Positions 1-64,000 of a stretch of DNA of 64,000 nt are shown piece by piece. Each line of letters begins with the position of its first letter. Positions within the stretch are counted from its first letter, which is position 1. Origin of the DNA: Acidimicrobiaceae bacterium (GTDB lineage Bacteria; Actinomycetota; Acidimicrobiia; Acidimicrobiales; Aldehydirespiratoraceae); assembly GCA_026706815.1 (NCBI GenBank), contig JAPOYA010000044.1, forward strand, positions 1 to 64,000. Direction: 5' to 3'. Below the pieces are notes generated by a model. The model was not told the DNA's origin. It searched no databases and worked only from the letters and a program-made list of their open reading frames with translations. The position numbers and the translations under genes are program-made.

Positions 1-929
1 TGCTTCGGGAACTGCTCGGCGCCGCGGGCTTGCTGGCAGCTGAGATCAACGGCTCTACAGCGGTGCTGCTGCCGGACAGTATCGGCGCATCATCGGCCGG
101 GCCGGTCATCGACGCAGAGTTCTTGGCAGCCTACGGCGCAGACCACATTGTCCACCTCGCCGGAGCAGTGGCCGAGGAAGACGTCGCCGCGGCTTCGGCT
201 ATTTGGGCCGCAGATCGACTGCCTTGGGCGATATTGGCGCCCGGCACTTCCGCAGGCCGAGAGGTCGCCTCTCGGGTGGCCGCCGATCTCGGTGCCGGCC
301 TCGCCGGCGACGCGGTGGAGTTCGATGTGCAAGACGGGCGCCTCGTGGCCTGGAAATCAGCTTTCGGCGGACAACTCATCGTCGCGGTTCACACACGTAC
401 CCCCGTGCAGCTGGCAACGGTACGCGCCGGCGTGCTGCCGACGCCGGAGGCCCTCGAACCCGGCCGGCGGAAGATACCCGCGGAGGAGCATATCGAGGTC
501 AGTCCCAGAGGCCGGCTTCGGGTGATCGCCCGCCGCCGGGACGACGACATCGACGTCCTGGCCGACGCTGCGACGGTCATAGCGGTAGGCCAAGGAGTCG
601 ACCCGGCGGACTATCCGAAGCTTGACCCTCTGCTCAGGCTCCTTGACGCCGAACTCGCTTGCACCCGCAAAGTCACCGACAACGGTTGGATGCCCCACGC
701 CCGCCAGATCGGCATCACCGGACGCAGCATCTCGCCACGGCTGTTCGTCATGATCGGCGCCAGCGGCAAGTTCAACCACACCGTGGGCATCCGCGGCGCG
801 TTGTCTGTGCTGGCGATCACCAACGACCCGGAGGCCCCCGCTTGGGAACACGCCGATGCCGGGATCGTCGGCGACTGGCAAGAGGTGCTCCCCCTTCTCC
901 TCGCCGAGATCGAGAGCCTCGATGCTTGA
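1..929 (+). CDS. etfA: Electron transfer flavoprotein alpha subunit, 5' partial
   Basis: The alpha subunit of ETF binds FAD and passes electrons from acyl-CoA and related dehydrogenases to the respiratory chain. The frame is open to the left edge (codons in phase from base 3), so roughly the first 20 residues are missing. The N-terminal nucleotide-binding-like domain is followed by the C-terminal FAD domain, recognised by ARQIGITGRSISPRL, IGASGKFNH, ITNDPEAP and AGIVGDWQEVLP, which match the family's FAD-binding segments in order. etfB would be expected just upstream, outside the window. The acyl-CoA dehydrogenase at 22.1-23.3 kb is a plausible electron donor; that link is inference. Confidence 0.93.
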   Translation, partial: LRELLGAAGLLAAEINGSTAVLLPDSIGASSAGPVIDAEFLAAYGADHIVHLAGAVAEEDVAAASAIWAADRLPWAILAPGTSAGREVASRVAADLGAGLAGDAVEFDVQDGRLVAWKSAFGGQLIVAVHTRTPVQLATVRAGVLPTPEALEPGRRKIPAEEHIEVSPRGRLRVIARRRDDDIDVLADAATVIAVGQGVDPADYPKLDPLLRLLDAELACTRKVTDNGWMPHARQIGITGRSISPRLFVMIGASGKFNHTVGIRGALSVLAITNDPEAPAWEHADAGIVGDWQEVLPLLLAEIESLDA

Positions 930-953
930 GCAGCGGCCCCCGGGCTGTCGCCA

Positions 954-1448
954 GTGAACCGCGAGCTGGCGCTGCAAACGCTGGGGCTGGGCCGAGACGC
1001 GCAAGGCGAAGACGTAACGCGGGCCTACCGCAGGCTGATTCGCAAGGCTCATCCCGACGTCGGCGGCGACACCGCCGAAGCAGCGCGTATCACCGAAGCC
1101 TACGCCTGGCTGCAACAGGCGCCGCCGCTCAGAGGCCCCTCGCCTTCTCCCCCGCGCGCAAACTCATCCGATGAGAAGCTGGTGCTGCTGCTGCCACCCG
1201 GGGACGTCTTCGCTCGGCTGTGCGAGTTGGGACACCGACTCGGCGAGCTCAGTTACGCGGACCCTGAAGCGGGGATCATGCAAGTGACCTTCACTGCGCT
1301 CAACTCGGTTCCCTGCCAGCTCATGGCCACGGTCGTCCCCAGTGCCAATCCCAGAGAATCCCAAGTCGAATTCACGCTCGAGCCACTCGCCAACGGACAG
1401 CCTCCACCCATAGCTGCTGTGGTCGCCCACATGTTCCGCGCCCTGTGA
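954..1448 (+). CDS. J-domain (DnaJ-like) protein
   Basis: A 164-residue protein with a GTG start 24 bases after etfA. Residues 3-52 form a compact J-domain: the tripeptide H33-P34-D35, which stimulates the ATPase of Hsp70, lies in AHPDVGGD, with YRRLIRKA before it and ITEAYAWL after it. There is no Gly/Phe region or zinc finger, so it is not a full DnaJ. Residues 75-164 form a second domain I do not recognise. Probably a specialised co-chaperone. The close spacing suggests co-transcription with etfA. Confidence 0.75.
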   Translation: MNRELALQTLGLGRDAQGEDVTRAYRRLIRKAHPDVGGDTAEAARITEAYAWLQQAPPLRGPSPSPPRANSSDEKLVLLLPPGDVFARLCELGHRLGELSYADPEAGIMQVTFTALNSVPCQLMATVVPSANPRESQVEFTLEPLANGQPPPIAAVVAHMFRAL

Positions 1449-1537
1449 GCATTGGGCGGCGCTGTGGAAATCCTTGTCGTCCGCTGACTTTGAACCGGCC
1501 TGCGGCCTCGCTTGCCGTGGCGCTCAAACGCTCCGGC

Positions 1538-3001
1538 CTAGACCCAGGGGCAGTTGGAGTTGCGGTCTCCGAAAGCGTCGCCTGTGCGGTAGCGCTCAAG
1601 GGCGAAGGGCTTGAGCTCGTCGGGTTTCTGGCCGTACACGAGCATCTGGGCGGTGAGTTTGCCCACGCCGATCATCTTGAAGCCGTGGTTGGAGTCGGCG
1701 ATCACCCAGGCATTGTCGGCCACGTAGTCGAACACCGGCACATTGTCAGGAGTGAATGCCCCGATCCCGCCGTTGCGGCGTTCCTTGAAGTAGGGCCGCA
1801 GGTTCTCGAGTCGCTTGAACAGCATGCCGAGGGTTGCGCAGTAGTAGTCGGCGAACCACTGCTCGGCCTGGTACACGTCGTTGAGGTGGCCGTAGGGTTC
1901 GACGGCTGCTTCGGGGCCGATCTTCACGGGGATGGTCCCGCCCTGAAGGCCCGGCGCGCCCACTCGTTCGGCCGCATACCGCACATAGGAGTAGAAGTGG
2001 TCCTTGAGCAGCGTGTCGTCTTCTCCGTACACGGGCGTGTTCATGAGCTCGACGTGCAGAACGGGTGAATCCTTGTGCTGCGCCGTCCGAAAATCCACGC
2101 CCTCCGGCAACAGCACCTCGCCCTCCAGCAAGCGCCAATAGGTCCACATGTCGGCCTGGGCCTCCACATGGCCGTCGGGGTACCCGACGTCGATGTGAGA
2201 AGGGCCACCGAGCCATTCCCAGTGCTCGGGCGTCCATGCTCCCGCGCCCACCACCACTTGCTCGCAGGCGATGGGGCCGTGGTCGGTCTCGACCGCGATG
2301 ACTGAGCCTGACGCGTCGAGCTTGTAGCCGGTGACGCTGACGCCGTAGACGCGCTGCACGCCCCACTGCCGGCACTTCTGATCGAGCCCCCATACCGCCA
2401 TATGGGTGCCCGCGTAGCCCGAGCGGAGTTCGTGCAGCACCACGTCGCAGTTCTCTGTCTTGAAATCGGGCCACAAGCCCGTCAGGAACGCATGGGCTTC
2501 CGAGCCCGTGTAGAGATCCGATGGATATCCACTGGCTGCCTGCGAAGCCTGTAGCTTGACGTAGTCAGCCTCCTGATTGGCCTCCCCCACCGACACGTAG
2601 CCGACTTGCTGGAAGCCGAAATTCACTGGATCGGACTCCCACACCTCCACGCTGGCTCGCAGGATGGCGTGCAGCGGACCGGTCATATACAGGTTTCGGA
2701 TGCAGCCGCAGGCCAATCCCGTGGCTCCTGCACCGGGGCCTTGTTTATCGATCAGCACCACGTCGCTGCCCTTGCCTTTGCCGGAGCGTTCCAGATACAC
2801 GGCGAGGTGGTATGCGCTCGACAGTCCGTGGATCCCGGCGCCCACCACGACGAACCGCGCGCTCGCCGGGAGCGGCACTGCCTCGAACACCGGGATCACG
2901 GCAGGGTTGGCGACACGTCCATCTGCTTCGGGCGGCAGCGGGCGGTTGGCGAAGGGATACCACTGGTTGTGTCCTGTGGGGTTGGGCACGCTGATCGTCA
3001 T
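1538..3001 (-). CDS. FAD-dependent oxidoreductase (DadA/sarcosine-oxidase-like)
   Basis: A 487-residue flavoprotein of the DAO family, which oxidises amines or amino acids. The dinucleotide-binding motif VVVGAGIHG is at residues 51-59, and the C-terminal FAD/substrate segment reads PDNVPVFD then SNHGFKMIGVGK. The start at 3001 is chosen because GGAGAA lies just upstream and the N-terminus MTISVPNPTG follows; the frame extends further upstream without a better start. Length fits the family. The substrate cannot be read from sequence. It is convergent with the J-domain gene and divergent from the phosphofructokinase. Confidence 0.82.
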   Translation of the reverse strand: MTISVPNPTGHNQWYPFANRPLPPEADGRVANPAVIPVFEAVPLPASARFVVVGAGIHGLSSAYHLAVYLERSGKGKGSDVVLIDKQGPGAGATGLACGCIRNLYMTGPLHAILRASVEVWESDPVNFGFQQVGYVSVGEANQEADYVKLQASQAASGYPSDLYTGSEAHAFLTGLWPDFKTENCDVVLHELRSGYAGTHMAVWGLDQKCRQWGVQRVYGVSVTGYKLDASGSVIAVETDHGPIACEQVVVGAGAWTPEHWEWLGGPSHIDVGYPDGHVEAQADMWTYWRLLEGEVLLPEGVDFRTAQHKDSPVLHVELMNTPVYGEDDTLLKDHFYSYVRYAAERVGAPGLQGGTIPVKIGPEAAVEPYGHLNDVYQAEQWFADYYCATLGMLFKRLENLRPYFKERRNGGIGAFTPDNVPVFDYVADNAWVIADSNHGFKMIGVGKLTAQMLVYGQKPDELKPFALERYRTGDAFGDRNSNCPWV

Positions 3002-3251
3002 GATTTCTCCGCTTGGGTTCGGAGTGGGCGCTCCATGAGCGGGCGGCTCGGCCACCTGTGTGCGAAAGTCCTCAGGCGGCTTCCGTGGGTCATCGGAGTG
3101 CAGCGAGGATGTTGCATCGTAGCGGCGATCGCTCGGGGAGACGTCGTCGCCTCGTCGAAGGATCCGAGCCGGGCGTTTCGGCGAGAGGCATCAGAGGCGA
3201 AGATAACATGCTTCGGTTGTCGTCCACGGTCGGCGTTTGGGAGGTGCTCAG

Positions 3252-4400
3252 ATGAGAATCGCTGTCTTGACGGGCGGAGGCGACGTCCCGGGCTTGAACC
3301 CCTGTCTCAAAACTGCCGTGAACCGGATCTGCGACAGCGGTTCGGAGGTGATCGGCATCCGCCGCGGCTGGGGCGGGTTGGTCAATGCGGACCCCGGCGA
3401 CGCGGCGTCGCTTGCCGCCAACACAATGGCCTTGACGCCCGGAGTGGTCCGCAAGATCGACCGCACGGGAGGCACATTTCTGCACACCTCTCGCTCGAAC
3501 CCCGGACGGGTCGCGAGCGCGGACGTTCCGCCGTTCCTGCGCTCGCGCTGCTCAGGCGGCGGGCCCCACGATCTGACCTCGAACGCAGTGGCGGTGCTGG
3601 AAGCGCTCGGCGTCGACGCGCTGATAGCGATCGGCGGCGACGACACTTTGTCGTACGCCCTGAGAATGCACAACGAAGGCGTGCCCGTCATCGCCATCCC
3701 GAAGACAATGGACAACGATGTGCACGGAACGGACTACTGCATCGGTTTCTCCACCGCTGTCAGCCGGGGAGTCGAGTTCATTCACAGCCTGCGAACCAGC
3801 ACCGGTTCTCACGAGCGGATCGCGGTGGTCGAACTGTTCGGGCGGTATTCGGGCGAGACTTCGTTGATTACTGCTTATCTCGCGGGCGTGGACCGCGCTT
3901 TGATCTCCGAAGTGCCGTTCGACATCGACAAGCTGGCCGAACTGGTGATGAAGGACAAGGCCGACAACCCCTCGAACTATGCGATGGTCACGGTTTCCGA
4001 GGGCGCCTCCATCGAAGGCGGCGAGATTCATCTGTCCGGCGAGGCAGACGCCTATGGGCATCGCAAGCTCGGTGGAATCGGCGCGACGACCGGAGCCTTG
4101 CTCACGGAACGCACCGGCGAGGGCATCATCTTGCAGGAAATCGCCTATCTGATGCGTTCGGGACGCCCGGACAGCCTGGACCTGATGGTCGCTTCCAACT
4201 ACGCGGCAATGGCTTCCAACTTGGCTCTTGAGGGGGTCTCCGGCCGGATGGTCGCGCTGCAGGGCGGCGTCTACACCGACGTTCCCGTCTCGGTCACCGG
4301 CGAAGGGGCGAGACGCGTGGACGTCGGCGAACTCTACGACACCGAGCAGTACCGGCCATTGCTCCGCCATGTGGCCGGCAAACCCATGTTCCTGTACTGA
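3252..4400 (+). CDS. pfp: 6-phosphofructokinase, PPi-type active site
   Basis: A 382-residue PFK (group A fold). The start at 3252 follows GGGAGGTG. The N-terminal GGGDVPGLN (residues 8-16) is the phosphoryl-donor loop, and G128-G129-D130-D131 followed by P150-K151-T152-M153-D154-N155-D156 is the catalytic region. D131 and K151 correspond to E. coli PfkA Gly104 and Gly124. Asp plus Lys at these sites is the known signature of pyrophosphate-dependent enzymes, whereas ATP enzymes carry Gly at both. It therefore probably makes fructose-1,6-bisphosphate with PPi and works reversibly. D154 is the catalytic base. Transcribed divergently from the FAD oxidoreductase gene. Confidence 0.9.
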
Positions 4401-4503
4401 CCCCCATGTCCTGTCCTGGCCCCACGTCCTGGCCCCATGTCCTGTAGTGGCCGCTTGACTTCGGCTGCTCGTTCGCGGACGCCTCGCATCCGGCCCGACA
4501 GGG

Positions 4504-4523
4504 CTAGTAGACGCTAGTAGACG
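4504..4523. repeat. 10-bp tandem duplication at the 3' end of the sterol-reductase-like gene
   Basis: CTAGTAGACG occurs twice in tandem. The copy at 4514-4523 contains the stop codon of the minus-strand gene and its last Val-Tyr codons; the other copy lies just beyond it. The preceding intergenic stretch (about 4401-4450) also repeats variants of CCCCATGTCCTG three times. Probably small slippage duplications in a convergent intergenic region; no terminator hairpin was recognised. Confidence 0.6.
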
Positions 4524-5650
4524 CCGGGAAAGATCCTGTAGGGGACCCGCTGTTGGTACTCCGCCCATTTCTCGGGGCCGTACTTCTCCGCGCAACGCTT
4601 GTCGTCCTCGATCTGGCGAGGCACGAAGAAGGAGATGATGAAAATGGCGTAGGTCCAGGCCCACAAGTTGGTGAAGTGGCCCCAGACAAGCCCCATGGAG
4701 ACGGCGTACAGTCCCTCTCCGAAATAGTTGAAGTGCCGCGCCCGCCCCCAGAATCCGCTGCACAGAATCTTGCGGTCACCGGCCTCGATGTACTCGGGCT
4801 CGATGACGCCGAGGAACTTGCGTTCCGGCCAGCGTTTGAAGGTGTACTTCTGAAGGTTGGCGCCGCGGCCGATCACCCAGCCGGTGAGGAACAACAACGC
4901 TGAGCCGATCAGCCAGACACTGGTCCATCCCGTGGAGAAGCCCGGATCGGAGACCGGCGCCAGACCCCACAGCGGCACGAGGAACATCCAGCCCCACACG
5001 AACGGTCCTCCCCAGACGAGCTTGAAACCGACGTTCTCGTGGATGAGGTCGTAGGTGTAGAGCTGTACCCGTTCGAAGACGAAATAGTCGAGGAGATAGA
5101 ACGAGTTGATGACGACGTAGAGGTAGAGGCCCGGATTGGAGTCCGCGACGTTCTCGTGGTGCCAGTAGGCCCCGGACCAGGCGTTGAGCGAGAACATCGT
5201 CCCACCCACGAGGTAGAAGAACATTTTCATGTCAAAGCGGCGGTTGAAGTACTGAAGTTCTTGGGCGCGCCCGAACCACCACGCCTGGAAGCGGTTCTTC
5301 TGCTCGCCCTCCGGCTGGGTGAACACCAGGAGTGTGGTGGCGATGACCGCGATCACAAACCCGCCGGCAATCGCGTACATGGTGGAGCGGTAGAACCAGT
5401 CCCGTGGCATCCCGGTGAGCTCGAACCACCACACAATGTGCGCCAACACGAACACCAGCAGTCCGTTGAGGCGGTATTGGAGGGGTGCGCCGGTCTCGCG
5501 GTTGACGACATAGCCGCTCACACGACGGGCGGGCAGGATCATGTGCGCTGTGAAGAGGGCGACGCAGACGAACAGCGGAGTCAAGAACCCCAGCACCACT
5601 TCGCCTCCGGACAGTTCGAACAGATGGTCGATTCCGAGCCAGTCGATCAT
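4514..5650 (-). CDS. ERG4/ERG24-type sterol reductase family membrane protein
   Basis: A 378-residue polytopic membrane protein with about nine hydrophobic segments. The C-terminal third carries the family signature: SGFWGRARHFNYFGEG, the equivalent of the conserved RHxNYxG motif, and the tail KYGPEKWAEYQQRVPYRIFP, close to the end of delta-14/delta-24(28) sterol reductases. Eukaryotic members reduce sterol double bonds with NADPH; bacterial homologues are mostly uncharacterised and may act on steroids or other isoprenoids. GGAG lies about 8 bases before the ATG. No squalene cyclase or other sterol synthesis gene is in the window, so the substrate is unknown. Confidence 0.75.
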   Translation of the reverse strand: MIDWLGIDHLFELSGGEVVLGFLTPLFVCVALFTAHMILPARRVSGYVVNRETGAPLQYRLNGLLVFVLAHIVWWFELTGMPRDWFYRSTMYAIAGGFVIAVIATTLLVFTQPEGEQKNRFQAWWFGRAQELQYFNRRFDMKMFFYLVGGTMFSLNAWSGAYWHHENVADSNPGLYLYVVINSFYLLDYFVFERVQLYTYDLIHENVGFKLVWGGPFVWGWMFLVPLWGLAPVSDPGFSTGWTSVWLIGSALLFLTGWVIGRGANLQKYTFKRWPERKFLGVIEPEYIEAGDRKILCSGFWGRARHFNYFGEGLYAVSMGLVWGHFTNLWAWTYAIFIISFFVPRQIEDDKRCAEKYGPEKWAEYQQRVPYRIFPGVY

Positions 5651-5819
5651 GGTCCACTCCTCTGAGCGGTCCTCTCACCGGAGACGCCGGGACAAGCCGG
5701 TATCACTGCGGCGCCCTGAGCGGTCGCCATGCCGAGGTCCTGACCCGGGGCGACAGGAGTTGCCAGTTGTCGATCCCTGCACGGCATCGTTGCGCCGAAC
5801 GAGGCAGGAGCATCTGGCC

Positions 5820-7283
5820 TCACGCTGGTTCAGCCAACAATTTCGTCTGCAGGAACTCTTCGAGGCCTGCCACTCCATTCTCGCGTCCGATCCCGGACTG
5901 CTTGTAGCCGCCGAAAGGAGCGTCGGCTGCGTGCCACATCCCACCGTTCACGCTCAGCGTCCCTGTTCGGATCCGCCGGGCGACGCTGAGCGCTCGGGAA
6001 CGATCAGTCGCGAGCACACCCCCGGACAGGCCGTACTTCGAGTTGTTCGCGATGCGCACCGCGTCGTCATCCCCATCATGGGGCAGCACCACCAGAACCG
6101 GTCCGAATACTTCGTCTTGAGCGATCTCGCTGTTCTCGTCGGCGCCGACGATCACTGTCGGCTCGAAGAAAAAGCCCTTGTCGTGATTTGTCGGCGAGCC
6201 GCCGGTCACTACGGTTGCACCGGCCTCAACCGCGCGGTCGACCATGCCCTGCACCCTGTCGCGCTGCTCGGAGCTGATCAGAGGCCCGACGTAATTGGCC
6301 GCATCGAATGGATCGCCGACCCCGAAACCCTCGAAGATCTCGGTTGTCGTCTTCACTGCGCGGTCCATGTTCTCTCGGGGCACCAGCAAACGCGAAGTGA
6401 TGGCACACCCCTGCCCGGCGTGGGAGTTGGCAAGCATCGAGCAAGTGAGAGCTCCCCCGTCCACATTCTCCTCGTCGAGCACCACCATCGCCGACTTGCC
6501 GCCCAACTCGAGGAAGACTTTCTTCAATGTTGAACTGGCTGCAGCCATGATCGACTTGCCGACCGCGGTCGAACCGGTGAAGGTGACCATGTCGACGTCC
6601 GGATCCGTCGTCATGACGACCCCGGTCTCGACCTCGCTGGAGGCGAGCACGTTCACCACTCCGGCCGGCATGTCGGTGTGCTCGGCGATCATGCGGCCGA
6701 GCGCCAGGGTGATGAGCGGAGCGTCCGGAGCCCCTTTGAGCACGACCGTGCAGCCTGCGGCCAAAGCCGGACCCAGCTTCGCCAGGTTCAACTGCGTCGG
6801 ATAGTTGTAGGCGGAGATGGCGCTGACCACTCCATAGGGCTCACGCTCAACCCAGCGTCGGTGCATCCCCCCGTAGGCCTCGGCTACACCGAGATCGACT
6901 GTTCCGTCGTATGTCCCGGCAAGGTCGGCGTAGTAGTCGAGGATCCCGATGGGGCCTTCGAGTGCCGGGCCGCTCGTCATCACGATCGGCACGCCCACCT
7001 CGGAGACTGTCAGCGTGCGCAGGTCCTCGAGGTTGTCGCGCATCGCTCGGGCCAGCTGGCGCATGCACCGGACCCGAAGCCCCGCATCGGCTGACCAGTC
7101 GGTCTCGTCGAAGGCGCGCCGAGCCGCGCCGATCGCTTGCTCGACATCGACAACCGTTGCATCGGCCGCCTCGCCGACGAGTTCCTCGGTCGCGGGATTC
7201 AGCGACGTGAATGTTCGATCTCCGGTGGCGGCGACGAGCTCGCCGTCGATGAGCAGTTGGTTCTCTTGGTTCCAGAACGCCAT
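5820..7283 (-). CDS. NAD(P)-dependent aldehyde dehydrogenase
   Basis: A 487-residue member of the ALDH superfamily, oxidising an aldehyde to an acid. It has the oxyanion Asn in SAYNYP, the cofactor loop FTGSTAVGK, the general-base Glu in FLELGGKS, the nucleophilic Cys in HAGQGC and the C-terminal PFGGYKQSGIGRENG. Full length for the family. A possible -10 hexamer TATACT lies about a dozen bases upstream of the ATG. It precedes the maleate isomerase-like gene on the same DNA strand, so transcription runs from the dioxygenase/isomerase genes toward it, with a 150-base gap. Confidence 0.9.
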   Translation of the reverse strand: MAFWNQENQLLIDGELVAATGDRTFTSLNPATEELVGEAADATVVDVEQAIGAARRAFDETDWSADAGLRVRCMRQLARAMRDNLEDLRTLTVSEVGVPIVMTSGPALEGPIGILDYYADLAGTYDGTVDLGVAEAYGGMHRRWVEREPYGVVSAISAYNYPTQLNLAKLGPALAAGCTVVLKGAPDAPLITLALGRMIAEHTDMPAGVVNVLASSEVETGVVMTTDPDVDMVTFTGSTAVGKSIMAAASSTLKKVFLELGGKSAMVVLDEENVDGGALTCSMLANSHAGQGCAITSRLLVPRENMDRAVKTTTEIFEGFGVGDPFDAANYVGPLISSEQRDRVQGMVDRAVEAGATVVTGGSPTNHDKGFFFEPTVIVGADENSEIAQDEVFGPVLVVLPHDGDDDAVRIANNSKYGLSGGVLATDRSRALSVARRIRTGTLSVNGGMWHAADAPFGGYKQSGIGRENGVAGLEEFLQTKLLAEPA

Positions 7284-7434
7284 AGAGGGCCAGAGTATAG
7301 GCAGACTATTGGCGCTCGGACAGGTCCGGGGCAGCGAGCCATGCCCCGAGCGGCCCTTGCCACCTCTGCAAGCCCGTCCGCGCGGCGACCACCGTGAGCG
7401 CCGAACTCCTCGAATACAAGCGTCAGCGAACCCC

Positions 7435-8214
7435 TCAGAGCAAGATCTGTCGTTTGAAGATCTGTCCGTGTCCGTCTAGTTCGACGTTCGCCCCCGCTAG
7501 CCGGAGCAGATGCCAGAACAGGGCCATGTTGCTCGACACCACGGGAATGCCCGCCTCGTCCTCGATATCAGACACGGTCTTGAGGACGCGCAGGCTGGTG
7601 CATGAGACGAACACCGCATCGCTTTCAGCGCTCGCGACAGCGCGGACTCCCGCAGCGATCGACGCCTCGGAGATACGGGCGACGATGAGATCGCTGGGTT
7701 CCAGAAAGGAGCCGAGCGCGGTGACCGACAACCCGGCATCCGCGAAGTGCTCGGCAATCGCTGCCGTGACGTCAGCGGTGTACGGGGTCAGCACGGCGAT
7801 TCGCCTGGCCTCTAGGGCATGAAAGGCTGCGACGGCCGCTGTTATCGGGTTGCTGCAGGCCACGCCAGGGTGAGCCGCTCGGATACCGGCTGTCACTTTG
7901 GCCTCACCGATGAGTGCAGCGGCCGAGGTGCAGCCGTAGCCGATGGCGTCGAAGCCGAAATCTGCAGGCAGCAGCCCGGCGGCGATGGGCAGCCGTTGTT
8001 CCATGTCGGTCAGCGTGCGGGGCGTCACCTCGACGTCGTTGGGAATGCGCGAGTGATAGAACTCGACTCCCTCGACGTCGAGCATCCGAGCCTCGGCTTC
8101 GATGGTCTGGTCGCTCTGCAGAACGATCAGGCCGAGGCGTGCCCGCGGTCCGCAGCCTTCATCGGTCTCGAAAGGCAGCTTCACGAGATCGGGCGCCGTC
8201 ACCTCGTCGCTCAC
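7435..8214 (-). CDS. Maleate isomerase / arylmalonate decarboxylase / EutA-like protein
   Basis: A 259-residue protein of the Asp/Glu racemase superfamily. The two catalytic cysteines are visible: C95 in GYGCTSA and C205 in VSCTSLR, the pair typical of maleate cis-trans isomerases and EutA of ectoine catabolism. The GTG at 8214 is preferred because AGGAG stands just upstream; a TTG at 8229 would overlap the stop of the preceding dioxygenase gene. It appears to be translated from the same message as the PhyH gene. Exact substrate is not resolvable; EutA-type, maleate isomerase and decarboxylase activities are all possible. Confidence 0.82.
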   Translation of the reverse strand: MSDEVTAPDLVKLPFETDEGCGPRARLGLIVLQSDQTIEAEARMLDVEGVEFYHSRIPNDVEVTPRTLTDMEQRLPIAAGLLPADFGFDAIGYGCTSAAALIGEAKVTAGIRAAHPGVACSNPITAAVAAFHALEARRIAVLTPYTADVTAAIAEHFADAGLSVTALGSFLEPSDLIVARISEASIAAGVRAVASAESDAVFVSCTSLRVLKTVSDIEDEAGIPVVSSNMALFWHLLRLAGANVELDGHGQIFKRQILL

Positions 8215-8225
8215 CTCGTCGCTCC

Positions 8226-9092
8226 TCAAGCCTTGGCCTGCTGGGAGAAGAAAGAGGCGCCCGTGGGCACTTCTGGAAATTCCATCTCATAAGCCGAACA
8301 GCGGACCCGATTGGTGCGGACGCCTCGAACGACTTCACCTTCGTAGCGGCTCGGGAGGTGGTTGACCTGCAGGGGCTTGGAGTCCTCGGCCCGGTACTCG
8401 CAGATGAAGAGCGTGCGGGGCTTGTCCGAGTCGTTGGGAGCCGAACCGTGGAGCAGGCGCGTGTGCATCAGACACGCCGAGCCGGCCGGGCCATGGACCG
8501 CAACAGCATCGGCTGCGTGAGCGGCCTCCACCTCTGCGCTGACCGCGCCGGTGTAGACGCCGTCGTGCCAATGATCGAACAAGTCGCCCAGATGGGTGCC
8601 CGGGACGACCTTCAGCGGCCCGTTCTCCAGCGTGACGCCGTCTAGGAAGAACAGCACGGCTATCAGGTCTTCGTTGGTGTGGGGCTGGAACATGAAATCC
8701 TGGTGGTACTTCACCTCGGTGGCGGATCCAGGGTGTTTGGCGTTGATCTTCGAGTTGTTGTACTCAACGTCGGGCCCGATGAGTTGGGCGACGGCGTCGA
8801 GCGCCCGGTTGTCGCGCATCGCCTCCAGGTAGGCGTCAGAGACATCGACAGGCGATGCGACTCTGCGCAACGCCGGCCGCTGTGGGTTGTGGTCGGCCTC
8901 GAGGTCGAATCGCGCCCGATTCGCCGGCGTTCCCCCGTATGGTTCGGAGTGCTCGCGGCTTTCCTCGACCCAGGCCGCGAAGTCGGCCACAAGCGCCGCG
9001 AGTTGTCGCGGCGTCAACGCCTGTTCGACGAAGGCGTAGCCGTTCTCCCAGTAGGCCTCGATTTCCTCGGGGGAGAGAACGCCGTCACGCAT
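8226..9092 (-). CDS. Phytanoyl-CoA dioxygenase (PhyH) family protein
   Basis: A 288-residue Fe(II)/2-oxoglutarate dioxygenase. H130-x-D132 (in KYHQDFMFQPH) and the distal H215 (in TRLLHGSAPN) form the iron facial triad; the Arg of KPRTLF is the likely oxoglutarate anchor. ENGPLKVVPGTH is also typical. The ATG at 9092 overlaps the stop of the M24 hydrolase gene as TGATG, showing translational coupling. The family includes ectoine hydroxylase and phytanoyl-CoA hydroxylase; the EctD signature is not complete here, so the substrate is open. Confidence 0.85.
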   Translation of the reverse strand: MRDGVLSPEEIEAYWENGYAFVEQALTPRQLAALVADFAAWVEESREHSEPYGGTPANRARFDLEADHNPQRPALRRVASPVDVSDAYLEAMRDNRALDAVAQLIGPDVEYNNSKINAKHPGSATEVKYHQDFMFQPHTNEDLIAVLFFLDGVTLENGPLKVVPGTHLGDLFDHWHDGVYTGAVSAEVEAAHAADAVAVHGPAGSACLMHTRLLHGSAPNDSDKPRTLFICEYRAEDSKPLQVNHLPSRYEGEVVRGVRTNRVRCSAYEMEFPEVPTGASFFSQQAKA

Positions 9093-10243
9093 CAGATGAC
9101 GGGGAGCTCGGGCGCAGCGCGGCGGCTGAGCAGTTCCGGGCCGTCGGCACGGACGACCAGATTCTCTTCGTGGACCATTGCCTTGCCGGGCTCCCACAAA
9201 AGCGCTGGCTCCAGGGTCAACACCATGTTCGCTTCGATGACGGTGCTGTCAGCGGCCATCAGAGACGGCCACTCAGTCACCTGCATGCCGAGTCCATGGC
9301 CCATGCGACCGATGTAGTTGCCCAATGAGCCGTTGGCCTTCAACACCTCGTTCATCGCCTTGAAGACCTCCGAGGCGGCGGCCCCGGGCCGGACCGCTTC
9401 AAGGCCCGCCTCAGTGGCCTCCCACACCGCCCGGTAGGCGTCGCGGGCGCCGCTGCCGGCGCTCGTGAAGGCGAAGTTGCGGTCGAAGTCGCTGAAGTAG
9501 CCGTCGAAGGTCGAGCCGGTATCGAAGATGAGCATGTCACCGTCGTCGATCCGGCGGTCAGACGGTCGCCGGATGACGTCGCCGATGCCGCCGGCGCCGG
9601 TCGTTCCGACCAGGTAGGGAACGTCGTCTGCGCCTTGGCGCAGGATCTCCGCACGGCACGCGGCGAATGCCTGACGCTCGGTCATGCCCGTGGACAGCAG
9701 TTCGGGGAGTTCGTCGAACGCGTCGGACACCACACCACAGATGTGGCGATGCTTGTCGATCTCGCGTTCGCTCTTCACCATGCGCAGCCCGCGAATGACG
9801 TCGGTCGCGTCGACAAAGCCGCCCAAAATCGAACGCAGGCGATCGATGTCGCGCAAAGGCATGCGCACATGGGTTTCAGGGCCCATCGGCAAGCCGATGC
9901 CGCCTTCGGGAGCGACCTCCCGGACGCACTCTGCCAGCAGGGTGACCCCGTCGTCGTCGGGACGAGGCGACGACCAGGTTCGCACGTCGTCGATCCAGGT
10001 CTCCGACATTGTGGCTTCACCGATGCTGGGGATGACCGCTATCGGCTTGCCTGCCGCAGGGATGACCGTGAACCAGGGCCTCGTCGGGCTTTGCCAGAAA
10101 AGAGTGTGGAATCCGGTGAAGTAGCGTACTTCAGGCTCGGTGCACACCAGGATCGCGGCGATCTCGCGTTCGGCCATCCGTGCCTGACAGCGCCGGGTTC
10201 TCTCAGAGAATTCGTCGGCTGGAAAGCCTCGCTTGGGAGTCAA
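9092..10243 (-). CDS. M24 family hydrolase (Xaa-Pro aminopeptidase / creatinase / DoeA-like)
   Basis: A 383-residue pita-bread metallohydrolase. Metal ligands D241 and D252 (DTGSTFDGYFSDFD), H316 (MGHGLG), E345 (LEPALL) and a Glu of HEEN (359/360) are all present. An N-terminal creatinase-like domain occupies residues 10-150. The TTG at 10243 is chosen because AAGGAG precedes it by 4 bases and the N-terminus then aligns with the family; the frame remains open much further upstream, but that part is antisense to the aminotransferase gene. First gene of the M24-PhyH-isomerase set. Ectoine hydrolases (DoeA/EutD) belong to this family, as do prolidases. Confidence 0.85.
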   Translation of the reverse strand: MTPKRGFPADEFSERTRRCQARMAEREIAAILVCTEPEVRYFTGFHTLFWQSPTRPWFTVIPAAGKPIAVIPSIGEATMSETWIDDVRTWSSPRPDDDGVTLLAECVREVAPEGGIGLPMGPETHVRMPLRDIDRLRSILGGFVDATDVIRGLRMVKSEREIDKHRHICGVVSDAFDELPELLSTGMTERQAFAACRAEILRQGADDVPYLVGTTGAGGIGDVIRRPSDRRIDDGDMLIFDTGSTFDGYFSDFDRNFAFTSAGSGARDAYRAVWEATEAGLEAVRPGAAASEVFKAMNEVLKANGSLGNYIGRMGHGLGMQVTEWPSLMAADSTVIEANMVLTLEPALLWEPGKAMVHEENLVVRADGPELLSRRAAPELPVI

Positions 10244-10288
10244 GTCTCTCCTTCTTGTGGCTCGCGGATGCGACTGTAGCCTGAGCCG

Positions 10289-11494
10289 GTGACTTCGCGG
10301 TTGCCGCTCGACCGAATACGCAAGGACACTCCCGGAGTCGACCACGTCCTGCATTTCAACAACGCGGGCGCTGCGCTGCCGCCCCAGATTGTGCTCAACA
10401 CTGTTGTCGGGCATCTTGAACGCGAGGCTGCCATCGGCGGCTACGAGGCTGCCGGTGAAGCAAGCGACCGCCTCGAAGCGGTGTATGACTCGCTCGCCAG
10501 ATTGATCGGTGCCGATCCTCACCAGATAGCCGTCGTGGAGAACGCCACCCGCGCCTGGGACATGGCAGTCTACGGCTACCCCTTTGCCGAAGGCGACCGA
10601 GTGCTCATCGGCCGGGCCGAGTACGCCAGCAACGTCATCGCCCTGCTGCAACTGCAGAAACGCCACGGCGTCGAACCGGTGCTCATAGAGGACGACGGGC
10701 ACGGCCAGATCGATCTCCTGAATCTGGAGGCTGAACTGGCCCGAGGTGCGGCCATGGTGGCTTTGACCCATGCGCCGACGAACAGCGGTTTGATCAATCC
10801 CGTCGAGGCAGTGGGCGCCTTGTGCAAGCAGTACGACGTGTTCTATGTGCTCGATGCCTGTCAATCCGCCGGCCAGGTGCCACTCGATGTGGGCCGCATC
10901 GGATGCGATGTGCTGTCGGGTACTGGGCGCAAGTACCTGAGAGGCCCTCGTGGCACCGGCTTCCTCTATGCGGGGCCGCGAGCACTGGAACGCATCGAAC
11001 CCCCCTTCCTGGATCTCCACGCCGCGGACTGGACCACAGACACGACTTACGAGATCCGTCCCGGCGCCCGTCGCTTCGAGAATTGGGAGGCGAACTACGC
11101 AGGCAGGCTGGGTTTGGGGGCTGCTGTCGACTACGCGCTCGAGTTGGGCGTGGAGGCAGCCTGTGAGCGTTTGTGCCGGCTCGCTGACAGCTTGCGAGAG
11201 GCGCTGAGCGGGCTGGAGAGTGTGTCGGTCCACGACAAGGGTGCGATCCGCGGCGGGATCGTGACTTTCACTGTCGACAGTATGGACTCTGCCGATGTGA
11301 AAGCGCAGCTGTCCGCACTGCGCATCAACACCACCATGTCTCCCACCGGCCACGCTCGTCTCGACCTCGGACGCCGCGGTCTTGATTCTCTCGTCCGAGC
11401 CTCGGTTCACTACTACAACACTGATGACGAGGTCGCGCGCTTCGTCTCCGCCGTAGGTCGTCTGCGGCACTCGGACAACTGGACGGCGCCGTGA
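10289..11494 (+). CDS. Class V PLP-dependent aminotransferase (cysteine-desulfurase-like)
   Basis: A 401-residue fold-type I PLP enzyme. D189 and Q192 in LDACQSAGQ contact the cofactor, and K215 in GTGRKYLRGPRG is the Schiff-base lysine. NNAGAALPP near the N-terminus is typical of isopenicillin-epimerase/desulfurase-like class V enzymes. The mobile Cys loop of NifS/SufS is not evident, so desulfurase activity is unlikely. A GTG start is used. It is transcribed away from the M24 gene from a shared 45-bp intergenic region, suggesting joint control. Confidence 0.85.
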   Translation: MTSRLPLDRIRKDTPGVDHVLHFNNAGAALPPQIVLNTVVGHLEREAAIGGYEAAGEASDRLEAVYDSLARLIGADPHQIAVVENATRAWDMAVYGYPFAEGDRVLIGRAEYASNVIALLQLQKRHGVEPVLIEDDGHGQIDLLNLEAELARGAAMVALTHAPTNSGLINPVEAVGALCKQYDVFYVLDACQSAGQVPLDVGRIGCDVLSGTGRKYLRGPRGTGFLYAGPRALERIEPPFLDLHAADWTTDTTYEIRPGARRFENWEANYAGRLGLGAAVDYALELGVEAACERLCRLADSLREALSGLESVSVHDKGAIRGGIVTFTVDSMDSADVKAQLSALRINTTMSPTGHARLDLGRRGLDSLVRASVHYYNTDDEVARFVSAVGRLRHSDNWTAP

Positions 11495-11561
11495 CCTCCA
11501 CAGACTACGCGCATCCCCATGCCCGCAGTCCAAGGCACGGACGTCGACAGTTGCGATCGGT

Positions 11562-13796
<2,235 letters not shown>

Positions 13797-14246
13797 TCAT
13801 TGGGCAAGCGGTTCGGGCGCGGATGCGCGGCAGTCGGGGCAACGGCCCCAGTAGACGACCTCGGCTTCGTCGATCTCGTAACCGGAGTCGTCCGCGGCGG
13901 TGAGGCAGGGGGTGTACCCCACCGCGCAGTCGACGTCGACCATGCGATTGCATGCCCGACAGATCAAATGGTGGTGGTTGTCGCCGACGCGGTCTTCGTA
14001 ACGGGCCGGTGATCCCGCCGGTTGGATACGCCGAATCAGGTTCTTGTCGGCCAGCATCGCCAGCGAGTCGTACACGGCCTGCCGGGAGATGGCGCCGATG
14101 TCTTCGCGAACGACCTCGTACATGTCGTCGGCCGTGCCATGGGGGCAGGCGCTGACAGCACGCACAACCGCTAACCGCTGGGCCGTGACCTGTACGCCGT
14201 TGTGGCGCAACAGGTCAGCGACCGAGGGGGAACCTCTGGAGGGCAT
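13797..14246 (-). CDS. furA: Fur-family peroxide/iron regulator FurA
   Basis: A 149-residue metal-dependent repressor. The N-terminal winged helix (residues 8-85) includes [15 protein letters not shown]. The dimer domain has the metal ligands DNHHHLIC and two CxxC pairs, CRAC and CPDC, for structural zinc. Position directly before katG argues for a PerR/FurA role in oxidative-stress control of the operon. The start codon lies about 7 bases after the end of a clear -10 hexamer, so the mRNA is probably leaderless. Confidence 0.93.
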
Positions 14247-14252
14247 GAGGGG

Positions 14253-14299
14253 ACTATAGCAGAAGTTTAGATCAATTCCAATATTATTTCTAATCTAAA
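14253..14299 (-). promoter_or_regulatory. furA-katG promoter with palindromic operator
   Basis: On the minus strand TTGGAA (14276-14281), a 17-base spacer and TATAGT (14253-14258) form a near-consensus sigma-70-type promoter. Transcription would start at about 14246, the A of the furA ATG. An AT-rich palindrome spans 14266-14299, with exact arms TTTAGAT and ATCTAAA and an AATATT centre, and covers the -35 region. This is the expected place for an autoregulatory FurA site; binding itself is inference. Confidence 0.75.
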
Positions 14300-14402
14300 T
14301 CCTGTATTGATCTGAACAACTCTCTTCGACACAAGTACGGCCATCCAACTGGCTAGGGTGTCGCCTCCAAAGCCGCTACTCACCGGCCGAGGAGTTGAAT
14401 GC

Positions 14403-15299
14403 ATGGCAGATTGGATCGCGTTGACGGCCCGCTCAGGCCGCGCGGCGCACGACCTCGTCGGTTGGCTCATGTGGGATCCAGATGCCATCGCCGCCTACGA
14501 GGCGCTAGGCGTGCCGAATGGGATGGGCTGGATCCAGGCTTGGCGCCTCGCACCCCTCGGCGATGTCGCTCCGGCCGCGGCCGCCGCCAGCACCTACTCC
14601 ATCCGCCCGCAAATCGTGGAGCTCGTCTTCAGTGCCTGGCGCGGAACAACCGATCCAGACAACATCATCGCGGTGCGCGACGCAGCCATCGAAAGGGGGC
14701 TCGCGACCATCGCTCCCGGACTCAAAGACACGCTCGCTCCCCTGGCCGACGATCTCTGGCGCGGCATCGACACGGTTCATCACGGAGCACGTCCGCTGTT
14801 CGCTGCCAACCGGGGCCGGACCCGTCCCGACGACTCGCAACCCCTCCTGTCGGCTTGGCTTGCGGGGAACTGTCTACGTGAACTTCGCGGCGACAACCAC
14901 TGGCTATTGTGTGCCGCGGCCGACCTCGACGATGTGGAGGTGGGGCTCCTCCACTCCGCCATGGTGGACATCGCCGAGTACGGCGATGAGGAGTGGATTG
15001 CCCGCAGTCGAGGTGCGGATGACGAAGCCATCGCCTGCGGCTGGCACCGACTCGAGAGCAAGGGCTTGGCCAGCAACAACAGGCTCAACGACGAGGGTCG
15101 TCGGTTCCGCTACGACCTGGAACGCCGGACGGACGAACTGACCGCACCCGCGTGGCAGGCGGTCGGCGAAGCCGCAACCCGAGCTTTCTGTGAGGCCCTC
15201 GAACCACACCACGCCGCGTTCGTAGCTCGGATCGACGAGACCGCAGGCCCCCGCTGGATGCCGGCCGTGCGACACCGACCAACAGACCTCGCAACCTGA
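14403..15299 (+). CDS. SCO6745-family protein (function unknown)
   Basis: A 298-residue, Ala-rich, mostly helical protein. The pattern RAAHDLVGWLMWDPDAIAAY, then QAWRLAPLGDV and STYSIRPQIVELVFSAW, resembles the actinobacterial SCO6745 family, whose biochemical role is not established. The C-terminal half (WHRLESKGLASN...DEGRRFRYDLE...TDELTAPAW) looks like a winged-helix or MarR-like segment. The ATG at 14403 is preferred because GAGGAG precedes it; an upstream in-frame start at 14358 has no such site. It is divergent from furA. Confidence 0.6.
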   Translation: MADWIALTARSGRAAHDLVGWLMWDPDAIAAYEALGVPNGMGWIQAWRLAPLGDVAPAAAAASTYSIRPQIVELVFSAWRGTTDPDNIIAVRDAAIERGLATIAPGLKDTLAPLADDLWRGIDTVHHGARPLFAANRGRTRPDDSQPLLSAWLAGNCLRELRGDNHWLLCAAADLDDVEVGLLHSAMVDIAEYGDEEWIARSRGADDEAIACGWHRLESKGLASNNRLNDEGRRFRYDLERRTDELTAPAWQAVGEAATRAFCEALEPHHAAFVARIDETAGPRWMPAVRHRPTDLAT

Positions 15300-15306
15300 G
15301 GGAAGG

Positions 15307-15654
15307 TCAACAGGACGAGGACGCCACTGGGCGAGCGTCGGGGTGGATGCCTCGGATGAGCTCGTAGGGCCGCGGCACGAATGTCCTTGCCTGGACGTGA
15401 GGCGAGCGGATGCGATCAGCGCGGAAAAGGCGAACTTCGTCAATGGCGGTGTCCCAAGCGATCACGTACCACAGAGGCGCTCGCACCAACAGACCGTGCG
15501 GCTCGACGACACGCTGCGACTCCTTCCCGGTCCGGTCGGCGTAGCTGAATGCCAGCAACCGTTCTTCACTGAACGCTGTCTCGAACAGGCGCGCCAAGAG
15601 CGGGCTGACTGATCTTTCATCAGCAACGGGAGTTCTTGCTGGCTTTCCGACCAC
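15307..15654 (-). pseudogene. WYL-domain regulator fragment (N-terminal HTH missing)
   Basis: About 115 codons, of which EERLLAFSYADRTGKESQRV, EPHGLLVRAPLWYVIAWD and EVRLFRADRI match the WYL domain of YafY-type transcriptional regulators. Such proteins are about 300 residues with an N-terminal helix-turn-helix, which is absent here. The only available starts are within bases that, on the other strand, encode a RidA-like tail. Best read as a remnant cut at its 5' end; expression as a stand-alone WYL protein is possible but less likely. Confidence 0.55.
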
Positions 15655-15731
15655 CCATGACCCTGGTGGGTGTCACGCGGCTCGCCATTCCAGGGCTCAT
15701 GTTCGAGATCGAGGCCACCGCTATCGTCTGA
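15609..15731 (+). pseudogene. C-terminal fragment of a RidA-like (Rid/YER057c/UK114) protein
   Basis: In one plus frame, between a TGA at 15606 and a TGA ending at 15731, about 40 codons read ...FRPPMTLVGVTRLA then IPGLMFEIEATAIV, which looks like the conserved end of RidA-family enamine deaminases (pattern RPxxTLVGVxxLaxPgxxvEIEA.A). The rest of the gene (about 100 residues) is gone. The fragment overlaps the beginning of the WYL fragment on the opposite strand, marking a deletion junction near 15610-15650. Confidence 0.55.
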
Positions 15732-15810
15732 GCACAGCCACCCTCGGAGATGCTCTGCAGGCGACGTCGGCCCGCTTTACGACCAGAACTCTGACTGAAC
15801 CGTTCGCTCC

Positions 15811-16203
15811 TCAATGCGGTGCAATGGGCTCGATTCCGTTGGCTGATGCGCCCTCGGCGAGACGCTTGTCATAGGTCACCAGACCCGCTAGGTCATCGCC
15901 CAGGTCCAGCGCAGCCGCGAGGTGGATTGCGTCTAATGAGCGCAAATCAGCAGGGTGGAGCCGTCCGGCCTCTTCGAAGACTGCCGTTGCGACCTCGACG
16001 ATAGACACCGACTCCAATACTTCGCGTGCAAGCAGCACGCGATCAGGTGCAACCTGTCGAGCGACTCGCATCAGTTCGGTCCGCGCCAGGTCAGAGGTGA
16101 CGAGGTCTTGGTCCGCACGCTCAATCCACAGTCGAAGGGCCGCTGTCTCGGGTTCGGCGACGACCAATTTCACCAGTGCAGACGTGTCGAGATAGAACGC
16201 CAC
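15811..16203 (-). CDS. vapC: PIN-domain toxin, VapC family
   Basis: A 130-residue ribonuclease toxin. The acidic residues of the PIN active site are present: YLDTSALVKL (Asp near residue 5), the mid Glu of ARTELMRV, LRSLDAIHLAAA and VTYDKRLAEGA. The GTG at 16203 starts one base after the antitoxin stop; the longer upstream frame is antitoxin sequence in another phase. It would cleave specific RNAs when freed from its antitoxin. Standard VapC length. Confidence 0.9.
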   Translation of the reverse strand: MAFYLDTSALVKLVVAEPETAALRLWIERADQDLVTSDLARTELMRVARQVAPDRVLLAREVLESVSIVEVATAVFEEAGRLHPADLRSLDAIHLAAALDLGDDLAGLVTYDKRLAEGASANGIEPIAPH

Positions 16204-16204
16204 G

Positions 16205-16468
16205 TCAGCAGCGCTCGTCGTGTCGCATTTCCAATAGCGCCTTAGAAAGCGATGGACCGATCTCGGGGACCGGCAAACTCGCTGGATCACGCCGCGCCGG
16301 CCGGGCCCGGCCGGCATCGATCAACGCGCGCAACCGTGACCTCGGGATCGTAGTCATCTGGGCGACCGGACGCCCTCGGTCAGTTATTGTCACCGTTTCT
16401 CCAGAGGCAGCCTCGGCTACAACCGCGGAGGCATTCTGTTTCAGCGCACGGATCCCGACTTCAGACAT
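16205..16468 (-). CDS. vapB: VapB-type antitoxin (Phd/YefM fold)
   Basis: An 87-residue antitoxin beginning MSEVGIRALKQNASAVV with TVTITDRGRPVAQM, the typical Phd/YefM-like DNA-binding domain found with PIN toxins in actinobacteria. The C-terminal part (SLSKALLEM) would bind VapC. The ATG at 16468 is preferred over 16477 because a TACAAT -10 box (16476-16481) overlaps the latter and would give a leaderless message starting at 16468. Confidence 0.88.
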   Translation of the reverse strand: MSEVGIRALKQNASAVVAEAASGETVTITDRGRPVAQMTTIPRSRLRALIDAGRARPARRDPASLPVPEIGPSLSKALLEMRHDERC

Positions 16469-16492
16469 GTGCTTCATTGTAGCACATGTCTG
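16462..16492. promoter_or_regulatory. Perfect 12-bp inverted repeat at the vapB start (operator)
   Basis: CAGACATGTGCT (16462-16473) and AGCACATGTCTG (16481-16492) are exact reverse complements separated by 7 bases. The repeat contains the vapB ATG in one arm and overlaps the minus-strand TACAAT -10 box at its centre. Position and symmetry fit the autoregulatory operator bound by VapB or the VapBC complex. Confidence 0.75.
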
Positions 16493-16558
16493 TGTTCGCG
16501 GCACCCGCGTTCGGCCAGGAGTTACGAGGTCCGGGCATCGCTGACAGCGGCAGGATCT

Positions 16559-17374
16559 TCAGTCGATCTCGTCTAAAGAAGCGGCGAGCGTGTTCACCGA
16601 TGGGCGTAGACCGAGCGCATAAGTGTCGGCGATGGCGGTGTCGCGGTGCTCGGTGTGGGCGTGGGTCCGGTTCGGATCGAGAGCGACTGCCATGAAGGCG
16701 CGGCGGCTCGGGAAGGTGTTGAACCGAACCTGATGCCATGATCGGCCGTCGCCGATGATCGTGCCTTCGACCGAGAACCAGGCATCGATCCGAACTCCGT
16801 TCGGGACGGCCACGGAAGCCGCAACCTCCTGATAGGACTCCATATGATCGGGCGTGACGGTTGAACCGGCTTCATCGTGGAAACGGATCACGTGCAGCAT
16901 CGTGTAGGCCCCGTCCTCTTCGCTGGGCGGATGCGGCACATCGGCCCAGTCCACCTGCTGCTCGGCCACGGGAAAGCCCAACGGCCGGCCTCCGATGACG
17001 ATGGTCTGGTCCATTCCCGCCTCCTTGTGCTGATGGGCCTCCTGGAAGTCCTCGCGCTCCTGCATAGCCATGAATGACGCCCGCGTCGGATAGCGCACGA
17101 CGGCGATCCGGTCCCAGGCGGGTTCAGCGCCGATCAATTGATCCTCGACCTCGGCGACGAACACGATTTCGGCGCCCACTGCCGTCAGCGGCCCGACCGG
17201 GGTGTACACCTCGTCGGCTTCCCTGCCGCTGAGCGTCGTTTCACGGGCATCGGCGTACTCGGCCCGTTCCTTGTAGCACATCAAGTTGATCATCCACACA
17301 GGCCCCTCGTCAGCGGGCGCGGTCGTGGCCAATCTGATGGCGTAGTCCCGATCGATCTGTCCGTAACCTGGCAT
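16559..17374 (-). CDS. Tandem DUF1330-like protein
   Basis: A 271-residue cytosolic protein made of two similar halves with a dimeric alpha/beta-barrel (ferredoxin-like) pattern. The first, residues 25-130, has VWMINLMCYKERAEYAD, VGAEIVFVAEV, DRIAVVRYPTRASFMAM; the second, 155-250, has YTMLHVIRFHDEA, VEGTIIGDGRSWHQVRF, FPSRRAFMAVALD. DUF1330 proteins are usually single-domain, about 95 residues, and of unknown role; the fold often serves small-molecule monooxygenases or isomerases. It is the next minus-strand gene after the FAD monooxygenase, so both may belong to one catabolic unit. Confidence 0.65.
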   Translation of the reverse strand: MPGYGQIDRDYAIRLATTAPADEGPVWMINLMCYKERAEYADARETTLSGREADEVYTPVGPLTAVGAEIVFVAEVEDQLIGAEPAWDRIAVVRYPTRASFMAMQEREDFQEAHQHKEAGMDQTIVIGGRPLGFPVAEQQVDWADVPHPPSEEDGAYTMLHVIRFHDEAGSTVTPDHMESYQEVAASVAVPNGVRIDAWFSVEGTIIGDGRSWHQVRFNTFPSRRAFMAVALDPNRTHAHTEHRDTAIADTYALGLRPSVNTLAASLDEID

Positions 17375-17402
17375 GTCTCACTTCCCTCGTTCGCAACTCG
17401 TG

Positions 17403-17434
17403 GCACATATTGCCACTTTTTCTGGCAAATGTGC
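17403..17434. promoter_or_regulatory. Imperfect palindrome upstream of the DUF1330 gene
   Basis: GCACAT plus TTGCCA (one bulged base between them) and TGGCAA plus ATGTGC form a 12-bp inverted repeat around a T-rich 7-base centre, 29-60 bases before the ATG at 17374. A regulator operator is the simplest reading; as RNA it could also form a stem-loop. No matching second copy was seen near the neighbouring genes. Confidence 0.45.
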
Positions 17435-17507
17435 GGACCCCCGAATGCCCAGAGGACGAAGTCGTCGAGATACCGCCCTGCTCATTGACGGAGCGTTCCG
17501 GCGATTG

Positions 17508-19112
17508 TCAGCGCGCCATGGTCGGCAGGTAGGGGGTGATCGCCGACAGATCCGCCGTTCCACTCGCATGGCTGAGGTGTTGGGCGATGACTGCGTCGGG
17601 CCGGACAAGCACGACCCCGTCGGCCTCATAGGGGGCAATAGGCCGTTCGGCGGGGAGCCGGCGCACCTCGATCGGAGCGCCGTCGGGGAGCGCCGCAACT
17701 GCGACCTCCCAAGACTCGGCGTCGCAGTCGGGCCCGACGAGCAGCACGTAGCCATTGCCGTACCAGTCGAGCACCGACTCGGCCTCAGCGTCGTCAACCC
17801 AGATGTGGGGCGCCCGCCAGCCGTTGCGAACGAGCGGCCGGAAGTCGCGGGCCGGGTTCTCTAGTTCGGGAGCGGGTTCAAGGTTCGGCGCGATCAGTTC
17901 CGACGACAGCTCGTAGCCGCGCAGCAGGTAGTCGTAGTCGGCGTAGCGCTTGGCGCCTTCGATGTGTTCGCCGACGTCCTCGCCGGCGCGGTAGCCCAGC
18001 ATCATCCGACCCATCACCGTCGTCGTGACGACGCCGTACTCGATGCGTTCCAGTGCCAACGGCTTGTGCTCCTCTTCGTAGGTGTCGAGGATCGACGCGG
18101 GTGCGAGGCCCCGCAGCACGTAGGCCAGCTTCCACGCGAGGTTGCGGGCCCCGGAGAAGCCCGCGTTGTTGCCGAGCCCTCCGGTCGGCACCGACACGTG
18201 CGCGGCGTCTCCGACCAAGAAGATGCGCCCGTGGTTGAAATGTGTGGTCGCACCCGGTGTCGGTTGCCACATCCGCATGCTGACGATGTCGAGTCCGACA
18301 TCGTCGCTTGTGCCGAGCGATGCCAGGATACGAGCCCGAATCGCCTCCTCGGAGATCGGGTCCGGCTGGCCGATCGAAACCTGGCACCGCCAACGTCGCA
18401 AACCATCGAGCGGTTGAAAGACGAGGACCCCCTCAAAGGGCTGCGTGTACAGCAGGGCCCCCTTGCGATCACCCACGTAGGGTGACAGATCGGCATGGAA
18501 GATGACATCCTGCATGTGGATCGGCTGCGGCGAGCTCTCAAGGGCGGTGCCGATCACCGCCCGAGTCGTGCTGCCCGGCCCGTCGGCGCCCAGAGTGTAG
18601 GCCGCGGTCACGGTCCGGCGCTCGTCGGTTCGGGCGTCGCGGAGGATCAGCGCAGTGTCGGCGTCGGTCTGGGTGAGTTCGACCACCTCTGTGTCGAAAT
18701 GCAGCGAGATGGAAGGGTCGTCGATGACTCGGGTCATCAGTGCCTTCTCGACCTCGTCCTGCACCGTCATCACCGGCAGGCACGGACTGTCGGGACCGGG
18801 GACGCTCAGAAACGTCGGGCTCTCGAGCTCGGCGAACGGCGTTGTGGCCAGGTCGACGGACCAGCGGTTGCAGGCTGTCCAGTCAGGCCCCAGACCGCTG
18901 TCCTCGACCATCTTCTCAACCCCGAACTCGCGCATCAGCTCCATCGTGTTGGTGTCGACGAAGCGCGACCTGGGGTGGGTGTTCAACTCTCCACGGCGCT
19001 CGACGAGCAGCACTGATACACCATGGCGCGACAGCAGCAGTGACACGGCGAGCCCGATCGGGCCGCAACCGATCACGCAGACAGGAACATCAGGCGTGGG
19101 CTTTCCCTTCAT
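17508..19112 (-). CDS. FAD-dependent monooxygenase (PHBH/phenol hydroxylase class A)
   Basis: A 534-residue flavoprotein hydroxylase. It shows the N-terminal GxGxxG motif in VIGCGPIGLA, the acidic end of the Rossmann strand LLVERRG, a DG motif around LGADGPGSTTR, and the second FAD motif RIFLVGDAAHVSVPTGGLGNN. A C-terminal thioredoxin-like domain (about 430-534) is typical of 2-hydroxybiphenyl 3-monooxygenase and PheA/TfdB relatives. It should insert oxygen into an aromatic or polyketide-like substrate using NAD(P)H. It lies 133 bases upstream of the DUF1330 gene in transcription order. Confidence 0.88.
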   Translation of the reverse strand: MKGKPTPDVPVCVIGCGPIGLAVSLLLSRHGVSVLLVERRGELNTHPRSRFVDTNTMELMREFGVEKMVEDSGLGPDWTACNRWSVDLATTPFAELESPTFLSVPGPDSPCLPVMTVQDEVEKALMTRVIDDPSISLHFDTEVVELTQTDADTALILRDARTDERRTVTAAYTLGADGPGSTTRAVIGTALESSPQPIHMQDVIFHADLSPYVGDRKGALLYTQPFEGVLVFQPLDGLRRWRCQVSIGQPDPISEEAIRARILASLGTSDDVGLDIVSMRMWQPTPGATTHFNHGRIFLVGDAAHVSVPTGGLGNNAGFSGARNLAWKLAYVLRGLAPASILDTYEEEHKPLALERIEYGVVTTTVMGRMMLGYRAGEDVGEHIEGAKRYADYDYLLRGYELSSELIAPNLEPAPELENPARDFRPLVRNGWRAPHIWVDDAEAESVLDWYGNGYVLLVGPDCDAESWEVAVAALPDGAPIEVRRLPAERPIAPYEADGVVLVRPDAVIAQHLSHASGTADLSAITPYLPTMAR

Positions 19113-19248
19113 GTAGTCGGCCTGCAGCAGGACGAAATCACATTAGCCCATCTGACGCGCAACAGTGCTGTGGAAGTTCTCGTCGCGCGGAGCCATGCCT
19201 CCCCAGTAGAGGGCCGTTCTGCGCCGCAACGGGCACTGGCGCCGATCT

Positions 19249-20475
19249 TCATGAGCCGGCGCGGATGCGGTCGAGCACCGGCAGGAGGTGGGAGGCGAAC
19301 CGCTCGGGATTCTCCGACATCGGGAAGTGGCCCAGCTCGGGCATTGCCGCGAAAGTAGACCCGGCGATGGCTTCGTGCGCCTCCCGACCTTTTTCGACCG
19401 TCGCGTTGGGGTCATAGTCGCCGGTGAGTATGTGGACGCCGACCTCGCTCGTGTCGATGAGTGACGCAGTGCTGCGGATGTCGAACTCCTCGATGTAGTA
19501 GGCGAGGTCGCCGATGAACACCGGCGGCCAGCCCGATGCATACGCCTGGATCGTCTCCTTGCGGAACTCGACCGGGGACTGTGGTGCTGTCATCCCCTCC
19601 ATCATCTTCGCCTTCGACTCGTTGGAGACCTGCGGGTGCCAGAACCCCGGAAAGTGATCGAGCCGACCACCGATGTGCAGCGCGCCCTGCAGCGCCACGA
19701 CCGCGCGGAAGAGGTCCGGGTGATGAAACGCCAAGTCGAGTGCGAGCAGGCCACCGACCGAGCACCCCATGAACACCGGCTGATCGAGCTCGAGCTCGGC
19801 CGAAAGCCCGGTGACGAGAGTCCGGAGGAACACACCCTCGAGCCGGTAGGGCGTCTCCCACCACCGCGGCCCGACCGGCGGCACCGACTTTCCGTGGAAG
19901 GGCAGGTCATAGGCGATCAGCCGGAAGTGATCGGTGATCTCCGGCATCTCGAACAGGTGGCGCCACTGCACCCCATGGGAGCCTGCGGTGTGCTGGAGCA
20001 GGAGCGGGATGCCGCACCCTGCCTCCTCCACATAGATCCGGTAGTCGGCGCCAACAAGGTCGAGGTTGACGTAGCGACCTGTCGGCGTCGCGGTGGGACG
20101 AACCAGAGGAGGCGCCGCATCCGGGCCAACGGCGCGAGCCAGTTCGACCGCCCGCTGCAGCGCAGGCATGTACTGCCACCAGAGGATCTCGTCGGAGTGG
20201 CGGCGGAGGCCGAGCAGCATCGCCGCCGACACGTCGTTGTGGAACGGGCGAGGCATCGCTGCGGTCATGCCGATCCAGAGGTCGTCGGGCATCGTCAGAA
20301 CGATCACGCCGTCGGCCGGCTCGGGGACGCCTGGCCGAGGATTGCCGTCCGCCATCGTGAAACCGGTCGCCCCCCTAGGCGTCTCGATTAAGAGACCGCC
20401 GCTCCAGCCACGCGCGGCGAGCGTGAACTCGCCGTCTGCCCTCACCCGCTCGACCCACTCCGACGTGGAAATCAC
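19249..20475 (-). CDS. Alpha/beta hydrolase with N-terminal SCP2-like extension
   Basis: A 408-residue protein. Residues 150-408 are an alpha/beta hydrolase: nucleophile elbow GCSVGG, the acid likely Asp in LTGDYDPNAT, and the catalytic His in PELGHFPMSENP. Residues 1-115 are an unusual extension whose pattern (FTLAARGWSGGLLIETP, DGVIVLTMPDDLWIGMTAA) looks like a sterol-carrier (SCP2) fold; this assignment is tentative. The GTG at 20475 has GGAGG 7 bases upstream. The next upstream gene is the CoA transferase. Possible roles are C-C hydrolase, esterase or thioesterase in the same pathway. Confidence 0.72.
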   Translation of the reverse strand: MISTSEWVERVRADGEFTLAARGWSGGLLIETPRGATGFTMADGNPRPGVPEPADGVIVLTMPDDLWIGMTAAMPRPFHNDVSAAMLLGLRRHSDEILWWQYMPALQRAVELARAVGPDAAPPLVRPTATPTGRYVNLDLVGADYRIYVEEAGCGIPLLLQHTAGSHGVQWRHLFEMPEITDHFRLIAYDLPFHGKSVPPVGPRWWETPYRLEGVFLRTLVTGLSAELELDQPVFMGCSVGGLLALDLAFHHPDLFRAVVALQGALHIGGRLDHFPGFWHPQVSNESKAKMMEGMTAPQSPVEFRKETIQAYASGWPPVFIGDLAYYIEEFDIRSTASLIDTSEVGVHILTGDYDPNATVEKGREAHEAIAGSTFAAMPELGHFPMSENPERFASHLLPVLDRIRAGS

Positions 20476-20540
20476 CGGCTTGCCTCCAGAACTGTGGAGA
20501 GGTCGGTCCCAGCCACGTCCCCCACCAGATCGGCCGGCCG

Positions 20541-20641
20541 GGAGCCGCCGCTCATCGCACCCCGACCCATCGAGAACCTCGAACTGCGGTCACCGGTCAC
20601 CGGAGCCACCGCTCATCCACCCCGACCCATCGAGAACCTCG
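20541..20641. repeat. Duplicated 3' tail of the CoA-transferase gene
   Basis: A 40-base segment at 20602-20641, encoding the last residues of the CoA transferase, recurs at 20541-20581 with one mismatch and one extra base, about 60 bases downstream of the first in transcription order. The second copy is untranslated. A small tandem duplication across the stop codon region. Confidence 0.7.
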
Positions 20642-21837
20642 TCCTGGTGTTCGCCGAGTTTCGGGGGCCGGCGGTAGATGCCTGTCGGGGTCGCGCTGAA
20701 CCGCATCGGCGTGTTGGGCAGGACCACAGGCCGCTCCGACCCGGGATGTTCGACGGCCACGAGCATGTCGCGGGCCCGCACATGCTCAGAGGCGAAGAGC
20801 GCCGGCGCGTCGTTCACCGGACCGACCGGCACCTCCCCGGCGAGCTTCTCGACGATCTCGTCCGTGGTGAGCGAACGGGACCAGGACTCCATGACCTCGT
20901 TGACCATCTCCCGGTTGTCAGCTCGACGGCGGGTCGTGCGGGTTCTGTCGTCTGTGACCAGATCCGGCCGGCCCAGCACCCCGCACATGAACTCCCACTG
21001 CCCGGGGGTCAGCGATGCGATCGCGCAGAGGCCGTCAGCCGTCGGGTAGATGTTGAACGGCGACAGTGAGGGATGCTCGGTCCCGCGCGGGGCCTGAATC
21101 TCGCCGCTGTAGGAGTAGCGCCAGGTAACCGACTCACAGAGCGCCATGATCGAATCCGTCATCGCAACGTCGACGAACTGCCCCTCGCCCGTGCGTTGGA
21201 CGTGGTGGAGCGCACCGAGAATGCCGACTGCGCACATCGTGGCCGGGTACAGGTCACCGATCGACGGGCCGGCGGCCACCCGGTGCTCGGCATCGATGCC
21301 GGTGCAGCTCACCAAGCCGCCCATAGCCTGTGCGACGACGTCGAAGGAGGGCCACTCGGCGTGCGGGCTCTCGCCTGTTCGAGGGTCGCCGAATCCCCGG
21401 ATGGCCGCGTAGACCAACGACGGGAATCGCTCGTGCAGCATCTCCCAGGACAGTCCGAGGCGTTCCATGACGCCCGCCTTGAAGTTCTCGACGAGGACGT
21501 CCGCAGATGCGAGCAGCCGCAGCAACTGCTCGACTGCCTCAGGATCCTTGAGGTCGAGCACGATCCCCCGCTTGTTGCGGTTGATGCTCGCGAAATAGCC
21601 GCCGTAGTGACGCTCCTCGTCGTCGTCGAGGAAGGGGCCGCTGAACCGGGGCAGATCCCCGCGGGGTGGTTCAACCTTGATCACGTCCGCGCCCATGTCC
21701 GCGAGGATCATCGTGCAGTACGGGCCTGCCAGTGCCTGGGTGAGATCGACGACGCGAACATCGGCGAGCGGGCCGGAACGCGCCGACAGCATCGCGGCGG
21801 CGACCTCGTGGCCGGCGAGGTGCGCGTCACCGCTCAT
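20590..21837 (-). CDS. Family III CoA transferase (CaiB/BaiF)
   Basis: A 415-residue transferase moving CoA between carboxylic acids. Family features are the N-terminal VRVVDLTQALAGPYCTMILA, GADVIKVEPP, NRNKRGIVLDLKDPE, and the catalytic Asp in AGPSIGDLYPATMCAVG. The ATG at 21837 is chosen because GGAGG stands 8 bases upstream; an upstream GTG has no comparable site. The conserved RTGEGQFVDVAM follows. Together with the acyl-CoA dehydrogenase just upstream it would activate and desaturate an organic acid. Confidence 0.9.
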   Translation of the reverse strand: MSGDAHLAGHEVAAAMLSARSGPLADVRVVDLTQALAGPYCTMILADMGADVIKVEPPRGDLPRFSGPFLDDDEERHYGGYFASINRNKRGIVLDLKDPEAVEQLLRLLASADVLVENFKAGVMERLGLSWEMLHERFPSLVYAAIRGFGDPRTGESPHAEWPSFDVVAQAMGGLVSCTGIDAEHRVAAGPSIGDLYPATMCAVGILGALHHVQRTGEGQFVDVAMTDSIMALCESVTWRYSYSGEIQAPRGTEHPSLSPFNIYPTADGLCAIASLTPGQWEFMCGVLGRPDLVTDDRTRTTRRRADNREMVNEVMESWSRSLTTDEIVEKLAGEVPVGPVNDAPALFASEHVRARDMLVAVEHPGSERPVVLPNTPMRFSATPTGIYRRPPKLGEHQDEVLDGSGWMSGGSGDR

Positions 21838-22024
21838 GGCGTCGGCCTCCGTTGAGCAGCACGATCCGCTCGAGTTCACAGACACGTCGCCGTGCTGATT
21901 CCGGCCCCAGTGCTGAAGCGAACCACTCCCGCATCATCGCGCCCGCCGGCGGGGTCTGTCGAAAGCACCCCGGTGCAAGCTGTGATCGTGCCGGCCGTCG
22001 CGCTCGGCCTTCTCCGCTCGACGA

Positions 22025-22054
22025 GGCGCCGGCCTAGGCGCCGGCCTAGGCGCC
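22025..22054. repeat. Short GC-rich tandem repeat
   Basis: GGCGCCGGCCTA occurs twice in tandem followed by GGCGCC, in the 250-base gap between the CoA-transferase and acyl-CoA dehydrogenase genes. It is self-complementary and can form several hairpins. No gene or clear terminator was found in the rest of this gap. Confidence 0.55.
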
Positions 22055-22088
22055 GAAGTCTGGAACCTCCACAGCTTCACGGCAGCCC

Positions 22089-23330
22089 CTAGCGCAGCGG
22101 GGTCGGCGGCAGGAGGCAATCGGACACGAGCCGGAGCATTATCTCGCTGGTCCCCTCGAAGATCTTGGTGAGGCGGGCGTCGCGCCAGTAGCGCTCGATC
22201 GGGAAGTCGGTGGTGTAGCCCGCGCCGCCGTGGATCTGCAACGCCTCGGAGGTGACTCGCTCAGCCGTCTCGGCAGCCAGGTACTTGACCATGGCGCCGT
22301 CCATGTCCGGCGAGGTGGTGTTCTCGTAGCCGCCCATGTCGGTGTTGGCTGCGACCTGGTACATCAGCGCGCGGCAGGCCTCGACCTCTGTGGCCATCTT
22401 GGCGATCTTGAAGCGGGTGACCTGGAAGTCGCCGATCGGCCGCCCGAACTGCTCGCGTTCCTGCACATACGCCACCGAGTCCTCGAGTGCGCCTCGGGCA
22501 AGGCCGATCGAGCGGGCCGCGGTGTGGATCCGTGGAACGGCCATGCCCCGAGCAGCTCGAATGAACCCGGCCTTCGGATCGGCGTCGCGGTGGCCTCGTT
22601 GCTCGCGCTCGAAGCCGATCAGCCCGTCGTCGGGCACGAAGCAGTCGTTGAACGACAGGTCGAAGGTGTGCCATCCGTGGTAGCCGATCTTGCGGATCGG
22701 GTTGCCGGTGCAGCCGTCGGGGAACGCTCCCGGCTCCTTGTGGAGGATGAATCGGCGGATGCCGCTGTGCCGATTGCCTGGGTCGTACGGGGTCGTGCGG
22801 GCGACGACGAGGATCGCGTTCGACTGGTCGGCGAACGTGCACCACATCTTCTGGCCGTTGAGGAGCCAGCCATCGTCGACCTTGTCGGCGCGGGTTCGGA
22901 GCGAAGCGATGTCGGATCCGGCGTCAGGCTCGCTCATGGCGAAACTGCCGAGCCACTCGCCCCGAGCGGCTAGCGGGTAGTACAGCTCCTTCTGGGACGG
23001 GTCGAGGGCGGCGGCCATTTGGGACCGGGCGATGATCGACGCGACCGACATCCACGCCCGCGCGAGTTCTTCGGTGATGAGGGCGTATTCGAGCACGCCG
23101 AGGCCGAGGCCGCCGTACTTGTCAGGAGCCATGATCCCGAAGAAGCCGAGCTCCCCCATCTCCGCTCGCATCTCCTCGGGGATCATGCCGTGAAGGGGAT
23201 CGAGCTCATTGGCGACCGGCAGCACCTTGCTCATCGCGAACTCGCGGGCCATCTCCTGGATCGCGACCCGCTCGTCGGTTCGGTACGGCGCCGGAATCGG
23301 CGGCCGAGGATCAACGATCTGGCGAGGCAT
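22089..23330 (-). CDS. Acyl-CoA dehydrogenase
   Basis: A 413-residue FAD enzyme. It shows APDKYGGLGLGVLEY, SFAMSEPDAGSD, GQKMWCTFADQSN, REQFGRPIGDFQ, LQIHGGAGYTTDFPIER and IFEGTSEIMLR; the Glu of FEGT is the catalytic base position of short/medium-chain enzymes. It introduces a 2,3 double bond into an acyl-CoA and would pass electrons to ETF. GGAG is 5 bases before the ATG. First gene of the minus-strand run leading to the CoA transferase and hydrolase; tRNA-Leu lies just upstream. Confidence 0.93.
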   Translation of the reverse strand: MPRQIVDPRPPIPAPYRTDERVAIQEMAREFAMSKVLPVANELDPLHGMIPEEMRAEMGELGFFGIMAPDKYGGLGLGVLEYALITEELARAWMSVASIIARSQMAAALDPSQKELYYPLAARGEWLGSFAMSEPDAGSDIASLRTRADKVDDGWLLNGQKMWCTFADQSNAILVVARTTPYDPGNRHSGIRRFILHKEPGAFPDGCTGNPIRKIGYHGWHTFDLSFNDCFVPDDGLIGFEREQRGHRDADPKAGFIRAARGMAVPRIHTAARSIGLARGALEDSVAYVQEREQFGRPIGDFQVTRFKIAKMATEVEACRALMYQVAANTDMGGYENTTSPDMDGAMVKYLAAETAERVTSEALQIHGGAGYTTDFPIERYWRDARLTKIFEGTSEIMLRLVSDCLLPPTPLR

Positions 23331-23355
23331 CAGTGCTCCTCCCGCCCCTTGGTGG

Positions 23356-23440
23356 TGTCGGAGGGGGGACTTGAACCCCCACGCCCATAACGGGCACTAG
23401 CCCCTCAAGCTAGCGCGTCTGCCAATTCCGCCACTCCGAC
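23356..23440 (-). tRNA. tRNA-Leu (anticodon GAG)
   Basis: An 85-nt class II tRNA. Acceptor arms GTCGGAG/CTCCGAC pair perfectly, the D-arm has TGGCGGAATTGGCAGACGC, the anticodon loop reads TTGAGGG, there is a long variable arm, and the T-loop has GGTTCAAGTCC. The discriminator is A and CCA is encoded at 23353-23355. Confidence 0.95.
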
Positions 23441-23564
23441 GTGGCCAACCAAGAGATGGATGCGAGAAACGAGCCTAGCGGCCTGTCCAGGCTGCCCCAC
23501 TCGGAATCATCGCAGCGAGAACAACCGTTGTTTTGCGGCGAGTTGTCTGGAACGATGGCAGTTG

Positions 23565-23795
23565 ATGGATCCCGACGTCCCCGACCTGGATCGGTCATTC
23601 CTCCCGGTCCTCAACGAAGCGCTCACCCGGCATGCCGACCGACTGTGTGCCGTCTTCGGCGACGATCGTCGGACCTATGCCGATATCGACCATGCGTCAG
23701 CTCGTGTTGCAAACGCTCTGATCCGCGACGGCTTCGAGCCGGGACAGCACGGTGCGGTCTACAGCCGAAACAGTGTCGAGGCGGTCGACGACGAG
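23565..23795 (+). pseudogene. N-terminal stub of an acyl-CoA synthetase/AMP-ligase
   Basis: From the ATG at 23565 about 75 codons read as the start of an AMP-dependent acyl-CoA ligase: LNEALTRHADRLCAVFGDDR, RTYADIDHASARVANAL, GFEPGQHGAVYSRNSVEAV. Homology stops near 23795, where the frame runs antisense into the TetR gene, and it ends at 24014. The family is over 500 residues, so this is a truncated remnant, probably cut by the event that placed the TetR gene here. No catalytic motif remains. Confidence 0.65.
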
Positions 23796-24386
23796 TCCGA
23801 GGAAGTGGGCGAACGCCCTCGATGCGTCAAAACCGTCGGGGTCTACCAGCCACTGGTAGCCGATGCCCCGAAGGCCCGCGACGATGAATGCCGCTTCGTC
23901 CGCGGCGTCGAGATCGACTGCGACCGAACCCTCCGCCTGCCCCGCCTCGACCCACTTCGCGAATGTCGCTCGTTGCTCTTCATGGAACCTGCCGAAACGG
24001 TCGCGCAGGAATGACTCATCGCCTCGGCCCTCGAACATCAACGCGTACAGCACCCGCACGCCCCGGGAGTTCTTGTCGATCTGACGTTGGATCGCTTCGA
24101 GGGTCGCCGCGATTCGGTCGAGAGCAGTCGCGGACTCGTCGGGCTCGGGAACCGAGCGGTGACTCCAGTCACGGACGAGCTGAACGAGCAGTTCCTCGAC
24201 GAGGCCCTCTTTTGAGCCGAACCGCACCGTCACGAGGGAGCGGCTGTAACCCGATCGCTCCCCGATCGCGGCGAAGGTCATCGCCGATATCCCACCCTCG
24301 AGCACGAGCTCGCCGGCCGCACGCAGGAGTGCCTCGGTCGACTCCTCGCGCCGCTCCTTCTGTCGTGTGCGCTCGACAATCGCCAT
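23697..24386 (-). CDS. TetR-family transcriptional regulator
   Basis: A 229-residue repressor. The N-terminal helix-turn-helix (residues 10-57) reads LLRAAGELVLEGGISAMTF, AAIGERSGYSRSLVTVRFGSKEGL. The C-terminal ligand-binding domain contains VLYALMFEGRG and AAFIVAGLRGIGYQWLVDPD. The ATG at 24386 is the first start consistent with the domain. Its last 30-odd codons extend into the ligase fragment on the other strand, so the native C-terminus may have been altered. It faces the P450 operon and is its likely regulator. Confidence 0.88.
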   Translation of the reverse strand: MAIVERTRQKERREESTEALLRAAGELVLEGGISAMTFAAIGERSGYSRSLVTVRFGSKEGLVEELLVQLVRDWSHRSVPEPDESATALDRIAATLEAIQRQIDKNSRGVRVLYALMFEGRGDESFLRDRFGRFHEEQRATFAKWVEAGQAEGSVAVDLDAADEAAFIVAGLRGIGYQWLVDPDGFDASRAFAHFLGLVVDRLDTVSAVDRTVLSRLEAVADQSVCNTS

Positions 24387-24425
24387 TGTTCCCAGACTAC
24401 ACATCGGCACGCCGTATGTAGCCGA

Positions 24426-24455
24426 TTGACAAGCAAGAACTAGTTGCACAACAAT
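24426..24455 (+). promoter_or_regulatory. Promoter of the isomerase-P450 operon
   Basis: A consensus TTGACA (24426-24431), an 18-base spacer and AACAAT (24450-24455) precede the ATG at 24463 by 7 bases. This predicts a leaderless transcript, in agreement with the absence of a ribosome-binding site before that ATG. It lies between the TetR gene and its presumed target, and contains the small inverted repeat GCAA/TTGC. Confidence 0.6.
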
Positions 24456-24462
24456 AAGCCCT

Positions 24463-25266
24463 ATGACCGTTGAGGCCGTCGCTGCGCTCACCGCCTTCCA
24501 GGATCGCATCATCGAAACCGCCTCCTCGTTCAGCGAGCCGGAGTGGAACGCTCCCTCCGCAGCGCCGGGCTGGCTGGTGCGCGATGTCATCTCCCACCTC
24601 GCCGTCGGGGCGCGGGCGCTCATCGACCCGCTGCCGCTGCCCGAAGACGCCGTCGATCCGCCGGAAAACCGCGAGCGCCAACACGACATGCATGTAGCCC
24701 TCCGGCGGTCATGGACCACAGCCGAAGTGCTCGAGGAGTTCATGTCTTTCGCTGCCCAGCGGCTCGAGCGCATTCCCGCCTTCCAGAACGAACCGCTGGC
24801 CTCGAACGAGATAGAGATCCCCGGACTCGGAGCGTACCCCATGCACGCGGTCGCCAACGCCCTGGCCTTCGACTACTACTGCCATCTCTACCACGACATT
24901 TGCGAACCCGGCGGACCGATCTACCGGGACCTGCCCGAGCCCGCCCACGACGAGCTCTACCCGGTCGTCCAATGGATGATGTGGGGCTTGCCCCAGATGC
25001 AGGGTCCCGAACTGGACAACGCGCTGTTCGCCCCCCTCACCCTTGACCTCACCGGTCCGGGAGCCGGCTCGTGGACCATCACCCGCCCCGATCCCGAAGG
25101 CGGCCTCGTCGTCGCCGAGACGGGAGGCGGCGACGTCGTTGTCACGTCGGCTGCCTCCGACTTCGTGTCTTGGGGAACCCGCCGCTCCTGTTGGCGCAAC
25201 TCATGTACCGTCGAAGGCGACTCGGCCGCGGCCACCGCCTTTCTCGCAACCTTGGACATCGTCTAA
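24463..25266 (+). CDS. DinB-fold, maleylpyruvate isomerase (mycothiol-dependent)-like protein
   Basis: A 267-residue protein of the MDMPI/DinB group. The N-terminal four-helix bundle includes FSEPEWNAPSAAPGWLVRDV then ISHLAVGARALI, where His of SHL is the first metal-site ligand; further candidate ligands are H-containing segments HAVANALAFDYYCHLYHD. The C-terminal half (VAETGGGDVVVTSAASDF) resembles the SCP2-like domain of MDMPI proteins. Members are mycothiol-dependent enzymes, many of unknown substrate. First gene of a seven-gene operon; the next RBS overlaps its stop region. Confidence 0.72.
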   Translation: MTVEAVAALTAFQDRIIETASSFSEPEWNAPSAAPGWLVRDVISHLAVGARALIDPLPLPEDAVDPPENRERQHDMHVALRRSWTTAEVLEEFMSFAAQRLERIPAFQNEPLASNEIEIPGLGAYPMHAVANALAFDYYCHLYHDICEPGGPIYRDLPEPAHDELYPVVQWMMWGLPQMQGPELDNALFAPLTLDLTGPGAGSWTITRPDPEGGLVVAETGGGDVVVTSAASDFVSWGTRRSCWRNSCTVEGDSAAATAFLATLDIV

Positions 25267-25276
25267 AGGAGTCCCG

Positions 25277-26536
25277 ATGACCCTTCAACCCGGTGACGTC
25301 AACCTCGCGAGCAACAACGACCTTTCGGCGATCGACGCAGGAGTGCCGTACGAATACCTCGCGGTGCTGCGTCGCGAGGCTCCCGTCTTCTGGAATCCGC
25401 CACCGCTCGATGGAGCGGCGATCTTCGAGCTCGGCGACGCCTACGAGCCGATCGGCTTCTGGGTCTTGAGCAAGTACGACGACGTGGCGATGGCCTCGAA
25501 AGACACCGACCGCTTCTCTGCGTGGGAGAACAGCGTCCTCTGGATCGACGTCAAGCAGAGCGATATGGCGCTTGCCTCTCAGCGTGCCGGGATGATGGGC
25601 ATGGACCCGCCCGACCACACGCAGTTCCGGCGCCTCGTCCAGCCTGGTTTCACACCTCGCTCGATCAGCGCACTCGAACCCCACATCCGCGAGCAGGCCG
25701 CCGAAGTGATCGGCGAACTGGCCGGACGCGATCATGCGGAGTTCGTGTTCGAGGTTGCATCGGAGCTCCCGATGATCCTCCTCTGCGAGATGATGGGGAT
25801 CCCCCAAGAGAGGCGCGACGAATACATGTCCCTCGGGAACGCCACGGCGAGCTTCGAGTTCAACGACAGCTTCGTCGAAGACCAGATCAACCTGTTCCTG
25901 ATGCTCGACGACGTCGTCAAGACGGTCACCGACGCTCCCGACGACACCCTGATCTCGAAGTACGTACACGGTGAAGTCGACGGTCGCAAGCTCTCCCCCG
26001 GCGAGATAACCCAGTTCTTCCAGACCCTGTCGATCGCCGGCCACGAGACCACCCGCAACACGACTGCGCACTTCGTGCGGCTCATGGACGAGCACCCTGG
26101 TCAAAAAACACTGCTCCTTGAGGACCTGGAGGGTCGACTGCCCAACGCCATCGAAGAGGTGCTGCGCTTCTCCCCGCCGGTGATGCAGTTCTGCCGTACC
26201 GCGACCGAAGACGTCGAGTTGCGCGGGGAGACAATCCGCAAAGGCGACAAGGTCTACATGTCGTACGTCTCCGCCAACCGCGACGAAGAGGTCTTCCACG
26301 ACCCCGACACGTTCGACATCCTGCGCTCGAACGCCGGCAAACACCTCGCCTTCGGCACGGGCGCCCACTTCTGTCTCGGCGCAAGCCTGGCCCGCCTCCA
26401 GCTTCGCTGTGTGCTGTCCGAGCTGTACACCCAACTGCCCGACATCTCCCTGGCCGAGTCGCCCACCCCGATGTACAGCGTCTGGTTCAACGCCCTCAAC
26501 GAGATGCCCGTCCGAACTTGCCCGGTCGCCCACTGA
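25277..26536 (+). CDS. Cytochrome P450
   Basis: A 419-residue soluble bacterial P450. The I-helix oxygen-activation motif is AGHETT (254-259), the K-helix ExxR is E294-x-x-R297 in EEVLRF, and the haem loop FGTGAHFCLG places the thiolate ligand at C366. AAGGAG precedes the ATG by 5 bases. The GHETTRN segment resembles steroid/terpenoid-hydroxylating actinobacterial families (CYP124/125-like), but substrate cannot be assigned. Its stop overlaps the next start as TGATG. Ferredoxin and reductase partners are not in this operon. Confidence 0.95.
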   Translation: MTLQPGDVNLASNNDLSAIDAGVPYEYLAVLRREAPVFWNPPPLDGAAIFELGDAYEPIGFWVLSKYDDVAMASKDTDRFSAWENSVLWIDVKQSDMALASQRAGMMGMDPPDHTQFRRLVQPGFTPRSISALEPHIREQAAEVIGELAGRDHAEFVFEVASELPMILLCEMMGIPQERRDEYMSLGNATASFEFNDSFVEDQINLFLMLDDVVKTVTDAPDDTLISKYVHGEVDGRKLSPGEITQFFQTLSIAGHETTRNTTAHFVRLMDEHPGQKTLLLEDLEGRLPNAIEEVLRFSPPVMQFCRTATEDVELRGETIRKGDKVYMSYVSANRDEEVFHDPDTFDILRSNAGKHLAFGTGAHFCLGASLARLQLRCVLSELYTQLPDISLAESPTPMYSVWFNALNEMPVRTCPVAH

Positions 26537-27027
26537 TGGCCGTCGACGTCGACTTCGACTCCTTCCCCGTCGCCTCCAAGGGCAACCGCTTCGAGGATTT
26601 CAGCGAGGGCCGGACGTTCCCCCACCACTGGGGTCGCACCATCACCGCCGGTGACAACGCCATCTTCTCGACGGCGACATGCAATTGGAACCCGATGCAT
26701 CTCAACGCCGAGTACGCAAAAGCCCACGGCCACGACGACGTTGTGGTCAACCCGATGCTGGTCTTGTGCACTGTCGTCGGCCTGTCGGTCGAGGACCTCA
26801 GCGAATCGGGCGGTCCGTTCCTGGGCATGAGCGACGTCGTCTTCCATCGCCCGGTCCATCCCGGTGACACGTTGACGGCGTCTTCGTCTGTGACCGAGGC
26901 GCGTGAGTCCGCCAGCCGTCCCAATGCGGGTGTCGTCACATGGCACACGAAGGCCCACAACCAGCGCGGCGAGCTCGTCGTGGACTACCGTCGCACCAAC
27001 CTTGTCGTGAAGCGGGGGAACCCATGA
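26536..27027 (+). CDS. MaoC-like hotdog dehydratase 1
   Basis: A 163-residue single hotdog domain. FEDFSEGRTFPHHWGRTITAG is the typical MaoC entry, and D-x-N-x-x-H of enoyl-CoA hydratase 2 is represented by NWNPMHLNAEYA (Asn and His kept). FRRPVHPGDTL-type motif appears as FHRPVHPGDTL. It probably hydrates an enoyl-CoA, perhaps as a heterodimer with the adjacent MaoC protein. Start fixed by TGATG overlap with the P450 and ATGA overlap with the next gene. Confidence 0.87.
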   Translation: MAVDVDFDSFPVASKGNRFEDFSEGRTFPHHWGRTITAGDNAIFSTATCNWNPMHLNAEYAKAHGHDDVVVNPMLVLCTVVGLSVEDLSESGGPFLGMSDVVFHRPVHPGDTLTASSSVTEARESASRPNAGVVTWHTKAHNQRGELVVDYRRTNLVVKRGNP

Positions 27028-27542
27028 CCGCTCACGTTCACCTGACCGGCGACGGCAACTACTTCGAGGACTTCGAGGTCGGCCGGCGCATGCGCCACGC
27101 TCGCAGCGCCACCATCGACGAGGTCGAGAACAACTTCATCTCCAAACAGGTGATGAACACCGCGCAGGCCCACTGGAACGAGGCGATTACGGCCGGTTCC
27201 TCCTTCGGCGACGGCCGGCTGGTGTTCGGCCTCGTCACCGGGTCGATGACCGTCGGGCTCACGAGCCAGGACACCGCCGAGAACGCCCTGGCCGAGCTTG
27301 GGCTCGACAACGTGCGCTTCCGAAAGCCCGTGCATCACGGCGATACATTGACGGCCTACACCGAAGTTCTCGCCGCCGGCCCGGCCGACTGTCGTGACGA
27401 CGCCGGCGTCGTGCGATTCAGGCACTGGGGCCGCAATCAGCACGGCGACGTCGTCTGCGAACTCGAGCGAACCGTGCTGATCAAGCGTGCCGGCCATTGG
27501 CGCCGCGACGCTGCGAGCAGAGAAGAGGTCGTCAGCCCATGA
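27024..27542 (+). CDS. MaoC-like hotdog dehydratase 2
   Basis: A 172-residue paralogue of the preceding gene: YFEDFEVGRRMRHARSATI, then AQAHWNEAITAGSSFGDGR and FRKPVHHGDTLTAY. The hydratase Asp/His region differs (HWNEA), suggesting one of the two proteins may be structural, as in heteromeric hydratases of steroid degradation, or that the pair acts on a branched substrate such as mesaconyl-CoA. ATGA overlaps on both sides imply tight co-translation. Confidence 0.85.
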   Translation: MTAHVHLTGDGNYFEDFEVGRRMRHARSATIDEVENNFISKQVMNTAQAHWNEAITAGSSFGDGRLVFGLVTGSMTVGLTSQDTAENALAELGLDNVRFRKPVHHGDTLTAYTEVLAAGPADCRDDAGVVRFRHWGRNQHGDVVCELERTVLIKRAGHWRRDAASREEVVSP

Positions 27543-28486
27543 GCAACTACGAACGCGGCCCTCGCGCGCGCGTCCGCCGGTCCGAGCTGTCGACTCCCGG
27601 CCATAGCAAGAAGATGATCGCCAAAGCCGCTGCCGGCGATGCCGATATGGTGTTCCTCGATCTCGAGGATGCGGTTGCGCCGTCGGCGAAGGCGTCTTCG
27701 CGCTCCAACATCATCGCCGGGCTCAACGAGCTCGACTGGGGCGGCAAGATCCGCTCGTTTCGCTGCAACAGCGTGGACACCGAGTGGTGTCATGACGACA
27801 TCGTCGAGATCGTTGCCGGTGCCGGAGCCAACATCGACGTCATCATGGTTCCGAAGATCAAAGGGCCGCGGGAGGTGTGGTTCGTCGATGACCTGTTGAC
27901 CGGCCTCGAGAAGAAGCTGGGCCTCGAGGTCGGCCGCATCGGCATCGAGTGCTTGATCGAAGAGGTTGAGGCGCTCCAGACCGTGGACGAGATTGCCCGG
28001 TGCTCCCCCCGCCTCGAGGCGCTCACGCTCGGGGTCGGCGACCTCTCTGCGAGCCAGGGCATGCGGCTCGGCCACATCGGGGTCACCGACGGCGAGGAGG
28101 AGCTGCGCTACCCGGGCGACGTCTGGCACTACGCTCGGAACCGGGTGATCGTCGCCTGCCGTGCAGCCGGCATCGACGCCATCGACGGCCCGTATGCGAA
28201 CTTCACGAACCCGGACGGCTACGAAAGGTCGGCGGCGGCCTTCTCGATCCTGGGGGGCGTCGGGAAGTGGTGCATCCATCCGAGTCAGATCGAGATCGCC
28301 AATCGGGTTTTCTCGCCGACGCCGGAGGAGATCGCCACAGCCAAAGAAGCGGTCGCCGCGGTCGCCGCGGCCGAGGCTGCAGGCGAAGGCGCGGCCAACT
28401 CCAACGGGATGATGATCGACGCTGCGACCACCCGGCTGTTCCAAGTCACACTCGACAGGGCCCGCCAATGCGGGCTCATCGACTGA
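27539..28486 (+). CDS. CitE/HpcH-family lyase (malyl-CoA or methylmalyl-CoA lyase-like)
   Basis: A 315-residue TIM-barrel lyase. FLDLEDAVAPSAK contains the acidic metal-site residues, with the catalytic Arg region FRCNSVDTEW, PKIKGPREV, the Glu of GIECLIEE, and DGPYANFTNPDGY. The C-terminus GKWCIHPSQIEIAN is characteristic of the CoA-ester lyases. It would cleave or form a 3-hydroxyacyl-CoA such as malyl-CoA or beta-methylmalyl-CoA. Placed after two MaoC genes, the order hydratase then lyase recalls mesaconyl-CoA hydratase plus malyl-CoA lyase; this is inference. Confidence 0.85.
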   Translation: MSNYERGPRARVRRSELSTPGHSKKMIAKAAAGDADMVFLDLEDAVAPSAKASSRSNIIAGLNELDWGGKIRSFRCNSVDTEWCHDDIVEIVAGAGANIDVIMVPKIKGPREVWFVDDLLTGLEKKLGLEVGRIGIECLIEEVEALQTVDEIARCSPRLEALTLGVGDLSASQGMRLGHIGVTDGEEELRYPGDVWHYARNRVIVACRAAGIDAIDGPYANFTNPDGYERSAAAFSILGGVGKWCIHPSQIEIANRVFSPTPEEIATAKEAVAAVAAAEAAGEGAANSNGMMIDAATTRLFQVTLDRARQCGLID

Positions 28487-28499
28487 ACGGAGTCCACCC

Positions 28500-29894
28500 A
28501 TGACGAAACGCTACGGACACTGGATCAACGGTGAGTCGCTCGACCCGGCCCGCGGCTCGTGGCTGCCATCGCTCGAGCCGGGGGGCGACACTGTGGTCTA
28601 CGAGATTGCCGATGGCTCGGCTGCCGATGTGGACGCAGCCGTCATGGCAGCGTCGGCCGCATTTCCCCCATGGCGCGACCTCAAACCGATCGAGAGGGGC
28701 CGACGCCTGATGGCGTTGGCGAACGCCCTGCGCGAGCGAATCGACGAACTCGGCGACCTCGAGAACCGCGACGGCGGGAAGGCTCCGCTGATGGGTCCGT
28801 TCGAAGTCGCGCAGTCGGCGGACTACTTCGAGTTCTACGCCGGTCTCGTCAACCTCGAAGCGGGCGACGTCTTGGATCTCGGGCCCGGCTTTCACAGCTA
28901 CACCAAACGCGAGCCCTTCGGCGTCGTGGGCGTCATCACCCCATGGAACGTGCCAATGAACCAGGCAGCACGCGCCTGCGCGCCGGCCCTCGCCGCGGGC
29001 AACGCGGTCGTGCTCAAACCATCGGAGATGACATCGGCCACCAGCCTCGAATTGGCCGAGCTCGCCACCGCCGTCGGTATCCCGAACGGCGTCTTCAACA
29101 TCGTCACGGGCACCGGTTTCGACGTTGGCCGCCCGCTGGTCGAACACCGCATGGTGCGCAAGGTCGCCTTCACAGGCTCGGTGCGCGCAGGGCGCGAAGT
29201 CGGGCGGATAGCGGCTGAGCGGATCATCCCGGTCACGCTCGAGTTGGGGGGCAAATCCGCGAACCTGGTCTTCGCAGACGCCGACATCCCGGCTGCCGTA
29301 ATGGGGTCGCTGCGGGCCTTCGTCCTCAACACCGGTCAGGTCTGCTCCAACGGCACCCGCCTGTTCGTCGAGTCATCGATCCACGACGACTTCGTCGACG
29401 CAATGGTCGAGGCTGCACCGGACTTCGACCCGCTCCTGGGCCAGCTCACCACTCAAGCCCAATTCGAGAAAGTCGACGAGTACTTCAGGATCGCTGCCGA
29501 CGAAGGCGCCGTCGCCGCAACTGGGGGAAGGATTGCGGAAGGGTGGAAGCCGGAGATAACGATCTACACCGGCGCCACAAACGAAATGCGCATCGCCCGA
29601 GAAGAGATCTTCGGCCCGGTGGCAACCGTCATTCCCTTCGAGGACGAGGAGCACGCGATTGCCATGGCGAACGACTCCGACTACGGCCTCGCCGCCGGCC
29701 TCTGGACCCGCGACATCTCACGTGCCCACCGCGTCGCCGCTCGTCTCGAGGCGGGCCAGGTGTTCGTCAACACGTGGGGCACAGGGATCGAGACGCCATT
29801 CGGCGGTTACAAGCAGAGCGGCATCGGCCGCGAGAAGGGCATCGAAGCCCTGCACCACTACAGCCAAGTGAAGTCCATCACCGTTGCGCTGTAA
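28500..29894 (+). CDS. Aldehyde dehydrogenase
   Basis: A 464-residue ALDH. It has the oxyanion Asn in ITPWNVPMNQ, FTGSVRAGRE, the base Glu in LELGGKSAN, the nucleophile Cys in NTGQVCSNGTR, and TPFGGYKQSGIGREKG. A short leader with GGAG lies before the ATG, 13 bases after the lyase gene. It probably oxidises the aldehyde released upstream in the pathway. It is a distinct paralogue of the ALDH at 5.8-7.3 kb. Confidence 0.92.
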   Translation: MTKRYGHWINGESLDPARGSWLPSLEPGGDTVVYEIADGSAADVDAAVMAASAAFPPWRDLKPIERGRRLMALANALRERIDELGDLENRDGGKAPLMGPFEVAQSADYFEFYAGLVNLEAGDVLDLGPGFHSYTKREPFGVVGVITPWNVPMNQAARACAPALAAGNAVVLKPSEMTSATSLELAELATAVGIPNGVFNIVTGTGFDVGRPLVEHRMVRKVAFTGSVRAGREVGRIAAERIIPVTLELGGKSANLVFADADIPAAVMGSLRAFVLNTGQVCSNGTRLFVESSIHDDFVDAMVEAAPDFDPLLGQLTTQAQFEKVDEYFRIAADEGAVAATGGRIAEGWKPEITIYTGATNEMRIAREEIFGPVATVIPFEDEEHAIAMANDSDYGLAAGLWTRDISRAHRVAARLEAGQVFVNTWGTGIETPFGGYKQSGIGREKGIEALHHYSQVKSITVAL

Positions 29895-29923
29895 ACGACC
29901 CAGAAGAGCCTGAGGAGACAGCC

Positions 29924-30823
29924 ATGCCAGCACAGATCGAAGGACGCCCGGTGGTGGTCACCGGCGGAGCGAACGGCATCGGTGCGGCCCTTGCGCTCGA
30001 CGCTGCCGCTCGCGGCGCCTCGACCGTGGCCATCGTCGACGTCGACGAGGAGTCAGCAGCCGGCGTCGCCGCACAGATCACTGCCGACGGGGGCTCAGCC
30101 ACCGTCCATGCGTGTGATGTCTCCGATGCCGTGGCGGTCGACGCGTTGGCAGACCAGCTCATCGCGGCGCAAGGGCTGCCGGGCCTCGCCATCGCCAACG
30201 CCGGAGTGATGGCGCCGACGGGACCCCTGCTGGAGGTGGCGCCCGCCGACATCGAATGGCTGCTCGGCGTCAACCTGCGCGGCGTGATCCACACTCTGCA
30301 GAGCTTCGGCCGTCCAATGGCCGCAAGCGGGCAGGGCGGATGGCTGCTCGTCACCGCATCGGAGCATGCCCTCGGCGTCCCCCACCTGTACGGAGCGCCC
30401 TACACCGCCTCAAAGCACGCAGTGCTCGGTGCGTGCGACGTCCTCCGCTCAGAACTTCCGGACCATGTCGGCGTAAGCGTGTTGTGCCCGGGCCTGACCG
30501 CCAGCCGGCTCTGGAACTCCACCGCGCTCCGACCCGACGAGTTCGGCGGCGCCCTTTCGGGCGACTCCCAGTCGGGCGCTTTCATGGAGGCCACTGGAAT
30601 GCCCGCGGCGACAGTCGCCGAGCGGGCGCTCGACGGAGCCGAAACCGGGCACTTCCTCATCCCGACGCACTACAACGCGCGGGCCTATGCCGAGAGCCGC
30701 GCCGAAGAAGTCACCGAGGCTTTCGACCGGCTCGCCGAGATCGACACAGCCGACTACGACGTCGGCACACTCGCCGCGAGGATGCTCGAACAGACGGCCA
30801 CAGCAGAGGAGCAGAGGGACTGA
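29924..30823 (+). CDS. Short-chain dehydrogenase/reductase
   Basis: A 299-residue classical SDR. The cofactor motif is TGGANGIG, the Asp of VDVDEE favours NAD, NAG appears in ANAGVMAP, and the catalytic Ser (VTASEHA) and Y-x-x-x-K (APYTASKHA) are present. GAGGAGA stands 6 bases before the ATG. A C-terminal extension of about 40 residues after FLIPTHYN is Glu/Asp-rich. Last gene of the operon; it would interconvert an alcohol and ketone intermediate. Confidence 0.92.
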   Translation: MPAQIEGRPVVVTGGANGIGAALALDAAARGASTVAIVDVDEESAAGVAAQITADGGSATVHACDVSDAVAVDALADQLIAAQGLPGLAIANAGVMAPTGPLLEVAPADIEWLLGVNLRGVIHTLQSFGRPMAASGQGGWLLVTASEHALGVPHLYGAPYTASKHAVLGACDVLRSELPDHVGVSVLCPGLTASRLWNSTALRPDEFGGALSGDSQSGAFMEATGMPAATVAERALDGAETGHFLIPTHYNARAYAESRAEEVTEAFDRLAEIDTADYDVGTLAARMLEQTATAEEQRD

Positions 30824-30910
30824 TCACCTGTGAGGGCTGTGAGAACGGGGGTCTGGGGGGCGAGCGGGACCCCCGGCCCACGCCACCGGAGCGCGTGGAT
30901 CGCGACCTCG

Positions 30911-31051
30911 TCAACCGTCGACGTCGTCGGCGAGCGCGTCGAGCGAGGCAACGATCGACGAGGGGCATCCCTCGGTGTGGTGCAAGCTGTCGACGACAGT
31001 GCAACCGCTGAAATCGACGGTCGCCCGGACCTCGGGCGCTGCAGCCCGCAC
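30911..31051 (-). CDS. Possible small protein downstream of mazF-like toxin
   Basis: A 46-codon frame from a GTG located 7 bases after the toxin stop. About 83% of its codons end in G or C, as in real genes here. The product has a Cys-His pattern, SGCTVVDSLHHTEGC, and an acidic tail. No family is recognised. It may be a third gene of the toxin-antitoxin operon, a remnant, or chance. Nothing else was seen between the SDR stop and this frame. Confidence 0.3.
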   Translation of the reverse strand: MRAAAPEVRATVDFSGCTVVDSLHHTEGCPSSIVASLDALADDVDG

Positions 31052-31058
31052 CCGCCCG

Positions 31059-31376
31059 TCAGAGGCTGAGCACCGCCCTGAGGCCGTCGTCTATGGCGTC
31101 GGTGAGCGCCCTGGGCAGTTGTCCCACAGCTTCGGTCAGCCACGAGCGGTCGACGGGCTCCAACCCGATCGGCACCGCAACAGTGTCCGTCGCCAAACCT
31201 GTCGCTGCGGCTTTGAGGAGCACGTTGCCGGCGAGTCCCGCTCTGTCCAGGTTCGACGTCAGGGGCACAACATGGGTCTGCCATACCTCGGCACGCAGGA
31301 CCTCCTCAGAAGACACCACGACACACGGACGCCTTTTGTCGAGATCAACCCAGTGGACCGCACCTCGCACTACCAC
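31059..31376 (-). CDS. MazF/PemK-family endoribonuclease toxin
   Basis: A 105-residue toxin. VHWVDLDKRRPCVVVSSEEV, THVVPLTSNL, GNVLLKAAATGLATDTVAV and DRSWLTEAVGQLP follow the MazF fold; the conserved Arg-Pro (RRP) and the Thr-Ser pair (PLTSN) of the active site are kept. The GTG start lies inside the last codons of the antitoxin gene (7-base overlap), ensuring coupled synthesis. Confidence 0.88.
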   Translation of the reverse strand: MVVRGAVHWVDLDKRRPCVVVSSEEVLRAEVWQTHVVPLTSNLDRAGLAGNVLLKAAATGLATDTVAVPIGLEPVDRSWLTEAVGQLPRALTDAIDDGLRAVLSL

Positions 31377-31603
31377 GGAGCAGATCTCTTTATCCGCTGA
31401 CCCGTGGCGAGAGCGTCTGCGGAGTCCAGCCTCCGCTCGGTTGTGGCCAACGCTGCGTCTGCGACGAGCTGTTGGGCGAAGGACATGTTCGTCTGAGCCT
31501 CATGGCGGCGGAGTTGCTCGGTCACCCATCTCGAGAATGGGACGTCCAGGTTGTCGATGATCGACACAACGTCATCAGGGATGCTGATCGTCTTATTGGG
31601 CAC
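31370..31603 (-). CDS. Antitoxin of the MazEF-type module
   Basis: A 77-residue protein beginning (GTG) PNKTISIPDDVV, a short beta strand plus helices typical of a ribbon-helix-helix antitoxin, followed by a helical toxin-binding tail (TERRLDSADALATGQRI). The start at 31603 is supported by a promoter whose -10 box ends 6 bases upstream; the longer frame runs through that promoter and into secG sequence. Specific antitoxin subfamily not certain. Confidence 0.78.
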   Translation of the reverse strand: MPNKTISIPDDVVSIIDNLDVPFSRWVTEQLRRHEAQTNMSFAQQLVADAALATTERRLDSADALATGQRIKRSAPW

Positions 31604-31638
31604 GTACGTATAATACGTACATACTCCAGCGTCCGCAA
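31604..31638 (-). promoter_or_regulatory. Promoter and 17-bp palindromic operator of the toxin-antitoxin module
   Basis: On the minus strand TTGCGG (31633-31638), a 17-base spacer and TATTAT (31610-31615) lead to a start at the antitoxin GTG (31603), predicting a leaderless message. GTACGTAT and ATACGTAC form a perfect palindrome with one central base at 31604-31620, covering the -10 box and start point. This is an ideal site for antitoxin autorepression. Confidence 0.78.
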
Positions 31639-31698
31639 CCGCACCGCGGCGAGCTGCCTCGCGGAGGACTCCAGGGTTCGGAGCTGAACCCCGGGTTT

Positions 31699-31923
31699 TC
31701 AGAAGATCAGCGCGTAGGCGACTGAGGAGAAGCCGAAGACCACCGCGGCGAGGACGGTGATCCGGTCGAGGTTGCGCTCCACCACTGTCGAGCCGGCGGC
31801 CGCGGCTCCGGCGCCGCCGCCGAACATGTCCGACAGTCCCCCGCCCTTCCCGCTGTGCAGCAGCACCAGCAGAATCAGCGTGGAGGCTGAGATGAGCCAG
31901 AGGGGGGCAACGATCCAAACCAT
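31699..31923 (-). CDS. secG: Preprotein translocase subunit SecG
   Basis: A 74-residue inner-membrane protein with two hydrophobic segments (residues 3-22 and 52-73) flanking the Gly-rich loop HSGKGGGLSDMFGGG, the hallmark of SecG. It assists SecYEG protein export. It lies 32 bases after tpiA in the usual gap-pgk-tpiA-secG order. Beyond its stop, at 31671-31694, GGGTTC and GAACCC form a short hairpin without a T run on this strand, a doubtful terminator. Confidence 0.93.
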   Translation of the reverse strand: MVWIVAPLWLISASTLILLVLLHSGKGGGLSDMFGGGAGAAAAGSTVVERNLDRITVLAAVVFGFSSVAYALIF

Positions 31924-31955
31924 GATGTCAGCCTAACCGGGGCATCTGTGTCGGC

Positions 31956-32786
31956 CTACGCTTGGTAGAGGCGGAAGTTGACGATGCGGGCGAACTCTTC
32001 GGCGTCGAGACTGGCGCCTCCGACCAGAGCACCGTCGACGTCGGGTTGCGCCATCAATTCCGGGGCGTTGCCTCCCTTGACCGAACCGCCGTATTGAATG
32101 CGGACTTGCCTGGCAGCGGAGTCACCCCAGCGGCTGCGCGCCAGAGTGCGGATATGAGCGCACATCTGCTGGGCATCGTCGGGCGTCGCCGTCACCCCGG
32201 TGCCGATCGCCCAGACCGGCTCATAAGCGATCACCAAGCCGGCGACCACATCACCTGGCAAACCGGCCAGACTGCCCGAGACCTGCTGCGACACAGTGGA
32301 CTCCGCCTCCCCCGCCTGGCGCTGCTCAAGGGTCTCGCCGACACAGACAATGGGGGTCATGCCGGCCGCTAGCACCGCCTTCGCCTTCTGGACGACGACC
32401 TCGTCGGTCTCGCCGAAGAGTTCACGCCGTTCGCTGTGCCCCACTATCACATACTCGACGTTGAGCTTCGCCAACATGGGTGGGGCGATCTCTCCCGTGA
32501 ACGCCCCGTGGCTCGCCATGTGCACATTTTGAGCGCCCAGTGAAACGGGAACGTCGTCGGCTTGCAGTACCGTCTGCACCGATCGAAGGTCGGTGAACGG
32601 CGGATGCACCGACACGTCGACATGGTCGTAGTCCCGCGAGTTCAAGGCATAGGCCAGCTTCTGGATCGTCCGGATCGCCTCGAAGTGATTGTGGTTCATC
32701 TTCCAGTTGCCGCTGATGAGCGGTTTGCGGTTGCCGTATACAGGCTCGTTGGAAATTGGCCGACTGGACATTGAGTCATTGGACAC
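31956..32786 (-). CDS. tpiA: Triosephosphate isomerase
   Basis: A 276-residue TIM barrel interconverting DHAP and GAP. Catalytic Lys in GNWKMN, His in VGHSERR, Glu in AYEPVWAIGTG and the phosphate-binding YGGSVKGGN are all present. The GTG start has AGGAG upstream and lies inside the 3' end of pgk (11-base overlap). The N-terminus has about 22 residues more than usual before KPLISGNWK; a shorter start is possible. Confidence 0.97.
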   Translation of the reverse strand: MSNDSMSSRPISNEPVYGNRKPLISGNWKMNHNHFEAIRTIQKLAYALNSRDYDHVDVSVHPPFTDLRSVQTVLQADDVPVSLGAQNVHMASHGAFTGEIAPPMLAKLNVEYVIVGHSERRELFGETDEVVVQKAKAVLAAGMTPIVCVGETLEQRQAGEAESTVSQQVSGSLAGLPGDVVAGLVIAYEPVWAIGTGVTATPDDAQQMCAHIRTLARSRWGDSAARQVRIQYGGSVKGGNAPELMAQPDVDGALVGGASLDAEEFARIVNFRLYQA

Positions 32787-33906
32787 TGGGGGCTCCTCTC
32801 AGGGCCTTGAGGCCGACTAAATCGCCCTGCTCGATCAGAGCGAGCGATGCCCCACCACCGGTGGAGACGTGGTCCATTTCATGTTCAACACCGAACAGTC
32901 TCGCCGCGGCGGCACTGTCACCGCCACCGACGACGGTGAACGCCCCGGCGTCGGCCATCGCCTGGGCGACCGCACCCGTGCCGCCGCCGAAACGAGGATC
33001 CTCGAACACGCCCATCGGGCCGTTCCACAGGACGGTCCCGGCCTCATGGATGACGTCTCCGAAAGCCGCTGCGCTGCCAGGCCCGATGTCGACGCCCATC
33101 CAACCGTCGGGCAAGTTCGCGCCCGTCTGACGGACCTCACCACCGACCTCCGGCTTCATCGGCTCGCCGCCCGGGCCCAGGGCGGTTATGTCGTGCGGAA
33201 GATGAATGGCCTTGGGGCCGTCGAGCAGACGCGCGCATGTGTCGATCATGTCGTCTTCGCACAGCGACGCCCCCACCGAATGGCCCTTGGCGGCCAGGAA
33301 GGTGAAGCACATGCCGCCGCCGACGATCAGCGAATCGACCGACTCCAGCAGCGCTTCGATGACCGCCAGCTTGTCGCTTGCCTTAGAGCCGCCCATGACT
33401 GCGACGAAAGGCCTCCGGGGGTTGACGCGCAGCCCGCTGAGCACTTCGACCTCGCGGTTCAGCAGCAGTCCCGCCGCCGACGGCAGATAGCGGGGCGGCC
33501 CGACGATCGACGCGTGGGCCCGATGGGAAGCGCCGAATGCATCGTTGACGAAGGCATCGTGGCCCTCGACCAGCTCCTGCACGAAAGAATCCTCGTTGGC
33601 TGTTTCTCTGGGATCGAAACGCAGGTTCTCGAGAAGTTCCACACCCGGCGCAAGTTCGCTCAGACGGCCGCGAACCGGGTCGACCGAACAGGCCGGGTTC
33701 GGCCGGCCTTCGGGCCGCCCCAGGTGAGTGCAGGCGGTGACCGAGGCGCCTTGGTCGATCAGCCCGCGAATCGTTGGCAGCGCGGCACGGATGCGCAGGT
33801 CGTCGGTGATCTCGCCGTCGGCCACGGGCACATTGAAATCGGCCCGCAACAGGACCGACTTGCCCGCGAGGTCTCCGAGGCCTTCAAGTCGGGGAACAGA
33901 GCTCAC
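32776..33906 (-). CDS. pgk: Phosphoglycerate kinase
   Basis: A 376-residue two-domain kinase of lower glycolysis. LRADFNVPVADG, THLGRPEG, LLENLRFDPRE, VNDAFGASHRAHAS, VMGGSKASDK, NGPMGVFE and GGGDSAAA are in family order. It is slightly shorter than the usual 390-400 residues through small loop deletions. It overlaps the end of gap by four bases and the start of tpiA, forming an operon. Confidence 0.97.
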   Translation of the reverse strand: MSSVPRLEGLGDLAGKSVLLRADFNVPVADGEITDDLRIRAALPTIRGLIDQGASVTACTHLGRPEGRPNPACSVDPVRGRLSELAPGVELLENLRFDPRETANEDSFVQELVEGHDAFVNDAFGASHRAHASIVGPPRYLPSAAGLLLNREVEVLSGLRVNPRRPFVAVMGGSKASDKLAVIEALLESVDSLIVGGGMCFTFLAAKGHSVGASLCEDDMIDTCARLLDGPKAIHLPHDITALGPGGEPMKPEVGGEVRQTGANLPDGWMGVDIGPGSAAAFGDVIHEAGTVLWNGPMGVFEDPRFGGGTGAVAQAMADAGAFTVVGGGDSAAAARLFGVEHEMDHVSTGGGASLALIEQGDLVGLKALRGAPSVQ

Positions 33907-34925
33907 TTCTGAGACTCAGGCTGGTTTCCGACGACCAGGGTGAGATCAACCAGACGGTTCGAATAGCCCATCTCGTTGTCGTACCAGCCGAAGATCTTCA
34001 CCAGCGAGCCCTGCGCCATGGTCAGCCCGGCGTCGAACACGCAAGAGGCGGTGGAGCCGACGATGTCGGAGGAGACCAAGGGCGCTTCGGAATAGACGAG
34101 CACGCCGCTCAGCGGACCGGACGCGGCCGCATCGGCGAATGCCTCGTTGATCTCGTCTGGCGTGACGCCGTCGCGGTTGAGCACGCCGGTGAAATCGGTG
34201 ATCGACCCGTCGGGAATCGGCACCCTCATCGAAGTGCCGTCGAGTCTGCCCTGCATCTCGCTCATCACCAGGCCGGTGGCGCGTGCCGCACCGGTCGAGG
34301 TGGGCACGATGTTGACTGCCGCGGCGCGGGCCCGGCGCAGATCAGAATGCGGTCCGTCGACGAGGGCCTGATCGCCCGTGTAGCCGTGTACTGTCGTCAT
34401 CAGCCCCTGCACGACCCCGAAGGCGTCGTCGAGCACCTTCACCATCGGCACGAAACAGTTGGTGGTGCACGAGGCGTTGGACACGACGTGATGGTTCTCC
34501 GGGTCGTAGGCGTCGTCGTTCACGCCGACCACGAAAGTGGCGTCGCTGTCGCCCGACGGCGCGGAGATGATCACCTTGGGAGCACCCGCGGTGCGGTGCA
34601 TGGCTGCACCGCTGCGCTTGGTGAAGATCCCGGTGGACTCAACGACCACATCGACCCCGAGGTCGCCCCACGGCAGATCCTCGGGATTGCGTTCGGAGAG
34701 GACCCGCAGGACGTCGCCGTCGATGCTGATCCCGTCATCGGCGACTTCAATCTCGGCCGCTATGGGGCCGTGTACCGAGTCATGGGCCAGCAGATGCGCC
34801 ATGGCGTCGATCGAACCGAGATCGTTGACTGCGACGAAGTCGATGTCGGCGCCCTGGGCCTTGGCAGCCCGAAAGAAGTTGCGGCCGATGCGGCCGAAGC
34901 CGTTGATGCCGACGCGTACAGTCAT
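33903..34925 (-). CDS. gap: Glyceraldehyde-3-phosphate dehydrogenase (type I)
   Basis: A 340-residue enzyme with NAD motif INGFGRIGRNFFRA and catalytic Cys in SNASCTTNC, plus His in MTTVHGYTGDQ and NIVPTSTGAA. The adenine-site residue region VAVNDLGS is compatible with NAD specificity. It heads the gap-pgk-tpiA-secG operon. Only 69 bases separate it from rapZ, where related genomes usually have yvcK and whiA. Confidence 0.97.
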   Translation of the reverse strand: MTVRVGINGFGRIGRNFFRAAKAQGADIDFVAVNDLGSIDAMAHLLAHDSVHGPIAAEIEVADDGISIDGDVLRVLSERNPEDLPWGDLGVDVVVESTGIFTKRSGAAMHRTAGAPKVIISAPSGDSDATFVVGVNDDAYDPENHHVVSNASCTTNCFVPMVKVLDDAFGVVQGLMTTVHGYTGDQALVDGPHSDLRRARAAAVNIVPTSTGAARATGLVMSEMQGRLDGTSMRVPIPDGSITDFTGVLNRDGVTPDEINEAFADAAASGPLSGVLVYSEAPLVSSDIVGSTASCVFDAGLTMAQGSLVKIFGWYDNEMGYSNRLVDLTLVVGNQPESQK

Positions 34926-34994
34926 TTGGAGTCCTCCTGGTTCATGGGTGGGTGATTGAGGTCATTGCTCAGAGCAGATAAGCACATATGGCCG

Positions 34995-35858
34995 TCAGAC
35001 GCTGATGTCGCGGTGGACGACAGAGGGCGAGACTCCCAATTCCTCGAGAACCACGGCCATGCGCTCGGCAATGGCGACCGAGCGATGCCTGCCACCGGTG
35101 CAGCCGAAAGCGACGGTGAGATACGACTTGCCTTCCTGTTCGTACAACGGAAGTATCAATTCTAGGAGCCTCTCGAGGCGTTCCAGGAACCCCTCGGTCA
35201 CCGGTTGCGAAAGCACATAGCCAGAGACCGGCTGGTCGAGTCCCGTCAAGGGGCGCAACTCGTCGATCCAGTGCGGGTTCGGCAGGAACCGGCAGTCGAT
35301 CACCAGGTCGACGTCGATGGGAAGACCGTGTTTGTAGCCGAACGAGGAGACGGTCGTCTGCATGGTGTGCCCGCAGTTCCCGTCGCCGAAGGCTTCGGTC
35401 ATGCGGTCCCGCAGCTGGTGGACGTTCAGATCCGAGGTGTCGATCACCAGATCGGCCAGAGCCCGCAGCGGCTCCAGAGCGACCCGTTCAGCGTTGATGA
35501 TCTCGCCCAGCGTGCCGCCTCTGCCTTGGTCGACGTCGAAGGGGTGACGACGCCGACTCGACTCGTATCGTCGCACCAACACTTCCGTGGAAGCATCGAG
35601 GAACACCAATTGCACTCGTGTGAACTTCGAGCGGAGCGCGCTCACCAGCGCGGCGACCTTGTCCTGGTACTGGCCGGAGCCGACGACCAAGGCCATCCGG
35701 TCCCCTGCAGCCGAGGATCCGTCGGCGAGTTCGGCGACCTTGGGGATCAGCGCGGGCGGCAGGTTGTCCATCACGAACCAGCCCATGTCCTCGAGATTGT
35801 CGGCCGCCACAGTGCGACCGGCACCGGACAGCCCCGCGATGACCACCAGATCGCTCAC
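34995..35858 (-). CDS. rapZ: RNase adapter / nucleotide-binding protein RapZ (YvcJ)
   Basis: A 287-residue P-loop protein. Walker A is GLSGAGRT with the unusual Arg, then DNLPPALIPKV, FLDASTEVLVRRYESSRRRHP, ERVALEPLRALADLVIDTSDL, FGYKHGLPIDVDLVIDCRFLPNP, and the end FGCTGGRHRSVAIAERM. In Gram-negatives it controls glmS RNA decay; in actinobacteria the role is less clear. The start is GTG. It lies between uvrC and gap. Confidence 0.94.
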   Translation of the reverse strand: MSDLVVIAGLSGAGRTVAADNLEDMGWFVMDNLPPALIPKVAELADGSSAAGDRMALVVGSGQYQDKVAALVSALRSKFTRVQLVFLDASTEVLVRRYESSRRRHPFDVDQGRGGTLGEIINAERVALEPLRALADLVIDTSDLNVHQLRDRMTEAFGDGNCGHTMQTTVSSFGYKHGLPIDVDLVIDCRFLPNPHWIDELRPLTGLDQPVSGYVLSQPVTEGFLERLERLLELILPLYEQEGKSYLTVAFGCTGGRHRSVAIAERMAVVLEELGVSPSVVHRDISV

Positions 35859-35862
35859 AACG

Positions 35863-35962
35863 CCATGCTAGCGCTGCGGACGGCGCCGCAGACCCGCGGA
35901 CAACCTGTGCGCCCATGCCAGCGCTGCGGACGGCGCCGCAGACCCGCGGACAACCTGTGCGC
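35863..35962. repeat. Two tandem copies of a 50-bp unit between rapZ and uvrC
   Basis: Bases 35863-35912 and 35913-35962 are nearly identical (one difference seen, CCATGCTA versus CCATGCCA). Each unit contains GCTGCGGACGGCGCCGCAG, itself partly self-complementary. The repeat fills the whole 106-base gap and stops just before the uvrC stop codon. Confidence 0.85.
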
Positions 35963-35964
35963 CC

Positions 35965-37845
35965 TTACCTCGATTTCGGGGCCGGTCGGACTCGGTGGAG
36001 ATGGGCGTAGATGTTCTCTGCCACTTCGTCGGGGAGCCAGCTCAGCTCCTTGAGGTCGGCCAGAGCCGCTCGTCTCACTGCCTTCACACCTCCGAGTTCC
36101 CTGGTCAGGCGCTTCTTTCGAGCCGGACCGAGTCCGGCGACGCCATCAAGCGCCGAGCGGGTCATCCGCTTGTCGCGCAGCTGGCGATGATAGGCGACCG
36201 CAAACCGGTGGCTCTCGTCGCGGATCCGTTGAAGCAGGTACAGCGCCTCGGATTGGCGGGGAAGCAGAATTGATTCGCTTCGTCCGGGCACGAACACCTC
36301 TTCAAACTGTTTGGCCAGCGCAACCACGGGAATCTCAGCGGACAGACCGAGCTCGGCCAGAACCCGCTCCGCAACCCCGAGCTGTCCCTTGCCGCCGTCG
36401 ACCACCAGCAGTTGCGGCGGATAAGAGAACCTGCCGTCACGCTCTTCCACAGGAACTCGGCGCTCTTTCAGATACGCCGACAGCCTGCGGGTCAGCACCT
36501 CCTCCATTGCCGCAAAGTCATCGTTTCCGGGCACTGACCGGATCTGGAAGCGTCGATAGTCGGACTTCTTCGGCAACCCGTCCTCAAGCACCACCATTGA
36601 TCCCACGTAGTCGGTTCCCTGAATATGGCTCATGTCGTAGCACTCGATCCGCAGAGGCACGAGCGGCAGGCCGAGATGCTGTTGCAACTCGTTGAGCGCT
36701 CTGGCACGGCTGTTGTGATCATTGGCGCGTTTGAGGCGGTGACGGTTGAAGGCCTCCTCGGCGTTCTGGGCAACCGTCTCGTGAAGGCGCCTCTTGTCGC
36801 CGCGTTGCGGCACCCGGATCTCCACCCGGGTACCCCGTGCTTCGCTGATCCACTCCTCGTACAGCCGCGGATCGTGCGGCAGCCTCGGCACCAGCACCTC
36901 TTTGGGCCAGCCGATCGGGTTGTCGTCGAAGTAGAGACGTTCAAGCACCCTGCTCATCAGTTCGGGCTCGTCGAGCTCTTCTGCTTTGTCGACGACGAAG
37001 CCCCTGCGTCCCATGACCCTCCCCTTGCGCACGAAGAAGACCTGCACCGCGGCTTCCAGCTCATCGTCGAAGACGCCGATCACATCGGCGTCGCTTCGGC
37101 GGGGAAAGACCATCTGCTGCTTCTCGACCGCCTTGCGGACCGAGCGCAGACGGTCTCTGAAGTAGCCCGCCCTCTCGTACTCCAACGCGTCGCTCGCCTC
37201 ATGCATCTGCTCGGTGAGCCTGGCGATCACCTCATCGGCGTCACCGGCGAGAAAGCTGATGAGCTCAGCGACCATGCCGTCGTAGGCCTCCTTGTCGACC
37301 TCATCGACGCAGGGCCCGGCACATTTCTCTATGTGGTACAGCAGACACGGCTTGCCCAGCCGCCGGTGATCGCGGAACTTGTTGTCCGAACAGGTGCGGA
37401 TGGGGAATGTTCGCAGCAGCAGGTCGAGGGTCTCGCGGATGGCGTAAGCGTGGCCGTAGGGCCCGAAATAGCGATTGCCCTTCTTGCGCCTGCCCCGTAT
37501 GACCATCGCCCGGGGCCACTCGTCGATCATCGTCAAGCACAGGAACGGATACGACTTGTCGTCGGTGTAGCGGACGTTGAAACGCGGCTTGTGGCGCTGG
37601 ATGAGCGAGAACTCCAGCATCAGCGCCTCGACCTCGTTGGCCACCTGAATCCACTCAACCGATTCGGCGCTCTCAACCATATGACGGGTGCGGGCCGGCA
37701 GTTTGCGGGGATTCTGAAAGTAGTTGGAGAGCCGAGATCGCAAGTTCTTGGCCTTCCCGACATAGATCATCCGGCCTTCCCGGTCCTTGAACTGGTATGA
37801 GCCAGGAGTGTCGGGAATCGAGCCGGCCGGCGGACGGGAGATCAT
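35965..37845 (-). CDS. uvrC: Excinuclease ABC subunit C
   Basis: A 626-residue nuclease making both incisions in nucleotide excision repair. The N-terminal GIY-YIG domain is seen in GSYQFKDREGRMIYVGKAK (about residues 14-32). The Cys-containing KPCLLYHIEKCAGPC follows, then a UVR motif around DALEYERAGYFRDRL, the RNase H-like C-terminal nuclease with ECYDMSHIQGTDYVG and VVDGGKGQL, and a helix-hairpin-helix near the end (LDGVAGLGPARKKRL). Full length. Confidence 0.97.
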   Translation of the reverse strand: MISRPPAGSIPDTPGSYQFKDREGRMIYVGKAKNLRSRLSNYFQNPRKLPARTRHMVESAESVEWIQVANEVEALMLEFSLIQRHKPRFNVRYTDDKSYPFLCLTMIDEWPRAMVIRGRRKKGNRYFGPYGHAYAIRETLDLLLRTFPIRTCSDNKFRDHRRLGKPCLLYHIEKCAGPCVDEVDKEAYDGMVAELISFLAGDADEVIARLTEQMHEASDALEYERAGYFRDRLRSVRKAVEKQQMVFPRRSDADVIGVFDDELEAAVQVFFVRKGRVMGRRGFVVDKAEELDEPELMSRVLERLYFDDNPIGWPKEVLVPRLPHDPRLYEEWISEARGTRVEIRVPQRGDKRRLHETVAQNAEEAFNRHRLKRANDHNSRARALNELQQHLGLPLVPLRIECYDMSHIQGTDYVGSMVVLEDGLPKKSDYRRFQIRSVPGNDDFAAMEEVLTRRLSAYLKERRVPVEERDGRFSYPPQLLVVDGGKGQLGVAERVLAELGLSAEIPVVALAKQFEEVFVPGRSESILLPRQSEALYLLQRIRDESHRFAVAYHRQLRDKRMTRSALDGVAGLGPARKKRLTRELGGVKAVRRAALADLKELSWLPDEVAENIYAHLHRVRPAPKSR

Positions 37846-37861
37846 GGCCCTAGATCCGCCG

Positions 37862-37907
37862 GCTCTTGTTCGCTGCGCTCCACACCCCGCTCTTGTTCGC
37901 TGCGCTC
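37862..37907. repeat. 19-bp direct repeat between uvrC and uvrA
   Basis: GCTCTTGTTCGCTGCGCTC occurs at 37862-37880 and 37889-37907, spaced 27 bases start to start. No gene was seen in the 154-base gap 37846-37999. Confidence 0.7.
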
Positions 37908-37999
37908 ACCGGCCGCTCGGGCGCGGGCAGCCGCTCGGGCCACGGGTGTGCTCTCTGAGCCAGTTCGCGTTGAGTGTCTCCGGGCATTCCGCGCACCCT

Positions 38000-40846
38000 C
38001 TACCCGGACAGCATGGGCGCCAAGAACGCTCCGGTATGGCTCTCGGGGACAGCAGCCACCTCTTCAGGAGCGCCGACCGCGACCACGGTCCCCCCTCCCG
38101 ATCCGCCTTCGGGTCCGAGGTCGATCAACCAGTCAGCGGTCTTGATGACGTCTAGGTTGTGTTCGATCACGACCACCGTGTTGCCTTGGTCGACCAGACG
38201 GCTGAGAACGCCGAGCAGCTTGCGAATGTCCTCGAAATGAAGCCCTGTCGTGGGTTCGTCGAGGAGGTAGATGGTGTGGCCTGTCGAGCGTTTGGCCAGC
38301 TCGCCGGCCAGTTTCACACGCTGCGCCTCACCACCGGACAGTGTCGGCGCCGGCTGGCCCAAACGCACATAACCCAGCCCGACATCGACCAGAGTCTGCA
38401 TATGGCGGGCGATCGCCGGCTGGTTGGCGAAGAACTCGAGGGCCGTCTCGCAGGGCATGTCCAGAATCTCGGAGATGTTGCGGCCCTTGAACTGGACTTC
38501 CAAGGTGTCGCGGTTGTAGCGAACGCCCTTGCACACCTCGCACGGCACGTACACGTCGGGCAGGAAGTGCATCTCTATCTTGATCGTGCCGTCGCCGCGA
38601 CAGGCCTCGCAGCGCCCGCCCTTCACGTTGAACGAGAAGCGGCCCGGCAGATAGCCGCGGACCTTCGCTTCGTTGGTCTGCGAGAAGAGCTTGCGGATGT
38701 GGTCGAAGACGCTGGTGTAGGTGGCTGGATTGGAACGGGGGGTGCGCCCGATCGGCGACTGGTCGATGGCGATCACCTTGTCGAGATTCTCGATTCCCTC
38801 GATGCGGGTGTGCAGCCCCGGCGGGAGCCTCGAGGTGTAGATCCGCTGCATCAAGGCGCGGTGGAGTATCTCCTCGACCAGCGAGGACTTCCCTGAGCCC
38901 GACACGCCCGTGACGCATATGAACTTGCCGAGCGGGAAGTCGACGTCGATGTCCTTAAGGTTGTTGTGACGGGCCCCGCGGACTGTCAGGCGGGTGCCGT
39001 CGCCGATGCGGCGCACGGCTGGAACCTCGATCTGTCGCCGACCCGAGATGTACTGGCCGGTGATCGACTCCGGGTTCTCCAGCAGATCTTCGAAGGAGCC
39101 CGAGTGGACGACGCGACCGCCGTGCTCACCGGCGCCGGGGCCGACATCGACCACATGGTCGGCGACTCTGATCGTGTCTTCGTCGTGCTCCACCACAAGG
39201 ACTGTGTTGCCCAGATCCCGCATGCGCAGCAGCGTCTCGATCAGGCGGTGGTTGTCCCGCTGATGCAAGCCGATCGAGGGCTCGTCAAGCACGTAGAGCA
39301 CTCCGACAAGCCCTGAGCCGACCTGGGAGGCCAGGCGGATCCGCTGAGCTTCACCTCCGGCCAGAGACGCGGCGCCACGGGCCAGGGTCAGGTAGTCGAG
39401 ACCTACGTCGAGCAGGAAGCCGAGCCGGGCTTTGATCTCCTTCAACACCTGCTCGGCGATGATCGAGTCCCGCTCCGACAGCTCCAACTCGCCAAGGCAC
39501 TTGGCGGCCTCGGCGATCGACAGGGCGCAAAGGTCATGGATCGTGAGGTCGTTGATGGTCACCGCCAAAGACAGAGGTTTGAGCCGCGATCCATCACATT
39601 CGCGGCACGGAACCTGCCGCATGTACCCCTCAATGGTGTTGCGGGCCGCGTCGCTCTCGGACTCGCTGTGTCGGCGCATGAGGTACGGGACGACGCCCTC
39701 GAACTTCGCCTGATATACGCGGGTGCGGCCGTACCGGTTCTTGTAGCGGACCTGGACACGGTCCTTCACGCCTTTGGCCAGCAGCAGGATCTCCCGCTGT
39801 TTGTCGGTCAGTTCGTGCCAAGGCTGATCGGTTGGAATGTCGTAGGCCTTGCACACTGATTCGACCATTCTCGAGTAGTAGCGGGTGCGACCGGCGGCCC
39901 AGGGGGTGATCGCTCCCTGCGCGATCGTCGCGTCGGGGTCTGGCACCACGAGTTGGGCGTCCACCTCGAAGACTGTGCCGAGGCCGTCGCAGTGTGTGCA
40001 GGCCCCGTATGGGGAGTTGAACGAGAAGTTGCGGGGCGCCAACTCCTCGAAGGACTTGCCGTCTGAGGGCCGCGAGAGGTGTTGGCTGAACACGATGGTC
40101 TCAACAGGGCCTTCGCCTTCTCTGGGCACAATCTGGATCTCGGCGATCCCGCCGGTGAGGGACAGAGCTGTCTCAATCGAGTCGGTGAGGCGCCGTTCGA
40201 TCCCCTCGCGCAGCACCAGACGGTCCACGACAATCTGGATGTTGTGGGTTTCGTAGCGGGCCAGATCGAGTTCGTTCTGCTCGCTGAGCTCGAGCAGTCC
40301 ACCGTCGACGATCGCCCGCGCGAAGCCCTGCTGGGCGAGATCGGAGAGAAGCGTCTCGTAGGTGCCTTTGCGTCCGCGCACTATCGGCGCCAGAACCTGG
40401 AACCGGGTGTCTGCGGGAAGGGTCAGCACTTTGTCGACGATCTGCTGCGGGGTCTGGCGAACCAGTTCTTCGCCTGTCTCCGGATCGTGGGGGATGCCGA
40501 TTCGGGCATACAGCAGGCGCAGGTAGTCGTATACCTCAGTGACGGTGCCCACTGTGGAACGCGGATTGCGCGAGGCGCTCTTCTGGTCGATCGATATCGC
40601 TGGTGACAGGCCCTCGATGAAATCGACGTCGGGCTTCTCCATCTGTCCAAGGAACTGGCGGGCGTATGCCGACAGCGACTCCACGTAACGACGCTGGCCC
40701 TCGGCGTAGATCGTGTCGAACGCCAATGACGACTTGCCGGAGCCGGAGATCCCGGAGAAGACGATCAGTTTGTCCCGCGGCAGCTCCAAGTCGATGTCGC
40801 GAAGGTTGTGCTCGCGTGCCCCCGAGACGAATAACCGACCAGCCAC
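38000..40846 (-). CDS. uvrA: Excinuclease ABC subunit A
   Basis: A 948-residue damage-recognition ATPase. It has two ABC modules: Walker [10 protein letters not shown] near residue 33 and GVSGSGKSS near 645; signature motifs [12 protein letters not shown] and [12 protein letters not shown]; Walker [12 protein letters not shown] and [10 protein letters not shown]; and zinc-binding Cys clusters CTHCDG, CRECDG and [15 protein letters not shown] start. A LexA-type box lies 34 bases upstream, so SOS control is likely. Confidence 0.98.
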
Positions 40847-40879
40847 GCCCGCACTCTAGCGCTCCCGCCCTGCCGAAAC

Positions 40880-40895
40880 ACGAACATTCGTTCGA
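40880..40895. promoter_or_regulatory. LexA (SOS) box upstream of uvrA
   Basis: ACGAACATTCGTTCGA matches the actinobacterial LexA consensus TCGAAC-N4-GTTCGA at every defined position but the first. It is centred about 42 bases before the uvrA start codon. uvrA is a known SOS gene in many bacteria. Confidence 0.75.
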
Positions 40896-40911
40896 TCTTT
40901 TGCCCAAGAGT

Positions 40912-41205
40912 TCACTCCTCTGGGCTGGAGCATCCGCAGTTGGGGCGGGTTACGCCGAGCGTGTCGAGATGCGCAGAGTAAACGACTAGGAGTTCGTCTC
41001 CAGACAAAAACAGTGTGTCTATCAGGCGGTATCGGGCGTTGATGTCCTTGGGGGCCACATCTGCGTCAAGGTTGTAGTCGAAATCGATGGTGTCGTATCG
41101 GACCTCGCTCGCAAGCGTGGCGATCCGACCCGGCCGGCAAGCACTGGGTGAGAGCCACACGCCTACAGATGCCGACAGCCGTCTCACGCATGTGGCCCCA
41201 AGCAA
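40912..41205 (-). CDS. Doubtful small hypothetical protein between uvrB and uvrA
   Basis: A 97-codon frame with a TTG start. The C-terminal two thirds (VRYDTIDFDYNLDADVAP, RYRLIDTLFLSGDELLVVYS) have protein-like composition, while the first 30 codons do not. No family recognised. It sits in a 650-base stretch that interrupts the uvrB-uvrA pair and includes a protease relic, so it may itself be a remnant. Confidence 0.25.
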   Translation of the reverse strand: MLGATCVRRLSASVGVWLSPSACRPGRIATLASEVRYDTIDFDYNLDADVAPKDINARYRLIDTLFLSGDELLVVYSAHLDTLGVTRPNCGCSSPEE

Positions 41206-41251
41206 CCCAAAGACCAGAAAGGCAATCCGATGAACCGGACAACCCCACTAA

Positions 41252-41443
41252 TTTGCATACTGGCGCTGTCGATTTTCTGCACGCGATGTGGTCGGTTGCG
41301 AAGTGAGATCCAACATGGAAGGTGACTACGTCTGCCACTTCGGGATCTCTTCGGGCTATTCATGTGGCACCGTAGCTTCGACTACCCACGACCCCGAGGC
41401 ACCGGGTTCGAGTCCGCCGTCGAAGTATCGAGAGCTTTTTTGA
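41252..41443 (+). pseudogene. Relic of a streptogrisin-like S1 protease domain
   Basis: Between in-frame stops, the plus strand encodes NMEGDYVCHFGISSGYSCG followed by TVAST. This is the disulfide hairpin before the serine loop of bacterial trypsin-like proteases (pattern VCxxGxxSxxxCGxv), and aligns with VLCRTGYRSEACGQLIS of the protease at 51.5-52.5 kb. The GDSGGP motif and all catalytic residues are missing. A short, isolated fossil. Confidence 0.45.
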
Positions 41444-41497
41444 GAGCAATCTATGAACTATTCGAAAGCAATCTGTGTCGGAGGGAAACCATCGAGA

Positions 41498-43546
<2,049 letters not shown>

Positions 43547-43632
43547 CCTCTCAACCTACCCGCGCTGTGCTTGCGCCGGGCGCAGCCGGAGCCGCGGGAC
43601 TCGGTGCTCGCTCCGCGTGCAACCGACGACGG

Positions 43633-44472
43633 CTACCAGCCGAGGGAGCGCAGCAGGTCCGACGCAAGGATTGAGGTTTGGAGCGCGACGGTCTCAGGCA
43701 CACCGACTCCTTCCTCAGCCCGTCCTGCCATCATCGACCCCAGGGCAGTTGGCCCCGCGGCAAAATCCTCTCGGAGGAAGCCAACTGCCTCCATGGTGGT
43801 CTCCGTCGCAAGCTCGTCGAGCAGCAAGCGATCTATGCCTTCAGCAAGTACCTCGGTCTGGGTGGCGACAAGGAGCCGGTAGATATCGTGTGCGTCCTTG
43901 TCGACGAGCCTGTGCGGCACACCCGCTGCCCGCTCGTGGATCTTGTGCGTCTTGGCGACTAAAAGCGCTGCCGAGCCCGCGACCCGCACCTCGTAGGAGC
44001 GTCGGTCCGCCGGGTCAAGCGCCGCCACGGTAATCCACTCGTTGTCAACGACGGTCGCCTCCAGTCCTCGTGCTCGCCTCGTCGCGTGCTTGTCGTGGGG
44101 TGGAATCCGCGCACCTCGAGTTGACTTGCCTCCGTCGCCCGCCAGACTCTCCGGGACCATTAGGTCTACGGGGATTCCAGTCGAGTTCAGCCACGCACCC
44201 GGCTGATTCTTCGTGGCGTCTCGGTGGAATCCTCCGCGCTCCATCGCCATCTGTAACAGCGGTTCATCATCGAGAGTGCGAGGATCAACAGCGAGATCAC
44301 TGTCTTTGGTGGCCTCCGCGACGGCAACCAGGGCGCCCTTGGCACGGATGTAGACCGCCTGCGCTCCGATGACGATAACCGAGTCGCGATGCTGCTCTAG
44401 GGCGTCGAAGGCGTCAAGCAGGGCGGAGCGGGCTTGGGTGAGAAGATCGTTAGATCCGCCAGAATTGCTCAT
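43633..44472 (-). CDS. AbiEii-like nucleotidyltransferase (putative toxin)
   Basis: A 279-residue protein with a minimal nucleotidyltransferase pattern. G36-A37 (VIVIGAQAVYIRA) is followed by T55-K56-D57-S58-D59 (the DxD metal site), a third acid at D103 (IPVDLMVPESL), and the downstream K-x-H / KDAHDIYRLL segment (about 174-200) typical of AbiEii/AbiGii proteins. Such toxins transfer nucleotides to tRNA or other targets. It overlaps the upstream partner gene by 23 bases, so the two are co-translated. Assignment rests on motif layout. Confidence 0.65.
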   Translation of the reverse strand: MSNSGGSNDLLTQARSALLDAFDALEQHRDSVIVIGAQAVYIRAKGALVAVAEATKDSDLAVDPRTLDDEPLLQMAMERGGFHRDATKNQPGAWLNSTGIPVDLMVPESLAGDGGKSTRGARIPPHDKHATRRARGLEATVVDNEWITVAALDPADRRSYEVRVAGSAALLVAKTHKIHERAAGVPHRLVDKDAHDIYRLLVATQTEVLAEGIDRLLLDELATETTMEAVGFLREDFAAGPTALGSMMAGRAEEGVGVPETVALQTSILASDLLRSLGW

Positions 44473-45529
44473 TGCGTTTCATCCACTCGAGCAACTCCTC
44501 GGACTCACTTGGGTTGCGGCCGGGCCCGGTCATCAGGTCCACAACGACTTGGGACGGAGCGGCGATGCTCACGCCGTCACTGTTGGTTGCTGACCTTTCA
44601 AACACGACCTCGTACCTTGGTTGAGCGAGCATAACGTTGGCCCCAGCATCAGCGGGACGCAGATCCCAGGCGTCACAAACCTGCTCGACGTCGGCGACAT
44701 AGATCATTGCGAGCCGAGCAGGCGCGTACGGTGCCCACTCCGCTGCCGCCAACGTGCCCGACACCGCGTAACGCGCTGAATCGTCTGTCGAACAGACGCT
44801 CTCCATAAGAGCCGCTAATCCTCGCGGGGCGAGCCAACTCGTCACCTGATTGGTACGCAGGAAGCCGTAGTCATCACTCCAGCGGCGAAGCACCTTGGTC
44901 CAGTCCGAAACGCTGACCCGACCGTTCTCGTCACGGGCAGCCATACCTTCACGTTCGAGGAACTCCACAACGCGATATGTCGATCCTGTCGATGTCTTCG
45001 ACGCGTCAACCAACTCCCGGACGGTCCAAGCACCGGTGAAGTCGGCAACAGCGCGCACGATCTTGGCCGCGGGCTCACCTTTCAGGGTCCCACGAGGGCG
45101 TCCCGGCCCCCGCCAGGGATCGCGATCCGCGCCACGGTCAGAGATAAACAGACGCGGGTCGTCGAGTTCAACGCGCATGTTCCCGGTGGCGTCAACGTAT
45201 GAGAGTCCGGCCTCGGCCAGTTTCCCGCGAACCGGTGGCGACAAGTAGCGCGCTATAACCAGGCCCTGTGCCCTCGGGAACCGCGGAGCGAGCAAATTGA
45301 GTCGATCACGAAGAAGAGCAACATCTCGCCCCTCGACAACCCGCTTTGCCTCGACAACCAAGGTGGCAGGGTTCCCATCAGAGTCGCTTATCTCAATAAG
45401 GGCGTCGATTTGCTTATCGGGCCCAGCGATCAGGCGCGTACGCCACCACGACGGTAAACGATCGGCAAGCAGCGCCGCTCCTCGACGTACCACTTCGGTT
45501 TCAGTTTCTGGTGCATCGGTGTCTGCCAT
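44450..45529 (-). CDS. AbiEi-like regulator with PD-(D/E)xK-like N-terminal domain (putative antitoxin)
   Basis: A 359-residue protein. Residues 25-130 look like a restriction-endonuclease fold: D42 (IDALIEI) then E60-A-K62 (TLVVEAKR) give the D...ExK motif, followed by GLSYVDATGNMRV, a motif seen in AbiEi-annotated proteins. Residues 150-212 form a winged helix (AAKIVRAVADFTGAWTVREL, STYRVVEFLEREGM). The rest is a C-terminal sensor or toxin-binding domain. RBS AAGGA precedes the ATG. Most likely the regulator/antitoxin of the nucleotidyltransferase; an active nuclease role is possible. Confidence 0.6.
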   Translation of the reverse strand: MADTDAPETETEVVRRGAALLADRLPSWWRTRLIAGPDKQIDALIEISDSDGNPATLVVEAKRVVEGRDVALLRDRLNLLAPRFPRAQGLVIARYLSPPVRGKLAEAGLSYVDATGNMRVELDDPRLFISDRGADRDPWRGPGRPRGTLKGEPAAKIVRAVADFTGAWTVRELVDASKTSTGSTYRVVEFLEREGMAARDENGRVSVSDWTKVLRRWSDDYGFLRTNQVTSWLAPRGLAALMESVCSTDDSARYAVSGTLAAAEWAPYAPARLAMIYVADVEQVCDAWDLRPADAGANVMLAQPRYEVVFERSATNSDGVSIAAPSQVVVDLMTGPGRNPSESEELLEWMKRNEQFWRI

Positions 45530-45548
45530 GGCGTTCCTTCTCGACAGT

Positions 45549-45601
45549 GTTCAGAAAATAACATAGTTCCGTCGCTGTCGGAATATGGTATATTTCTGAA
45601 C
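45549..45601. promoter_or_regulatory. Nested inverted repeats upstream of the AbiE-like pair
   Basis: GTTCAGAAA (45549-45557) and TTTCTGAAC (45593-45601) are exact inverted arms; inside them TTCCG (45567-45571) and CGGAA (45579-45583) form a second pair around the same centre. The set lies 20-72 bases before the start at 45529 in an AT-rich stretch. It fits a cooperative operator such as AbiEi proteins use. Confidence 0.55.
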
Positions 45602-45627
45602 GTTAAATTGAGAAGCCACACGCCAGT

Positions 45628-45657
45628 CTCCATTTTGACCGCCTCCATTTTGACCGC
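45628..45657. repeat. Perfect 15-bp tandem repeat
   Basis: CTCCATTTTGACCGC occurs twice back to back in the 240-base gap between the AbiE-like operator and coaE. No gene was recognised in 45602-45770. Confidence 0.75.
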
Positions 45658-45770
45658 CAATGAGGATAACTGAGAACGATCCCGCCCTCGTGACGCTCAA
45701 ACTTGGCAACGCGGATCGCGTCAACATTGCGCTCCGACTCTTCGCTTGGCGTGCCCGCGCAGCGCAAGGC

Positions 45771-46400
45771 TCAAGTGGGTTGCGCTTGTGGGAGGGAGGT
45801 GATCCACTCCCATGCCGCGTCGATATTGCGTTCCAGCGCTGTCAGGTCGCCGGAGTTGTCGATCACCCAGCCGGCTACGGCTCTGCGGGCTTCGCGGCTT
45901 GCCTGATTGGCGATCCGGGCACGGGCGTCGGCTTCATCGAATCCCCGGCCGGCGACCAGGCGTTCAACCGTCGTCTCGGTGTCCGCGTCGACCACGACGA
46001 TGCCGGCGAGATCCCCGAACTGATCCGCAATCGACTTGCCGTCCGCTCCGACCAATAACGGGAGGTCGAGCACCACGACGGCATCGCTGCCCTCAAACAG
46101 TCCGCGCCGCCGATCGATCTCGCTGTAGAGCGTCGGGTGGACGATCCCGCCCAGGGCCTTCAGCTCGTCAGGATCGTTGAAGGCGATCTCCGCTACCGCA
46201 GCCCGATCGAGGCTGCCGTCCTCCGCCACGACTCCTGTGCCCCAGCGCTGAACCATCGCTTCGAAGACAGGCTGACCCGGCTCCTGCAACTCCCGCACGA
46301 TCCGGTCGGCGTCGATCAGTTCCGCCCCCCGAGCCACGAAGGCGTCGGCGACGGTCGACTTGCCCGAGCCCATCCCGCCGGTGAGCGCGACCTCTATCAC
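45771..46400 (-). CDS. coaE: Dephospho-CoA kinase
   Basis: A 209-residue P-loop kinase for the last step of CoA synthesis. Walker A GGMGSGKST (residues 8-16), the CoA-site DADRIVRELQEPG and LDLPLLVGADG, and the lid VVDADTETTVERLVAGRG agree with CoaE. The GTG at 46400 is the best start; the frame upstream is antisense-like and Arg/Pro-rich. It begins 16 bases after rpsA, an order common in actinobacteria. Confidence 0.95.
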   Translation of the reverse strand: MIEVALTGGMGSGKSTVADAFVARGAELIDADRIVRELQEPGQPVFEAMVQRWGTGVVAEDGSLDRAAVAEIAFNDPDELKALGGIVHPTLYSEIDRRRGLFEGSDAVVVLDLPLLVGADGKSIADQFGDLAGIVVVDADTETTVERLVAGRGFDEADARARIANQASREARRAVAGWVIDNSGDLTALERNIDAAWEWITSLPQAQPT

Positions 46401-46416
46401 TAGTGGGCCTCTGTCA

Positions 46417-47874
46417 CTAGTCGGCCTTGGCGTACTCGTCTTCCCCGACATCGGCCTGCGCGGCCGCGTCTTCGTCCGCCTCGGCTTCCTCGGCCGCCTC
46501 ATCCACCTCGACTTCCTCGGTGACTTCGACGTACTCGTACTCAGTGCCGTCCTCGGCGGTCTCAATCAGACCCGGGGCCGGAGCGTCCCCGCCGGCTTCA
46601 GCGTAGTACTCCTCCCAAGCCTGCTGCCCTTCAGAACTCTCATCGCCGCCGATGTAGTTGCCGTCCTCGTCATAGGCGTGATCACCGAAGTGCTCCTGGT
46701 ACTCGGCGGCGACCTGGCCGCCTTCAGCGGCCTGCTTGATCGAGAGGCTGATGCGTCGACGCTGAAGGTCGAGGTCGATGATCTTCACCCACAGCTCTTC
46801 ACCCGGAGTGACAACCTGCTCCGGCAGGTCGACGTGGTGCGCGGACATCTCAGAGATATGCACGAGCCCCTCGATGCCGTCTCCCACCTGGACGAACGAG
46901 CCGAACGGAACGAGCTTGGTGACCCGGCCGTAGACCAGTTCGCCGACGCGGTGGCTCGAGGCGAACTCCTGCCACGGATCCTGCTGAGTGGCCTTCAACG
47001 ACAGACTGATGCGCTCGCGGCTGAGGTCGACTTCAAGGACCTGAACCTCGATCTCATCGCCGACCGTCACCACCGAGTTCGGGTGGTCGACGTGCTTCCA
47101 GGAGAGCTCAGACACATGGATCAGCCCGTCCATGCCCCCCAGATCGACGAAAGCGCCGAAGTTGACGACAGACGACACCACCCCGGTGCGCTTCTCGCCC
47201 GGCTTCAGATTGTCGAGGAACGCCTCGCGCTGCTCCTTCTGGGCTTCTTCCAACCAGGCTCTGCGAGACAGCACCACATTGTTGCGGTTCTTGTCGAGCT
47301 CGATGATCTTGGCCTCGAAATGCTGCCCCACATAGGGCTGCAGATCCCGCACCCGTCGCAGTTCAACGAGCGAGGCGGGGAGGAACCCCCTCAGACCGAT
47401 GTCCATGATCAAACCGCCCTTGACGACTTCGATCACCAGGCCCTTGACCATTCCCCCGGCTTCTTTGATGCCTTCGATCTCGCCCCAGGCCCGCTCGTAT
47501 TGGGCGCGTTTCTTGGACAGGAGCAGTCGTCCGTCCTTGTCCTCCTTGGTGAGCACGAGGGCTTCCAGCGTCTCGCCCATGGAGACGATCTCGTTGGGGT
47601 CCACGTCGTTGCGGATCGACAATTCGCGGCTGGGTATCACGCCCTCCGACTTGTAGCCGATATCGAGAAGGACTTCGTCCTGGTCGACCCGCACCACTGT
47701 GCCTTCGACGAGTTGCCCGTCTTCAACGACAACCATGGCGGAGGTGTACGCCTCCTCGATATCCACCCCCCCCAGATCTGCGTCGATGATTCGGCGTGGG
47801 GTGTAGTTGCCATCGGAATCAAATGTTCCGAATCGAGACTCGGTCTCGGCCTCGAGGGTCGTGTTGTCTTGCAT
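46417..47874 (-). CDS. rpsA: 30S ribosomal protein S1
   Basis: A 485-residue protein with four S1 RNA-binding domains (about residues 50-120, 140-205, 225-295, 310-380), e.g. GVVSSVVNFGAFVDLGGMDG then LIHVSELSW. The first two repeats are more divergent, as is usual. The last 90 residues are acidic and low-complexity (Glu/Ala-rich). It supports translation initiation, particularly of structured mRNAs. The 143-base leader shows no recognised regulatory element. Confidence 0.97.
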   Translation of the reverse strand: MQDNTTLEAETESRFGTFDSDGNYTPRRIIDADLGGVDIEEAYTSAMVVVEDGQLVEGTVVRVDQDEVLLDIGYKSEGVIPSRELSIRNDVDPNEIVSMGETLEALVLTKEDKDGRLLLSKKRAQYERAWGEIEGIKEAGGMVKGLVIEVVKGGLIMDIGLRGFLPASLVELRRVRDLQPYVGQHFEAKIIELDKNRNNVVLSRRAWLEEAQKEQREAFLDNLKPGEKRTGVVSSVVNFGAFVDLGGMDGLIHVSELSWKHVDHPNSVVTVGDEIEVQVLEVDLSRERISLSLKATQQDPWQEFASSHRVGELVYGRVTKLVPFGSFVQVGDGIEGLVHISEMSAHHVDLPEQVVTPGEELWVKIIDLDLQRRRISLSIKQAAEGGQVAAEYQEHFGDHAYDEDGNYIGGDESSEGQQAWEEYYAEAGGDAPAPGLIETAEDGTEYEYVEVTEEVEVDEAAEEAEADEDAAAQADVGEDEYAKAD

Positions 47875-48017
47875 TGGTGTTTTCGTCGGATAGAGCTGAC
47901 GCCGCGGTATCGGACCATGGCGCCCTGTCAGTTGGACAGCCCCGAAACGCTACCAAGATGTAGCCCCGGCGAGACCCGGTCGGGAATTTGTCGGCAATCT
48001 GCAATCAACCTGCCTGC

Positions 48018-50681
48018 TCAGCCTTTGGCGCCGGCCCATGTCGACGCGACCTGCAGATCGATCTCGAGGGGAACCCTCAGGCCGAACGCATCCCGCATGA
48101 TCGAAGTGGTCATCTCCTCGGCTTGCTCGACCTCGGAGTCGGGGGACTCGAGAATGATCTCGTCGTGAACCTGAAGCACGATCCGACTGTCGATACCAGC
48201 GGTTTCAATCGCTTCGTCGAGGCGAACCAGCGCAATCTTGAAAATATCGGCCGCCAGCCCCTGGATCCCGGCATTCATCGCTTGACGCTCCCCTGCCTGG
48301 CGAACCTGGCGGTTGGAGGCCGACAACTCCGGTATCTGCCGACGGCGCCCGAACAAGGTCTCGGTGTAGCCGCGCTCGCGGGCGAGCTTGACGGTGTCGT
48401 CCATGTACTGCTTCACCGCCGGAAACGCCGCGAAATACGAGTCGAGGATTTCAGCGGCCTCAGGAACCCCGATATTCAGCCGCTGCGCCAGTCCATACGA
48501 CTCCATTCCGTAGGCGAGCCCGTAGGACACCATTTTCGCCCTTGAGCGCTGCTCGATGCCCACTTCGTCGACAGCGATGTGGAATATCTTCGAGGCAGTG
48601 GCCGTGTGAATGTCGTCGCCGGCTTCGAATGCCTCGATCAGGCCGGGGTCCTCAGCTAGGTGGGCGATACAGCGAAGTTCGATCTGGTCGTAGTCGGCGA
48701 CCAGGAGCTTGCGTCCCGTCGGGGCCACGAAAGCGCTCCTGAACACCCGGCCCCTGTCCGAGCGGACCGGAATGTTGTGCAGGTTCGGGGCGTCGGAACT
48801 GAGCCGTCCGGTGCGAGCCACCGTTTGGTTGAAAGTGGCCCTGATGCGGTCATTGGAGCCGATCTCAGCCACCAGCCCTTCGCCGTAGGTGGAGCGCAGT
48901 TTCTCTACCTCGCGGAAACGAAGGAGGTTCTCCACGATCTGATGTTGGTCGCGGATCTTCTCAAGTGTCTGCGCGTCGGTGCTGTAACCCGTCTTGGTCT
49001 TCTTCAACGGCGTCAACCCGAGTTCGTCGAACAACACCTCGCGTAGCTGCTTGGTGCTGTTGACGTTGAACTCACGGCCCGCGTCGGCAACGACCGCTGC
49101 TCGGAACTGCTCGGTCTCGGCGGTGAGCTCATCGCGAATGCGCAGCAGCGCCTCGCGGTCGACGGCGATACCGAACTGTTCCATCCGGGCCAACACCCGG
49201 ACCAGGGGAACTTCGAGCCCATCGTTGAGTTCGCCGAGTCCTTGAGCGGCAAGGGCCTTCCTCATCGGCTCGACCAGCCGGTCTACGGCCAAGGCATGCC
49301 GCGCCGGTTCGGCCGTCAAGTCCTCGTCGGTTCCGTCGAGGTCCAGTTGTCCCAGAGCGGACGCGGACTCGGGCATTTCCATTTCTGTGTGGCGTTTCAG
49401 GAGTTTGTCGAGGTCGTAGGCAGTCTCGGCCGGGTTGAGCAGGTAGGCCGCCAACCGGGTGTCGAAGACGAGGCGCCGCAGATCTGCTCCGAGGTCGAGC
49501 AGGCGGCGCGCAGTCGCCTTGGCGCCGTGCATGGCCACTTCGCGTCCGTCGACTCCGAGAAGCAGACTCAGCGCCTCCAGTACTTCCCGGCACTTCAGCA
49601 GCGAGCCTGGCACGAACCCGACTTCTGCAGAAGCGCCGTCGATCACGAAGGCGAGGCCGTCGTCGATCCCAGGTTCAGGCACCGCCAGGGCGAGCACGCC
49701 GGTTCCGCCACAGGCGGCGCTCAGAGCGGCGACTGCTTCGGTGGGCGTTTCGTACACGGTGATCTCAGCTTCGAGCACTTCAACCCCGTGGCCCGACGGA
49801 GCGGCCGCCTCGCCGAGGACTTCGCTCAGGCGTTCCTGCAGGCTTCGGAATTCGAGGAACTCAAAGAGCCGTGAAAGATCCGTCTGGTCGATTTCGCCCA
49901 TGACGAGTTCGTCGATCGCCGTGGGCAATTGCAGATCGCGCACCAACTTCATCATTTCGACGTTGGTGCGGACATCGGCTTCGTGCTCGCTGAGGTTCTT
50001 CCGCAGCGAAGGCGTGAATTCGTCGAGCGAGGCATAGATCCCGTCGATTCCGCCGCGTTCGTTGATGAGCTTGGCAGCGGTCTTCTCTCCGACGCCCGGC
50101 ACCCCGGGGAGGTTGTCGGAGCTGTCACCGCGCAGTGCCGCGTACTGCACATAGTCACGCGGCGCCACCCCGGTGCGCTCCTTGATTCCGGCCTCGTCGT
50201 AGAGGGTGTAGTCTGAAACGCCCCTCTTGTTGTAGAGAACCTTCACATGGGGGTCTTCGACGAGCTGGTAGCTGTCACGGTCGCCGGTGACGATGACGAC
50301 GTCCTCGCCCGCGTCCCGGCCCTGGGTGGCCAGCGTGGCGATTATGTCGTCTGCCTCATAACCGGCCATGTCGAGCACCGGCATTGCCAGCACGTCAAGC
50401 ACCTCGCGGACAAGGCCCATCTGTTGGCGGAGGATGTCGGGCGCTGAGGATCGTTGCGCTTTGTAGGTCGGCGTCAACTCGTGTCGGAACGTCGGTTCAG
50501 GGCGATCAAAGGCGACGACAATCCGATCCGGCTCATGCTCTTTGAGGAGGTGGATCAGCATCGAGGTGAACCCGTAGACAGCGTTGGTCACCTGTCCGGA
50601 GGCCGTCGCCATGTCGGTCGGCAAAGCGAAGAATGCGCGGTAGACAAGCGAGTTGCCGTCGATGAGCATCAGCTTGGCCAT
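48018..50681 (-). CDS. polA: DNA polymerase I
   Basis: An 887-residue family A polymerase. The 5'-nuclease domain (residues 1-300) has IDGNSLVYRAFFAL, YEADDIIATLA, VTGDRDSYQL and GDSSDNLPGVPGVGEKTA. The middle 3'-5' exonuclease-like domain lacks the usual D-x-E motif (VLALAVPEPG instead), so proofreading is probably absent. The polymerase domain has ADYDQIELR (motif A), MVSYGLAYGM (motif B) and LQVHDEIILE (motif C). The ATG at 50681 starts the conserved AKLMLIDGNS; an upstream start adds unconserved residues. Confidence 0.97.
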   Translation of the reverse strand: MAKLMLIDGNSLVYRAFFALPTDMATASGQVTNAVYGFTSMLIHLLKEHEPDRIVVAFDRPEPTFRHELTPTYKAQRSSAPDILRQQMGLVREVLDVLAMPVLDMAGYEADDIIATLATQGRDAGEDVVIVTGDRDSYQLVEDPHVKVLYNKRGVSDYTLYDEAGIKERTGVAPRDYVQYAALRGDSSDNLPGVPGVGEKTAAKLINERGGIDGIYASLDEFTPSLRKNLSEHEADVRTNVEMMKLVRDLQLPTAIDELVMGEIDQTDLSRLFEFLEFRSLQERLSEVLGEAAAPSGHGVEVLEAEITVYETPTEAVAALSAACGGTGVLALAVPEPGIDDGLAFVIDGASAEVGFVPGSLLKCREVLEALSLLLGVDGREVAMHGAKATARRLLDLGADLRRLVFDTRLAAYLLNPAETAYDLDKLLKRHTEMEMPESASALGQLDLDGTDEDLTAEPARHALAVDRLVEPMRKALAAQGLGELNDGLEVPLVRVLARMEQFGIAVDREALLRIRDELTAETEQFRAAVVADAGREFNVNSTKQLREVLFDELGLTPLKKTKTGYSTDAQTLEKIRDQHQIVENLLRFREVEKLRSTYGEGLVAEIGSNDRIRATFNQTVARTGRLSSDAPNLHNIPVRSDRGRVFRSAFVAPTGRKLLVADYDQIELRCIAHLAEDPGLIEAFEAGDDIHTATASKIFHIAVDEVGIEQRSRAKMVSYGLAYGMESYGLAQRLNIGVPEAAEILDSYFAAFPAVKQYMDDTVKLARERGYTETLFGRRRQIPELSASNRQVRQAGERQAMNAGIQGLAADIFKIALVRLDEAIETAGIDSRIVLQVHDEIILESPDSEVEQAEEMTTSIMRDAFGLRVPLEIDLQVASTWAGAKG

Positions 50682-50704
50682 CGCGCAGACTCTAGCCTGC
50701 CTCC

Positions 50705-50755
50705 CGAAATCTGCGCGCTGAGCCACACTGGATGTAGTTATTCGGGCAGATTTCG
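50705..50755. repeat. 10-bp inverted repeat between polA and the prodomain gene
   Basis: CGAAATCTGC (50705-50714) and GCAGATTTCG (50746-50755) are exact reverse complements with 31 bases between. They lie between the stop of the prodomain gene and the polA start, both on the minus strand. A terminator without T run, a regulator site for polA, or the ends of a small lost element are all possible. Confidence 0.5.
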
Positions 50756-50789
50756 AAGAGGAGGAAGATCAGCACAAAACTCGGGGCCA

Positions 50790-51536
50790 TTACTCGTCGC
50801 CACCGTGGTCAATTAGGACGGGACCGAGATCTTCGACGACAATGAGTGGGTTGGCAGAGAGCGCATCGACCTTCCTGCGAAACTCCTCAGGCGCCAGCGA
50901 CGACTGCCCGATCACGACTCGCCCCCTCCGAAGCTCGACACCCACCTCGTAAAAGGGCACACCAGTTCCGAGACGGCTCCCACTGTCGACTAGATCCAGA
51001 ATTTCCCCCACATTCTGGGCAATTGCCTCCAGTTCTTCTCCAGAGACCGACGTCATTCGCACTTCTATCGTGACCAAATCCGCCGTTGCTGAAATTATCT
51101 CCGTGCCGAGTGCAGAATCATTTGTCATCACGACGAGGTGGCCGCCGAGTCCATGGTCAATTTGCAAACCGCCGATTCGAGCATCCTCGCCGAATACTTC
51201 TCTGAGCCACTTAGCTGCGATATCAGCATCACCCTGCGCGTTCATCTGATCCACGGCCTCTTGGATGGTCAGCTTATATGCAGACATGAGGGTCGGGATT
51301 TCTGTTGGGAGGCGTTCAGAGCCCGCGCCGTAAGGCAGTTCGTACGGCGGTCTGTCCCTGAGTCGATTCGCCAATTTTTCGATATCAGATTCCATTATTG
51401 TTGTTCTCGGTGTATCCGACTCAGCAGTCAACTGGTCCCCCATTCCAACTGCGAGCAGTGCCACCAATCCGAAGATCGCGAACACTGACAACAGAGCGAT
51501 AGCGAAGTACCTGCGAAACACTTCATGACCAGTCAT
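50790..51536 (-). CDS. Membrane-anchored protease prodomain without protease domain
   Basis: A 248-residue protein: a short cytosolic start, one hydrophobic segment (about residues 8-30, a signal peptide or anchor), then a domain that continues to the stop. Its end (KVDALSANPLIVVEDLGPVL) aligns with the residues immediately before the catalytic domain in the adjacent gene (KSNALATNPFVVVENLGPVV), and ESDIEKLANRL aligns with ETDVEELSLRL after that gene's signal peptide. So it is the propeptide of a streptogrisin-like protease ending where the enzyme should begin. The ATG at 51536 follows the neighbour's stop by 5 bases. Confidence 0.65.
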   Translation of the reverse strand: MTGHEVFRRYFAIALLSVFAIFGLVALLAVGMGDQLTAESDTPRTTIMESDIEKLANRLRDRPPYELPYGAGSERLPTEIPTLMSAYKLTIQEAVDQMNAQGDADIAAKWLREVFGEDARIGGLQIDHGLGGHLVVMTNDSALGTEIISATADLVTIEVRMTSVSGEELEAIAQNVGEILDLVDSGSRLGTGVPFYEVGVELRRGRVVIGQSSLAPEEFRRKVDALSANPLIVVEDLGPVLIDHGGDE

Positions 51537-51541
51537 GGGAA

Positions 51542-52529
51542 TCAAGTCCCGGTGTCTACGCGGATGGTGGGGACAACAGCTTGAAGTTCGCTGATGAACG
51601 TAAAGTAACTGTCTTCTTGAGACGTGCAGCCTGAGGAGTCGGAACTAGATTGATGGAGTCCGACCGCATAGTGGGTTTCTGGATCAAACACAGGTCCTCC
51701 TGAGTCGCCAGGGCAGGCACTGGTGTGCTCCAGTCGGCCGACGTTGGTATTCCCGTTCCTCGATATGCTCTTGGAGATGAGTTGGCCACAAGCTTCGCTT
51801 CGGTAACCTGTGCGGCACAAAACCCTGCCCAGTTCCGCCTCGGTTCTGCTCTGTGTGCCATAGATTGGCCAGGAACTGTCGATTGAACGCCAGATGTTGC
51901 CCTTGTCTTGAGCCATCGTGCCGCCGACGTTGTTGATGATCGAAGCGTCAACCGACCCAGAGTCCTGCTCCCAGGACTGGGTGCCCATGATAGGTCCTGA
52001 ACTGCCGCCGTGACGCACATAGTCGCCATTGTCCGCAGCACAATGTCCACCATTCAACAGATACCCCGAATACCCGAGACCTCCGTATACGTGCGTAGCG
52101 GTGAATCCAGTGGAGCACCTGCTGCCATCGGCAAACGCGGAAATGCCTCCCAGTTCCTTGCTGCAGCCGTTTGACGAACAAGCGTCACCGTGTCGATCGA
52201 ACACGACGGGTCCTAGGTTCTCAACAACCACAAACGGGTTCGTCGCCAGTGCGTTGGACTTAGCCTTAGCGTGGGTGACTATCACCATCAGCGTCCACAT
52301 TCGCTACGCTTCCGGTATTCGGCATCTGCGTCACGGCAAGCTGACTCAACCGAAGTGACAACTCCTCGACGTCTGTTTCGGAGATAGCCGCTTGTGCTGA
52401 ATCCGAAGCTGCTACCACGCTGGTTGATGTGATCAGAGCAGGAAGCAAGACCGAGACAAGAATGGATAGCAAACGCCTCGGACCAAGAAACCTGCTTCTC
52501 AGTGTTATCGGAGGTGGTGTTTGTTTCAT
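51542..52529 (-). pseudogene. Secreted streptogrisin-like S1 protease, prodomain deleted and frame broken
   Basis: Two overlapping frames. 52266-52529 encodes a signal peptide (hydrophobic residues 19-41) plus the first 35 residues of a prodomain. 51542-52300 encodes the last 30 prodomain residues and a complete chymotrypsin-fold domain with H86 (NGGHCAA), D118 (GSVDAS) and S200 (ACPGDSGGPV) of the triad. Compared with the neighbouring prodomain gene about 130-150 residues are missing at the junction, and the frames differ (a +1 shift would join them). Either a pseudogene, a sequencing indel, or a recoded gene. Confidence 0.65.
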
Positions 52530-52619
52530 CGGATTGCCTTTCCCGTGTAGTCAAGATGGATAAACGGGTCTTCGCGTTTTGGGTCGGAGTCGGGGTTTGT
52601 GGGGTGTCCGTGGCCTGAG

Positions 52620-53110
52620 AGTCGGGATCCCCCAGAATCAAGGTCGTAAACCATCAACCGAACCTGGGGATCCCGATGGAATGTGACCCTATACGCGTGT
52701 GTGAGTTGTTGGTAGGCCTTGGTGCAGTCGATGTGCTCGGTGTTGTCGACGGTGAACACGTTGAGCCGTTGGAGCTGCGTGCCGGTTGCCGCGCCGAGAG
52801 GCCGCCGTGTTCGGGTTGCGGCGGGTCGTTGTGGTCTGAAGGCAGCCGGGTTGTGGTGCTGGTGGATCTGCCGAGCTTCGGGCGTCCGACGCGGCTGGTG
52901 TGGCGCAAACGCCGCTGGTGTTGCCCCAGCGGTGGCTGCGGCGCAGGCTCGGTGACCGGGCAGAACCATCAGATCGCTGCGCCGAGAGCGTTGCTGACGA
53001 CGCGGGCCTTCGGGTGAACTGACTTCACCAACCACCGGATACGGGCACTCCTGTACGCCGGCAAACCCAACTGGAACCTACTCAACACCCTCACTCCCCC
53101 CTGAAATCCG
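52620..53110 (+). mobile_element. Internally deleted ISL3-type transposase remnant
   Basis: From the ATG at 52676 about 113 codons encode an ISL3-like transposase N-terminus: CSGCGG and CPSGGCGAG zinc-ribbon parts, VDLPSFGRPTRLVWRKRR, APRALLTTRAFG. After a TGA (53015-53017), still in the same phase, FTNHRIRALLYAGKPNWN to a second TGA at 53104 matches the transposase C-terminus. The catalytic middle is gone. A hairpin with arms GGGATCCC at 52624-52674 precedes the ORF. Complete terminal inverted repeats were not found. The gap 53111-53266 shows nothing else. Confidence 0.6.
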
Positions 53111-53266
53111 AAGAGCCGGACAAACTCACACGCATCAGATGACTGCTGGCCGACCGTAGTCGCGTGACTTCATCTAGTACTTGACGTCTCGAGCGCTTTT
53201 GTTGCAATATTTCGGAGATTTCTTGAAATCATTGCCTACGGTCGATTGGGGCCCAGCTCTGGAAGG

Positions 53267-53851
53267 TCAACCGATCTTCTTGCCGGAGAGTACATCGTCG
53301 GCGAGGTCTGCCATAGAACGCCGAGACGACATGGCCTGCTGCTGCAGGAACCGGAAAGCGTCGTTCTCACTCATGTTGTGGTCGTCGATGAGTCGACCTT
53401 TGGCCCGGTCGATCAGTTTGCGGACCTCGAGGCGTTCGGAAAGGTCGCTCACCTGCTCCTCGAGCAGCGCATACTCGCGGAATCGAGCAAGCGCCGTCTC
53501 GATCGCCGCCACGAGCTCCGCTCGCTGATACGGCTTGACCAGGTAGGTCATCGCCCCCGCTTCGACGGCTCGTTCGATCAAGTCGCGCTGACTGAAGGCG
53601 GTGAGGACGACCACTGCTGTCCTGGTCTCCTCGGCGATTGTCCCGGCGGCAGATATGCCGTCGAGTCCCGGCATCTTGACGTCGAGCAGGACCAGGTCGG
53701 GGGCGTGTGTCTTGACCAGAGCCACCGCCTCGTCGCCGCGGCCCGTGTCGGCCACGACGTCGTAGCCCTCAGAGCGCAGTGTCTCGGCGAGGTCAAGCCG
53801 GATTATCGGCTCGTCCTCGGCTACGACGATCCTGACAGCAGTGTCGCTCAC
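53267..53851 (-). CDS. pdtaR: ANTAR-domain response regulator (PdtaR-like)
   Basis: A 194-residue two-component regulator acting on RNA. The receiver domain (1-125) has the acidic pocket VAEDEPIIR, phospho-acceptor Asp in LVLLDVKMPG, Thr/Ser in VVLTAFSQ and Lys in VKPYQ. The C-terminal ANTAR domain (130-190), with LIDRAKGRLIDDHNMSENDAFRFL, binds paired hairpins in mRNA leaders to antiterminate transcription. The position near polA is the same as for Rv1626 in mycobacteria. The partner kinase (PdtaS) is not in the window. Confidence 0.92.
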   Translation of the reverse strand: MSDTAVRIVVAEDEPIIRLDLAETLRSEGYDVVADTGRGDEAVALVKTHAPDLVLLDVKMPGLDGISAAGTIAEETRTAVVVLTAFSQRDLIERAVEAGAMTYLVKPYQRAELVAAIETALARFREYALLEEQVSDLSERLEVRKLIDRAKGRLIDDHNMSENDAFRFLQQQAMSSRRSMADLADDVLSGKKIG

Positions 53852-54141
53852 GGGGCGCTGAGGCGATCGAGAAGCATGTCCTGGGTGGCGTCGAGTTCGG
53901 CGATCCTGCCCGCGACCCGATCCCGGTGACGGCTCATCCGCTCAACATGACGGGAGGCCCGACGATGCTCTCTCTCCGCCAAAGGGGTTTCTGACACGAG
54001 CGCGCGAACCCTGGCATCGTAGGCCTCGTCGCGAAGCTGGTTGAGTTGCTCGTCGGTGACCTGGAGATCGGCCCGAAGCAGGCGAAGCTGTTGACTGACG
54101 CGCCGCAGCCGACGCTCAATCTGCGGATTCGATCCAGGCAT
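53848..54141 (-). CDS. Small coiled-coil protein of unknown function
   Basis: A 97-residue, highly charged, almost entirely helical protein with heptad-like spacing (IERRLRRVSQQLRLLRADLQ, LDATQDMLLDRL). It overlaps the response-regulator start by four bases, so the two are co-translated. Not recognised as a named family; a partner or regulator of the ANTAR protein is conceivable. Confidence 0.65.
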   Translation of the reverse strand: MPGSNPQIERRLRRVSQQLRLLRADLQVTDEQLNQLRDEAYDARVRALVSETPLAEREHRRASRHVERMSRHRDRVAGRIAELDATQDMLLDRLSAP

Positions 54142-54161
54142 CAGCGTTGGACTCTATACGA

Positions 54162-55685
54162 TCACCAGCCAGGTTCAGAGCCGACAGGCGTCGCGGACGC
54201 TGCAAGGTCGAGGAGTGCGCCGGCGTCGACATGCTCTTCAAGCCAGTCGGCCAGGCGCTCGTGATGGGCCTCCAGAGCGTCGTGGTAGGGGGTCGTGGCC
54301 GGCCGATAGCCGCGGCCACCGGCTGCGGCGACGGCGCCCAGGAGTTCGCTGCGGAATCCGTCCGCATCGAAGAGGCCGTGTACGCTGCTGGCGCGAATCC
54401 TGCCGTCGGGGCTCACTGCTCCCTCATGTCCGGTCTCGGCGCCTCCGCCCGGGTCCGCTGGGGGGACGGGAGAGAACCACGGACGCTCCTGGCTTTCGAT
54501 CCGCCCGAAACGGATCTGATATCCCTCGATCCGATGCCCGTCGACAGTGAAAGTGCAGCGGCAGACAACCTTGGGGGGCTCAAATCGCGCCTTCGCGTCG
54601 AGCAGGCCCAAGCCGGCCACCGTGCCGGAGTCGGATTCGATCTCATCATGGATCTGCTGGCAAAGCATCTGGTAACCGGCACAGATCCCGATGATCGGAG
54701 TCTCACAGCTCGTCAGAAACCCCGCCAGCCCGGTTCGGCGGAGCCAGTCCAGATCAGCGACGGTGGCGCGACTGCCGGGGAGCACGATCAGGTCAGCGGT
54801 CGCAAGCTCGTCGGGTCGAGTGACCCAGCGCATTTCGACGTCGGGCTCAACTGCGAAAGGGTCGAGGTCCGAGGGGTTGGCCAGGCGGGGCAGACGGATC
54901 GCGGCGACTCTGACCGGCTCAGCCGACCGGGCTGTCGAGTGCAGACCGGTGCGGATGTCGAGAAAATCCTCCACGCCCAGCATAGTTTCCCCGGCAAGGT
55001 GTGGAAGAACGCCGAGCACCGGCGCCCCGCAACGGCGCTCCAGCTCTGCGACGCCGTCGGCGAGCAGGCTGGGGTCGCCGCGGAAACTGTTGAAGACTAT
55101 GCCCCCGATGCGCCCGCTCAAAGAGGGGGGAAGCAAGTCGATGGTTCCGTGCGCGGACGCGAATGCACCGCCTCGGTCTATGTCGACAACCAGGAGCGCG
55201 GGCATGCCGGCAGCACGAGCGAGCGGCAGGTTGACCAGGTCGCGGTCCAGGAGGTTGATCTCGGCTGCGCCGCCGGCGCCCTCTGCAACGACCCAGTCGT
55301 ACTCGTCGCGCAGTGACGACAACGCCTCCAAGACGACCGGGCGAAGGCCTCTGCTGGTCGGACCGTAGCCGCGCGCGTCGGTTGTGGACACTTCATCGCC
55401 GAGCACGACGAGATGGCTCACCTTGTCGGAGGACGGTTTCAACAGAACTGGGTTCATGCGCCGCTCAACCTCGACTCCAGCGGCGCGGGTCTGCATGGCC
55501 TGGGCTCTTCCGACCTCACCGCCGTCGGCCGTGACCGCCGCGTGGTTGGACATGTTCTGGGCTTTGAACGGCGCCGTGCGAAGTCCCCGTCGCGCCCACG
55601 ACCTGCACACAGCAGCGGTCACCGTCGACTTCCCTGCACCGCTGGTCGCTCCGCAAACCATCAGCGCCCCAGTTCGCCGGCTCAA
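54162..55685 (-). CDS. cobQ: Cobyric acid synthase
   Basis: A 507-residue amidotransferase that amidates four side chains of adenosylcobyrinic a,c-diamide. The N-terminal dethiobiotin-synthetase-like domain has CGATSGAGKST, KAQNMSNHA, AEGAGGAAEINL and VDIDRGGAFAS. The C-terminal class I glutaminase-like domain has the Cys of GICAGYQML and His of SSVHGLFDADGF. The TTG start overlaps the cobO stop (TTGA). Part of the riboswitch-headed corrinoid operon. Confidence 0.95.
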   Translation of the reverse strand: MSRRTGALMVCGATSGAGKSTVTAAVCRSWARRGLRTAPFKAQNMSNHAAVTADGGEVGRAQAMQTRAAGVEVERRMNPVLLKPSSDKVSHLVVLGDEVSTTDARGYGPTSRGLRPVVLEALSSLRDEYDWVVAEGAGGAAEINLLDRDLVNLPLARAAGMPALLVVDIDRGGAFASAHGTIDLLPPSLSGRIGGIVFNSFRGDPSLLADGVAELERRCGAPVLGVLPHLAGETMLGVEDFLDIRTGLHSTARSAEPVRVAAIRLPRLANPSDLDPFAVEPDVEMRWVTRPDELATADLIVLPGSRATVADLDWLRRTGLAGFLTSCETPIIGICAGYQMLCQQIHDEIESDSGTVAGLGLLDAKARFEPPKVVCRCTFTVDGHRIEGYQIRFGRIESQERPWFSPVPPADPGGGAETGHEGAVSPDGRIRASSVHGLFDADGFRSELLGAVAAAGGRGYRPATTPYHDALEAHHERLADWLEEHVDAGALLDLAASATPVGSEPGW

Positions 55686-56257
55686 AAGTCGATCCCCCTC
55701 TTCGCTCGGATATTGCGATCGAAGGGATGTTTGACTTTGACCATCTCGGTCACCGTGTCGGCCGCCTCAATCACCTCTGAGGCCATGTCCCGTCCGGTCA
55801 GGATCAGGTTCACCTCTCGGGGTCTGGCGACGATCGCCTCGGCAACCTCGCCGGCGTCGATCCATCCCCAGGTCATGGCGTAGCTGATCTCGTCGAGAAT
55901 GATCAGCCGGTGGTCGCCGGCAGCGATCAGTTCCTCGGCGAACTTCCATGCCGCCACGGCCTTGGCCCTGGTCTCGTCGAGGTCGTCGGAATCCCAGGTG
56001 AATCCGTCTCCGGCGGCGAACCAGTCGACGCCGAGGCCTCGGCACGTCTTCTCCTCGCCGGTGTTCCACTTGCCGCTCTTGAGAAACTGAACGACGGCGC
56101 TGTCCCAACCTCGTGCCACTGCTCTCAGCAGCGTGCCGAAGGCAGCGGTCGACTTGCCCTTCCCGTGTCCGGTATTGACCAGAGCCAACGACGGCGCCGC
56201 ATGCAGTTCGTCCGGTCGATACGGAGCTTCGCCGCGAGGAGCGGATTGCTGTGACAT
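55682..56257 (-). CDS. cobO: Corrinoid adenosyltransferase
   Basis: A 191-residue CobO/BtuR-type enzyme attaching the 5'-deoxyadenosyl group to cobalt. The P-loop is GHGKGKST, followed by VVQFLKSGKWNTGEE, LDEISYAMTWGWID and VNLILTGRDM, all conserved. It overlaps the ATPase gene by TGATG and cobQ by TTGA, so uptake, adenosylation and amidation genes are coupled. Confidence 0.95.
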   Translation of the reverse strand: MSQQSAPRGEAPYRPDELHAAPSLALVNTGHGKGKSTAAFGTLLRAVARGWDSAVVQFLKSGKWNTGEEKTCRGLGVDWFAAGDGFTWDSDDLDETRAKAVAAWKFAEELIAAGDHRLIILDEISYAMTWGWIDAGEVAEAIVARPREVNLILTGRDMASEVIEAADTVTEMVKVKHPFDRNIRAKRGIDF

Positions 56258-57168
56258 CAGACTTCCTCCTTGTGTCGGTTGTTGTCTCGATTGTCGTTGT
56301 GCCGATTGTCGGGGTGTTTCCTGCGGGCACGCGGAGCCGGCAACACCACTGTCTCCGCGTCCAAGCGCCGCACCGTCAACTCTGTGGCGTACACAGCCGA
56401 CAACAGCTCGGCGTCGAGAACTGAGTCCGGTCTGCCGTCAGCGACCAGGCGGCCCTCATCGATGAGCACCAGACGATCGGCGAAACGGGCCGCTGCGCTC
56501 AGATCGTGCATGGCGGCAATGATCGTCAGTCCCTCCGACCGGCGCAGTTCGTCCACCAGTTCCAGGACCGCGCTCTGATGGCCGAGGTCAAGGGCGCTGG
56601 TCGGTTCGTCCAACAGGAGTATCCGGGTCTGCTGGGCCAGAGCCCGGGCCAAGACCACCCGTTGGGCTTCGCCCCCCGACAGGTTCGTCACCAACCGCTC
56701 GGCGAAGTCCTCCAGGTTCAGGCGTCGCAACACCGACGCCACGACTTGGCGATCAGCTTGCGACTCGCTCGCCAGCCAACTGAGATGAGCCGTGCGCCCC
56801 AACAGCACATATTCGGCGACGGTCATTCCCGATGGCCAGAGCGGCGTCTGCGGCACCAGCGACAGGTCTCTCGCCGACGGCACTCGTCCGTCGGACAGGG
56901 CGACGGCGCCGTCGTAGGCGACCAGCCCGGCTATCGAGCGCAACAGGGTCGACTTCCCGGCCCCGTTCGGCCCGATCAGCCCCAGCCATTCTCCCGCTCC
57001 GAGTTCGAGATCGACCCCGCTGAGCACCTCTCGCCCCCTGAAGGCAACCTTCAATCCCCGACAGGACAGCGCAACCGGAGCCGTCTGTGCCTGTGTCGAG
57101 TCGGCCGTGTCCGCTGCGGTCATGTCCGCTGCGGTCATGTCTGCTGCGATCATGTCCGGTGCGGTCAT
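56257..57168 (-). CDS. btuD: ABC transporter ATPase for cobalamin (BtuD-like)
   Basis: A 303-residue ATPase with Walker A GPNGAGKST, Q-loop LVPQTPLW, signature [12 protein letters not shown], Walker B ILLLDEPTSALD and the H-loop MHDLSAAARF. The first 25 residues are a repetitive MTAAD-rich extension encoded by a 15-bp repeat, and the C-terminus is rich in Arg, His, Asn and Asp. Start fixed by ATGA overlap with the permease gene. FecCD-linked, so siderophore or cobalamin; context favours cobalamin. Confidence 0.9.
   Translation of the reverse strand: MTAPDMIAADMTAADMTAADTADSTQAQTAPVALSCRGLKVAFRGREVLSGVDLELGAGEWLGLIGPNGAGKSTLLRSIAGLVAYDGAVALSDGRVPSARDLSLVPQTPLWPSGMTVAEYVLLGRTAHLSWLASESQADRQVVASVLRRLNLEDFAERLVTNLSGGEAQRVVLARALAQQTRILLLDEPTSALDLGHQSAVLELVDELRRSEGLTIIAAMHDLSAAARFADRLVLIDEGRLVADGRPDSVLDAELLSAVYATELTVRRLDAETVVLPAPRARRKHPDNRHNDNRDNNRHKEEV
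57107..57166. repeat. Four 15-bp tandem repeats encoding the BtuD N-terminus
   Basis: Units such as ATGTCCGCTGCGGTC occur four times in tandem with one to three changes, keeping the reading frame and giving repeated Met-Thr-Ala-Ala-Asp / Met-Ile-Ala-Ala-Asp. Several contain ATG in frame, so each could act as an alternative start. Confidence 0.8.
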
Positions 57169-58286
57169 GTCGTCGTGGCCTTCCCGCGCCACAGCACGAA
57201 CACGAAGAACGGCGCCCCCACAAAGGATGTGATAACGCCGATGGGCAGCTCCGTAGGAGCAACGACCGTGCGGGCGCCCACGTCCACGAATGCCAGGAAA
57301 GCCGCCCCTGTGAGCGCCGACAGCGGCACGATCACGCGATAACTGTGCCCTGCCAGGATTCTCACAATGTGGGGGACGACCAGACCCACAAAAGCGATCA
57401 GCCCGCTCACCGACACTGCCGCAGCGGTCAACAAAGACGACGCGGCGATTATGCCGAAGCGCACACGCGAAGGATTCAAGCCCAGCGCGCGGGCCTCATC
57501 GTCGCCGACCCGAAGCACGTCAAGATGGCGGCGATGGGCCAACAGGAACAAACCGCAGACGAGGACGTACGGACCCAGAATCCAGACCTGATCCCAACCG
57601 CTGGTGCTGAGTCGGCCGAACAGCCACGACAGGACCTCGCGCGCCCGCGTCTCGCTGAGCTGCTGCAGCGCATAGGTCTGCGCAGCCGCGAAGAGCGCTG
57701 CCATGGCAACCCCGCCGAGCAGCAGAGTCGCCGGCGCCGAACCCGAGGAGCGAGCGATAGCCGCCGAAGCCGAGACAGCCAGCATGGCCCCGATGAACGC
57801 TGCCGCAGGCACCGCGCCGAACGGCCCCCAGCCGAGGTCGAGTCCGAACCCGATTGCCAAGACGGCGCCGAACCCGGCGCCCGCTGAGACTCCGAGCAGG
57901 TAGGGGTCCGCTAGAGCGTTCCTGAAAACTCCCTGGTATGCAGCGCCGGCCATCCCCAGAGAACCACCGACCAGCATTCCCAGCACCAGCCTCGGCAAGC
58001 GGATTTGGAACAGGATCGACTCTTGTCGAGCGCTCAGCGGCGACTCGACGCCGGGCACAGGCAGTTGAGCGAGCATCGCCTCAACCACACCCGCCGCAGG
58101 AAGCCCGGCAGCCCCGCTGGTTGCGCTCAGCACCGCTGTCGCGGCCAACGCCGCGAACGCGCTCAGAACAACCGCTGCGGACAGTCGAAATGCCCGGTCA
58201 GCCGCCCATTCGACCCCGCTCTCCAAGCCGTTGTCGATGCCGACGTCGACTGAGCGCAGAGTATCGTCTTCAAGGCGGCTAGCCAT
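57165..58286 (-). CDS. btuC: FecCD-family permease for cobalamin (BtuC-like)
   Basis: A 373-residue membrane protein with about ten helices. RLPRLVLGMLVGGSLGMAGA then YQGVFRNALADPYLLGVSAG is the FecCD/BtuC signature, and RVGDDEARALGLNPSRVR carries the cytoplasmic coupling region; GLIAFVGLVVPHIVR follows. The ATG at 58286 overlaps the stop of the binding-protein gene by 8 bases. It translocates the ligand delivered by the lipoprotein. Confidence 0.92.
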   Translation of the reverse strand: MASRLEDDTLRSVDVGIDNGLESGVEWAADRAFRLSAAVVLSAFAALAATAVLSATSGAAGLPAAGVVEAMLAQLPVPGVESPLSARQESILFQIRLPRLVLGMLVGGSLGMAGAAYQGVFRNALADPYLLGVSAGAGFGAVLAIGFGLDLGWGPFGAVPAAAFIGAMLAVSASAAIARSSGSAPATLLLGGVAMAALFAAAQTYALQQLSETRAREVLSWLFGRLSTSGWDQVWILGPYVLVCGLFLLAHRRHLDVLRVGDDEARALGLNPSRVRFGIIAASSLLTAAAVSVSGLIAFVGLVVPHIVRILAGHSYRVIVPLSALTGAAFLAFVDVGARTVVAPTELPIGVITSFVGAPFFVFVLWRGKATTT

Positions 58287-59313
58287 CAACCGCAGTGAGC
58301 GCGTCGACGACTGCTGCAATGAACTGGGGCAGTCTCGGACCCCAACGCGAGGCGATGTCGGCGTTGACGACTACGACGTTGTTGTTTTCGATTGCGGCCA
58401 CCTCTCCCCAACCCGGGCGGGCGAGCACATCATCGCGCGTGTAGGCGACTTGGTCCGTGATGACGATCAATTCGGGATCGGACTCAATGATGTACTCCTC
58501 GGTGAGTTGCGGGTATCCGATACCGTCCGGATCTGCATCATCGGCGATGTTGGCCGCGCCCGCCGCCGCGTACACCGCGCCGATGAAACTGGCCGAACTC
58601 GCCGAGAAGTAACCCTCGCCGAGTTCGTGGTAAACCCGGATTGGCTCCTCCGGCGCGTCAGCCAGAGCGGCCTCGATCTCGCCTCTGAGGTTCTCTATGA
58701 GCGCCTCAGCCCCGTCGACATGTCCAGTCGCCGCTCCGAGCTCGGCGATGGATCCGTAACCGCCCTCGATGTCGCTCGGCGCGGGACTCACCAGCACTGG
58801 GATCCCGACCGCAGTCAGGCCGGCGACAAGATCATTGGAATCTGTGGAGATCACGACCAGGTCAGGCTCATAGGCGGTCACTGCTTCGACGTTGGGGTCC
58901 CACCCTGACAGATCGGTGACCGGCGCCTCAGGCGGATAGTACGAGTAGGAGTCGACTGCTGCGACCTGCGGGCCCGCCCCGATGGCGAACAGGATCTCTG
59001 TGGCGCTCGGCGAAAGCGACACGATCCGCTGCGGTGGCGAGTCCTGCGCGGCTGTCTCGTCGCCGGATTCTTCAGACGCAGCGGACTCTTCAGACGCAGC
59101 AAAGTCACCGGACACACCGGAATCGCTGGAGTCAGCGGCGCCGGCGGCGTCGTCGGGTTGAGCCGCTGTGGGGTACTCCTCTGATTCGCCGGCGGCGTCG
59201 TTGACCACAGGGTAGTCCCCGCTGGTGTCGGCGGGGGAATCGTCGTTCCCGCAACCAGCGGCCATCAGCATCGAGGCAACGAGAAGCGCTCCTGCAAATC
59301 TGACTCTCAACAT
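58279..59313 (-). CDS. btuF: Cobalamin-binding lipoprotein (BtuF-like)
   Basis: A 344-residue periplasmic-type binding protein. The signal peptide ends in the lipobox MAAGC, giving a lipidated Cys about residue 21. An acidic, Ser/Ala-rich linker (about 25-90) with the repeat AASEES precedes the BtuF/FecB fold: RIVSLSPSATEILFAIGAG, DSYSYYPPEA, PDLVVIST, GWGEVAAIENN. AGGAGG lies 7 bases before the ATG. First gene of the operon, controlled by the upstream riboswitch. Confidence 0.92.
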   Translation of the reverse strand: MLRVRFAGALLVASMLMAAGCGNDDSPADTSGDYPVVNDAAGESEEYPTAAQPDDAAGAADSSDSGVSGDFAASEESAASEESGDETAAQDSPPQRIVSLSPSATEILFAIGAGPQVAAVDSYSYYPPEAPVTDLSGWDPNVEAVTAYEPDLVVISTDSNDLVAGLTAVGIPVLVSPAPSDIEGGYGSIAELGAATGHVDGAEALIENLRGEIEAALADAPEEPIRVYHELGEGYFSASSASFIGAVYAAAGAANIADDADPDGIGYPQLTEEYIIESDPELIVITDQVAYTRDDVLARPGWGEVAAIENNNVVVVNADIASRWGPRLPQFIAAVVDALTAVDG

Positions 59314-59384
59314 CTATTTCCTCCTGTGCAGTGAGGAAGAAACGCCCGATCGACAGGATGCCGGCCAACCGAACCCCAATTCCT

Positions 59385-59540
59385 CGAGGGTTGCCTGGTT
59401 TGCTTCGGAGCACAGATCGACCGGACTAGCTGCGCTCAATCACCGTGATCGAGCCTCAGCATCACCGTTGCGGGACAGTGCCGGAATCGCACCGGACTTC
59501 GTTTGCGCACCGCGTCGGCAGTCTATGCACGCCGAGGGGG
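59385..59540 (-). ncRNA. Cobalamin riboswitch
   Basis: On the minus strand the core reads GTCCGGTGCGATTCCGGCAC then TGTCCCGCAACGGTG, matching the conserved B12-element core (CCGGTGnnAAUCCGGC.C.GUCCCGC). A GGTGC segment lies 5' of it and a closing AACCAGGCAACC segment 3' of it. Limits are approximate. It stands 70 bases before the btuF RBS and should repress the whole btuF-btuC-btuD-cobO-cobQ operon when cobalamin is abundant. In 59541-59829 I see only an AT-rich stretch (59755-59805), probably the promoter of the next plus-strand gene. Confidence 0.88.
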
Positions 59541-59829
59541 ATTGCAACAACCCGCCGGAATGTCGGCTCTCATCCGGGCCCTTCAGCGTGTCGTGCCATA
59601 AAGGTGTTGGATGATTTGGAAAAACTTGTTTTGGTCGGACTCGGCGAACAGGGCTTCGGGGCGGGGGCGACGGACCTGAAGGGTGACTCGCCCCGGGAAC
59701 TCGCCCCCGAAGCCCCCGAAAGTCGCCGGCGTGTCTGACAGGCTTGAGCTTTTGATGAATAATCAAGATATTTAACTTTTTCTATGTAATTTAAGCTTCT
59801 TTGTCACACCCCGACGATAGAGTGCAACT

Positions 59830-61047
59830 ATGCAATCAGCGACTGCCTTGTTGGAGCCAGAGGCCTCTACCGTCAACGCCGGCAGCGGTTGCGGCAATGC
59901 CGTGTGCGTCGGCCCGGTCGACCCGTCGGGACTCACCGAGAATGGACTGCGGGCCCGTCTGAAGATGCTCGGTCAGGGGGAATCCCGCTTGACTGCGATG
60001 AAATCACAGGTTCTCGCCGAGCTGAGCCGGCGAACAAGCGCAGCCGACGCTCAGATGATCGCCAGTGACGAGTTGTTGTCTTCCAACCGCCAAGCGAAAC
60101 GTGACGTCGAAACAGCAACACAGCTAGAGACATTGCCAGAAACTGCCGAGGCTTTGGCGTCGGGGCTGATCCCGACTCAGCATGCTCGACTGATAGCCCG
60201 AGCGTCCAGTGAAGGGCCCGTAGACGAGGCCCTGCTGACCAGGTCCGCAAAAACCCAGAACTTCGACCGGTTCGCCAAGACGGTGAAACGCCATCAGCAG
60301 GATCAATCCGACGACGACGGCCAGTCGCTGCTTGAACGGCAACGCCAGAAGCGCTCGGCACGCGTCTACGAGAATCCCGATACAGGAATGTTCGTGCTTT
60401 CGGGAGAGTTCGACCGAATCACGGGCGCACGGATCGTCACCGCCTTGACCGCCAAGGAGCGCGAACTGTGGCTCAAGGAGGACCCGAAGGCACGGCGCAC
60501 CCCACGCCAGCGAATGGCCGACGCGGTCAGCGAACTGATTTGCAATGGACCTCGCTCGGCAGCGAACGGATCGGCGGAGAACGGATCATCTGTTGAGGCA
60601 AGGAAGTCGAAGCAGGGCACGAACCTGCTGGTGATCGCAGACTTCGACGTGATACAGCAGCGCTTGGTCAAGGCCAGACTCGCTGACGGCACGCCAATAC
60701 CAGTCGGCGAACTGACCGAGTTGGCCCTCGAAGCCGACATTCTGCCGTCGATCTTCGATGCCAAGACAAGAAACCTGTGGCTCGGTCGCTCCAGGCGAGT
60801 TGCATCTGAAGCCCAGCGGATCGCCTTGATCGCCCGAGACGAAGTCTGCATCGGTTGTGAAGCCAATCCGATGTGGTGTCGTGCGCATCACATCGTCTGG
60901 TGGTCGCGGGGTGGCAGAACCGACCTCGACAATCTTTTGCTGGTATGCGACCGGTGTCACCACAAGATCCACGATCTCGGCTGGAGCGTGCGTCAGCACC
61001 CGACCACCAGAAGGTTCTACTTGAAACCCCCGGCCAAACCCGACTGA
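59830..61047 (+). CDS. DUF222 / HNH endonuclease domain protein
   Basis: A 405-residue member of the 13E12-like actinobacterial family. The N-terminal DUF222 helical domain occupies residues 35-300. The C-terminal HNH motif (about 335-385) has CIGCEANPMWCRAHHIVWWS, DLDNLLLVCDRCHHKIH, with zinc Cys pairs and the catalytic His of AHHI. Such proteins are often multicopy and linked to mobile DNA, with unknown biological targets. It has its own AT-rich upstream region. Confidence 0.88.
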   Translation: MQSATALLEPEASTVNAGSGCGNAVCVGPVDPSGLTENGLRARLKMLGQGESRLTAMKSQVLAELSRRTSAADAQMIASDELLSSNRQAKRDVETATQLETLPETAEALASGLIPTQHARLIARASSEGPVDEALLTRSAKTQNFDRFAKTVKRHQQDQSDDDGQSLLERQRQKRSARVYENPDTGMFVLSGEFDRITGARIVTALTAKERELWLKEDPKARRTPRQRMADAVSELICNGPRSAANGSAENGSSVEARKSKQGTNLLVIADFDVIQQRLVKARLADGTPIPVGELTELALEADILPSIFDAKTRNLWLGRSRRVASEAQRIALIARDEVCIGCEANPMWCRAHHIVWWSRGGRTDLDNLLLVCDRCHHKIHDLGWSVRQHPTTRRFYLKPPAKPD

Positions 61048-61180
61048 AGCGACACGCCTGGCTTTACACACCGGCTTTACACACCCGGCTATGGGCACCC
61101 GGCTATGGGCACGCGTCGCTTGGATGCATGTAGCCAAAACCTTGTGTGTCTCGTGCATCTTGTGCATCTTGTGCACCTTG

Positions 61181-61265
61181 TGCCCGGGGCGGGACTTGAA
61201 CCCGCACGCTCTTGAAAAGCAACGGATTTTGAGTCCGCCGTGTCTGCCAATTCCACCACCCGGGC
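61181..61265 (-). tRNA. tRNA-Leu (anticodon CAA)
   Basis: An 85-nt class II tRNA. Acceptor arms GCCCGGG/CCCGGGC, D-arm TGGTGGAATTGGCAGACAC, anticodon loop CTCAAAA, long variable arm, T-loop GGTTCAAGTCC, discriminator A. CCA is not encoded. Just past its 3' end (61150-61180) a 9-base unit like CTTGTGCAT repeats about three times, and farther on ACCCGGCTATGGGC is duplicated (61085-61112). Confidence 0.95.
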
Positions 61266-61344
61266 GGGATGGTTGCGCCAATCTGACCGGAGGCTGTCTC
61301 CGGAGGCTGTTTGGAGCCCGTCGGCGCAGCGTAGCCTCTAGGAT

Positions 61345-61494
61345 ATGTCGTCTAGCACTCGTTGGGGTTCTCTTTGGACTCGTCTTCTTTGTCTGCTTGT
61401 CGGATTGGCGATATTGGCGATTCTGCGGGAGGCATCGATCCGCCGGCACATCGAGGATCTGGCTGACTGGCCGCGCATCCCCCGACCGGGCTGA
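61345..61494 (+). CDS. Possible small single-pass membrane protein
   Basis: A 49-codon frame with ATG start: a basic start (MSSSTRWGSLWTR), one hydrophobic helix (LLCLLVGLAILAIL) and a charged tail (REASIRRHIEDLADW). The topology is convincing for a small membrane protein but no family is recognised, and no RBS is clear. It lies between tRNA-Leu and fabD; the remaining bases 61495-61676 show nothing definite. Confidence 0.4.
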   Translation: MSSSTRWGSLWTRLLCLLVGLAILAILREASIRRHIEDLADWPRIPRPG

Positions 61495-61676
61495 TCCGAC
61501 GCCTGAGAGCGGCGCACTCCACGATCTCCCCACTATCTCTCCACGATCTCCGAACACGAGTATTGAAACCCTGCGTCATGCTGGAGAGTCAGACACCCCA
61601 CAGCGCGTATAACGTATATCTCTCTTGAGAAAGATATTTGCGCGCCGACTCGGCCACCGGGGGAGCCCCACCTCAA

Positions 61677-62851
61677 ATGATCGTCTTCACCTATCCAGGA
61701 CAAGGTTCCCAACGCCCCCAGATGGGCGAGCCGTGGGCTGACCACCCGTCTTGGGAACTGGTGGAGGAGGCCTCCGAGGCCGTCGACCGCGACGTCGCCG
61801 AACTGCTGCTCAAGGCCGGCGCCGAAGAGCTGACGATGACCCGCAATGCCCAACTCGCCACTTTCGTCATGTCGATGGTGGTGCTCGACGCGGTCAGCCG
61901 CCTCGGAGCCGAAGCGGTGGCTCACGCCGGTCACAGTCTCGGAGAATACTCAGCGCTCACCGCCTCAGGCGCACTCGATTTCAGCGACGCGGTGCGTCTG
62001 GTCAACGAACGCGGCGACGCCATGCAAGCAGCTGCCGACGAGCAGACCGGCACGATGGCGGCCCTGCTCGGCCTCGAGGACGACCAAGCCGACATTGCTT
62101 GCAGAAGGACGGCCGGCGACGTCTGGATCGCCAACTACAACGCCCCCGGCCAAGTCGTCATCGCAGGCGTCCCCGAAGACATCGACGAAGCCTGCAGGAT
62201 CGCCAAGGAGGCCGGCGCCAAACGGGCCATGAGACTGCCGGTGGGCGGAGCTTTCCACACCCCGCTGATGGCTCCGGCACGGCGCCGCCTGCACAAGGCC
62301 ATCGACCAGGTCGAGTTCCGGGCACCAGAACAACCCGTGTACGCCAACCTCGACGCGGCGCCTCACGATGACGCTGCCGACTGGCCCGAGCTGCTCAGCG
62401 CCCAACTCTGCTCCCCGGTCCGCTGGCGGCAGACCCTGCGAACTCTCTCCGATGACGGATTCACAACCTTCGTGGAGCTCGGCCCGGGAAATGTCCTGAC
62501 AGGTCTCGTGAAACGAGCTGACAAGAGCGCCAACCGGGCCAACGTGGCCACACCCGCCGACCTCGACGGCCTGCTCGAGTCGCTGGCGGTACAACTCCGA
62601 AGCGAGCAGCCTGCCCTCGAGGGCGAACACCTCTTTGCCACCGAACGGCTCGTGGTCTCACCCGGCGCAGGTATTCTCAGCCTGGCCCCAGGCTGTGAAC
62701 CCGGTCGTCTCGTGTCCGTGGGAGAACTGCTGGGTACGGTTGGAGATCAAGAAGTCCTCAGCTCCTTCGCCGGAGAAATCGTCGGGGTACTCGCTCTCAA
62801 GGGAGAACGCGTGACATCAAGGCAACCCATCGCTTGGCTGCGGGTTCACTG

Positions 62852-62852
<1 letters not shown>
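61677..62852 (+). CDS. fabD: Malonyl-CoA:ACP transacylase fused to a lipoyl-like domain
   Basis: A 391-residue protein. Residues 1-310 are FabD, which loads malonate on ACP: PGQGSQ, nucleophile S87 in GHSLGEYSAL, His H194 in GGAFHTPLM, and ELGPGNVLTGLVKR. FabD normally ends there. Residues 320-391 are extra and resemble a biotinyl/lipoyl hammerhead (GRLVSVGELLGTVGDQEVLS, SFAGEIVGVLALKGERVTS, RQPIAWLRV), but the modified Lys is missing. Start chosen at MIVFTYPGQGSQ. It overlaps fabH as TGATG. Confidence 0.92.

Positions 62853-64000
<1,148 letters not shown>

Follow-up and report, generated by a model that had tools for sequence, protein, structure and literature searches.

A probably decaying S1 protease cassette with a conserved, putatively membrane-tethered prodomain-only paralogue in an Acidimicrobiaceae genome

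Introduction

Alpha-lytic protease is the textbook example of a protein folded by a pro region that is covalently attached to it. The pro regions of this protease accelerate folding ca. 10^9-fold and place their C-terminus across the active site (PMC2829044). A comparable task is performed by a separate protein in case of Lif/LipH, a foldase that is anchored in the membrane and shares an operon with its lipase (PMC13381987). Genes encoding a protease propeptide alone are represented by SUB1-ProM, POIA1, and TgMIC5 (I9, subtilases) as well as crammer and CTLA-2 (I29, cathepsins), of which SUB1-ProM inhibits a subtilase and adjoins subtilase genes (PMC6993865). A literature search found no paper on a stand-alone prodomain of the alpha-lytic type, which is weak evidence of novelty given that most subscription journals lay outside this search.

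Here, we describe a locus that resembles the alpha-lytic/streptogrisin-type S1 proteases (PF02983; PDB 2PRO, 3PRO, and 4PRO) in the fold and order of secondary structure elements of its prodomain, the place of this prodomain before an S1 domain, and the triad motifs, but differs from them in that the prodomain is also present as a separate, probably membrane-anchored gene product with a sequence beyond detectable PF02983. With Lif/LipH, it would share the logic of a steric chaperone with an N-terminal transmembrane anchor and an operon that includes the secreted client (PMC13381987), though fold and client appear unrelated and the homologous protease of a congener (genome G004) also carries a prodomain in cis. 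The comparison concerns the logic only. The 248-aa prodomain-only protein has no Pfam match, and its fold match in the PDB is the alpha-lytic pro region. Unlike the stand-alone propeptide inhibitors, which act on other protease classes and for which the available parts of the sources note no membrane anchor, the present case is bacterial and of the S1 alpha-lytic type. We consider it likely that the locus is a horizontally acquired, decaying S1 protease cassette of the alpha-lytic/streptogrisin type with a conserved membrane-tethered prodomain-only paralogue. With such a paralogue, this protease class would have a naturally occurring pro region that acts in trans, either as a foldase comparable to Lif or as an inhibitor akin to immunity proteins, and an intramolecular chaperone would be seen turning into a separate gene.

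Results and discussion

Architecture of the insertion

The window, i.e., the whole stretch of 64,000 nt that was analyzed (contig JAPOYA010000044.1 of GCA_026706815.1 from an Acidimicrobiaceae bacterium, a draft assembly of 65 contigs; positions are in window numbering unless assigned to another locus), carries the protease genes on an insertion between polA and an ANTAR-type regulator (50756-53262). The two flanking genes are 2.5 kb apart in the window versus 30 to 60 bp in all five of five congeners, and G004 has an empty site at polA with its protease pair located on another contig. Transcription on the minus strand runs from an ORF encoding a signal peptide and the initial ca. 45 prodomain residues (52529-52266, with its TAA stop at 52266-52268) through the remainder of the same protease gene in another frame (52300-51542, 252 aa; the final ca. 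20 to 25 prodomain residues and a complete S1 catalytic domain) to the prodomain-only gene (51536-50790, 248 aa), whose ATG lies five bases past the protease stop (TGA-N5-ATG coupling). Re-examination of the ORFs bore out the coordinates and gene descriptions of an earlier interpretation made from the bare DNA (hereafter, the sequence-only reading).

A remnant of an ISL3-family element with an internally deleted transposase is found 36 bp upstream of the protease ATG (52566-53117, plus strand; Zn_ribbon_ISL3 match with E=1.6e-6) between terminal inverted repeats (GGGTCTTCGCGTTTTGGG / GGCTCTTCGGATTTC) and flanked by an imperfect 8-bp target duplication (GGATAAAC / GGACAAAC, 7/8 identical). With this element omitted, the protease upstream region (52530-53262) aligns to that of G004 over 184 columns at a local score of 91 (shuffle maximum, 31), and the aligned part reaches the 5' portion (53126-53262) of a divergent ECF sigma-factor gene for which sigma domains were identified in G004. 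The element thus inserted into the sequence preceding the protease gene, and the window genome kept only the first codons of the sigma gene. On the other side of the insertion, a short palindromic repeat (TGAGCCACACTGGATGT...GCAGAT) adjoins it at the polA 5' end (50719-50751); congener G005 has one copy of this repeat at the same polA position without any insertion.

The prodomain-only protein

The 248-aa protein starts with a hydrophobic helix (residues ca. 9-33; KD19 maximum 2.84) by which it is probably anchored in the membrane, and its C-terminus reads ...VLIDHGGDE, with the stop falling at the codon that corresponds to the cysteine of GGDAC at the pro-mature boundary of the protease. No S1 catalytic domain follows the prodomain of the window gene, whose ORF ends at this boundary, whereas the paralogous prodomain in G004 does precede one. 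Sequence searches returned no Pfam match at E<=10, no NCBIfam or PDB match of note, and no PDB match for either single proteins or profiles.

An AF2 model built from an alignment of three sequences (pLDDT 73) comprises the N-terminal helix, three further helices, and then the order strand-strand-helix-strand-helix-strand-strand-helix-strand. Foldseek ranked chains of the alpha-lytic protease pro region (2pro/3pro) first to fourth in the PDB (E 4.5e-4 to 4.2e-3, probability 0.92-0.99), though TM-scores to this pro region are low (0.25-0.41) and the VIA comparison with 4pro_D covers 141 residues at Z 5.6 with an rmsd of 10.3 A. These low TM-scores and the high rmsd would fit two folds that share the order of their elements but differ in how the subdomains are arranged or, alternatively, an imperfect model. 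At the sequence level, a profile of three prodomains matches the N-terminal regions of other S1 proteases elsewhere in the order, and profile-profile comparison with the prodomains of four such proteases, one of which is recognized by PF02983, gave E 8.8e-7 and a probability of 91.5. These results support the assignment of the 248-aa protein as an alpha-lytic-type prodomain and are in line with the sequence-only reading, which had described it as a secreted or anchored prodomain ending where a catalytic domain should begin and had proposed modeling and a structural match to S1 prodomains as a check. An origin of the prodomain-only gene by tandem duplication with loss of the catalytic half is likewise supported.

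A protease without its prodomain core

The protease ORF (51542-52300) carries the triad motifs GHC (His), SVDAS (Asp), and GDSGGP (Ser) and matches Pfam Trypsin (PF00089) with E=1.3e-4, above the cut-off, but has no in-frame signal peptide. The latter is encoded by the upstream ORF (...AASDSAQAAISETDVEELSLRLSQL...NVDADGDSHPR, then stop). Compared to the full-length G004 relative, ca. 146 prodomain codons are absent between NVDA-DGD and KSNAL, and alignment places the junction of this deletion and the frame change at 52255-52285 (minus strand). A loss of 130 to 150 prodomain residues, with signal peptide and complete His-Asp-Ser domain in different frames, had already been read from the sequence. 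Both flanks of the gap are recognized by the prodomain profile independently (52184-52267, E=4.7e-6; 52272-52478, E=1.1e-5), which is far beyond chance. The sequence-only reading had further stressed that the two genes share matching ends on both sides of the gap; these ends are indeed homologous, but neither gene is thereby shown to be the missing half of the other, since the full-length prodomain is a common homologue of the two.

The gene thus encodes no exported proenzyme in one frame: the frames of signal peptide and catalytic domain differ, and the prodomain core is gone. Because most of the prodomain and the reading frame are lost, we infer that the window protease is probably dead. The catalytic domain itself has no stops and is strongly constrained, so that, with no further damage, the deletion is probably recent; either it occurred very recently or the catalytic domain is still in use. 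Programmed frameshifting was considered and rejected, as the overlap of the two ORFs contains neither a slippery heptamer nor a run of four identical bases, and nothing points to recoding of the frame break.

A mis-assembly across two similar prodomains could be suspected from their tandem arrangement in a draft of 65 contigs, but a collapse of copies would delete the intervening catalytic domain and not the middle of one prodomain, and the DNA of the two kinds of prodomain has diverged so far (pS about 0.7) that they would not be mistaken for each other, which makes such an artifact very improbable.

The pair in a congener

Close homologues of the pair are rare, with a homologue search across 397 genomes of the order detecting them only in two, the window genome and G004. 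A phylum sample of 396 genomes returned just the window's own locus, tblastn with the G004 protease found no match among plasmids and phages, and viral contigs likewise gave none, while a search of assembled contigs matched the G004 contig alone (JAHQYN010000068.1, contig 159, of an Acidimicrobiia MAG). The sequence-only reading had suggested looking for orthologous pairs in related genomes, and G004 provides one in identical order, with a protease carrying its prodomain in cis (L005 11105-12370, 421 aa in frame) followed by a prodomain-only gene (L005 10365-11108, 247 aa). The two prodomain-only proteins are 55% identical over their alignment and have in common the N-terminal anchor, the TGA-N5-ATG spacing, and the GGDE end directly before the stop. 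Given that G004 has the same prodomain-only gene beside a protease with cis prodomain, the prodomain-only form is older than the separation of the two loci.

The G004 gene does not look flawless either: the frames of its signal peptide (ATG at 12513; L005 12513-12370) and of the pro-protease differ by one base, at a TGATG overlap. This break, which may be a mutation, a sequence error, or a real feature, is a different one from that of the window, so that two independent lesions lie near the same gene end, and a fully intact protease is seen at neither locus (n=2, both draft assemblies). Directly past the stop of the G004 prodomain-only gene, two tandem C-terminal fragments of ISL3 transposases are found (L005 10066-10338); the pair thus adjoins remnants of ISL3 elements in both species, on one side in the window and on the opposite side in G004. 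Across the ECF sigma gene, G004 has a second prodomain-like ORF of 307 aa without in-frame catalytic domain (L005 14705-15628).

The comparison bears on the proposal of the sequence-only reading that two tandem copies had decayed in complementary ways. Duplication and loss of a catalytic half stand, but complementary decay in this lineage is unsupported, as the prodomain deletion is younger than the prodomain-only gene. For the two-gene foldase system that the sequence-only reading had also raised, an intact prodomain-protease gene in close relatives had been named as evidence against it, and the cis form of G004 is largely that, except for its signal peptide being out of frame.

In a working split system, the frame break would be recoded (or a sequence error), and the exported, prodomain-less protease would be folded in trans by the membrane-held prodomain-only protein. 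An intact and constrained catalytic domain, an intact prodomain-only gene with TGA-N5-ATG coupling, the foldase activity of alpha-lytic prodomains (PMC2829044), and the precedent of Lif, a foldase held in the membrane and encoded alongside its client in the same operon (PMC13381987), would all agree with this. We nevertheless regard it as quite unlikely: the G004 prodomain is in cis, the overlap lacks a slippery site, the IS remnant upstream and the lost sigma gene point to decay, and the prodomain deletion is known from the window genome only. A naturally split system in which a prodomain-less S1 protease is folded and then restrained by a membrane-anchored prodomain from the same message appears equally doubtful. 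Since the split in one genome looks like decay, it matters less, and the part worth following is the conserved membrane-anchored prodomain-only gene.

Selection and origin

Between the window and G004, the prodomain-only genes differ with dS ca. 1.3-1.4, dN 0.34-0.42, and pN/pS 0.45-0.51, while the catalytic domains are saturated for synonymous change with dN 0.15 and pN/pS 0.17. It follows from the pN/pS values and the lack of any stop that purifying selection acted on the prodomain-only form during much of the divergence of window and G004. For the window branch, the dN/dS estimate from three sequences has a 95% interval of 0.08-4.8 that is too imprecise to judge relaxed constraint.

The whole locus could also be dead, with the prodomain-only ORF a functionless leftover in both species, as the decay around it and its rarity (two of 397 genomes of the order) might suggest. 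This is unlikely, though somewhat less so than a split system, given two intact copies at dS >1 with pN/pS about 0.45-0.5 and the conservation of anchor, stop position, and gene coupling; in neutral simulations, a branch with 20% change acquired ca. 3.9 stops, and only 2.4% of runs stayed free of them.

For polA, dS between the two genomes is 0.75 and dN is 0.07, so that the pair, with dS from 1.3 to saturation, has diverged more than the genomes. Its GC content is 0.55 compared to 0.62-0.64 in the flanks. Higher divergence, lower GC, and the empty site would fit separate acquisition by the two species, and we infer horizontal transfer of the cassette.

We return to the reading of a decaying cassette with a conserved paralogue. 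The ancestral cassette would have comprised the divergent ECF-sigma gene, the upstream region, a gene for signal peptide, prodomain, and protease, and a translationally coupled prodomain-only gene that would have arisen by tandem duplication and loss of the catalytic half. Having landed between polA and the ANTAR regulator in the window genome, it would have had its protease upstream region split by the ISL3 element and its sigma gene cut to the 5' end; the protease would have been deprived of its frame and the bulk of its prodomain while the prodomain-only gene stayed intact.

The N-terminal helix may tether the prodomain-only protein to the membrane, where it would face outward. Given how old and well preserved its gene is, and from what is known of alpha-lytic pro regions, this protein probably attaches to the protease in trans as a separate folding helper or lock: as a tethered inhibitor that would protect the producer by keeping the protease inactive at the cell surface, and/or as an auxiliary foldase. 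Either of these roles would be likelier than that of a sole foldase because the G004 protease has its own cis prodomain. With its partner protease probably dead, the prodomain-only copy of the window may be an orphan.

Related loci elsewhere

Two further observations concern similar sequences at other sites. In genome G415, a putative lipoprotein (L040 3640-5403) has an alpha-lytic-like prodomain region, 26% identical to the G004 prodomain over 170 aa, and no S1 catalytic domain; it is possibly another stand-alone membrane-anchored prodomain. Within the window, what is left of a further, decayed S1 protease locus lies between uvrA and uvrB (40932-41380), of which 41288-41380 encodes 31 aa that are 64% identical to a protease of congener G002, and stretches near this segment match the G004 contig beside the G004 protease pair.
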